Shown here: in pieces, positions 1-39,292 of the stretch
Numbering within the stretch: the first letter of the stretch is position 1
How the letters are laid out: each line of letters begins with the position of its first letter
Assembly: GCA_013140455.1 (NCBI GenBank)
Contig: JABFSU010000110.1
Span: 1-39,292 of the forward strand
Source of the DNA: Nitrospira sp.
GTDB lineage: Bacteria; Nitrospirota; Nitrospiria; Nitrospirales; Nitrospiraceae
Length of the DNA stretch: 39,292 nt
Reading direction: 5' to 3'
Made by a program: the position numbers and the translations under genes
Notes under the pieces: model-generated
The model's database searches: none
What the model saw: only the letters and a program-made list of their open reading frames with translations
What the model was told of the DNA's origin: nothing

Positions 1-82
1 GCTGACCCTGGAACATACGTCCCTCGTTAGGTCCCTTGGCTTTGCGTCCCACCCTCTCAGGTGGTTTGCCTTTGTCACATGG
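1..82 (-). promoter_or_regulatory. Cyclic di-GMP-I (GEMM-I) riboswitch aptamer
   Basis: Read on the minus strand, this stretch has the hallmark blocks of the class-I c-di-GMP aptamer. They are GGCAAACC, then a CCACC/GGGTGG stem capped by a GAGA (GNRA-type) loop, then GGGACGCAAAGCC, then a GGGACCTAAC segment that matches the tetraloop-receptor side. TGAC near base 74 can pair with GTCA near base 4 to close P1. The aptamer ends at or just beyond the left edge, so the expression platform and the controlled gene lie outside the window. A possible extended -10 (TGCTACACT) lies about 50 bases upstream on the minus strand, but I see no good -35. The class is known to bind c-di-GMP; the regulated gene cannot be named. 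Confidence 0.82.
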
Positions 83-499
83 TCGGCATTGATCGGGATT
101 GACCAACCCAACCGCTATTCGAACTGGTTTAAGTGTAGCAGATTCTGCGGGGGCACAGTGCAGCTGACCTGCGAAGAAGCAGCAGCAACCAGCCTCAAGG
201 AGCGGCGGAAAATCTAGCGAGACTTTGCATGAAATGCTCACAGGATGCAGCAATGCTCTCCGGTGATTCCCGTATCCGGCTCCCCAGAATGAAGACTCAG
301 TCACGGCCGCTGCAGACCTACCACATCTTTCTGATGGTCAGGAAGGCATAAATTCTCTGACTGAATAGAACTAGCACGACTCATCAAAGCCGGATATCAA
401 CGGACACGAACCCTAAGGAAAGACGCTCAAGTTTGAGGATCAATCTACCGATTCATTAGAGCTGAATGTCCCTAGTTCGATCGAAGGGTCTGTGAGGAT
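83..499. other. Intergenic region between riboswitch and HD-GYP gene
   Basis: This 417-base stretch separates the leftward riboswitch from the rightward signalling operon, so it must hold two divergent promoters. I see no convincing -35/-10 pair for the rightward operon, no plausible open frame and no long repeat. Confidence 0.5.
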
Positions 500-1741
500 A
501 TGGCGTATCGTACAATTCCGCTGTTCGACCTGAAGGTCGGGATGTATCTGATCGGGGTGGACCGCTCCTGGCTTCACACGCCGTTTCTTCGGCATAAATT
601 TGAAATCAGCGCGCAATCTGAAATCGACACGTTGCGGGCATCGGGCATTTCGCAGGTGACGATCGATACGGACCGGGGGCTTGATGTCGCTGGTCCTAAG
701 GTAAAACCGGCTGATCAGGCCTCTGTGCTTGAGACTCAGGTAGGGGCGCCCAATCCGCCGGCTGCGAACTCCGCCCCTCTGGAACGTACGGCCGTGATGC
801 TGGCGGACAATCTTGCGCTGGCGAAGCAGCGGCGGACGGAGTGGATCAATCGGCTCAATCACATCTTCGACGGCACGCGGGCGACGGGGCTGGTGTCTTA
901 CGCAGAAGCCAGCCAGTTAGTTGATGAGATGATCGGTTTCATTTTCGAACGCCAGGCGGCCTGTTACGCCGTCATGGGGCTGCGGGAGCAAGACCCGACG
1001 TTGCATGAGCATGGACTCACCGTGTGCACGCTGTCTGTCATTATTGGGCAGGCGTTGTCCTATCCGCGAGACGTGTTGCAACATGTGGGCGTGGCCGCGC
1101 TGCTCCATGATGTGGGTCTTGTCCGTCTGCCCAAGAACATTCTGAAACGCACCAGGTCCATGCCGCCGTCTCAGCAAGCCCTCTATGATAGCCATCCGGC
1201 GCAGGGACTTGTGGTGTTGGAGAAAAGCGGGGTCCGCGATGCGGAGGTCCTGTCTATCGTCAAGCACCATCATGCTGCGCCGACGCTTTCGGCCGGTACT
1301 GAAGGGCAGCCGGAACAAGATCGGGTGTATGCTGCGCTCGTGGGGATTGTAGACCAGTATGATGAGTTGCTGACGGGCCAAACGGGCGGGCCACCCATGT
1401 CCTCCAATCAAGCGATGACGCAACTGTATCAACGTTACCGCAATCAGCCGTATTTACTCGATCAAGTGTCTTATCTGATCAGAGCCATAGGCGTGTTTCC
1501 TCTCTATAGTCTCGTGGCGTTGAAATCAGGGGAGGTTGGCGTCGTAGGATCCATTACCCCCGGGAAGGCTCACCTGCCAATCCTGTATCTCTGTCGGGAT
1601 GCGAAAGGCATGTCCTGTGTGCCACCCCAGGAGTTGGATCTTGCGCATGAGCCTGAAGGCGGACGAAGCATTCATGACATCCGGGACCCGCGACGGGAAG
1701 GGATCAATGTGGAAGAGATTCTGAGGCAGGTGGCTGCATGA
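500..1741 (+). CDS. DUF3391 / HD-GYP-like protein with degenerate GYP motif
   Basis: The 413-residue product resembles c-di-GMP phosphodiesterases of the HD-GYP class, which are cytosolic. Residues 1-62 match the DUF3391 N-terminal domain (IPLFDLKVGMYL, SWLHTPF). Residues about 140-350 form an HD domain with LLHDVG (H203, D204), a conserved HP at 232-233, HHH at 256-258 and VDQYDELLTG near 285. In true HD-GYP enzymes the last histidines are followed by an E and a GSGYP-like stretch. Here that part reads HHHAAPTLSAG, and the lysine after HDxG is leucine, so the GYP signature is gone. It may bind metal or nucleotide without the usual activity, or act as a signalling scaffold. It overlaps the downstream hybrid kinase by four bases (ATGA), so the two are probably translated together. 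The start fits the family's usual beginning, with GAGGA directly upstream. Confidence 0.85.
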   Translation: MAYRTIPLFDLKVGMYLIGVDRSWLHTPFLRHKFEISAQSEIDTLRASGISQVTIDTDRGLDVAGPKVKPADQASVLETQVGAPNPPAANSAPLERTAVMLADNLALAKQRRTEWINRLNHIFDGTRATGLVSYAEASQLVDEMIGFIFERQAACYAVMGLREQDPTLHEHGLTVCTLSVIIGQALSYPRDVLQHVGVAALLHDVGLVRLPKNILKRTRSMPPSQQALYDSHPAQGLVVLEKSGVRDAEVLSIVKHHHAAPTLSAGTEGQPEQDRVYAALVGIVDQYDELLTGQTGGPPMSSNQAMTQLYQRYRNQPYLLDQVSYLIRAIGVFPLYSLVALKSGEVGVVGSITPGKAHLPILYLCRDAKGMSCVPPQELDLAHEPEGGRSIHDIRDPRREGINVEEILRQVAA

Positions 1742-3669
1742 GCGCCCAGTTTCAACCGGAATCGAATGTACGCGGGCCGGGACAGCTGTCCTGGTTGCCG
1801 ACTCGAGAAGATGCCTTTCTTTTGATGGAATCGTCGGGTGATGCGGTCTTCGTCACCGACCGGATCGGGCGCATTCTGTCATTGAATCCGATGGCTCAGC
1901 AGCTGGTCGGACGCACCCGCGATGTGATCGGTCAGCCGTTTCAGGAGCTGATTGATTGCCGGTTGCCGGAGCCCCATGGAGAGGACGGCTCTCCATTCCA
2001 CCAGATGATGAGAACCGGGGAAGTGACGATGGTGTCATCCCATCAGTGGACGCGAGGGGATGGAACCCGGTTTGAACTCTCGACCACATTCTGGCCGAGA
2101 GTGCAGCTGGCTGAACGAGTGGGAGCGGTCATCGTTACGAGGGATTTGACCTTTGAGATGGAAGTGCAGCGAGATGTGCAGCGAGTGGCACGATTGGCCG
2201 AAGACTCACCGAATCCGATCGTCGAATTCGATGGTGCCGGGGGGATGCTCTATGCCAACAGGGCGATGGTGGAGCTTCTGACAGAATGCGGCGCGCTTGA
2301 GAGAGGGATCGAGGCGATGCTCCCTCCCGATCTTGAGGTGATTCTCAAGGACTGTCTCCGCACCCGCTCTGCGACCTGTCGCATTGAGCATGCGATCGCT
2401 GATCGAATTCTTGCCTGGTCGTTTTTCCCATTGGGTGATCTTGATCAGATTCGAGCCTATGGGTTGGATGTGACGGCCGACGTAGCATTGCGTCGAGCGA
2501 AAGACGTGGCTGAAGAATCTGCCCGGGCAAAGGGGATTTTCCTGGCCACCATGAGTCACGAACTCCGGACGCCGATGAACGGAGTGTTGGGCTGCACGCA
2601 GTTGTTACAGGATACGTCATTATTGACCGATGCACAACGGCAGTTACTCCAAACCATGCATCGCTCTGCCGAAGCACTGTTGGCTTTAGTGAATGACATT
2701 CTGGATTTCTCAAAGATCGAAGCAGGCAAGATGTCCCTGGAGACAGCGGACGTACATCTTCGCCCGCTGATCGATGATGTCATGACCCTCGTTTCCGAAC
2801 TGGCGAAGAAGAAGGCGCTGGCATTGACCGTAGACGTTGCGCCGGATGTGCCGGAAAGTCTCCGAGGGGACCCGGTGCGCCTGCGCCAGATACTCTTTAA
2901 TCTCGTCGGCAATGCGATCAAATTTACAGAGATGGGCAGCGTGGCGGTTTCTGTCACGTTGCAGCAAGCACCCTCCCATCTGCCGGATAGCATTCTGCTC
3001 GGGTGGAGAATCTCGGATACCGGTATCGGCATGACAGATGAACAGCAGACCAGATTGTTTCAGGCTTACTCGCAGGCGGAGACGTCGACCGCAAGGAAAT
3101 TTGGAGGAACGGGTCTCGGGCTGATGATCTGTCGTCAGCTTGTCGAGCTCATGGGGGGAGAGATTGCGGTCGAAAGCCGGACAGGATCAGGGACCACGTT
3201 TTCCTACACGACACTCCTGTTGCCGACGATTCAGCGAGAGCCTGTCGGCTCCGCGGTCGCTGAAGTGTCCAAGCCGGAGTCAAAGTGCGGTAGCCCGAAA
3301 CGCATCCTGGTCGCCGACGATAACGAGATCAACCAGGTGGTCGCGTGCAAGTTTCTCCAGAAGCTCGGCTTCGAAGTGGAGGTCGCCAGGAATGGCCGTG
3401 AAGCGGTAGAAGCGGCGTCGAGAACACCCTACGATGCGATCTTGATGGATTGTGACATGCCGGAGATGGATGGCTATGACGCCACCCGCGCGATCCGGCA
3501 GCGGGAGATGGGGCAGGAAAGACACCTTCCCGTCATTGCCCTGACCGGTCACGCTTCCGCAGAGGACGAACGAGTCTGCCTGAAAGCCGGGATGGATGCC
3601 GTACTCACCAAGCCGGTGACGCTTCCGGCACTGCGTGGGACCCTCAACCGAATCCTTCGGCGCGAATAG
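1738..3669 (+). CDS. Hybrid sensor histidine kinase (PAS-HisKA-HATPase-REC)
   Basis: This 643-residue soluble kinase has no membrane segment. Residues about 25-140 form a PAS domain (SGDAVFVTDRIGRILSLNP), and a weaker second PAS-like module follows at about 150-250. The HisKA domain contains SHELRTPMNG with phosphoacceptor H274. The HATPase domain has the N box (NLVGNAIKFTE, about 388-398), G1 (DTGIGM, 427-432) and G2 (GGTGLGL, 456-462). A C-terminal receiver (about 521-643) carries the acidic pair D527/D528, phosphoacceptor D571, T603 and K625. Phosphate can therefore pass from H274 to D571 and then perhaps to an external HPt, which is not in this window. It overlaps the HD-GYP-like gene by four bases, suggesting that this kinase and the upstream protein act on one signal. 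Confidence 0.93.
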   Translation: MSAQFQPESNVRGPGQLSWLPTREDAFLLMESSGDAVFVTDRIGRILSLNPMAQQLVGRTRDVIGQPFQELIDCRLPEPHGEDGSPFHQMMRTGEVTMVSSHQWTRGDGTRFELSTTFWPRVQLAERVGAVIVTRDLTFEMEVQRDVQRVARLAEDSPNPIVEFDGAGGMLYANRAMVELLTECGALERGIEAMLPPDLEVILKDCLRTRSATCRIEHAIADRILAWSFFPLGDLDQIRAYGLDVTADVALRRAKDVAEESARAKGIFLATMSHELRTPMNGVLGCTQLLQDTSLLTDAQRQLLQTMHRSAEALLALVNDILDFSKIEAGKMSLETADVHLRPLIDDVMTLVSELAKKKALALTVDVAPDVPESLRGDPVRLRQILFNLVGNAIKFTEMGSVAVSVTLQQAPSHLPDSILLGWRISDTGIGMTDEQQTRLFQAYSQAETSTARKFGGTGLGLMICRQLVELMGGEIAVESRTGSGTTFSYTTLLLPTIQREPVGSAVAEVSKPESKCGSPKRILVADDNEINQVVACKFLQKLGFEVEVARNGREAVEAASRTPYDAILMDCDMPEMDGYDATRAIRQREMGQERHLPVIALTGHASAEDERVCLKAGMDAVLTKPVTLPALRGTLNRILRRE

Positions 3670-3741
3670 GAATTGTCTCGACCTCATTGTTTTTAACAGA
3701 CTCTTCTTCCCAGGCCACTGGACGTATCGCATCTTCATCGG

Positions 3742-3760
3742 GTACGGTCTCGCACCGTAC
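3742..3760 (+). promoter_or_regulatory. Hairpin directly before the ribosome binding site
   Basis: GTACGGT and ACCGTAC form a perfect 7-bp stem with a 5-base loop. The 3' arm ends one base before the AGGGGAG ribosome binding site of the next gene. There is no T-tract, so it is unlikely to be an intrinsic terminator for the kinase gene. It may influence translation or mRNA stability of the DsbA-like gene. Only the stem is visible; the role is inference. Confidence 0.35.
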
Positions 3761-3774
3761 AGGGGAGACGACCG

Positions 3775-4341
3775 GTGGCGCCAGACTACCTGCTGTATAG
3801 CGACTTCAATTGCCCTTTCTGTTACGCCTTGCATGAGCGACTGCATGAACTGCAGCTGATCGATCGCTGTGAGTGGCGGGGTGTGCAACATGCGCCGCAT
3901 CTACCGCGTCCCATGAAAGCCTGGCAGGGTTCGCTGGGCGCTGAACTGCGGCAGGAAGTGGCGCTGGTGCAGCGGTTGGCGCCCGGGCTTCCGATCGCAT
4001 TTCCTCCCGGAAAACCGAATACCGGGCCGGCGATCGAACAAGCAGCGCAGCTCTTGAGAGAACGTCCCGCTGATGGAAGGGAATTTGTGAGACGGACCTA
4101 TCGCGCATTCTGGTGTAATGGAGAGGACATCTCAGATCCGGCGGCTCTCTCGCGGTTGGCGGAAGGACTCGGAGGAGGCGAGTCCGACGATGAGAGTCGA
4201 AAAATGCTTCAGGAATGGAACGCGGCCTGGCACGAGACTGGCCAGGCCGGAGTTCCCCTGGTGGTTTCACCGGGAGGCGTCTTGCTGGTCGGGTGTGTGC
4301 CGACCGAGCAGATTCAAGCGTTCTTCAGATTACATGACTGA
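3775..4341 (+). CDS. Cytosolic DsbA-family thioredoxin-fold oxidoreductase
   Basis: The 188-residue protein has a CPFC active-site pair at residues 13-16 within YSDFNCPFCYA, right at the N-terminus as in DsbA-like thioredoxin folds. A helical insertion follows, and the later segment GVPLVVSPGG (about residues 158-167) gives the cis-proline loop. There is no signal peptide, so it should act in the cytosol, like the FrnE or 2-hydroxychromene-2-carboxylate isomerase branch rather than periplasmic DsbA. The start is a GTG at 3775 with AGGGGAG seven bases upstream. The gene ends two bases before the end of the convergent DUF4139 gene, leaving no room for a separate terminator. The substrate is unknown. 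Confidence 0.78.
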   Translation: MAPDYLLYSDFNCPFCYALHERLHELQLIDRCEWRGVQHAPHLPRPMKAWQGSLGAELRQEVALVQRLAPGLPIAFPPGKPNTGPAIEQAAQLLRERPADGREFVRRTYRAFWCNGEDISDPAALSRLAEGLGGGESDDESRKMLQEWNAAWHETGQAGVPLVVSPGGVLLVGCVPTEQIQAFFRLHD

Positions 4342-4343
4342 CG

Positions 4344-6437
4344 CTATGTGATGTCGAGAGTCATGGCGTAGTTTTGCAGTTCCTGCCGTCGTTCCTCCTC
4401 CGTAGCTTTAAGCGCCTCGATCTCTTTCCGGAGTTTCTCCAGTTCCGTTTCCTGCTGGTCCAACTTCTTTACATAGCGATTGTATAGATCCGAGTTCTGC
4501 TGGAGCCGCTGCATGTTCTCGCGAATGCGGCCGTGCTCAGCCGTGATCTCGCCGATGCGTTGTTCGAGCCTGGTTCGTTGCGCGCGGGTGTCATCAAATT
4601 TGTTGCGCAGGTGCACAATCCGTTGCAGGGCCTCTTTGACTTTTGCACTGACCTCTTTTGCCTGTTGAAAATAGGCGATCTGATCGAGCCTGCTTTCCAT
4701 CAAGAGAATCGATTCCTGGATCGGGAGTGTCTCTCTCACGCGAAGAGTGGCTGTTTTCCCGGCATCCACAGTGACGCTGAAGCGATATAGATCTCTGGTC
4801 CGTTCCGGCGCGTCCTTCGGTTCGACCAGTTTCCAGTCGGCTCGATAGGGTTGCTCGATCAGGACGGTCTTGGGCTTCTGGTCGCGATTCCTGACGAGGT
4901 AGGTCCGATCCTCAACCAGACGGCGGGACACCAGCATTGTGCCCTTCTTGAGGGAGACGGTCGCGAGTTCCTGTGTACCGCCTTCGATCTTGGGCTCGAC
5001 TTCCGTTTTCAGATCGAGCGCATAGCTGATCAGCCGATCCTGTCCCGGCGCCAGATCCTGGATCTGCGCATCGCCGGCGTACGCGCCGCCATCGAATACT
5101 GTGATGGGGCCTTGCATCAGATGGAGCGCTGAACTGTTCTTAAGGCGGTAGCCGTTGAGCGGATGTTTTGCATTCACGGATTGGTTATAGACGGCGAGTT
5201 TCTGGCCCTGGAGCGATTGGCCGATGATCGGCAACAGCGCGCTCTGATGTTTGTCCAGCGTCACTGGTTGTTCCAAGCGATATTCGAACAGCTCCCCCTT
5301 GTCTTCGGCCATGGCCATGGATGCGACGCCCTGATCCATTCGCCCCATCTCCATGTCCGCGGCCATGGCCATTTCAGCCGGCGCATTGGCGCGGCCACCG
5401 GCAAAGTTTTCGGCCAGTTTCCCGAGGAGCCGTTCCTTCTTCATCTCACTCCTGGCCGGAGTGGCGGCAGCCGGTGATGCCAGCTTGGGCTCATCCATGG
5501 CGTCGCCGTAGGTCTGGGGCTTGAGATTCGCATAGAGTTCCGGTTGCACGACCGGGCGGGGATTGTAGAGCGGCTGATAGAGATCCATGGTGAAGGAAAT
5601 GGGCCGACCGGAAATAAGTGAGAGTTTCACATTCTGCCAATCCTGATGCGTCTGATTCTCCACGATGGCCCAGCCTTGCAGGTACGGCGCGTTGTCCTCA
5701 TCGAGAACCAGACGATAGGTCGTTTTCCAGACCGGTGTTTCAGTCAGATAGGCCACACGGGCCTGGCGGCTCCCCGTGCCGTTGAACAGAATGGAGACCG
5801 TCTTGCGTTGCGCATCGTGATGGCCGGCTAATGTGGCCAGGGCTTGCTGCAGTTCCGTGTTCAAGCCGGCATCCAATAATTTCACCCGCTGGATCTGCGC
5901 GAAGGGGAGTGAACGAAAGCCCTCGTCAGTCAGGAGGTTGAGATATTCCTGTTCGATGGTCCGACGAGTCTGGCCCTCGATGATGGATTCGGTTTTCTTC
6001 TCGATACCGAGGATCGTACCCAGCAGGGAATTGGGTGCCGTGACCTCGACCCGTTCGCCGCGGACCTGTGTCAGGATCTGGCCCATGGTCGGGTTGCCGT
6101 TCAAATTGATCCCGAAGCTGCCGAGGGTTTTCGTGACGGGATCGCGTGAGCCATAGGTGATGGTGGAAATCTTCCCGCCGCCAAAATCCTGGACCACGAG
6201 GCTCTTCAAGAGGTCGTTGATCTGATGTGTCTGGAGCCGCAGGTCCCACTGCGTCCGGTCGGTCACGGCGCCGTCATGCTGGAAGTAGCCGACCCCGCTG
6301 GAGTAGAGGATGATCTTGGACAAGGGCAGCGAAACTGCTGTCTCTGCGGCCGGGCTTGGCGGAGGAGCCAGGAGAGAGAAGAGACCGGCACAGGAGAGCA
6401 GGACCGGAGAGATGACCGCACGCCAGCCACGTCGCAT
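4344..6437 (-). CDS. DUF4139-family secreted protein with C-terminal coiled coil
   Basis: The 697-residue product begins with a signal peptide (hydrophobic stretch ending near PSPAAE). It then shows the typical opening of DUF4139 proteins (SKIILYSSGVGYFQHDGAV), followed by long beta-rich regions with VAYLTETPVWKTTYRLVLDE and GWAIVENQTHQDWQNVKLSLISG. Residues about 580-690 are charged and heptad-like (LEQRIGEI, ETELEKLRKEIEALKATEEE), indicating a coiled coil. A Met/Ala-rich linker (AMAADMEMGRMD) lies near residue 360. I chose the ATG at 6437 because GGAGG lies five bases upstream; the ATG at 6449 has no such site. Function is unknown; the protein is expected in the periplasm or cell envelope. 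It is transcribed away from the CoA-binding gene. Confidence 0.85.
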   Translation of the reverse strand: MRRGWRAVISPVLLSCAGLFSLLAPPPSPAAETAVSLPLSKIILYSSGVGYFQHDGAVTDRTQWDLRLQTHQINDLLKSLVVQDFGGGKISTITYGSRDPVTKTLGSFGINLNGNPTMGQILTQVRGERVEVTAPNSLLGTILGIEKKTESIIEGQTRRTIEQEYLNLLTDEGFRSLPFAQIQRVKLLDAGLNTELQQALATLAGHHDAQRKTVSILFNGTGSRQARVAYLTETPVWKTTYRLVLDEDNAPYLQGWAIVENQTHQDWQNVKLSLISGRPISFTMDLYQPLYNPRPVVQPELYANLKPQTYGDAMDEPKLASPAAATPARSEMKKERLLGKLAENFAGGRANAPAEMAMAADMEMGRMDQGVASMAMAEDKGELFEYRLEQPVTLDKHQSALLPIIGQSLQGQKLAVYNQSVNAKHPLNGYRLKNSSALHLMQGPITVFDGGAYAGDAQIQDLAPGQDRLISYALDLKTEVEPKIEGGTQELATVSLKKGTMLVSRRLVEDRTYLVRNRDQKPKTVLIEQPYRADWKLVEPKDAPERTRDLYRFSVTVDAGKTATLRVRETLPIQESILLMESRLDQIAYFQQAKEVSAKVKEALQRIVHLRNKFDDTRAQRTRLEQRIGEITAEHGRIRENMQRLQQNSDLYNRYVKKLDQQETELEKLRKEIEALKATEEERRQELQNYAMTLDIT

Positions 6438-6590
6438 GGGAGCCTCCATCGTAAAGAGTGTCGCTCTGGATCGATGCGATCCAGAGCGTAGGTGATATGA
6501 CCTATCCCGGATATGTCGTCAAGGGGCCGATCCTTTCACCCGCCTACGCAGGAAACCACCGCTGTGAAGTTGTGGAGGAGTGCGTAGCGG

Positions 6591-6696
6591 GTGTCCTCCG
6601 AAGCCTTGGCGAAGGAGGACACGCTTCGGCGGGTTCCGCCGAAGACACAAAAGGGACCACGGCTGCCCGTCCTCCGCAGTAGTCCGCTACGGAGGG
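6591..6696. repeat. Cluster of three REP-like imperfect palindromes
   Basis: The 322-base gap between the DUF4139 gene and the CoA-binding gene holds three consecutive hairpins. GTGTCCTCC (6591-6599) pairs with GGAGGACAC (6614-6622). CTTCGGCGG (6624-6632) pairs perfectly with CCGCCGAAG (6636-6644) over a 3-base loop. CCTCCGCAGTAG pairs with CTACGGAGG around 6671-6695 with a small bulge. No run of T follows any of them. The composition and self-complementarity resemble dispersed REP-type intergenic repeats. The remainder of the gap must contain two divergent promoters, which I could not identify. Confidence 0.5.
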
Positions 6697-6759
6697 TGGA
6701 TAAAGCCGTGGGGCTCCACCCGTTTTCCGTGGACCGTGGCTCATGGTAGGGTGGGGGCC

Positions 6760-7176
6760 ATGAATATGTCTGAAGGCGATACGATTCGACAGATTCTGGA
6801 GCAGTGCCGGACGATTGCCGTGGTCGGCGCGTCGTCCAATCCCGCTCGCGCGTCCAATCACGTCGCATCCTACATGAAGGCCCAGGGCTACCGGGTCATT
6901 CCGGTGAATCCCAATGAGCAGACCGTCGTTGGCGAGCAGGCCTATCCGTCGCTCACGGCTGTGCCCGGTCCTATCGATCTGGTGGATATTTTTCGCAAGT
7001 CGGAGGATGTCCTGCCGATTGTTGAGGAAGCCATTACGGTTGGAGCGCAAGCGGTCTGGATGCAGGAGGGAGTGATCAACGAAGTTGCGGCCCAACTCGC
7101 ACGAGAAGCCGGCCTTGCCGTCGTGATGGATCGCTGCTGGCTCAAGGCTCATGCGGCGTGGCGGTCATATGAGTAA
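6760..7176 (+). CDS. CoA-binding domain protein (YccU-like)
   Basis: The 138-residue protein is a single Rossmann-type CoA-binding domain. It opens with CRTIAVVGASSNPARAS, the nucleotide-binding loop of the YccU/succinyl-CoA-synthetase alpha N-terminal fold. It continues with YRVIPVNPNEQTVVGE and PIDLVDIFRKSEDV, and ends with AQAVWMQEGVINE and VMDRCWLKAH, all characteristic of this family. Members bind CoA or NAD-like ligands, but their reaction is not settled. The reading frame stays open upstream to 6580, but that part is the REP-like repeat, so I start at ATG 6760 behind GGGTGGGGG. It overlaps the following DUF4112 gene by eight bases, which suggests co-translation. Confidence 0.88.
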   Translation: MNMSEGDTIRQILEQCRTIAVVGASSNPARASNHVASYMKAQGYRVIPVNPNEQTVVGEQAYPSLTAVPGPIDLVDIFRKSEDVLPIVEEAITVGAQAVWMQEGVINEVAAQLAREAGLAVVMDRCWLKAHAAWRSYE

Positions 7177-7687
7177 TCCATCGGTCCCTCCTCCGCAAGA
7201 ATCCTCGGATGACGCAGCCCGCCGCCAGGCCCTCGTCGAGGCAGCAGAGTTATTGGCGAAAGTGTTGGACACCACGGTCAAGATTCCCGGCACATCTCTC
7301 TATCTCGGTCTGGATCCGCTGATCGGGCTCATTCCCGGCATCGGCGATATATTGGCCAACCTCATCGGGACGGTCATTCTGGGAATGGCGGCGCGCCTGG
7401 AAGTGCCGCGCATCGTCATCACCCGAATGAGTCTCAACCTCCTGATCAACGGGGTGATCGGCGCGATTCCCATCCTCGGCGACCTCTTCTCGGTCTGGTT
7501 TCGCAGCAACAGCCGGAATGCGGATCTGCTTCGCCAGGCGGCGACGCAATCAGCCAGACGCACCCACGCTGATTGGACCTACGTCGCCGGGATTATCGGC
7601 GGGACGGTGGCGCTGCTTTTGGGTCTCGTCGCATTCGTGCTGTGGATAGCGATCAGCCTCTGGAGCCGGTTTGCTGGAATACAGTAG
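7169..7687 (+). CDS. DUF4112 membrane protein
   Basis: This 172-residue protein matches DUF4112: LGLDPLIGLIPGIGDILANLIGTVILGMAARL followed by RMSLNLLINGVIGAIPILGDLFSVWFRSNSRN. The paired P-x-x-GD motifs and amphipathic helices are typical. A C-terminal hydrophobic segment (GGTVALLLGLVAFVLWIAIS, about residues 144-163) anchors it in the membrane. The start at ATG 7169 lies inside the end of the CoA-binding gene, an 8-base overlap. An in-frame ATG at 7151 would lengthen the product by six residues and the overlap to 26 bases. Family function is unknown. Confidence 0.85.
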   Translation: MSNPSVPPPQESSDDAARRQALVEAAELLAKVLDTTVKIPGTSLYLGLDPLIGLIPGIGDILANLIGTVILGMAARLEVPRIVITRMSLNLLINGVIGAIPILGDLFSVWFRSNSRNADLLRQAATQSARRTHADWTYVAGIIGGTVALLLGLVAFVLWIAISLWSRFAGIQ

Positions 7688-7777
7688 AGCGATGTTCGTG
7701 CGCGTCAAAACCCATCTTGTCCTTGGTCGGGCGCAACTTCCATGATACATCTGGAGCGGTTTATTCAAGGAGGGTGC

Positions 7778-8212
7778 ATGAACGGCTCGGATGTGACACA
7801 ATCGATTGAGGCAGGAAAACCCACAGAGTACGGAAAGGTTCTGGTTGTCGACGATGATCCTGCCGTCTGCCATGTGACCGGCCAGATGTTGGAACTCCAC
7901 GGCTTTCAAGTGTTGTACGCGGAAAATGGCGAGCAGGCGCTGGCGCTGTTCGACGAATATGACGATCAGGTGTCGATTCTGGTGGCGGATATCGTGATGC
8001 CGAAGATGTCCGGACCGCAATTGGCCCATCTGTTACGCATCCAGCGGCCGGAGTTGCCGGTGTTGTTTGTCTCGGGCCTGGTGTCGTACGCGAATTTCGA
8101 GGGCGTGATGGGCGGGTGGATGCTGAAGAAACCCTATTCTCCCTCCGTTCTGGCGTCGAAAGTCCGCGATGTGTTAGCGACGTTCGAATCGAAGTCCGGG
8201 ATGGTTTCCTAG
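7778..8212 (+). CDS. Single-domain response regulator (receiver only)
   Basis: The 144-residue protein is a stand-alone CheY-like receiver. It has the acidic pair in VLVVDDDPAV (D25, D26), phosphoacceptor D71 in VADIVMPKMSG, the switch serine S99 in LFVSG and K118 in LKKPYS. There is no output domain, so it either relays phosphate or binds a partner protein. The start is ATG 7778 with AAGGAGGG five bases upstream; the frame is open further upstream from an ATG at 7742 but that lacks a ribosome site. The histidine kinase at 1738-3669 has its own receiver and is not an obvious partner. Confidence 0.92.
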   Translation: MNGSDVTQSIEAGKPTEYGKVLVVDDDPAVCHVTGQMLELHGFQVLYAENGEQALALFDEYDDQVSILVADIVMPKMSGPQLAHLLRIQRPELPVLFVSGLVSYANFEGVMGGWMLKKPYSPSVLASKVRDVLATFESKSGMVS

Positions 8213-8229
8213 CCGACCCGGGTCGTGCG

Positions 8230-9128
8230 CTATCCAACCAGCCGGTCTTTGAAGGTGAGTTCGGCGATGGCCGATTTATCCAGCTCGCCTTTCCCCATGT
8301 CCACCAGCCGCTGATATTGTGCCAGCGTGGCGTCAGCCACGGGAAGCGAGAGTCCTGCCGCTCGTCCCAGCGCCACAGCAATGCCGGAATCTTTTGCGGC
8401 ATGGGCCGCAGAAAAGTAGCAGTCATGGGTTCGTTGCTGCATGTCCTCTCCGTCGGTCTCCAGCACGCGCGAATTTGCGCCGGTTTGACTGAAGACCTCG
8501 CGGAGCATTGTCAGATCCAATCCGAGGGCCTGTCCTAATCCGAGCCCTTCCGCCAGCGCCGCCGTATTGCAGTTCATCACCATATTGACCAGCGCCTTCA
8601 CCTCCGCCGCCGTCCCGCTGGCCCCGATGTAGCGGACGGTTTTCCCCAGCGTTTCCAGCATGGGCTTGGCCCGTTCAAACGCCATGCGCCGTCCGGCGCA
8701 CATCAGATAGAGCGTGCCTTGCCGCGCTTGGGGGATACTGCTCGCCATACAGGCTTCGAGCGACGCGCCGCCGAGCGCGGTGACGCGCTGTTCCACCTCT
8801 CGATGGATTGCCGGAGACACTGTCGCGCAATTGATAAAGAGGCGGCCCTTCGCGTGGGCAAGAAGGCTGGTGGGGTGATCGACGGCAAAGATCTGATCCA
8901 TCGCCGCATCGTCGGTGACGACGGTGATGACGGTCTGTGAGGCCTGGGCCACGGCCGCCGGGTCCGCCGCGGCCGACAGCCGAGTTCTTTCGCCAAGGCA
9001 GCGGCGACAGTGGTCTGCCGGTCATAGACGGCCGAGAGTGGAAAACCGAAGTCTTTCAGACGGCGCGCCATATTCGCGCCCATGCGTCCGACGCCGACGA
9101 ATCCGATGGTCTCATGTGTGCTGGACAT
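8230..9128 (-). pseudogene. 3-hydroxyisobutyrate dehydrogenase-type reductase, frameshifted
   Basis: Two frames together give a complete beta-hydroxyacid dehydrogenase. The N-terminal part, from ATG 9128, contains GFVGVGRMGANMARRL, the NAD(P)-binding GxGxMG loop. The second frame supplies TVITVVTDDAAMDQIF, then FINCATVSPAIH, EACMASSIPQARQGTLYLMCAG, and VKALVNMVMNCNTAALAEGL with the catalytic-lysine region (K-x-x-x-N), and runs to the stop at 8230. The frames join between about 8961 and 8980, in a GC-rich run (CCGCCGCGGCCG on the plus strand); one base appears missing. It is either a real inactivating deletion or a sequencing error, since the remaining sequence shows no other damage. GGGAG lies eight bases before the start. 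In the family such enzymes reduce succinic or glyoxylic semialdehydes or oxidise 3-hydroxyisobutyrate; the substrate here is unknown. Confidence 0.85.
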
Positions 9129-9176
9129 CGCGGGTGCTCCCTGCACGGGCACGGGAATCTCGCGTGCCCGGTATCA

Positions 9177-10475
9177 CTAGAGTGGTTGTGGGGGTTCCGG
9201 TTGTGGCGTGAGGCGGGTCCAGCGAAGGCTGGTTTTCCCGTCGCTGGTCGTGAAACCGCTTTCCTGCGTGGCGACGATGCCCAAACTCCGCTGCCGCTTC
9301 TGTGTCGGTTGTAACTGCACGAGGTTGTCCTTCGTCACCACGGTACCGCGGGTTTGATCCACGATGAAGAGATCCGTGGCCGCAGACGCTTTAATGGTCC
9401 AGACAAAGGTGGCCGGCCCGCCGGCATAGGTGCCCGTGCTTTCCCAGATTCCCACCAAGGCGCGATCCACGCTCTTGAGTTGAAACACCGGCACGCTCGT
9501 GGTGTTGTTCCGCAGGCTCCAGAGCTCTGGAGGAATTTTGCTGGGGGGCTGATCGCCGTCCAGCTTCGTCCAGGTGCTGTGGAGACTGCCGGTGGTCACA
9601 AACGAATCGGGTTGCCTCGTGACGTAGGTGCCTTTCCACGATTGGCCCTTGAACGTATTCGCGCGGTCGAGCGACCAGCGGCCGGACTCGGCATCCAGCA
9701 CTCCGTCGAACTGCGTCAGGGCCGAGAGCGCCCAGGATTGATTCTGCTCAATCACCAACAGGTAATTATGCTTCGTCGTGCCCTGGAGGGCGTGCGCCTG
9801 CCAGGTGCCCACCAGTGAGCCGGTGTCGATCGTCGAGGATTTGGTGGGGCCGGTCGAGTCTGTCGCGCCCACATGTCTGGTCTGTGTGACCGTCACCGGC
9901 GAGGTGTGCAGAAGCGATGGGGCTCCGGTCTGTCGATCGGCCGGGTCCGCATCCATCGAGGTCACGGGAGGCGCAGGTGGAATCCCGGAGGCCACGACGG
10001 TAGCCCCATACCGTTCTGCAGCGCTCCTGCCGATGGCCATGACCGAGGCCTGGAGATTGCTCGCATGAATGGACGAAACCATGATGGTGACGAGATTCTC
10101 GCCGCGCAAGAAAGTCAGTCGTGACAAGGAGGGTGGGGAGTCAATCCGAATGGCCCCGTCTCCCAGGCCGGCCACGAGCACGCTGTCGCGTCTGAGCCGG
10201 TCCTTGTTGAATCCGGCGCGCCGATCCTTGCCGGGGGATTCGTCCACTTGCACGGTCACGGCATTGGCACTGTCGCGGGTGGATTTGAAGACGCAGGTGG
10301 TCGCATCGGTCCGCTGGCCTTCCCGGGCCGGTTCGCCCAGAGCGCGTTCGGCCTCTGCCGACGTGAGCAAGGAGCAGGGATCGGTGTCCGAGGCAAACGG
10401 GGAGATACCGTTCCCGCAGGAGATGAGGGTCAGACTAGAGAGGCACAGACTGCTGAACGAGAACCAGCGAGACAT
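9177..10475 (-). CDS. Putative lipoprotein, function unknown
   Basis: The 432-residue product has an N-terminal lipoprotein signal (MSRWFSFSSLCLSSLTLISC) with lipobox LISC and lipidated C20. The next 180 residues look like a domain found in secreted actinobacterial and other proteins (DPCSLLTSAEAERALGE, then TTCVFKST). A Thr/Pro-rich linker follows, and two beta-rich repeats start with LVGTWQAHALQG and LVGIWESTGTYAG, each containing a W-rich sheet motif, so the C-terminal half is probably two copies of a lipocalin-like or similar beta module. I place the start at 10475 because the open frame upstream of it has no lipobox and lacks protein-like composition. It lies downstream of msrB on the same strand, 145 bases apart, separated by a hairpin. 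Confidence 0.72.
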   Translation of the reverse strand: MSRWFSFSSLCLSSLTLISCGNGISPFASDTDPCSLLTSAEAERALGEPAREGQRTDATTCVFKSTRDSANAVTVQVDESPGKDRRAGFNKDRLRRDSVLVAGLGDGAIRIDSPPSLSRLTFLRGENLVTIMVSSIHASNLQASVMAIGRSAAERYGATVVASGIPPAPPVTSMDADPADRQTGAPSLLHTSPVTVTQTRHVGATDSTGPTKSSTIDTGSLVGTWQAHALQGTTKHNYLLVIEQNQSWALSALTQFDGVLDAESGRWSLDRANTFKGQSWKGTYVTRQPDSFVTTGSLHSTWTKLDGDQPPSKIPPELWSLRNNTTSVPVFQLKSVDRALVGIWESTGTYAGGPATFVWTIKASAATDLFIVDQTRGTVVTKDNLVQLQPTQKRQRSLGIVATQESGFTTSDGKTSLRWTRLTPQPEPPQPL

Positions 10476-10533
10476 ACAGACACAGGCTCCAGATAGATGT
10501 GGAAGAGATTGTACATGGATCGTGGGGCAGGTG

Positions 10534-10562
10534 CTACCCGCTCCATTGGGGGGAGCGGGTAG
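10534..10562 (-). terminator. Strong hairpin between msrB and lipoprotein gene
   Basis: CTACCCGCTCC and GGAGCGGGTAG form a perfect 11-bp stem over a 7-base loop. It lies 58 bases beyond the end of msrB and 58 bases before the lipoprotein start. No T-run follows on either strand, so it may be an attenuating or mRNA-stabilising hairpin rather than a full intrinsic terminator. Confidence 0.4.
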
Positions 10563-10620
10563 TGATTGAGAGGAACAACCTAGGGAGGTCCACGTCAATG
10601 ACGAACAATGAGGTCGACGA

Positions 10621-11040
10621 TCAGCCCGCAACAAATTTCAGCGAGACGCCGTTGATGCAGTAGCGCAGGCCGGTCGGCTTCGGGCCGTCATCGAAGATAT
10701 GCCCCTGGTGGCCGCCGCAGCGGGCGCAGTGCACTTCCGTGCGGGTCATGAAAAATTTCGAATCGGTGCGCGTCTCCACCACCTTGGGATCGATCGGCTG
10801 CCAGAAGCTGGGCCAGCCGGTTCCGCTGTCGAATTTGTGGTCCGAGGAATAGGCGGGAAGATCGCAACCCGCACAGGTGTAGGTTCCGGAGGCGTGATTC
10901 TCATGCAGCGGACTCGTAAACGCCCGCTCCGTGTCTTCATGGCGCAAGACCTGATAGGCCGCAGGCGACAGCAGTTTCTTCCACTCGTCGTCGGCTTTCG
11001 TCACTTTGACAATGGCGGGGATCTCAATCTTGGGAGGCAT
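10621..11040 (-). CDS. msrB: Peptide methionine-R-sulfoxide reductase MsrB
   Basis: The 139-residue enzyme reduces the R-epimer of methionine sulfoxide in proteins, using thioredoxin. It shows the family's order of motifs: LSPAAYQVLRHEDTERAFTSPL, two zinc-binding CxxC pairs (C56/C59 in CAGC and C105/C108 in CARC), SGTGWPSFW (72-80), HLGH-equivalent GGHQGHIFDDGPKP, and the catalytic cysteine C128 in RYCINGVSLKF. There is no signal peptide, so it is cytosolic. GGAG lies seven bases before the ATG. Repeat copy A lies in its upstream region. Confidence 0.96.
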   Translation of the reverse strand: MPPKIEIPAIVKVTKADDEWKKLLSPAAYQVLRHEDTERAFTSPLHENHASGTYTCAGCDLPAYSSDHKFDSGTGWPSFWQPIDPKVVETRTDSKFFMTRTEVHCARCGGHQGHIFDDGPKPTGLRYCINGVSLKFVAG

Positions 11041-11144
11041 AGGACATCTCCTTTATGGCGTCAGAGAGGGAATGTGCATGGTAGTCGGATAGCGGAGGTA
11101 ATCCTTACATAAGGCGGGAGGGAAGGGCAAGAAGAGTGGATGGA

Positions 11145-11348
11145 GGGGCTGGGGCTTAACTGCTCTCGCACCTCCCGGAGCGACCCATTCGGGCTCCGCT
11201 AAGCGGAAGCCTTCGAAAATTCCCTCGCGGACTCGGTCAGTTTCCGCTTTCCTTCTTAGCGGACCCTCGATGGGTCCCCGCTCCTCCGGCAATGTTCGCG
11301 TTGAGCCCCAGCCCCTTAGGGGGGAATGGGGAAGATAGTGCAAGTCAC
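11145..11348. repeat. Dispersed 171-bp inverted-repeat element, copy A
   Basis: The core runs from GGGGCTGGGGCTTAAC (11145-11160) to its near-perfect inverse GTTGAGCCCCAGCCCC (11300-11315), so the ends can pair over 16 positions with one G-T wobble. About 33 more bases, to GTGCAAGTCAC, are also shared with copy B at 14952-15154. An internal hairpin TCCGC-TAA-GCGGA lies at 11195-11207. No protein-like frame spans it. The rest of the gap between msrB and the toxin gene (11041-11144) shows nothing recognisable. It may be a MITE-like mobile element or a structured RNA. Confidence 0.8.
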
Positions 11349-11424
11349 AAGGGTGCGCACCAGTCTACAGAGCAGTAGCGCAATGACGCCAGTTAGGGTG
11401 AAAGCGGTTGATCGTTTGATGTGA

Positions 11425-11477
11425 GTCTTGAGTGCTGACATCAAGACATCTTGCAGAGGCCTACGCCATTGGCGTAG
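11425..11477 (+). promoter_or_regulatory. Paired inverted repeats before the HigBA-like operon (candidate operators)
   Basis: GTCTTGA (11425-11431) pairs with TCAAGAC (11441-11447) over 9 bases. CTACGCC (11461-11467) pairs with GGCGTAG (11471-11477) over 3 bases. The second repeat is nested in a wider palindrome, GGCCTA to TAGGCC, and stops only eight bases before the toxin start. Antitoxins of this class bind such palindromes to repress their own operon, so these are likely operator sites for the HTH protein at 11800-12111. Confidence 0.5.
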
Positions 11478-11485
11478 CATAGGCC

Positions 11486-11803
11486 ATGCGGTTCGTCGAG
11501 ACTCCGGTATTTACCGCCGCGCTCCGTCGCCATCTTGACGATGAGATGTATCGCGCGCTCCAATTGGCAATGTTGCTTCGGCCTGCACAAGGCCCCCTTA
11601 TTCAGGGTGGCGCGGGATTGAGAAAGCTTCGTTGGGCCGCACCGGGTCGGGGTAAACGCGGGGGAATTCGTCTCATCTATTATTGGGTGCAGACAAGCCA
11701 GACATTTTATATGTTGTATCTTTATGCAAAGAACGAGCAGGGCGATTTGACGGCCACACAGATTAAGGTGCTGGCTAAACTTGTTCGGGAGGAATTCACA
11801 TGA
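11486..11803 (+). CDS. RelE/HigB-type toxin of a type II toxin-antitoxin pair
   Basis: The 105-residue protein resembles the RelE-like, HigB-type toxins whose genes precede the antitoxin gene. It has a basic N-terminal half ending in APGRGKRGGIRLIYYW, the usual strand pair with conserved Arg, then FYMLYLYAKNEQGDLTATQIKVLAKLV. The segment LYAKNEQ-DLT is diagnostic for this subfamily. Such toxins usually cleave mRNA on the ribosome. The stop overlaps the antitoxin start (ATGA). The gene is in toxin-first order as in higBA. There is no clear ribosome site because the palindromic operator occupies that place. Confidence 0.82.
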   Translation: MRFVETPVFTAALRRHLDDEMYRALQLAMLLRPAQGPLIQGGAGLRKLRWAAPGRGKRGGIRLIYYWVQTSQTFYMLYLYAKNEQGDLTATQIKVLAKLVREEFT

Positions 11804-12111
11804 AGGACACGGCATTTCAAGAACTGCTGACGAGCATCCGAGAGGCGGGGAACATACGGCGAGGGACCATGAAGCCTGCTCGGGTGACCACCTTTCGACC
11901 GACTGATGTAAAAAGCGTTCGAGAAAAGCTCAAGGCGTCACAAGCCGAGTTTGCCTTGATGATCGGGGTGAGCGTAGCAACCCTGCGCAACTGGGAGCAG
12001 GGAAGGCGCACTCCTGATGGTCCGGCACTCGCACTCCTGCGCGTCGCGGCTCAGAACCCTCGGGCGGTAGCTGAAGCCTTGCATCGAGAGCCGCGTAAAG
12101 GCGCAGCCTAG
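11800..12111 (+). CDS. HTH antitoxin (HigA/NadS-like)
   Basis: The 103-residue protein has a C-terminal XRE-type helix-turn-helix (SQAEFALMIGVSVATLRNWEQGRRTPDGPALALLRV, about residues 49-84) preceded by a short region (KPARVTTFRPTDVKSVREKL) typical of NadS/HigA-like antitoxins. It would neutralise the toxin at 11486-11803 and repress the operon through the upstream palindromes. It overlaps the toxin by four bases. The C-terminus is basic. Confidence 0.85.
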   Translation: MKDTAFQELLTSIREAGNIRRGTMKPARVTTFRPTDVKSVREKLKASQAEFALMIGVSVATLRNWEQGRRTPDGPALALLRVAAQNPRAVAEALHREPRKGAA

Positions 12112-12216
12112 ACCTATCTGGTCTACGTCGCTCCTTTCGTTTTGTGAACGACGCTTCACGAATGACGATGGAGAGACTGTCATACGCCTCGAATTGGATG
12201 TAGGCGTGAAGGGCAG

Positions 12217-12651
12217 CTAAGACGGTTGCCGTGCCAGGAGGTTAAGCGTCAATGTGTCAGGCTTGCCGTCGAAGTATTTGAGCAGGGCGGCTTTGAAGAG
12301 GGTGTCGTCGGTGGCCGCGGTTGAAAATAAGGTCAGGCAGAATCGGAATTTCAGATCGTCCGGAGAGGAGAAGATCTCTTCAGCACTGCGTCCTTCCACG
12401 TTGAGAACAAGCTGCGTACATGCTCTGAGCCTGGGACCTAAGACCTGGTGTTGCAGATAGGCTTTGCCCTCGACGAGAGAGGCAATGGCAAACTTCTGTG
12501 CCATTCCACTGTGACCAAGACCGGCGATCTGCGGAAAGATAAACCAGATCCAGTGGCTGGACTTTCTCCCGGCTCGCAGTTCAGCAAGGACAGTGTCATA
12601 AACGTGCTCTTGCGCATCGAGAAAGCGTTGGAGGTTGTATCTGTCAGCCAT
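12217..12651 (-). CDS. DUF1810 protein, paralogue 1
   Basis: The 144-residue protein is a complete DUF1810 domain: YNLQRFLDAQEHVYDTVLAELRAG, the signature SSHWIWFIFPQIAGLG, AYLQHQVLGPRLR, and LKFRFCLTLFSTAA. The family has no established reaction. I start at ATG 12651, which aligns with the second copy at 15200-15628; a GTG four codons upstream is also open. The two copies are about 80 percent identical by eye. It lies downstream of the slipin gene on the same strand. Confidence 0.86.
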   Translation of the reverse strand: MADRYNLQRFLDAQEHVYDTVLAELRAGRKSSHWIWFIFPQIAGLGHSGMAQKFAIASLVEGKAYLQHQVLGPRLRACTQLVLNVEGRSAEEIFSSPDDLKFRFCLTLFSTAATDDTLFKAALLKYFDGKPDTLTLNLLARQPS

Positions 12652-12739
12652 GGACTGGCTCACTGGGGTGCCGATTCATCTGACAAGTATCGGAAGTCTG
12701 CCAGAAATTTGCAGATGAAGAGCTTTTCCGACACACGAG

Positions 12740-13513
12740 CTACGGCTCTGGTTTCTTCTCAAAACCCTTGAGGAACGGAGCGATGGTGTCGATGGGGATC
12801 GGGAAGATGGTCGTCGAGTTTTTCTCCGCCGCGATTTCCACGAGCGTTTGCAAATACCGGAGTTGCAATGCAGCCGGGTTGCGGCTAATCACATCGGCGG
12901 CATCGGCCAGGCGGCGCGACGCTTCGAATTCGCCTTCGGCGTGGATGACTTTCGCGCGCCGTTCGCGTTCCGCTTCCGCCTGGCGCGCGATAGCCCGCTG
13001 CATCTCCTGCGGCAGGTCCACATTCTTGACCTCCACGGCGGAGACTTTGATGCCCCAGGGCTCTGTCTGCTGGTCGATAATCCGCTGGAGATCGGCGTTG
13101 ATCTGCTCCCGCTTCGACAGCAAGTCGTCGAGCTGGCTTTGCCCCAGCACGCTACGGAGCGTCGTTTGCGACATCATGGACGTGGCGTAGAGATAATCTT
13201 CGACTTGAATGATGGCGCGCTCCTGGTCCACGACCCGGAAGTAAATGACGGCGTTCACCTTGACACTGACGTTGTCTCTGGTGATCACGTCCTGGGGAGG
13301 CACGTCCATCGTCACCGTGCGCAAACTGACCCGCACCAGTTTGTCGATAAACGGAAGGATGATGACCACCCCGGGGCCGTTGCCTCCGACAAGTCCGCGC
13401 GCCAGCCGTCCCCATCGAAAGATGACGCCGCGTTCGTACTCCCGCAGGACGTTGAAGCCCATCAGAATCAGGATGACGAGCAAGATGGCCAGCGCGAATG
13501 GACTGAACATCAT
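12740..13513 (-). CDS. Slipin (SPFH/stomatin-like) membrane protein
   Basis: The 257-residue protein has one N-terminal membrane helix (about 5-22) followed by an SPFH/band-7 domain: [66 protein letters not shown], and the coiled region [25 protein letters not shown]. It ends with [15 protein letters not shown]. It is the prokaryotic stomatin/podocin homologue class. Its gene follows nfeD with one base between them, the canonical STOPP-NfeD arrangement in which the NfeD protease cleaves the slipin. It probably scaffolds membrane microdomains. Confidence 0.93.
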
Positions 13514-13514
13514 G

Positions 13515-14855
13515 TCAGGCCTCTTTCTGTTGAGAATAGGGTTTTACGTGCAACCGTAAGCCTTCCACGCCGGTGACTTCCGCTTCGTCTCCTGGCTGGA
13601 GCGGACGTTCGCTGACGGCTTCCCAGAGTTCCCCGTGGACCGCGAACTGGCCGTGCGGTGTCAGCGCCGTTTTGGCAATTCCCACCAGGCCGATCATTTC
13701 CTCACGGCCGGTCATCGGTCGTTGGCGCATCGCACGGATGCCCATCCCGACCATGAAGAGGGAGAACAACGCGGTGAGTGTGACCACCGGCAGGATGACG
13801 GACCAGGAAATCTGAAGAAACTCTACGTCGGTTTTGATCAGCATGACAGAGCCGAGGAGCATCGAGACGGCTCCGCCGATGCCCAGCAAGCCGTAACTGG
13901 TGATGCTGGCTTCCAGGATGAAGAACACAATCCCGAGCAGAAAGAGCAGGACGCCCGCATAGTTGATCGGCAGCGACTGGAAGGAGTAAAAGGCCAGGAT
14001 CAAGCTGATCGCACCGACGACTCCCGGCAGGATCGCACCGGGATTATACAATTCCGCAATGAGACCGATCGTGCCGATCGTCATGAGTAGATAGGCGATA
14101 TTGGGATCGCTGAGCGTCTTGAGGAATTCCAGACGGAGTCCCATCGGGAAGTCCCGGACCGCTGCAGTTGCCGTATGCAGCACCGTCGGGCCGTTCGGCA
14201 GAGCGATTGATCGGCCGTCCAGGTGCTTCAAGAGCGCCGGAATATTCTCCGCAACCAGATCGACGACTTTCAGCTTCAGGGCTTCTCCTTCCGTGACGGA
14301 CACGCTCTTTCGGACGGCATCCTCAGCCCAGGCGACGTTCCGTCCCCGCTGTTCGGCGATCGATTTGAGGTAGGCGACCGAGTCATTTTCCATCTTCTCC
14401 TTCATCGTCTTATCCATCTCGCCGCCGCCCATGGCGACGGGATGGGCCGCGCCGATATTCGTGCCGGGAGCCATCGCCGCGATGTGCGCGGCCATGGTGA
14501 TGAAGACTCCGGCCGAGGCGGCGCGTCCGCTCGACGGAGAGACATAGACAATGACCGGGAGCGCGGAGCCGGTGATGTCCTGAATAATGAGCCGCATCGA
14601 CGAATCGAGTCCGCCGGGCGTATTGAGGCGGATGATCAAAGCCTGAGCTCCGCTCTCCTGCGCGGAGAGAAGCGCATCGTGCAGGTACTCGGCTGAGACA
14701 GGATTGATGACTCCGTCGTATGTGGCGAGTGTCACGAAGGACTCGGCTTGCACAGCAAGCGGGGCGGTCAGTAAGGGGGGTAGCATCGCGCCAATCGCGA
14801 TGATTAGGGGCAGGAACCAAAGACGGGGAGTGGGACGGCTGCTCGGAAAATCCAT
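13515..14855 (-). CDS. nfeD: NfeD membrane-bound serine protease
   Basis: The 446-residue protein is a full-length NfeD1b. A signal sequence or first helix covers about residues 12-37. A ClpP-like serine protease domain follows, with [13 protein letters not shown], catalytic S114 in RAASAGVFI and likely general base K164 in [11 protein letters not shown], and [10 protein letters not shown]. Four to five membrane helices occupy about 245-365, and a C-terminal OB-fold domain spans about 380-446. In archaeal homologues such a Ser-Lys dyad protease cleaves the C-terminus of the partner stomatin. The slipin gene lies immediately downstream, separated by one base. Repeat copy B lies upstream, in the promoter region. 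Confidence 0.94.
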
Positions 14856-14951
14856 CGAGGTGTCCCTCCGACAGACCCGGATCAGAGTGAACCGTCACGA
14901 GCTGTTTTGAGCATACGAGCAGCCGGAAGTACTGTCAAGGAAGAGGGAGGC

Positions 14952-15154
14952 GGGGCTGGGGCTCAACAGCTATCGCACCTCCCGGAGCGCTCCATTCGGG
15001 CGCTGCTAAGCAGCAGCCTTCGGAAATTCCCTGGCGGACTCGGTCAGTTTCCGCTTTCCTTCTTAGCCGAGCTTCGATGGGTCCCCGCTCCTCCGGTGAC
15101 GTTCGCATTAAGTCCCAGCCCCTTAGGGGGGAGGGTTAAGATCGTGCAAGTCAC
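14952..15154. repeat. Dispersed 171-bp inverted-repeat element, copy B
   Basis: The core (14952-15122) has exactly the length of copy A and about 85 percent identity by eye. Its ends are GGGGCTGGGGCTCAAC and ATTAAGTCCCAGCCCC. The internal hairpin reads GCTGC-TAA-GCAGC (15002-15014); relative to copy A two base pairs changed on both sides (T-A to G-C and C-G to T-A). Such paired changes point to selection on an RNA or DNA fold. The shared sequence continues to GTGCAAGTCAC at 15154. It fills the gap between nfeD and the second DUF1810 gene; the remaining bases show nothing else. Confidence 0.8.
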
Positions 15155-15199
15155 GGGTGGAGTAATCGTTTTCGCCGCACTTGGGAAAGGTGGAGAAGA

Positions 15200-15628
15200 C
15201 TATTGATGTGCCAGGAGGTCGAGGGTCAGTTGGTCCAGCTTGCCGTCGAAGTACTTGAGAAGGGCGGATTTGAAGATGGTATTGTCGGTGGTCGCGGTCA
15301 TAAACAAGGTCATGCATGAGCGGAATTTGAGATAGTCGGGATAGCCGAAGATCTCCTCAGCGCTGCGCCCATCCACGTTGAGAACAAGCTGCGTACATTC
15401 TCGGAGTCTGGGACCTAAGACGGGGTGTTGGAGATAGGCCTTGGCCTCATCGAGAGAGCCAATGGCGAACTTCTGCGCTGTGCCACTGCGACCAAGACCG
15501 GCGATCTGAGGAAAGATAAACCAGATCCAGTGACTGGACTTTCTCCCGGCTCGCAGCTCATCAAGGACTGTGTGATAGACGCCCTCTTGCGCGTCGAGAA
15601 AGCGGTGGAGATTGTATTCGTCGACCAT
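15200..15628 (-). CDS. DUF1810 protein, paralogue 2
   Basis: The 142-residue product matches DUF1810 over its whole length (SSHWIWFIFPQIAGLGRSG, AYLQHPVLGPRLRECTQLVL). It is closely similar to the copy at 12217-12651, with about 27 differences over some 141 aligned residues by my count, so the pair looks like a fairly recent local duplication. The two lie 2.5 kb apart in the same direction, with slipin-nfeD between them. The function is unknown. Confidence 0.86.
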   Translation of the reverse strand: MVDEYNLHRFLDAQEGVYHTVLDELRAGRKSSHWIWFIFPQIAGLGRSGTAQKFAIGSLDEAKAYLQHPVLGPRLRECTQLVLNVDGRSAEEIFGYPDYLKFRSCMTLFMTATTDNTIFKSALLKYFDGKLDQLTLDLLAHQ

Positions 15629-15708
15629 GCGCTGTGCCGAAGACGAAATGTGGTCTCAGTCTTCGCCGCCTTATTTATAACTCAGAATGTGCCCGTTCTT
15701 CTGCCCCC

Positions 15709-15789
15709 ACCGCCTGTATGCGCAAGATCCTCAATGCGATGCTGAAACATCGGACTCCCTGGCGTGAGGTGGAGGCAGCCCATGTCTAA
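15709..15789 (+). pseudogene. C-terminal remnant of an IS110-family transposase
   Basis: A 26-codon frame, TACMRKILNAMLKHRTPW and then eight residues to TAA, matches the C-terminus of IS110-type transposases (usually TACMRKLL-x-ILNAMLK-x-x-TPW). Relative to the family, two residues between MRK and LNAML are missing. No transposase domain, start codon or terminal repeats are visible next to it, so this is a decayed scrap. It lies in the 280-base gap between the second DUF1810 gene and the HExxH gene. Confidence 0.6.
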
Positions 15790-15908
15790 ATCGCAAGGCA
15801 GTTGCTGACACCTTTAGCTCCTACAGAAGATCATTGGCGAATGCAAAGAGTGCTGGCGTGTCTATTGTAAGCGGGGCGCGGGGGTTGTGGTAAGGGGTGG
15901 TAAAACCG

Positions 15909-16535
15909 TTACGATAGCCTGTTAACTGCTTGATAATCATTACCTCTACAAGCGACCTCTAATCGCTGCAAGAACAGGGCATACGACTTGCGCGGACAGC
16001 GAGGCAACAACCTTCTTTCTAGAAACTCTGTCACAGGTGCAGGACCGAGGATGCTGCTTGCTGTTTGCATAGCAAAGATTTCGGCGTCCAGTTCCGCTAC
16101 GCCTAGCGGAGAGGATGGAAGAGCCCTGAACTCCGCTTGCCTCCATAAATCACGAGATACCCGCCTCAGTGCATCGGACGAAAAACCTTTCGCGCCTTGA
16201 TAGATGTGTCGCAATTCATGTGCAACAATCCAGACAAGTAGAACTTCCTCCTCTTCTAGTGCCCGCCTCGACAACCAAATTAGGTTGCGACACAGATCTT
16301 CATTCATCAAGCCAAGAACATGAGAGGGAACACGATCTTTTGGTCGATCACGGTTCCAAGAGAAGGCAAAGTCTCGAAACTCATCCAACACGGTTGCGTC
16401 GTCAGAATAATTCCCGCCGTCCAGCACGACATGGCTCGGACTATACTCAGGCTCCAGAAAATCAGCAATCTGTCTGACTAGAATCTTCTGGTCTGAAAAG
16501 GAGTGTTTTGGATATGAGAGAATTTCCATACCCAT
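15909..16535 (-). CDS. Putative zincin-like protein with HExxH motif
   Basis: I do not recognise this 208-residue protein by family. Its most telling feature is VWIVAHELRHIYQG, with HELRH at residues 106-110 giving the HExxH zinc-binding pair H106/H110 and general base E107. About 38 residues later comes ELDAEIFA (148-155), which could supply the third zinc ligand as in gluzincins. No signal peptide or membrane segment is visible, so it would be a cytosolic metallopeptidase or a domain of one. It starts at ATG 16535 (a second ATG lies two codons in) and runs away from the nuclease-helicase gene, 219 bases away. It lacks close association with any other gene. Confidence 0.62.
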   Translation of the reverse strand: MGMEILSYPKHSFSDQKILVRQIADFLEPEYSPSHVVLDGGNYSDDATVLDEFRDFAFSWNRDRPKDRVPSHVLGLMNEDLCRNLIWLSRRALEEEEVLLVWIVAHELRHIYQGAKGFSSDALRRVSRDLWRQAEFRALPSSPLGVAELDAEIFAMQTASSILGPAPVTEFLERRLLPRCPRKSYALFLQRLEVACRGNDYQAVNRLS

Positions 16536-16754
16536 CCTGATCGCAACTTCTCAAATAAATGCTTGAAGATTCTTCGCCATGTCACGCAACAGCGGCAGAT
16601 GGCGCACATCTGGATTCAGTATGGCGCGGCCCCCTGGGGCGGTCAAGGCGCAGGAAACCCCCAACGAAGGCTGCTACTTTCCCGAAGCGGTTGACACGAG
16701 TGATCGGCTATACTGCCGCTGTCCGCAGAGAAGGTCAGCGCCCAGAGGAAACCG

Positions 16755-19700
16755 ATGCCCGCAAAGCATCTCAAAGCAAAACACTGGATCGCAACCGGTA
16801 TCTTTGACACCCTCACCTCATTCCTCGATTTCGAACAGCGCATCAATGGCATTGCGGAAGAGAAAGACCGTGGCGATGTCTTTGAGATATTCGTGGAAGG
16901 GTTTCTCGCTACCCAGCCCATCATGCAGTGCGTCAGCCACTGGGTCGTCGGCGACATTCCACTGACGCTACGGCAACAATACAATCTTCCCAGCGACGCG
17001 AAGGGAATCGATGGCGTGTATGAAAGCCGCCTCGGGACGCATGTCGCCTATCAAGTCAAATACCGCCAGAAGGGCTATCTCACCTATACCGAAGTCGCAC
17101 CGTTTCTCGGTATCACCGAACGCTTTACCGAGCGCGTCATCTTCACTAATGCCAGCGAACTGGCTGAGGATGCGCTCAACCGTGAAGGGATGCGGCTGGT
17201 CCGTGGCGATGATTTTCGAGCGCTTGAACCAGAGGATCTCGCCCGAGTCGAAGCGTGGCTGAAGGCCAAGCCGCTGCCGCGGTCACCGTTTACTCCCAAG
17301 CCGTATCAAACTGCCGCACGGACCGACATCAAGGCGGCGCTCAACACACATGATCGCGCGACCGTCGTCATGGCGTGTGGGACAGGCAAAACCCTGGTCT
17401 CCTTGTGGGCAACGCAAGACGCACAACCGAAAACTGTCCTCGTCTTGCTGCCATCCCTGACACTGCTCCAACAGACATTGGGCGAGTGGAGTAAGCACCA
17501 CACCTTTAGGCCAGGCTTTCGCTATCTCTGTGTCTGTTCGGACCAAACCGTAGGCTTAGCGAATGATGAATTAGAAATCCGTCCTTCTGATGTTGAGTTT
17601 CGCATTGATACCAACCCCGAAGAAGTTACCCGTTTCCTTGCCCATCCCACAGATGATGTAAAAGTCATTTTCTCAACCTATCAGTCATCGCCTGTCGTGG
17701 GTGCAGGGGCAACAGGCTACACCTTTGATATGGGCATCTTTGATGAAGCCCACAAAACCACAGGGCGAGAGGGTGGTGCGTTCAGCTATGCGCTCTTCGA
17801 TGAGCGCCTACGCATCAGGAAGCGGCTGTTCTTCACTGCCACGCCCCGTCATTATGATATTCGCCATCGCGATAAAGAAGGCGAGTTTCGCGTGCAATCG
17901 ATGGACGATCCACAGGTCTACGGTATACGCGCCCATACGCTCTCGTTTGCGAGTGCCGCGAAGCGGGACATCATCTGCCCCTATAAAGTTGTCATCTCAC
18001 TCATCGACAAACGCATGGTCAGCGACTTTGCGCGGAAACACGGAATTACGCTGATCAAGACTGATCTCGTGCGGGCACGATGGGTAGCCAACCTGCTCGC
18101 CTTCCAGCAGGCGGTCAAGAACACAGGCGCGACCAAAGCCCTGACCTTTCATAGTCGCGTCAAGGCGGCAGAAGAGTTTGCCAGTGACACCCAGCATGGC
18201 ATCGGACGTTATCTCCACGGCTACGACGTGCGCCATGTGCATGGCAAGCAGCGAAGCTCTGAACGAAAAGCCTACATCGATGCCTTTCGCCATGCTGAGA
18301 TGGGGGTCCTCACCAATGCTCGCTGTCTGACTGAGGGTGTCGATGTGCCTGCGGTCGATATGGTGGCGTTTCTCGATCCCAAACAGAGCCGCATCGATAT
18401 CGCACAAGCGACGGGACGAGCAATGCGAAAGCCACGAGGAGCCAGCACCAAGAGGGTGGGCCATGTTGTGGTGCCGTTGTTCGCTGCCGACTTTGAGCAG
18501 GGCAGTCTGGACGAGGCAATCAAGTCCGAAGGATTTGACCAAGTCGCGGACGTTCTCAATGCCTTACAGGAGCATGATGAGGAGTTCGTGGACATCATTC
18601 GTGAACTGCGGGAGCGGAAAGGCGCTGGCGAACCGTTTGACCTCACACGCCTGCATGAGAAGGTGGAAGTCATCGGTCCTGCGGTTGACCTGGAACGTCT
18701 GAATTCCAGCATTAGCATCGCCATTGCTGATCGCATTGGAACGAGTTGGGATGAGTGGTTCGGGCGGCTCAAAGTCTATGCGCAGCGTGAAGGACATTGT
18801 CGTGTCCCCACAGAATATCGTGTCCCAGTCTCAGGCTATCGGCTCGGGCAGTGGGTCGGCAATCAACGTCGAACTAAAGACGTTATGTCTGCCGACCGTC
18901 GGCAGCGGCTCGAGGCGTTGGGGTTCGTATGGGATAAATTCGCAGCGGCGTGGGAAGAAGGGTTTCAGTCTCTCGTAGCCTTTCATCAGCGGGAAGGACA
19001 TTGTCGTGTCCCCAATGAGTATCGTGTCCCAGTCTCAGGCTATCGGCTCGGGCAGTGGGTCGGCAGGCAGCGCAAGGTTTACGACACCCTGCCACGCGAC
19101 CATCGGCAGCGGCTCGAGGCGCTGGGGTTCGTATGGGATGACTTGGCAGTGGCGTGGGAAGAAGGGTTTCAGTCTCTCGTAGCCTTTCATCAGCGAGACG
19201 GACATTGCCGTGTCCCCGCAACCTATCGTGACGCAATCTCAGGCTATCGGCTCGGGCAGTGGGTCGGCACGCAACGTCGAACTAAAGACATTATGTCTGC
19301 CGACCGTCGGCAGCGGCTCGAGGCGTTGGGGTTCGTATGGGATAAATTCGTAGCGGCGTGGGAAGAAGGGTTTCGCGCGCTCGCAGCCTTTCATCAGCGG
19401 GAAGGGCATTGTCTTGTGCCTCAGCGCTATCGTCATGCAGTTTCGGGCTTTCGGCTCGGGCAGTGGGTCGGCACGCAGCGCCAAAAGAAAGATGCCATGT
19501 CGCCAGACCGTCGGCAGCGGCTCGAGGCGCTCGGCTTTGTATGGGATCCCTTCGCGGCTTTGTGGGAAGAGGGCTTCCGTTTGCTCGCACTCTTTCACCA
19601 GCGCAAAGGGCATTGTCGCGTTCCTAATAGCCATCGCGAACAAGGCTTTCGGCTCGGGGAGTGGGTCAACGCGCAGCGCCAAAAGAAAGATGCCATGTCG

Positions 19701-19958
19701 CCAGACCGTCGGCAGCGGCTCGAGGCGCTCGGCTTTGTATGGGGTCCCTTCGCGGCTTTGTGGGAAGAGGGCTTCCGTTTCCTCGCACTCTTTCACCGGC
19801 AGGAAGGGCATTGTCGCGTGCCCGCAAGCTATCGTGATCCAGTCTCAGGCTATCGGCTCGGGCTGTGGGTCAGTGGGCAACGCAGCAACAAAGACGTCAT
19901 GTCGCCAGATCGTCGTCAGCGACTCGACGCGCTGGGGTTTGTCTGGAAGGTGCGCTGA
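16755..19958 (+). CDS. Mrr-like nuclease-SF2 helicase with six helicase-associated repeats
   Basis: The 1067-residue protein joins three parts. Residues 35-170 form a restriction-endonuclease-like domain with E48, D86 (KGIDGV) and the Q-x-K motif Q100-V-K102, the metal-binding set of Mrr-type nucleases. Residues 180-640 are a superfamily 2 helicase with Walker A ACGTGKT (207-213), DEAH (330-333), TATPRHYD (motif III, 361-368) and motif VI QATGRAMR (551-558). From residue 665 six tandem helicase-associated domains of about 68 residues follow, each with GHCxVP and RRQRLEALGFVW. The start at ATG 16755 has AGAGGA upstream. Nuclease-helicase fusions of this type are often restriction or anti-phage enzymes; this role is inference, as no methyltransferase or other partner is adjacent. 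It may act on DNA alone or with the HExxH protein encoded divergently. Confidence 0.87.
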   Translation: MPAKHLKAKHWIATGIFDTLTSFLDFEQRINGIAEEKDRGDVFEIFVEGFLATQPIMQCVSHWVVGDIPLTLRQQYNLPSDAKGIDGVYESRLGTHVAYQVKYRQKGYLTYTEVAPFLGITERFTERVIFTNASELAEDALNREGMRLVRGDDFRALEPEDLARVEAWLKAKPLPRSPFTPKPYQTAARTDIKAALNTHDRATVVMACGTGKTLVSLWATQDAQPKTVLVLLPSLTLLQQTLGEWSKHHTFRPGFRYLCVCSDQTVGLANDELEIRPSDVEFRIDTNPEEVTRFLAHPTDDVKVIFSTYQSSPVVGAGATGYTFDMGIFDEAHKTTGREGGAFSYALFDERLRIRKRLFFTATPRHYDIRHRDKEGEFRVQSMDDPQVYGIRAHTLSFASAAKRDIICPYKVVISLIDKRMVSDFARKHGITLIKTDLVRARWVANLLAFQQAVKNTGATKALTFHSRVKAAEEFASDTQHGIGRYLHGYDVRHVHGKQRSSERKAYIDAFRHAEMGVLTNARCLTEGVDVPAVDMVAFLDPKQSRIDIAQATGRAMRKPRGASTKRVGHVVVPLFAADFEQGSLDEAIKSEGFDQVADVLNALQEHDEEFVDIIRELRERKGAGEPFDLTRLHEKVEVIGPAVDLERLNSSISIAIADRIGTSWDEWFGRLKVYAQREGHCRVPTEYRVPVSGYRLGQWVGNQRRTKDVMSADRRQRLEALGFVWDKFAAAWEEGFQSLVAFHQREGHCRVPNEYRVPVSGYRLGQWVGRQRKVYDTLPRDHRQRLEALGFVWDDLAVAWEEGFQSLVAFHQRDGHCRVPATYRDAISGYRLGQWVGTQRRTKDIMSADRRQRLEALGFVWDKFVAAWEEGFRALAAFHQREGHCLVPQRYRHAVSGFRLGQWVGTQRQKKDAMSPDRRQRLEALGFVWDPFAALWEEGFRLLALFHQRKGHCRVPNSHREQGFRLGEWVNAQRQKKDAMSPDRRQRLEALGFVWGPFAALWEEGFRFLALFHRQEGHCRVPASYRDPVSGYRLGLWVSGQRSNKDVMSPDRRQRLDALGFVWKVR
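18747..19955 (+). repeat. Six tandem 204-bp coding repeats (helicase-associated domains)
   Basis: Each unit encodes about 68 residues with the pattern W-EEGF-x-x-L-x-x-F, then GHCRVP, then RLGQWV-x-x-QR and RRQRLEALGFVW. Units 1 to 3 are particularly alike, and units 4 and 5 share KKDAMSPDRRQ. Unit 5 is two residues shorter. DNA similarity between units is high, so copy number could vary by unequal recombination. Confidence 0.9.
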
Positions 19959-20139
19959 GTGGGAGTGATGGTCTCGAACACAGTCTGCACCGAGAAGCGA
20001 CGGTAGAGTCGAATCGATAAGAGTGAAGGGGATAGTGCTAGGAACCATTGCTTGACTTGAGCGGAGGATACTGAGGAGAAGTTGAGGGGGCTTGAGCTGA
20101 TAGGGTAGGCTCCAGTATTGAGGCCGGGGCCGATTGAGC

Positions 20140-20290
20140 TTACGACGCAATTGCGGTCGCTAAAGGTTCATCCCGCTGAGCCGGTGGGGCAGGGGAGATG
20201 CGCTGAATGATGGCTGCCGGCAGGGCTTCTTCGATCCGTTCCACCGGAATGACCGTGAGTTCGTCGCCGACTCTGGTCTTCTGATCCCCT
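20140..20290 (-). pseudogene. Degraded copy of the lon 3' end (copy 1)
   Basis: On the minus strand an open stretch ends with [18 protein letters not shown], a short divergent segment and RDEPLATAIAS, then TAA. It closely follows the C-terminus of the intact Lon in this window ([28 protein letters not shown]). The DNA around the IPVERIEE codons is nearly identical over about 45 bases, and similarity also continues past the stop codon (CCGGGGCCG then TTACGACGC on the plus strand). Upstream of about residue 45 from the end the homology stops and unrelated sequence begins. There is no room for a start codon in a lon frame. The 384-base gap after the helicase otherwise shows nothing recognisable. 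Confidence 0.82.
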
Positions 20291-20342
20291 TGGAAACCGG
20301 CACCCCTTACACTTGGCTGGAAGACCGTGCTATGGTGCGGTC

Positions 20343-20561
20343 ATGTCTACAAATGCTCCTATCGTGTCACTTACTGTGAATTGTGCGAATGGCCAGTGTG
20401 GGAGGCCGCTCGACTCTCAGGTCAATCAAGGCTACCCCGACTCGACGGTGCCGATGGGGTATATCCACAAGCTTTACGATCCGGCTCTTCCGCCATTCCA
20501 AGTCGTGTGCATGAAATGCGGACACTACTCGCTCCGCTATCAACGGCCCAGACCTGACTGA
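20343..20561 (+). CDS. Small Cys4 protein, possible zinc ribbon
   Basis: The 72-residue protein carries two Cys pairs, C-x4-C (NCANGQCG, residues 13-19) and C-x2-C (VVCMKCGH, about 56-61), spaced as in a small zinc ribbon. No other domain is seen. The start at ATG 20343 directly follows the lon remnant; the frame is open upstream but that part has no protein-like features. It is transcribed towards the SGNH hydrolase gene, with 89 bases between. Function unknown. Confidence 0.55.
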   Translation: MSTNAPIVSLTVNCANGQCGRPLDSQVNQGYPDSTVPMGYIHKLYDPALPPFQVVCMKCGHYSLRYQRPRPD

Positions 20562-20650
20562 TCGACGCTGAGCCTTTCAGAATGTGGCGGGGGCTGCTCC
20601 TCGGCGGTCTTAGTTCGTCCATGACTCTGAATCTGCTACAGTAGACCTCC

Positions 20651-21394
20651 ATGACGCGCATTGTCCGATCTGTCTTCGTTCCTCTTCTTTTTGTCCTATC
20701 CAGCGTACTGATCTTTCCGGCTGCGACCGTTCTTGCGGCTGATCGCGAAGTTCCCGCCATTGTTCCTGCCCCGCAGACTGCCGGCTGGTGGATGCCGCAA
20801 CATGAACGCAACGTCGCACGCGTGCGACAGGGGTCTGTCGATCTGCTCATGATCGGCGATTCCATCACGCAGGGGTGGGGTGATGAGGGGAGGCGGGTGT
20901 GGGAGCGCTACTACACCCATCGCCGGGCGGTGAATCTGGGATTCAACAGCGACCGGACCGAGCAGGTCTTGTGGAGAATGCAGCACGGAGAGATTGACGG
21001 GCTCCACCCTAAGGTGGCGGTAGTCATGATCGGCACGAACAACTCGGGGACCAGAAAAGATCCACCGGAGGAGACGGTTGCCGGGGTGCAGGCGATTGTG
21101 ACATTGCTACGCGCGCGGCTCCCGGAGACCAGGATTCTTCTGCTGGGGATCTTTCCGCGAGGCTCGACCGCAACCGATTCTCTTCGGCGTTTGAACAGCA
21201 CGATCAATGATCGCTTGCGTGGATTCGCCGACGGTCAGCATGTTCACTATCTCGATCTAGGGCACCTCTTTCTGGATCGTGACGGGCGACTGAAGCGAGA
21301 CCTCATGCCGGATCTGCTTCACCCCAATGAACAGGGCTATCAAGTCTGGGCCGAAGGCATGGAAGCTCAGCTCAAGGCTCTGCTGGGAGAGTGA
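20651..21394 (+). CDS. Secreted SGNH/GDSL hydrolase
   Basis: The 247-residue protein has an N-terminal signal peptide (hydrophobic 5-28, ending AATVLAA). The SGNH hydrolase fold follows, with block I GDSITQGWG (catalytic S71), the GFNSDRTEQVLWRM helix (block II Gly), block III GTNNSG (N130) and block V DLLHPNEQGY with D221 and H224. It is closest to the platelet-activating-factor acetylhydrolase beta/gamma-like branch of esterases, so it may deacylate periplasmic sugars or lipids. The substrate is not known. It lies between two lon-tail fragments with an antitoxin gene convergent on its 3' side (18 bases). Confidence 0.88.
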   Translation: MTRIVRSVFVPLLFVLSSVLIFPAATVLAADREVPAIVPAPQTAGWWMPQHERNVARVRQGSVDLLMIGDSITQGWGDEGRRVWERYYTHRRAVNLGFNSDRTEQVLWRMQHGEIDGLHPKVAVVMIGTNNSGTRKDPPEETVAGVQAIVTLLRARLPETRILLLGIFPRGSTATDSLRRLNSTINDRLRGFADGQHVHYLDLGHLFLDRDGRLKRDLMPDLLHPNEQGYQVWAEGMEAQLKALLGE

Positions 21395-21411
21395 AAAGAG
21401 GTGAGTGCTGA

Positions 21412-21723
21412 TTACGCCGCAGCTTTTTTGACCCGGACTTCAGCCCGATGACCGGTCGCTGCAAGGACTCGAATCAGCACGTCAGTCGAGACTCCATGGG
21501 TATTCCCATTCGCAATCGCCGTCACCCGCGTTCGTGATGTCCCGGCACTCTTCGCAATCGCCGCATGGGTGAGCCGGCCGGCTTGAATGATCTTGGCCAG
21601 TGCGACGGTGAGCTCTGACCGAAATTCCATTTCAGCTGTGTCCGCTGCTGACAAACCCAGTGCCTGCCCAAGGTCTTCGGCTGTCCGAACCGTCACTCGT
21701 TTGCTGATTCTAGTCGTTGCCAT
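21412..21723 (-). CDS. XRE-type antitoxin of a HigBA-like pair
   Basis: The 103-residue protein has an XRE-type helix-turn-helix near its centre (LTHAAIAKSAGTSRTRVTAIANG, about 51-73) and a C-terminus STDVLIRVLAATGHRAEVRVKK. It overlaps the toxin gene by 14 bases and follows it, as in higBA. The N-terminal part, including AEDLGQALGLSAADTAEMEFR, is typical of antitoxins that bind HigB-like toxins. The C-terminal stretch is repeated in degraded form at 22173-22232. It probably represses its own operon. Confidence 0.85.
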   Translation of the reverse strand: MATTRISKRVTVRTAEDLGQALGLSAADTAEMEFRSELTVALAKIIQAGRLTHAAIAKSAGTSRTRVTAIANGNTHGVSTDVLIRVLAATGHRAEVRVKKAAA

Positions 21724-22042
21724 CTACCATCTCCTGTAAACGCCGTTGGCCGAGTGCAATTTCGTGGGCCGGTGTCTTCTGCGTCTTCTTCTGAAACCCG
21801 TGAAACACGAGAATCGAGTTTGCCAGTTTTACGAAGTAAAATACTCGAACTGTTGTTGTCGCGCTTCGCACTCTGAGCTCATGCGTTCCCGATGCGACAG
21901 AAGGCATCGGTCTGCTGAGTGGGAGGCCTATGCTGATGCCTTTCTGCAGATCCCGGAGCGCTTCACCTATTTCCCGTTTGAGCAATGGCGACTGGTCACG
22001 GATAAATGCCAGGGCTTTCGGGTGAAAGGTGATCGACTTCAC
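21710..22042 (-). CDS. HigB/RelE-type toxin (phage Gp49-like)
   Basis: The 110-residue protein matches the Gp49-like HigB toxin class: FHPKALAFIRDQSPLLKREIGEALRDLQKG, then HELRVRSATTTVRVFYFVKLANSILVFHGFQKKTQKTP. The F-x-KK-TQKTP-x-E-I motif is diagnostic. Such toxins are ribosome-dependent mRNA interferases. It starts with GTG at 22042 and its last codons overlap the antitoxin start by 14 bases. No clear Shine-Dalgarno site is visible upstream. Confidence 0.87.
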   Translation of the reverse strand: MKSITFHPKALAFIRDQSPLLKREIGEALRDLQKGISIGLPLSRPMPSVASGTHELRVRSATTTVRVFYFVKLANSILVFHGFQKKTQKTPAHEIALGQRRLQEMVDGND

Positions 22043-22137
22043 AGGCGCAGTATGTCTCAGAATTAAGACATTGGCAAGAGGGCTGCACCATCATCGAGAG
22101 TTTGCCTGTAGCGGAAGGAACGGGAGGCCGGAGGTTG

Positions 22138-22170
22138 TTACGAGGCTGTTGAGGTGGCTAAGGGTGCATC
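22138..22170 (-). pseudogene. Degraded copy of the lon 3' end (copy 2)
   Basis: The minus strand reads [10 protein letters not shown] then TAA. Intact Lon ends [10 protein letters not shown] and TAA. Similarity continues past the stop: GGCCGG, two mismatches, GTTGTTACGA, about 29 of 38 positions identical over the stretch from the GTTGTTACGA block. Only about 11 codons remain. It lies directly downstream of a piece of another antitoxin gene, in the same orientation as lon and the copy at 20140-20290. Confidence 0.72.
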
Positions 22171-22172
22171 TT

Positions 22173-22232
22173 TCAATCGGGCTTCTGCCGATGACCGGTT
22201 GCGGCCAGAACTCGAATCAGCCCGTCGACGGT
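22173..22232 (-). pseudogene. Remnant of a HigA-like antitoxin C-terminus
   Basis: The minus strand encodes DGLIRVLAATGHR followed by four changed residues and a TGA. The intact antitoxin at 21412-21723 contains VLIRVLAATGHRAEV at the corresponding place, with very similar DNA (CTCGAATCAG, GATGACCGGT). Nothing of the N-terminal HTH part remains. It directly abuts the second lon-tail copy, and no ordinary gene lies between 22043 and 22244. Confidence 0.65.
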
Positions 22233-22244
22233 GGGGAGATGAGG

Positions 22245-22622
22245 CTATCGATTTCTTCTGATCCTGATGGCGTCACGGTCAACGATCACCAGTGCTCGAG
22301 CCAGCTCCACATCCGGTATTTCCCCGAGAAGCCGTTGAAGTGCTTCCTGGGTTTCTTCAATCGTTGTCGGCCAAACACGGAGTCGAATAATGCCGGCATG
22401 GGAACCGACTGGAAACGATCTCTGATCCGCGAAATCTTCATCGAAGGTGATGATGATGGCTTGTCGGCTCTGTGCCCAGATAAAGATCTCTTCATCAGGC
22501 TGTCCGGACAAGGCGACATCTGAGGTGTGATAAATCGTCCAGTGTGGGCGACGGGTGCGCAGCCACTGCGCTATGGCTCGAGGAACGTTTTGATCGAGCA
22601 GGACGGTGAGCGGCTCAGGCAC
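22245..22622 (-). CDS. DUF5615 PIN-like toxin
   Basis: The 125-residue protein matches the DUF5615 (PIN-like) family: LTVLLDQNVPRAIAQWL with the acidic D-x-N start, SDVALSGQPDEEIFIWAQ, IIITFDEDFADQR and GIIRLRVWPTT. The acidic residues D10, the D/E pairs near 43-44 and D61-D64 are arranged as in PIN-type RNases. It is the toxin-like partner of the DUF433 gene, overlapping it by eight bases and following it. GTG at 22622 is the start. RNase activity has not been proved for the family as a whole. Confidence 0.85.
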   Translation of the reverse strand: MPEPLTVLLDQNVPRAIAQWLRTRRPHWTIYHTSDVALSGQPDEEIFIWAQSRQAIIITFDEDFADQRSFPVGSHAGIIRLRVWPTTIEETQEALQRLLGEIPDVELARALVIVDRDAIRIRRNR

Positions 22623-22839
22623 GGGGAATCACTTTGTCTTCATCGATTACGTGGCTGGCATAGTCTAACGCCGATGCCACATCCTCACGGGTTAACTCCG
22701 GATAGGTTTCTAGAATCCGGTCGCTGGTATAGCCACCTGCAATCAGACCGAGGATGTTGGTCACCATGATCCGAGTCCCTCGGATGCATGGTTTCCCACT
22801 GCAGATATGGGGATCGATGCTGATTCGATCGTAGCGCAT
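22615..22839 (-). CDS. DUF433 antitoxin-like protein
   Basis: The 74-residue protein is a complete DUF433 domain: DPHICSGKPCIRGTRIMVTNILGLIAGGYTSDRILETYPELTREDVASALDYA. DUF433 proteins are usually paired with DUF5615 PIN-like proteins and act as VapB-like antitoxins. The pair overlaps by eight bases. The start ATG 22839 has GGAGGG seven bases upstream. It is the first gene of the operon that ends with the DUF5615 gene. Confidence 0.88.
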   Translation of the reverse strand: MRYDRISIDPHICSGKPCIRGTRIMVTNILGLIAGGYTSDRILETYPELTREDVASALDYASHVIDEDKVIPRA

Positions 22840-22988
22840 AGGTGACCCTCCCGAAGCGAACTTCTTCTACTGTCTTGACGAATGGCTCATGATAACAAGC
22901 TCGACTCAATGGGTCAAAGTATCTGAGTGAGCACGGCAGCACACACGATTGCTACTCTGAGTTAGTACGGGGCTGCGGGATGGAGGGC

Positions 22989-23010
22989 GGCCCCGGGTCT
23001 CCCCGGGGCC
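22989..23010 (-). terminator. GC-rich hairpin after lon
   Basis: GGCCCCGGG and CCCGGGGCC form a perfect 9-bp stem over a 4-base loop, nine bases beyond the lon stop codon. No T-tract follows on the minus strand, so termination might need Rho or another factor. The lon-tail copy 1 retains part of this arm (CCGGGGCC). Confidence 0.5.
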
Positions 23011-23018
23011 GGCTGTTG

Positions 23019-25409
23019 TTACGACGCGGTCGAGGTCGCGAGTGGTTCGTCTCGTTCGGCTGGCGCCACGCGATCCTGATTGAAGGCCGCCGGCAGGACT
23101 TCTTCGATCCGTTCCACCGGAATGAACGTGAGCTGATCGCGCACTTCCTGTGGCACTTCTTTCAGATCCCGCTCGTTGGCCTTCGGCAGAATGATCCGCC
23201 GGATACCCGCACGATGGGCCGCCAGGACCTTCTCCTTGATGCCGCCGACCGGCAGCACCAATCCACTCAAGCTGATTTCTCCCGTCATGGCCGTATCGCT
23301 GCGGACGGCTTTGCCCACGTAGGACGAGGCAAGGGCCGTGGCCATGGTGATACCGGCTGACGGGCCGTCTTTCGGGATCGCACCTGAGGGCACATGGATA
23401 TGGACCCCGTTGCGTTTGAACTTCGAAATATCCAGCCCCATGCTCTCGGCATGCGACCAGAGATAGCTCCGGGCTGCGCGTGCCGACTCCTGCATCACAT
23501 CGCCGAGCTGTCCCGTCAGGGTCAGTTCATGACTTCCCGGAAGCAGCGTTGTTTCGATGTAGAGGACGTCGCCTCCAGCTGGTGTCCAGGCCAGACCGGT
23601 GGCCACACCGGGAGGCAGCGTTTTGCGCCCTTCTTCCGGCATGAATCGTTCTGAGCCGAGCCATTCATCCAGCATGTCCGGGCGAATGGTCACCGGCTGG
23701 CGCTCCTGGCCCTCCGGGAGCTCCGCGAAGGCTAAGGCCACTTTTCTCGTCAACCGTCCGAGCATTTGCTCCAGCTGGCGCACACCGGCTTCCCTGGTGT
23801 ACCGGCTGGTGACGAGATTCAACACCTCGTCTGACAGCAACGCCTGTTCGGCATTCAAGCCCGCTTCCTTCAATCGTCTCGGCCAGAGGTAACGGCGAGC
23901 GATTTCCGCCTTCTCATGTTCGCTGTAGCCTTGCAGGCGGATGATCTCCATCCGGTCCAACAAGGGTTGGCTGATCGTATCCAGCGTATTCGCCGTCGTG
24001 ATGAAAAAGGCTTTCGACAAATCGAAGGGGAGATCCAGATAGTGGTCGCGGAACGTGTGGTTCTGCGCCGGATCGAGAATCTCCAACAGGGCTGCCGCGG
24101 GATCGCCGCGGAAGTCGCGCCCCATCTTGTCGACTTCATCGAGCATGAGCACCGGATTGTTCACCCCGGCTCGCCGTACGGCTTGAATGATATGGCCAGG
24201 CAACGCACCGACATAGGTGCGGCGATGCCCGCGCAACTCGGCTTCATCGTGCACGCCGCCCAGGCTGAGTCGCTCGAACGTCCGGCCCATGGCCCTGGCG
24301 ATCGATTGCCCCAGGCTCGTCTTGCCGACACCCGGAGGGCCGACTAAGCAGAGAATCGGTGCCTTTGCCGACGGATTCAGCTTCAAGACGGCGAGATGCT
24401 CTACGATCCGCTCTTTCACTTCTTTGATGCCGTAATGATCTTCTTCGAGCACCTGCCGGACGGTCGCCAGATCAATCGCATCTGCCGAGGCTTTCTTCCA
24501 GGGCAATTCGAGCACCAGTTCCAGATAGGTCCGGAGCACCTGATGATCTGCCGACGAGGGCGGCACTTTGGCCAGGCGCTTGAGCTCGCGTTCCGCTTCC
24601 TTCCGCACATGGTCGGGCAGGTCTGCCTCGGTCACTTGTTTCTTGAGATGGGCGATCTCGTTGTCGTCGCCGTCGTCTTCGCCCAGTTCCTGTTGAATCG
24701 TTTTCAATTGCTCGCGCAACATGTATTCGCGCTGGCTTTTGCCGATCTTCGCCTGCGCATCGCTCGTGATCTTGTCGCGGAGCTGCAGAATTTGAATCTC
24801 CTTGGACAAGGCCACGTAGAGGGCGCGCAACAGATCCAGCGTCGCAGTGCTTTCGAGCAGCTTCTGCTCTTCGGCCACGCTCAGATTGACCAGAGAGGCC
24901 ACGCGATAGGCCAGGGCTACCGGATCATCTTCATGGCTTAACGCTTCACTGGCCTCTTGCATGCCGGGGGCTTGGATCACCCGCGGGAGTTCCGTCACCA
25001 GTTCCTGAATCGCCCGATGCATGGCCTGCACTTCCGTGCCGGTCTCTGACGGGCGGTCCAGGGACCGGACCCGTGCGATGGCATAGGGGGTCGATTGGGT
25101 TTCTTCGATGATCGCCACGCGGTCTACGCCCTGGACAAACGCGTGAATCGCGCCTTCCGAGGACTGGCCGATCTGCTTAATGATGGCTTTGGTGCCGATC
25201 GTATAGAGGTCGCTCAAGCCCGGTTCTTCGGTCTGCGAGTCGCGCTGAGCCACGACCAGGATCATCTTCTCTTCTGTCTTCATCGCTGCCTGCACCGCCG
25301 CCATCGATCGTTCGCGACCGACGGTGAGGGGCATCATGACGCCGGGAAATAAGACGGTCCGCTTGATCGGTAATATGGGTAGGGTCAGCACTTTGGTCTC
25401 GCTGTCCAT
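23019..25409 (-). CDS. lon: ATP-dependent protease Lon (LonA)
   Basis: The 796-residue enzyme is a complete LonA, the cytosolic quality-control protease. The N-terminal substrate-binding domain (about 10-210) starts [19 protein letters not shown]. An ATPase module follows with Walker A GPPGVGKT (357-364), LMLDEVDK (421-428, Walker B), and sensor TTANTLDTI. The protease domain holds the catalytic dyad S684 in [12 protein letters not shown] and K727 in [12 protein letters not shown], with the expected 43-residue spacing. AAGGA lies seven bases before the ATG. The C-terminus ([13 protein letters not shown] to [10 protein letters not shown]) is the part found in duplicate fragments downstream. 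A GC-rich hairpin follows the stop. Confidence 0.98.
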
Positions 25410-25527
25410 GTTGAGTCCTTTCTCTCATCCCTGAGAAGAGACACGATGAGTGAGCGTGTCACAGCAGAGATAGATCGTGGATCTGGCAAGTCAAGGGCAG
25501 GCTTGAAGATGTTCGCTTAACCGTCCG

Positions 25528-25560
25528 AAAAGATAGAAAGACGGCGGGTAACGGTCTTTC
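25528..25560 (-). terminator. Intrinsic terminator after repeat lipoprotein gene
   Basis: On the minus strand GAAAGAC and GTCTTTC form a 7-bp stem around an 11-base loop, partly overlapping the stop codon of the lipoprotein gene, and are followed by CTATCTTTT. This is a plausible, rather weak, Rho-independent terminator. Confidence 0.4.
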
Positions 25561-27610
25561 AGCGATCTTGAAACAAACCGCCGGTACTACGGATCGTCCG
25601 TTCGTTTCCGCGGCCGGATGTGGGAGACGGCGGCGTCCCGGGTGGGCCATCATAGTCGTCTGTCCCGGCGAGATCGAAGAAGAGTCCGAGGCTGTCCTGG
25701 GTGCCATGGCCCAAACCGGCCAGGCCTTGATAGCGATCGGCTCCCCCTTCATCGATGAAGAGCGCCCAGGATTCGCCGTCGGCCTCTCCCAGGCCGGTGC
25801 TGCGGGTGAGGTCGTAGGTATCTGGCCTGGTTCCGGCGTCAATGGATAGGCTTACGCTGCGGTCGCTCGCGGCACTCAGCGTGTGCTTCGGGCCGGAGGG
25901 CGTGTAGCGATCGGAGCCCTGGGCATCCACGAACAGTCCGGTGCCATAATGACCGGCGGCTCCGAGGCTGGTCCGTCCTCCGGTGCGGGTGTCGTCTCCG
26001 TCGAGATCGAGTGCCACCCCGATGCCGAAGTAATAGCCGGATCCCTGGGCCATGTTGCCGCCGCGGTATTGATCCTGGCCTTCGAGATCGATGAGGTAGC
26101 CCAGACCGCCGGCCAGGTTCGGGAGCTGGGCGTCTGCTTTGGCACTGCCTCCATCTACACCCGCGCCGCTCCCCATGCCGAAGCAGAGATACTGAAAGGT
26201 CGGATCACCCGGCTTGGCCGCGGGCGCTTCCTGCTGATTGTACGGGCTGGGATATTTGTCGCCGCATTGATAGACGTCGTTGCCGGCGTGGTCGATGACG
26301 GCGCCCATCCCCAGAGGCCCGCCGAATCCGATGGCAAAGGCGTGGCTGGTGTAGCGGTCGTTTCCGGCCAGATCGATGAGGAGGCCGAGCCCGCCGAAGG
26401 CCGCGCCTTGCGTGAACCGGTTGCCCATATAGACGTCGTTGCCTTTGCGGTCGAGAAGCATTCCGATACCGGCGAAGCCGGTGCCGCCGGAGCCCTGATC
26501 GAGCTGATAGACGTCGTCGCCGGCCAGATCGACCAGCAGCCCGACGCCGAGCCGGCCGGTGGCCAGCCCAAGCGGGTCGCTCGTGTAGGTATCGTTGCCC
26601 GCCAGGTCGATCACCACGCCGATCCCGTGGTCGATGTCGCCGGATGACGCGATCATTCCATGATAGGTATCGTCCCCGCCGAGGTCGATGACGAGGAGAA
26701 AGCGCCGGTCCAGATCGTAGGTGTTGACGCCGGGGCCGCCGATCACGATCAGGCCGGCGCGAGTCTGCTGCACGAAGAGCACGTCGCCGGTGATGCCGGG
26801 CGGGGGCTGCTGGATCGGAGGGCGTTGCTGAAAGGTCTGTGCCAGATTCTGAAGAAAACGCTCGTTGCTCAGTCTCGCCACAGTTTGCGCCGTCGCGATC
26901 AGCGCGGCATAGTCGAGCTGTTCATCCACGAGCCGGGCGAATTCTGTATCGAGCTTGCGGTGCGCCGCACGCTCCTGGGGCGGCTCGTTTGAGCGGGGAG
27001 CAAACTGATCGGCCACCGTTCGAGCCTGTTTAAAGAGAAAGCGCCGTTCATCATCGGAGAGATTCGCCAGCGCCTTTTCCCGCTGGATGGCCGCATCCTC
27101 TAGCGTGTCGGTCAGGAAGGAGACGATGTCTTTCTGGGCGGTCGTGCCCGGAAAGGGGAGCGGCTTGAAGTATTCGGATGTGCGATCGACGGCTGCTTCC
27201 ATCACATCCAGGAGCGCCGGCAAATTCTCCACGCCGCCTGCGGCCAGTTCCGCCATCAGCAGTCCCTGATGTTCCAGTGAAGAAAAACCGGCCCAGGGAT
27301 CCGTGAGGCTTTGGAGGGCGATGCGCCGTTTGTACCGCGCCGGCACATCGCGACCGATGGCATGGGTGGCGAGGACACGGGTCTGTTGAGGGCCTTGCTG
27401 TTTCTCGATGTCCGGTTGCACCACCGGCGCAAGTCGATCCACGACGGATGTATAGAGCCGGCTCTTGGATGTGATCCCCGGCACCGGAGATTTATGGATG
27501 AGGGCCTGGCAGCCGGTCAACGTGGCGAGCAGAAGCAGTGAAGCGACGACTAGGCTGCGGCCGGGAGTCGTTCGAGGACTGCGATTGAAAGGAGAGTCAC
27601 AGGCCAACAT
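25559..27610 (-). CDS. Lipoprotein with twelve D-x-x-G-x-D-x-Y repeats
   Basis: The 683-residue product starts with a lipoprotein signal whose lipobox is LTGC (C34). Residues 35-300 are helical-looking and contain ERRFLFKQAR and LDTEFARLVDEQL. From residue 307 to about 655 there are about twelve copies of a short pattern ending in DLAGNDxY, spaced 25-40 residues: VIDLGGDDTYHG, VIDLAGNDTYTS, LVDLAGDDVYQL, LLDRKGNDVYMG, LIDLAGNDRYTS and so on. Gly-rich stretches lie between them. This looks like a beta-solenoid, perhaps metal- or ligand-binding through its Asp residues, on the outer membrane surface or in the periplasm. The start is at ATG 27610, because an upstream extension to 27826 would carry the lipobox 72 residues in and overlap the ECF promoter. 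Confidence 0.72.
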   Translation of the reverse strand: MLACDSPFNRSPRTTPGRSLVVASLLLLATLTGCQALIHKSPVPGITSKSRLYTSVVDRLAPVVQPDIEKQQGPQQTRVLATHAIGRDVPARYKRRIALQSLTDPWAGFSSLEHQGLLMAELAAGGVENLPALLDVMEAAVDRTSEYFKPLPFPGTTAQKDIVSFLTDTLEDAAIQREKALANLSDDERRFLFKQARTVADQFAPRSNEPPQERAAHRKLDTEFARLVDEQLDYAALIATAQTVARLSNERFLQNLAQTFQQRPPIQQPPPGITGDVLFVQQTRAGLIVIGGPGVNTYDLDRRFLLVIDLGGDDTYHGMIASSGDIDHGIGVVIDLAGNDTYTSDPLGLATGRLGVGLLVDLAGDDVYQLDQGSGGTGFAGIGMLLDRKGNDVYMGNRFTQGAAFGGLGLLIDLAGNDRYTSHAFAIGFGGPLGMGAVIDHAGNDVYQCGDKYPSPYNQQEAPAAKPGDPTFQYLCFGMGSGAGVDGGSAKADAQLPNLAGGLGYLIDLEGQDQYRGGNMAQGSGYYFGIGVALDLDGDDTRTGGRTSLGAAGHYGTGLFVDAQGSDRYTPSGPKHTLSAASDRSVSLSIDAGTRPDTYDLTRSTGLGEADGESWALFIDEGGADRYQGLAGLGHGTQDSLGLFFDLAGTDDYDGPPGTPPSPTSGRGNERTIRSTGGLFQDR
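25646..26692 (-). repeat. Coding array of about twelve solenoid repeats
   Basis: Within the lipoprotein gene, imperfect units share the codons for (V/L/I)ID-x-x-G-x-D-x-Y, each preceded by a Gly-rich turn such as GGLGLLIDL. Later units are more diverged (for example SIDAGTRPDTY). Spacing is not constant: one long insertion with NQQEAPAAKPGDPTF lies between units 6 and 7. Confidence 0.7.
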
Positions 27611-27772
27611 TACGCGATAACTTATCACAGCCTGAGCAAAGATTCTGCGACTCCGGCCACCTCTCTGGAGATCCGGCTCATGGCGGGGTCGCGGTGGCTG
27701 AACTTTCCGTCCCAACCCTATCCCCATGACTTTGCTTAGATTGTTCCTATGATTGCCCGGGGAGTGTGTCCC

Positions 27773-27799
27773 TGTAACCTTTTCGAACGTCCGTACGAC
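27773..27799 (+). promoter_or_regulatory. Candidate ECF-sigma promoter (TGTAAC-N17-CGAC)
   Basis: TGTAAC (27773-27778) and CGAC (27796-27799) are separated by 17 bases. This is exactly the consensus of the B. subtilis sigma-X promoter, and similar to many other ECF promoters. It lies 62 bases before the start of the first Spy-like gene, whose operon-like cluster encodes an ECF sigma factor. The site suggests autoregulation; binding by that sigma factor is inference. Confidence 0.55.
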
Positions 27800-27861
27800 T
27801 AGGAGGTAGAGGGATAGATCGATCACATCGATAGCACAGTCACCCGGAAGAGGAGGATCTC

Positions 27862-28473
27862 ATGCGCAACGGCAGCCAACTGATATCTGGAGTCGTACTC
27901 GGAGTAACATTGATGATGACCTCGTCTGTGTGGGCCGACGGCGGACAACAGTGCCGGCGGCCGGGGGGGAACCCGCACGCCGTAGCAGGTCACGAGGGCT
28001 ATAGACAGACCAGCGCCGGTACGCACATGCTGCGCCATTTGTTGAGGCATAAACAGGAGCTTGGATTATCGGATGAGCAGATCGGCAAGCTCCGCGGTCT
28101 GGCGCTCGATGCGGATCGGGCCGGGATCCGGGCGAATGCGGATGTGTTGGTCAGTGAACGCGAACTTCGTGCCCTGTTGTGGGATGAGAAGGCCGAACTG
28201 GCGGCGATCGAAGCCAAGGTGCGGGAGTATGAGAATTTCGAGGCCACCGCGCGCATGATCGGGATCAAAGTACGACGGGATCTGATCGGTCAGTTGACGC
28301 CGGAGCAACAGGAGAAACGGAAGGCGCTGCGTGAACAGCGGCACCGGCATCAGGGTCAGTTGATGCGCGCCGAAGAAGGGAACTCTGGGAGGGCGACCGA
28401 AGCAGTTGTCATCAATCCAGATGCCGCTGACCTTGAATTCAGCGAGTTGGAAGACGGATTGTCGGCCGGTTGA
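27862..28473 (+). CDS. Spy/CpxP-like periplasmic protein (LTxxQ)
   Basis: The 203-residue product begins with a signal peptide (hydrophobic 8-24, ending SSVWA) and a His-rich stretch (HAVAGHEGYRQTSAGTHMLRHLLRHKQEL). A Spy/CpxP-type helical domain follows, with LSDEQIGKLRGLALDADRAG and the LTPEQQEKRKALREQ motif, the LTxxQ family signature. Such periplasmic proteins act as chaperones or metal-responsive sensors. AGGAGG lies six bases before the ATG. It is the first gene behind the candidate ECF promoter and precedes the sigma factor by 100 bases, so it probably belongs to the regulon that the sigma factor controls. Confidence 0.82.
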   Translation: MRNGSQLISGVVLGVTLMMTSSVWADGGQQCRRPGGNPHAVAGHEGYRQTSAGTHMLRHLLRHKQELGLSDEQIGKLRGLALDADRAGIRANADVLVSERELRALLWDEKAELAAIEAKVREYENFEATARMIGIKVRRDLIGQLTPEQQEKRKALREQRHRHQGQLMRAEEGNSGRATEAVVINPDAADLEFSELEDGLSAG

Positions 28474-28573
28474 CCGCGAAGCGTTCGTTGCCGACTGACA
28501 GGGCGGGGTGCGCTATGATGCGCTGCCGTTCAGTCAATGCGAATATCCGGATCTGCGGGGAAGACCGTTATCG

Positions 28574-29170
28574 ATGGCCGACGAATCGCTTACGAAGCGC
28601 GCGCAAGCAGGGGACGAGCAGGATCTCCTGCGGCGCATTCGCGGAGGCGACCGTGATCGATTTGCCGAACTCATCAGCCGCTATGAGGATCGGGTGCTTC
28701 GGATCGTCGGCCGCCGAGTCCCGGCTGCTCGTGTGGAAGAAATCGTCCATGATGTGTTTGTCCGGGCCTACTTCGGGTTGGCGCAATTCTCCGGTGACGT
28801 CCCGTTCGATCATTGGCTGGCCGGCATTGCGGTGCGAACCTGCTACGACTTCTGGAGGGACCGCACACGCGAAGAGGTACCGGTCAGTACGTTGACCGAC
28901 GATCATCACCGGTGGATTGAGCAGGCGTTGGGGGCGCAGTCGGATGACGAATGGCGCAGCCAGGTGAGCAGGTGGGAGGCGAAGGAGGTGTTGGAATGGG
29001 CATTGAGCCGGCTGTCTCCTGAAAATCGGGCGGTGTTGACCCTGGTTCACCTCGACGGCCATTCCGTGCGCGAAGCCGCGCAATTGCTGGGCTGGACTGT
29101 CGTGACGGTGAAAGTGCGGGCGCATCGCGCGCGCCACGCTCTGCGCAAGATTCTGAGCGGCAACCTATGA
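28574..29170 (+). CDS. ECF-family RNA polymerase sigma factor
   Basis: The 198-residue protein has both conserved regions of sigma-70 ECF factors. Region 2 (about 25-95) includes DRFAELISRYEDRVLRIV and EEIVHDVFVRAYFGLAQF with the usual W-L-x-x-I segment (HWLAGIAVRTCYDFWRDR). Region 4 (about 138-195) carries LSPENRAVLTLVHLDGHSVREAAQLLGWTVVTVKVRAHRARHALRK, the DNA-binding helix-turn-helix. The start is set at ATG 28574; the frame is open upstream from a GTG but that portion is not sigma-like. The next gene is a small membrane protein eight bases downstream, the expected place for the anti-sigma factor. Confidence 0.93.
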   Translation: MADESLTKRAQAGDEQDLLRRIRGGDRDRFAELISRYEDRVLRIVGRRVPAARVEEIVHDVFVRAYFGLAQFSGDVPFDHWLAGIAVRTCYDFWRDRTREEVPVSTLTDDHHRWIEQALGAQSDDEWRSQVSRWEAKEVLEWALSRLSPENRAVLTLVHLDGHSVREAAQLLGWTVVTVKVRAHRARHALRKILSGNL

Positions 29171-29177
29171 GGGTGAT

Positions 29178-29498
29178 ATGACGGAATATCGTGACGATGA
29201 GTTGCAGAAACTCGAACGGGCCCTGACCGAAGCCTATCGTAGACAGCCGGACCCGGTTCCCGGAGCCGGTCTGGCGCAGCAGGTCATGCGGGACATCCGC
29301 CAGGGGGCGAGCGACAGCGGCCGGTGGATCTCTGCCGTCGCGGTCGATCAGCTGGTCTGGCGGACGGCGACGATGGCCGCTGCCGTGGTGCTGGTGTTGT
29401 CGGTTTTCACGGTCGGTGTGGTGCGGTCTATGACGGGAGAACGCGCCGGGCTGTTAGCCGAAGAATTTGAATCGGCTCCGCTGTTGGGCGACGAGTGA
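29178..29498 (+). CDS. Small single-span membrane protein, probable anti-sigma factor
   Basis: The 106-residue protein has a charged N-terminal cytosolic half (KLERALTEAYRRQPDPVPGAGL) and one membrane helix at residues 63-82, with a short C-terminal tail on the far side. This architecture and its position eight bases after the ECF sigma gene make it the likely membrane anti-sigma factor. No zinc-binding HxxxCxxC motif is present, so it would not be a ZAS-type regulator. It resembles CnrY in layout, in which a small membrane protein holds the sigma factor. GAGGG precedes its ATG. Confidence 0.6.
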   Translation: MTEYRDDELQKLERALTEAYRRQPDPVPGAGLAQQVMRDIRQGASDSGRWISAVAVDQLVWRTATMAAAVVLVLSVFTVGVVRSMTGERAGLLAEEFESAPLLGDE

Positions 29499-29522
29499 AC
29501 TGAACGAAGAGAGGAGCGTCCC

Positions 29523-29945
29523 ATGTCACGATTCAAATTATGGGCGGGCTTGATTATACTGTTTGGCGCGGGCGCCTTGACTGGTATAGTCGGGACCTAT
29601 CTCTATTGCGACGTTGACCGGTCGCATCGCGGAGAGCGTGGGCCTGTTGCTCAGCACGAACGTATAATGAAGCGGCTCACGCAGGAGCTATCGTTAACCG
29701 CCCGCCAGAAGGCCGATATCGAGCCGATTGTGACCCGCGCGCACGTGGCGATCTTAGAATTGCGATACAGCCATCAGGTGGAAATCGAGCAGATCCTCGC
29801 CGGAGGAATGGCTGAGCTCAAAGGCCAGTTGTCGGCAGAGCAGCAGTCCGGACTGGACAAAATGTATCAACGGCTGCAACAGCGGTGGCAGCAGTCACGG
29901 GATTATATCGCTGCGAAGAAACAGGGTATGACCGGCTCCCGGTAG
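29523..29945 (+). CDS. Membrane-anchored Spy/CnrX-like periplasmic sensor
   Basis: The 140-residue product has one N-terminal membrane helix (7-27) followed by a helical periplasmic domain: [30 protein letters not shown] and [27 protein letters not shown]. The pattern is that of heavy-metal-resistance sensors such as CnrX and of Spy-like proteins. H55, H84 and H94 and the cysteine C29 near the membrane could coordinate metal. Together with the sigma and anti-sigma genes upstream it makes a likely sensor trio. The ATG follows a ribosome site with GAGGAG. The RND adaptor begins 43 bases downstream. Confidence 0.72.
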
Positions 29946-29988
29946 CCGGACAGATCCTGAGCGATCGGGAATAGCCGGGAAGGACACC

Positions 29989-31233
29989 ATGTCGGAATCC
30001 ATTCGTTTCTCCACCCTACTCAAACGGTCGATGATCGGCCTTGCGGGTGCCTGTCTCCTGGCGCTTGGCTGGTACACGTTGCTCGCGAAGTCGGGCGAGG
30101 AGCCGTCGCGGGCGGGCCAGGCGACGGGCGGTGGGGCTCGCACGTTTCCGGTGGCCGTGGCCACGGCGAAGACCGGCGACATCGGGGTCTATCTCAATGG
30201 TCTCGGATCGGTGGTGCCGCTCAACACGGTCAACGTCAAGAGCCGGGTCGATGGCCAACTCATGAAAGTCCTGTTTCAGGAAGGGCAGCTCGTTCACCGC
30301 GGCGATCTGTTGGCGGAGATCGACCCGCGCCCGTTCGAAGTGCAATTGACGCAGGCCGAAGGGCAGATGGCGCGCGATCAGGCGCAATTCAAGAACGCGC
30401 AGCTGGACCTGGCGCGGTACAAGGGCTTGTTCGAACAGGGGTTCATTCCCAAACAGCAGCTAGATACGCAGCATGCGCTGGTGCGTCAACTGGAAGGGAT
30501 TGTGAAGGCGGACCAAGGCCAGATCGATAATGCCAAGCTGCAGCTGGTGTATAGCCGCATCACGTCCCCCATCGACGGACGGGTGGGGTTGCGGCTGGTC
30601 GATGCGGGCAACATGGTGCGGGCGAACGACGCGAACGGCCTCCTAGTCATCACGCAGCTCATGCCGATTACGGTCGTCTTTACAATTCCGGAGGACAATC
30701 TGCCGGTCGTCATGCAGCGGATGAAGTCCGGGGAAACGCTGTCGGTGGAGGCGTTCGACCGCGAGCAGAAGAAACAACTGGCGGCGGGCACGTTGCTCAC
30801 CGTCGACAATCAGATCGATGTTAATACCGGCACAGTCAGGCTCAAGGCGGTGTTCCCGAACGAAGACGGGCACTTGTTTCCCAATCAGTTCGTGAATGCG
30901 CGTCTGTTACTGGAGGTCAAACATGGCGTCACGGTCGTGCCGTCGGCGGCCGTGCAACGGGGCGCAAAAGGCACCTTCCTCTATGTGGTGAAAGAAGATC
31001 AGACGGTTGCGGTCCGTCCGGTCGGGGCAGGAGCGGCTCAAGGCGACGACCTCTCGATCGACAGCGGCCTGTCTCCCGGCGAAGTCGTCGTCGTGGACGG
31101 GACCGAGAAGCTGCGCGAAGGCAGCAAGGTCGAGGTCCGGAACCAGAAAGGCGCTCCCGCAAAATCCACAGACGCTCCTTCCGCCGTTCCCCCTGCCGGA
31201 ACCGACAGGCCGAAGCGAGGGGCGACCTCGTGA
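29989..31233 (+). CDS. mdtA: RND efflux periplasmic adaptor (MdtA-type)
   Basis: The 414-residue protein is a HlyD-type membrane fusion subunit. It has an N-terminal membrane anchor (about 14-33), the lipoyl half-motif [34 protein letters not shown], a helical hairpin ([37 protein letters not shown]), the second lipoyl half ([25 protein letters not shown]) and a beta-barrel domain with [16 protein letters not shown] and [12 protein letters not shown]. It would connect the two RND pumps encoded next to an outer-membrane channel. No TolC-like gene is in this window. The stop overlaps the first RND gene start by four bases (GTGA). Confidence 0.93.
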
Positions 31234-34200
31234 ACCCGTCCCGCCTGTTTATCATGCGGCCGGTGGCGACGGCCCTCCTGATGGTGGCGATCGTGCTCGC
31301 CGGCGCGCTGGCCTATCGCCTGTTGCCGGTCTCCGCGCTGCCGCAGGTGGATTATCCGACCATTCAGGTCCTGACGTTTTATCCGGGCGCCAGCCCGGAT
31401 GTCATGGCCTCCTCCGTGACCGCGCCGTTGGAAAGACAGTTCGGCCAGATGCCCGGGCTGAACCAGATGACCTCCACGAGTTCCGGCGGCAGTTCCGTCG
31501 TGACGCTCCAGTTCAGTCTGGATTTGAATCTCGATATCGCCGAGCAACAAGTACAGGCGGCGATCAATGCCGCTTCCACGTTCATTCCACGGGATTTGCC
31601 CAATCCTCCGGTTTATAACAAGGTCAATCCGGCGGATGCCCCGATTCTGACGCTCGCCCTGACCTCCGCTACCTTGCCGCTGTCCCAGGTCGAAGACCTG
31701 GCCGAAACCCGCTTTGCCCAAAAAATTTCCCAGCTGGCCGGCGTCGGGCTCGTCAGTCTCAGCGGAGGGCAGCGTCCGGCAGTGCGTATTCAGGCGAACC
31801 CGCGTGCGCTGTCCGCCTATGGCCTGACGCTGGAGGATCTGCGTTTCGCCGTGGCAGCCGCCAATGTCAATCAGGCTAAAGGCGCCTTTGACGGCCCGCG
31901 CCGGGCTTCTATCATCAATGCGACCGATCAATTGCTGTCGAGCCGGGATTACCGGCCCCTGATCGTGGCCTATCGCAACGGCGCGCCGGTCCTGCTGTCC
32001 GAAGTGGCCGATGTCATCGACGATGTGGAAAATGTGAAGCAGGCGGCCTGGATGAACGACCAGCCGGCGATTCTGGTCAACATCCAGCGGCAGCCCGGCG
32101 CCAACGTCATCGACGTGGCTGACCGGGTCAAGGCGCTCCTGCCTCAGCTTCAAAGCGCGTTGCCCGCTGCGGTGCAGGTGACGGTGCTCACCGACCGTAC
32201 GACGTCTATTCGGGCATCGGTGCGGGACGTGCAGTTCGAATTGATGCTGGCCGTGGCGCTCGTGATCCTGGTCATCTTTCTGTTTTTGCGGACCCTCTCG
32301 GCGACGATTATTCCCGCGGCAGCGGTCCCGCTGTCGCTGGTGGGGACATTCGGGGTCATGTATCTCATGGGTTTCAGTCTGAATAATCTGACCTTGATGG
32401 CGTTGACGATCTCCACGGGCTTCGTCGTGGACGACGCCATTGTCATGATCGAAAATATCTCCCGGTATATCGAAGAAGGCGAGTCACCGCTGGAGGCGGC
32501 GCTCAAGGGATCGAAGCAAATCGCCTTTACCATTCTCTCCCTGACCATCTCGCTCATTGCCGTGCTGATTCCACTCCTCTTCATGGGCGATGTGGTGGGC
32601 CGGCTGTTCCGCGAGTTTGCCATTACGCTGAGCGCCACGATTCTCGTCTCGGCCGTGGTCTCGCTGACCCTGACGCCGATGATGTGCGCGAGACTGCTGC
32701 GCCACCGGCCTGCAGCGGGACAGGGCCGGTTCTATCGCCGCTCGCAACAGTGGTTCGATCAAACCATTGCGGTCTATGGCCGGACCTTGCGCCGGGTGTT
32801 GCAGCATCAATCGGCGACTCTGGTGGTGGCCGCCGGTACGCTCGTTCTCACCGTGATTTTGTTTCTGATCATTCCCAAGGGCTTCTTTCCCGTGCAGGAC
32901 ACCGGCGCGATCCTCGGGATTACCGAGGCGGAACAGTCGATCTCCTTCAGCGGAATGGTGGAGCGGCAACAGGCGCTGGCCGGTGCCATTCTGGCCGATC
33001 CGGCCGTCGCAAGCCTGTCCTCGTTCATCGGTGTGGACGGGACCAATACGACGCTGAACAGCGGGCGCATCCAGATCAATCTGAAGCCGATGGCCGAACG
33101 GGGACTGAGCGTTCATGAGGTCATCCACCGACTACAGGCGCAAGCGGCCAATGTGGAGGGGATGTCGTTGTTCCTGCAGCCGATGCAGGATTTGACCGTG
33201 GAAGATCGAGTCAGCCGGACACAGTATCAATACACGCTGGAAGACGCGGACCCCGAAGAGCTCAGCCGCTGGGCGCCTGCATTCGTGACGGCGCTTCAGG
33301 CCCTGCCGGAATTGCGCGAGGTCAGCAGCGATCAGCTGGATCGCGGGCTGGCTGCAATGCTGGTGATCGACCGCAGCACGGCTTCGCGTCTGGGGATCAC
33401 CCCGCAGCTTATCGTCGACACGCTCTACGATGCGTTCGGGCAGCGGCAGGTGTCCACGATGTTTACCCAGCTGAATCAGTATCGTGTGGTACTCGAAGTG
33501 ATGCCGGAATTTCAGACCGGGCCGCAGTCGCTGCAGTTTCTCGATATCCGGTCGGGCGCCGGCGGGCAGGTGCCGCTCAATGTGTTTACCCGGTTCTCCG
33601 AGACGACGACCCCGCTGGCTATCAGCCGGCAGGGTCAGTTTCCCGTCGTGACGGTGTCCTTCAATCTTGCGCCGGGGACATCGCTGGGCGATGCGGTTGC
33701 CGCGATCGAGAAAGCCTCGCAGGAGATCGATCTGCCGGTCAGCATTCGCGGGAGTTTTCAGGGGGCGGCCCAGGCGTTTCAAGCGTCGCTGGGGAACGAA
33801 GTCTGGCTGATTCTCGCCGCACTGGTGACGGTCTATATCGTGCTCGGGATTTTGTACGAGAGCTATATCCATCCGCTCACGATTCTGTCCACGCTGCCGT
33901 CGGCCGGAGTGGGCGCATTGCTGGCCCTGATGTTCTTTAGAATTGAGTTCAGCGTCATCGCGCTGATCGGGATCATTCTGCTCATCGGCATCGTCAAGAA
34001 GAACGCCATCATGATGATCGACTTTGCGCTGGAGGCAGAGCGTAAGGAAGGAAAGACACCGGAAGAGGCGATCTACGAGGCCTGCCTGTTGCGCTTCCGG
34101 CCGATCATGATGACCACGATGGCGGCGTTGCTCGGCGCGCTCCCGCTGGCGATCGGATCGGGAGTAGGATCGGAACTGCGGCATCCGCTCGGGATCGTCA

Positions 34201-34346
34201 TCATCGGCGGACTGATTGTGAGCCAGGTGCTGACCTTGTATACGACGCCGGTAGTGTATCTGGCCTTCGACCGGCTGGCGCGGCGCGTCCGGGCCGGCCG
34301 GCCTTCTCCCTCGACGGAAGAGGCGTTGACCCCGGAAACCGTATGA
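31230..34346 (+). CDS. mdtB: RND multidrug efflux transporter (MdtB-type)
   Basis: The 1038-residue inner-membrane pump has the RND order: a first helix with [19 protein letters not shown], a porter loop with [21 protein letters not shown], a membrane-helix group around residue 340 with proton-relay aspartates in [18 protein letters not shown], a second porter loop and a final helix group (about 865-1020) ending with [14 protein letters not shown]. The family exports drugs or bile-type compounds in antiport with protons. It starts at GTG 31230, overlapping the adaptor by four bases, and overlaps the next pump gene by four bases. MdtB and MdtC types usually work as a heteromultimer. Confidence 0.94.
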
Positions 34347-37300
34347 ATATCTCGGCGCCGTTCATCCGACGTCCGGTTGCCACCACATTGTTGACCATCG
34401 GGGTCACGCTTGTCGGTCTCGTCGCGTTCCGTTTCCTGCCCGTCGCCTCGCTGCCGCAAGTCGAGTTTCCGACCATCAATGTGTCGGCTACGCTGCCGGG
34501 CGGCAGCCCGGAAACCATGGCCACCTCGGTGGCGGCTCCACTGGAACATCAGTTCACCCGCATCGCCGGTGTGACGGAGATGACCTCCACGAGCATGCTG
34601 GGGTCTGCGAATATCACGCTGCAATTCGATCTGAGCCGCAATATCGACGGCGCCGCGCGCGACGTCCAAGCCGCCATCATGGCGGCGCGGAGCGAACTAC
34701 CGACGACCCTTCCGAACAGCCCCACGTACCGGAAGATCAATCCGGCCGACGCGCCGATTCTCATCCTGTCGCTGACGTCCGATCTTGTCAGCCGGGGCCG
34801 CATGTATGACGTCGCCTCCAGCATTCTTCAGCAGAAACTGTCGCAAATTGACGGGGTGGGGCAGGTCACGGTCGGTGGTGGCTCGCTCCCGGCTATCCGC
34901 GTCGATCTGAATCCTACGGCGTTGAACAGCTACGGGATCGGACTCGGCGACGTCCGCCGGATGCTGAGCAGCACCAACGTCAATCGCCCCAAGGGGCAGT
35001 TGTCCGACGGGAAGCGGACCTGGGAGGTGCGGACCAACGATCAGCTTCACACAGTGGAAGAGTATCTGCCGCTGATTGTGAGCTATCGGGAGGGGCGAGC
35101 CGTGCGACTCTCGGACATCGCGACCGTCGAGCAGTCGGTCGAGGATCTGCGGACGAGCGGTGTGGCGAACGGCGTCCCGGCGGTGCTTATCATCATCAAT
35201 CGGCAGCCGGGGGCCAACATCATCGAGACTGTCGATCGTGTGCGGGCCATCCTTCCCCAATTGGAAGCGTCGATTCCAGGGAGCATGACGCTGAAAGTCG
35301 TGGTGGACCGCACCCCGGTCATTCGCGCGTCGTTGCATGACGTCGAGCGGACGCTCGCGATTTCCGTCTGTCTCGTGATCCTGGTGGTGTTTGTGTTTCT
35401 GCGGGATGTCCGGGCCACGTTGATTCCCTGTGTGGCGGTGCCGGTCTCGCTGGTCAGTACGTTCGGCGTGATGTATCTCTTCGACTATAGTTTGGATAAC
35501 CTCTCGCTCATGGCCCTCACGATCGCAACCGGGTTTGTCGTGGATGATGCCATCGTCGTTCTGGAGAACATCAGCCGGTACCGGGAGCAGGGTATGGTGC
35601 CGATGCAGGCGGCGCTGCGCGGCGCCCGCGAGATTACCTTTACCGTGCTCTCGATTACCCTCTCGCTCGTGGCCGTTTTCCTCCCGATTCTCTTCATGGG
35701 CGGCATGATGGGGCGGATCTTCCGCGAATTCGCCGTCACGCTCTCTGTGGCGATTCTCGTCTCGCTGGTCGTCTCGCTGACCACCACGCCGATGATGTGC
35801 GCCCGCGTACTCAAAGCGGAGACCGGCAGGCCCCATGGGCGATGGTACCGGATCAGTGAACGGTTCTTTGAAGGTCTGCGCGGCGGCTATGCCGGAAGCC
35901 TCGGCTGGGTCCTCCGCCATCCGCGCAGCATGCTCGCGCTGACGCTGACCACGATGGCCTTCAGCATCTATCTGTACACGATCATGCCTAAGGGTTTCTT
36001 TCCCCAGCAGGACACGGGCCGCATGTTCGGGAATATTCAGGCCGCGCAGGATATTTCATTTCAGGCCATGCGGCAGAAACTTATCGAGGTTGTCGACATC
36101 ATCAAGAGCGACCCGGCTGTGGACACCGTCACAGGATTCAGCGGCGGCGGTGTCAGCGGGAATACCAATGCCGGCCGCATGTTCATCTCGCTGAAGCCGC
36201 TCGAAGAGCGGCAGATCAGTGTGGATCAGGTGATCGCTCGCCTGCGCCCCAAGCTGGCGAAAGTGACGGGCGCTCCGACGGTGCTGCAGGCGATTCAGGA
36301 TCTGCGTATCGGCGGACGCGCCAGCAGCGCGCAGTATCAATATACGCTGCAAAGCGTGGATCTCGCCGAGCTGAACACCTGGGCGCCCAAGGTCGAGCGG
36401 CAGTTGCGCACGCTGCCGGAAATTACGGACGTGAACAGCGATCAGCAGGACAAGGGCCTGCAATCGCTCGTGGTGTTCGATCGCAGCACGGCCTCCCGGC
36501 TGGGGCTTAGTCCCCAACTGATCGACGATACGCTCTACGATGCGTTCGGCCAGCGGCAGGTCTCCATCATGTATACGTCGCTCAACCAGTATCACGTCGT
36601 GATGGAGCTGGCGCCGCAATATTGGCAGAACCCCTCGACGCTGCAGGAAATCTATGTGCGGTCGCCGGTGGGTGCACAGGTGCCGCTCAGCGCCGTGACG
36701 CGGTACGAACCGACGAACACGCTGCTGCTGGTCAACCATCAGGGGCAATTCCCCGGTGTGACTCTGTCGTTCAATATGGCTCCGGGAGCGTCGTTGGGCG
36801 ATGCAGTCCAGGCGATTGAAAAAGCAATGCGGGAGATGGGACTCCCGGCCGGCGTCAAGGGCACATTTCAGGGCGCGGCCAAAGCCTTCCAGGCCTCCGT
36901 CGACAACCAGCCGTTTCTCATCCTCGCCGCTCTGGTCACGGTCTACATTGTGTTGGGGATTCTCTACGAGAGTTACATCCATCCCTTGACGATCTTGTCC
37001 ACGTTGCCGTCCGCCGGAGTGGGTGCGCTGCTCGCGTTGCTCCTGTTTAAGACGGAGCTGAGCATGATCGCGCTGATCGGGATCATTCTATTGATCGGCA
37101 TCGTCAAGAAGAACGCCATCATGATGATCGACTTCGCGTTGGATGCGGAACGCAAGGACGGCAAACGGCCTGAGGCGGCGATCTACGAGGCCTGTCTGCT
37201 ACGCTTCCGGCCGATCATGATGACCACGATGGCGGCGCTGTTCGGCGCGTTGCCCCTGGCGCTGGGAACGGGGGTCGGGTCGGAATTGCGCCGGCCGCTG

Positions 37301-37474
37301 GGTATCGCTATCGTCGGCGGGCTCCTCGTGAGCCAGTTGTTGACGCTCTACACGACGCCGGTGATCTATCTCTATCTCGATCGTGTGCGGTTGCGATTTT
37401 CACGAATGCGCACAGGCCGAGGGATGGACAGGCAACTTCCTCAGAGTACACACTTGCCGGATGTCCAAGGCTAA
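34343..37474 (+). CDS. mdtC: RND multidrug efflux transporter (MdtC-type)
   Basis: The 1043-residue pump is a second RND transporter. It opens with [19 protein letters not shown], has the DD pair in [18 protein letters not shown], the [10 protein letters not shown] porter motif, and a C-terminal helix group ending with [14 protein letters not shown]. It is highly similar to the MdtB-type protein encoded just upstream (for example the shared [20 protein letters not shown]), so the two arose by duplication. Overlap with the previous stop (ATGA) suggests coupled translation. The operon ends about 55 bases before the convergent PilZ gene; I see no clear terminator there. Confidence 0.94.
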
Positions 37475-37529
37475 GCGCCGCCGTTGCAGCAGACGGTTGC
37501 GTATCGTGATGGGCAGAGCGGCAGGAAAT

Positions 37530-37895
37530 CTAGGAAGCGACGGCGCTCAGCGATGCGGCGGCGTAGTCAGAATAGACGAGGGTATCTGTCTGTGACGAAG
37601 CGGTGAGAAGATCTGTGACTCGTTCCCGGACCCCCTGACTGTATCGAAGAAACTCCACGCCCAGGTAGCCGTCTTTACACCAGCGTACGACAGAGACTTC
37701 CACCGCCAGCGGTGCGGGCTCCTGCGCCACGGCAATTTCGAGCGCAAGATAGGCTCCGGCATTCAGGTCGATGTCGCTCCGCATCCTGCATCCGGTGGGC
37801 GACAGGTCGAGCAGGACTCCCGTGCCCGTACCGGTATCGCTCTGGATATTCGCCGGGTAGCCGACGGGGATTCTGGTGCGACATCGTGGGTGCAT
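37530..37895 (-). CDS. PilZ-domain protein (c-di-GMP binding candidate)
   Basis: The 121-residue protein has a PilZ domain. The motif RTRIP (residues 6-10) supplies the Arg-rich side, and DLSPTGCRM supplies the D-x-S-x-x-G part, both known to contact c-di-GMP; a beta-strand EVSVVRWCKDGYLGVEFL completes the domain. I chose ATG 37895, which has AGGA about eight bases upstream; an ATG at 37901 and a GTG at 37970 are also in frame. It is a stand-alone reader of the second messenger whose riboswitch and HD-GYP-like protein lie at the other end of the window. It faces the RND operon in convergent orientation. Its partner is not known. Confidence 0.85.
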   Translation of the reverse strand: MHPRCRTRIPVGYPANIQSDTGTGTGVLLDLSPTGCRMRSDIDLNAGAYLALEIAVAQEPAPLAVEVSVVRWCKDGYLGVEFLRYSQGVRERVTDLLTASSQTDTLVYSDYAAASLSAVAS

Positions 37896-38057
37896 GATCA
37901 TTTTCCTGATGAATCTATAGAGCCTATCGGCAGGGAGAGAGGGAAACTTGACCGGTTGTATGAACGTCACACCGGGATCGGCGAGGCTGCGGTTTAGGCG
38001 ACCATGGTTCCCGGCGGTTAGTCGTTCTTCATGAGTTGAACCGACTGGGACGCCAGG

Positions 38058-39233
38058 TTAGCCTTGGGTGGGCGGAGTGAGCCGTCTTCGCGCTCCGCCT
38101 TGGACGATGAGGAATTCATAGAGGCGGCATTCGATGGCGCCGTTGAAGAGGGGCGTGCGTTTGGTGGGAGCCAGGCCGATGAGCTTCGGGGCGCGGAGGT
38201 CGCCGGTAAACAGATAGACGCGCCAGCCGACGCAACGGGTTTTCAGCCAGGAGCCGAGCTTGGGATAAAACACATCCAGATCGGCTTGGGTGCCGAGTCG
38301 GACGCCATAGGGGGGATTCATGACGATGGTGCCCGGTTCTTGCGGCGGGGTGAGGTCGAACAGATCTGTTTGTGTCAGCGCGATGTCATTGGCGACACCG
38401 GCGCACATGAACTGATCTTTGGCGGCTTGCACGGCGCGGGCATCCCGATCAGAGGCATAAATGGGGACGGGGCTGGAGGGCAATTGTTTGGCTTGGGCTT
38501 GAGCCTGGACAGTTTTCCAGAGAGCCGGGTCGAAATTCGAGAATAGTTCAAAGGCGAAGCGCCGACCGAGTCCGGGGGCTATTTTCCTGGCGAGCATGGC
38601 GGCTTCGAGTGGAATAGTCCCGCCGCCACAGAGGGGATCGAGGAGTGGCGTGGTCCCGTTCCAGCCGGTGAGTTGGATGATGCCGGCGGCCAGATTTTCG
38701 CGCAATGGCGCATCGACGGTGGACTCACGGAAGCCGCGCTTGAAGAGCGAATCCCCGGTGGTTCCGAGATAGAGCGTGAGATGGGTGGCATCGAGAAAGG
38801 CGTCGATGCGAATGTCCGGGCGGTTTGAATTGACACTAGGGCGGGTGCCCTTCACCCTGGTGAAGGTGTCGCAGACGGCATCCTTGATGCGCAGAGTGAC
38901 GAAGTCGATACTCTTGAGCGGACAATGCTGTGCGCTGGTTTTCACTTTGATGGTGCGCGTGGGGGTGAACCATTGCGGCCAGGATATGGCGCTGGCCGCG
39001 ACGTAGATATCCTGTTCGTTGCGATAGGGGACCTGCGCGACTTCCAGCAAGATGCGGCTGGCGATGCGGCTTTCAAGATTGGCCCGGTAGATGGTTTTCA
39101 GATTGCCTGAAAATCCGCCGCCGCCTTCGGTCGGGCGCAGGTCGGTGGCGCCGAGGGCGGCCAATTCCTGCTGCAGCAACGCTTCGAGGCCGCGCGGACA
39201 GGGTGCAAAGCAGCGGTAGTTTGTGTTATCCAT
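38058..39233 (-). CDS. THUMP-domain RNA methyltransferase (RlmL/YcbY-like, UPF0020)
   Basis: The 391-residue protein contains CPRGLEALLQQELAALGA at the N-terminus, a THUMP domain (about 45-155), and an N6-adenine or guanine methyltransferase domain with RENLAAGIIQLTGWNG, DPLCGGGTIPLEAAMLA (SAM-binding), YASDRDARAVQAA and NPPYGVRLG, the N-P-P-Y signature of adenine/guanine N-methyltransferases. The family methylates 23S rRNA (RlmL N-terminal half, G2445 in E. coli). The second, RlmK-like half of the E. coli protein is absent here. I start at ATG 39233 with AGGTGA five bases upstream; the frame also opens at a GTG at 39242. The exact target base is inference. Confidence 0.88.
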   Translation of the reverse strand: MDNTNYRCFAPCPRGLEALLQQELAALGATDLRPTEGGGGFSGNLKTIYRANLESRIASRILLEVAQVPYRNEQDIYVAASAISWPQWFTPTRTIKVKTSAQHCPLKSIDFVTLRIKDAVCDTFTRVKGTRPSVNSNRPDIRIDAFLDATHLTLYLGTTGDSLFKRGFRESTVDAPLRENLAAGIIQLTGWNGTTPLLDPLCGGGTIPLEAAMLARKIAPGLGRRFAFELFSNFDPALWKTVQAQAQAKQLPSSPVPIYASDRDARAVQAAKDQFMCAGVANDIALTQTDLFDLTPPQEPGTIVMNPPYGVRLGTQADLDVFYPKLGSWLKTRCVGWRVYLFTGDLRAPKLIGLAPTKRTPLFNGAIECRLYEFLIVQGGARRRLTPPTQG

Positions 39234-39292
39234 CCTGATCACCTAATGAGAAAGAGCCTGCCGTGAAATTCTGCAGTACCTGCGGGGCCCCG

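Follow-up and report, generated by a model that had tools for sequence, protein, structure and literature searches.

What is a run of helicase-associated (HA) repeats doing at the end of a protein that also carries a nuclease and an SF2 motor? The question is raised by one gene in a 39,292-nucleotide stretch of Nitrospira sp. DNA, called the window here, to which all positions refer. The gene is real: a single open reading frame of 1067 codons occupies 16755-19958 on the forward strand, and its start context, AGAGGAAACCG followed directly by ATG, is conserved among relatives. The aligned upstream DNA was also inspected by eye for a conserved sigma-70-like promoter; since the spacing does not fit, none is claimed. 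Neither an associated RNA nor an integration site came up in Rfam and tRNA scans. The parts of the gene are as follows.

16744..16754, +, AGAGGAAACCG, a ribosome-binding-site-like sequence directly 5′ of the ATG and conserved among relatives
16755..19958, +, whole gene (1067 aa), encoding an Mrr nuclease, an SF2 motor and six HA repeats
16812..17249, +, Mrr/PD-(D/E)xK nuclease domain, residues 20-165 (LlaBIII alignment, invariant residues, alpha-beta order in the model)
17010..17060, +, predicted active site of the nuclease, from D86 to K102 (QVK) (residue positions, conservation in 8 homologues)
17283..18479, +, SF2 helicase-like motor, residues 177-575 (Pfam ResIII and Helicase_C, LlaBIII alignment)
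17388-17390, +, K212 of the motor GTGKT (sequence)
17742-17753, +, motor DEAH, residues 330-333 (sequence)
18480..18746, +, helical linker (residues 576-664) joining motor and array, where Type ISP enzymes have the coupler (model secondary structure; partial LlaBIII alignment, to residue 620)
18747..18950, +, HA repeat 1, residues 665-732 (Pfam HA)
18951..19154, +, HA repeat 2, residues 733-800 (Pfam HA)
19155..19358, +, HA repeat 3, residues 801-868 (Pfam HA)
19359..19562, +, HA repeat 4, residues 869-936 (Pfam HA)
19563..19760, +, HA repeat 5, residues 937-1002 (Pfam HA)
19761..19955, +, HA repeat 6, residues 1003-1067 (Pfam HA)

Domain organization and relation to Type ISP enzymes

An initial annotation, made from the sequence alone, had described an E...D...Q-x-K nuclease, an SF2 motor and six C-terminal HA repeats, and this organization was borne out. 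D86 (GID), Q100-x-K102 (QVK) and K212 (GTGKT) are all in place, and each of the six repeats matches Pfam HA (PF03457) with 62-77 bits, above the curated cut-off of 28.4, for a total of 375 bits. E44, D86, Q100, K102 and the motor motifs are invariant in 8 of 8 diverse nuclease-HA homologues, which span Nitrospirota to a Rhodococcus linear plasmid; E44 is likely the further acidic residue of the nuclease.

Residues 22-620 of the protein align with residues 14-657 of LlaBIII, the best PDB match by sequence (E 6e-54), and the motor aligns with LlaGI (E 2e-47). LlaBIII is also the top PDB fold match of the AlphaFold2 model of the full chain (mean pLDDT 84; Foldseek E 1.5e-31), followed by LlaGI and SauUSI. 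In PADLOC, models of Type IIG/Type I REase-MTase match best, and the top-scoring stretch lies within the nuclease and motor. The Type ISP enzymes LlaBIII and LlaGI resemble the window protein in having an N-terminal Mrr nuclease with D...QxK and then an SF2 motor in one chain. Past the motor, the Type ISP chain continues with a coupler, a gamma-class N6-adenine methyltransferase (MTase) and a target-recognition domain (TRD) (PMC4872093). In contrast, the window protein lacks the MTase-TRD unit, and the HA array sits there instead. Pfam and NCBIfam scans detected no methyltransferase family in the protein, and only HA repeats follow residue 664. Similarly, no target-recognition domain was found, since the LlaBIII alignment stops at residue 620 and the C-terminus is all HA. 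An NPPY-type motif, present in 39 Type ISP relatives, is absent from the C-termini of the close homologues of the window protein.

Type IV ATP-dependent restriction enzymes also combine motor and nuclease in one chain without a methyltransferase. One of them is SauUSI (7clg), which follows the Type ISP enzymes as the next kind in the list of fold matches. Unlike the window protein, SauUSI has a modified-DNA reader and no HA repeats, and its nuclease fold is of the phospholipase-D type, differing from that of the window protein. The earlier suggestion of a single-protein restriction-like enzyme is well supported by sequence, by fold and by the invariance of the nuclease residues in the 8 homologues, but the loss of MTase and TRD, their replacement by HA repeats and the fast change of the array had not been noticed.

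To place the protein among its relatives, about 100 motor-sharing proteins were gathered by a profile scan of viral contigs and from loci in genomes and plasmids. Their architectures were nuclease, motor and methyltransferase (Type ISP); nuclease, motor and HA; motor and HA without nuclease; and nuclease and motor with other C-termini. In a quick motor tree, the MTase-bearing Type ISP enzymes formed one clade (support 100), and the window group, consisting of five Nitrospira proteins with L042 and L054, was located elsewhere (support 97). Lying outside the Type ISP clade, the window group counts as its cousin rather than as part of it. Other C-termini were also seen. In L047 (4458-7778), an order-level relative, a similar nuclease and motor are followed by INT_rpt-like repeats, of which no single stretch passes; here a different repeat may have replaced the recognition part in parallel. 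L063, L064, L068-L071, L076 and L080 are nuclease-motor proteins of about 935-990 aa without HA repeats or a methyltransferase motif, and their C-terminal part of about 300 aa had no Pfam match in the three members scanned.

The repeats of the window gene measure 65-68 residues and share 61-80% identity in amino acids and 69-85% in DNA, so that their first description as near-identical and very alike in DNA was too strong. The array has a pI of 10.2, versus 6.8 for the core. In a model of a four-repeat array (mean pLDDT 89), each repeat consists of a long helix, an extended loop with GHCRVP and two shorter helices. Compared with the PDB, the array model gave no Foldseek match at E <= 0.001, and VIA-align Z values did not exceed 4.2. 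In a viral library its matches were for the most part giant-virus helicases of the HA type, together with one siphovirus protein, which is uninformative on function. A literature search on bacterial HA repeats found no experiment or functional work. The HA domain has been suggested to bind nucleic acid, and the array of the window protein may bind DNA.

Variation of the HA array

The number of repeats differs among close relatives. It is four in L037 and L039, six in the window gene and L038, and eight in L041, and the array of L040 has six plus three repeats across a frame break. The earlier guess that copy number may change is therefore confirmed across relatives, with 4 to 8 or more repeats at core identities of 84-92%. 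At this core identity, the arrays of the close relatives align with that of the window protein at only 59-63%. Similar differences were observed in two separate nuclease-bearing lineages: L042 and L165 (core 88%) have 2 versus 4 repeats with 52% array identity, and L043 and L046 (core 76%) have 8 versus 5 repeats with 55%. L044 and L168 both have three repeats, with the array at 63% and the core at 80%. Modules also move, as judged by eye, for repeats L040.1 and L041.6 have several variable letters in common (DK...QN). L038 contains an internal stop and L040 the break within its array; the gene is thus frequently either lost or misassembled. Isolated single HA-like stretches at L167 2013-2192 and in L166, one with an in-frame stop, are probable remnants of lost copies.

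HA helicases in Pfam, TtrA included, likewise have an SF2 motor followed by several HA repeats. TtrA has been linked to the transfer of linear Streptomyces plasmids (PMC8743542, PMC9195940). Unlike the window protein, it has no nuclease, the protein beginning at the motor, and its four-repeat array is fixed. For comparison we took eight orthologues of the TtrA type, which are encoded on Streptomyces linear plasmids and have core identities of 0.86-0.96. Exactly four HA repeats were present in all eight, and the arrays were alignable in place with 72-87% identity and dN/dS of 0.16-0.48. Because these arrays are stable at similar core divergence, fast array change is not general to HA helicases, and there is a clear contrast between the fast array of nuclease-bearing enzymes and the stable array of plasmid-transfer helicases.

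We determined which positions vary using 35 repeats from six genes. W1, G16, L33, W36, Q40, R43, L57, L60, F62 and W64 never varied, although synonymous change was frequent where the codon allows it, and about 18 of the 68 repeat positions (6, 7, 9, 10, 12, 22, 23, 29, 35, 38, 39, 44, 45, 48 and 66-69) were hypervariable. Variation was found at the same positions in every genome compared. From sequence and model together, the variable letters appear to lie in the long helix, the loop and the second helix, and the third helix seems to keep its charged letters (RRQR).

To avoid circularity, the hypervariable set was picked on other genomes before rates were calculated. In the closest repeat pairs of the window gene, dN was 0.62 and dS 0.32 at the hypervariable positions (dN/dS about 2), versus 0.07 and 0.21 in the framework. 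In 17 non-overlapping closest pairs, hypervariable dN was 0.66 and dS was 0.53 (all positions) or 0.44 (same positions), giving dN/dS of about 1.3-1.6 by a counting method on few genomes; framework dN was 0.13. The excess over 1 in these pairs had a one-sided p of 0.009 with the all-position dS and 0.003 with the same-position dS. For the four closest pairs alone the excess was weak (p = 0.035 with all synonymous sites and 0.17 with those of the hypervariable codons). The repeat framework had a dN/dS of about 0.2, and the nuclease-motor core, at 0.08-0.17, is under strong purifying selection. These counts are evidence that, within a conserved framework, a fixed set of positions changes as fast as neutral sites or faster. 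Our main new result is that the array, in the place that the MTase-TRD unit has in Type ISP enzymes, diversifies much faster than the core.

Distribution and possible function

The DNA similarity of five close relatives to the window begins at 16617-16755 and is over by 19989. The genes that flank these relatives are unrelated, mostly housekeeping-looking and different in each genome; by eye, L040 and L041 seem to share the downstream side. Of 79 genomes of the genus, only 3 have a close copy, counting that of the window, and in the family 14 of 175 genomes gave HA matches; the window gene is the sole HA protein detected in its genome. No recurring partner gene was seen beside the close relatives. 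The window gene is thus a lone, patchily distributed accessory gene. The accessory location proposed initially agrees with the edges of DNA similarity at the gene and with the unrelated flanks. Consistent housekeeping contexts of homologues had been put forward as an argument against a defence role, and this argument does not apply, because the gene is accessory and solitary and its flanks are unrelated.

We favour, with a probability of about 0.52, the explanation that the window protein is a methyltransferase-less, single-chain, ATP-driven restriction-like defence enzyme of Type ISP-like kind, with an HA array that serves as a rapidly diversifying recognition module; DNA binding by the array, translocation, cleavage, defence and how self is spared are what we infer for it. 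Standing where Type ISP enzymes have the MTase-TRD unit, the array would pick the target. Binding of the target would lead to ATP-driven translocation of the SF2 motor on double-stranded DNA, and the Mrr nuclease would cut once motors stall or meet, both as in Type ISP. Each HA repeat would be a module of three helices in which about 18 positions change fast within a fixed framework, and duplication, loss and shuffling of modules would reset the recognition by the array. Since there is no methyltransferase in the chain, self-protection would have to come from the target being foreign: a sequence missing from the host, a modified base, or a state of phage or plasmid DNA.

The main rival explanation keeps the restriction-like defence enzyme and assigns the array a different task, namely to bind DNA nonspecifically or to hold partners, with a surface that varies to escape phage inhibitors. 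The domain and distribution evidence is the same for both, hypervariable positions on a fixed framework with dN/dS >=1 fit inhibitor escape as well as retargeting, and copy number can vary while the architecture stays much the same. However, the recognition unit of Type ISP enzymes occupies exactly this region of the chain (PMC4872093), and nothing else in the window protein could obviously serve as one; we regard inhibitor escape as a tentative alternative. A role as a TtrA-like maintenance or transfer helicase of a plasmid or mobile element, left in the chromosome and with a nuclease that processes DNA ends or replication intermediates, is somewhat less likely. HA helicases are abundant on plasmids (768 matching records), the Streptomyces members sit at linear-plasmid ends and are reported as TtrA (PMC9195940, PMC8743542), and nuclease-less HA helicases of this kind serve plasmid transfer, TtrA being required when linear Streptomyces plasmids are transferred by conjugation. 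Against this, the TtrA-type proteins lack the nuclease and have the stable four-repeat array, a contrast that makes a plasmid-transfer role less likely, and no replication, partition or transfer gene was recognized among the scanned neighbours of the window gene. TtrA-type genes sit at the ends of linear replicons; the window gene lies 16.8 kb inside a 39-kb contig, in a replicon that may be linear or circular.

Plain slippage and relaxed constraint could also make an array variable without selection in a gene drifting to loss, and the internal stop of L038, the frame break of L040 and a dN/dS only modestly above 1 at the hypervariable positions point in this direction. Yet the low dN/dS of core and framework means that the proteins are kept, and the same positions vary in every genome, which leaves this explanation improbable. 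Also improbable is DNA repair by a nuclease and SF2 motor in the manner of RadD, XPB-Bax1 or Hef, where the repeats would act as a general DNA clamp. The helicase-level matches to RadD, XPB and Hef are weak, far weaker than the Type ISP match; the patchy presence in genus and family and the differing flanks disfavour a repair enzyme, and a general clamp does not explain the fast change of the array.

Returning to the array as a recognition module, a bolder form, which we consider doubtful, is that HA arrays are natural modular DNA readers, in which the variable residues of each repeat read one piece of the target and retargeting proceeds by duplication and shuffling, without a methyltransferase. 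In that case HA would be a recognition system built of repeats, with no relation to TAL effectors and coupled to a nuclease-motor. TAL effectors and other modular repeat readers are alike in manner, with tandem modules of fixed framework and variable positions, and no sequence relation is claimed; unlike them, the HA repeat has 65-68 aa and three helices, and its reading of DNA is putative. Type ISP specificity is hard to re-engineer at will (PMC4872093), and here a shuffling repeat array appears to stand where the methyltransferase-bound recognition unit would be. If the array reads DNA, it would be a new modular recognition scaffold, and restriction would spare self with no need of methylation. 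Should it do no more than evade phage inhibitors, a widespread, functionally obscure domain would still gain a function, and the evolutionary signature makes the function of HA repeats directly testable.

Neighbouring genes and repeated DNA

The toxin-antitoxin pairs said to lie nearby were found by Pfam:

21412-22042, toxin-antitoxin-like pair Gp49/HTH_37
22245-22839, toxin-antitoxin-like pair DUF5615/DUF433

An IS110 scrap, also reported initially, was not supported, as the two IS110 domains, PF01548 and PF02371, gave no match in the whole genome. A transposase gene adjoins L040, and a BrnT/CopG toxin-antitoxin pair adjoins L041. Known defence genes, which the annotation had proposed to look for in homologous loci, were not found beside the window copy or its close relatives; two distant relatives do lie 4-5 bp from PADLOC defence candidates, one with DUF3644 (PDC-S19, E 9e-134) and one with DUF4238 (DUF4238-Pers). 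The Rhodococcus relative has a NACHT gene two genes away. No methyltransferase was recognized among the scanned neighbours of the window gene.

Divergent from the nuclease-motor gene is a gene at 15909-16535 (-) for a 208-aa protein with an HExxH-like motif (AHELRHIYQ); its G+C is 0.49 versus 0.59, and it had no Pfam, NCBIfam or PADLOC match. Just downstream of the nuclease-motor gene, a 70-nt stretch (20203-20272) is 86% identical to 23076-23145 within lon (23019-25409, -), and is perhaps a scrap of a duplicated lon. Two DUF1810 genes, at 12217-12663 (-) and 15200-15628 (-), are 81% identical over 300 nt, and near each of them is a 191-nt element (11135-11325 and 14942-15132; 87% identical). 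A similar element lies upstream of the HA-helicase gene of L044 (7840-8328), and the 191-nt element is perhaps a dispersed repeat.
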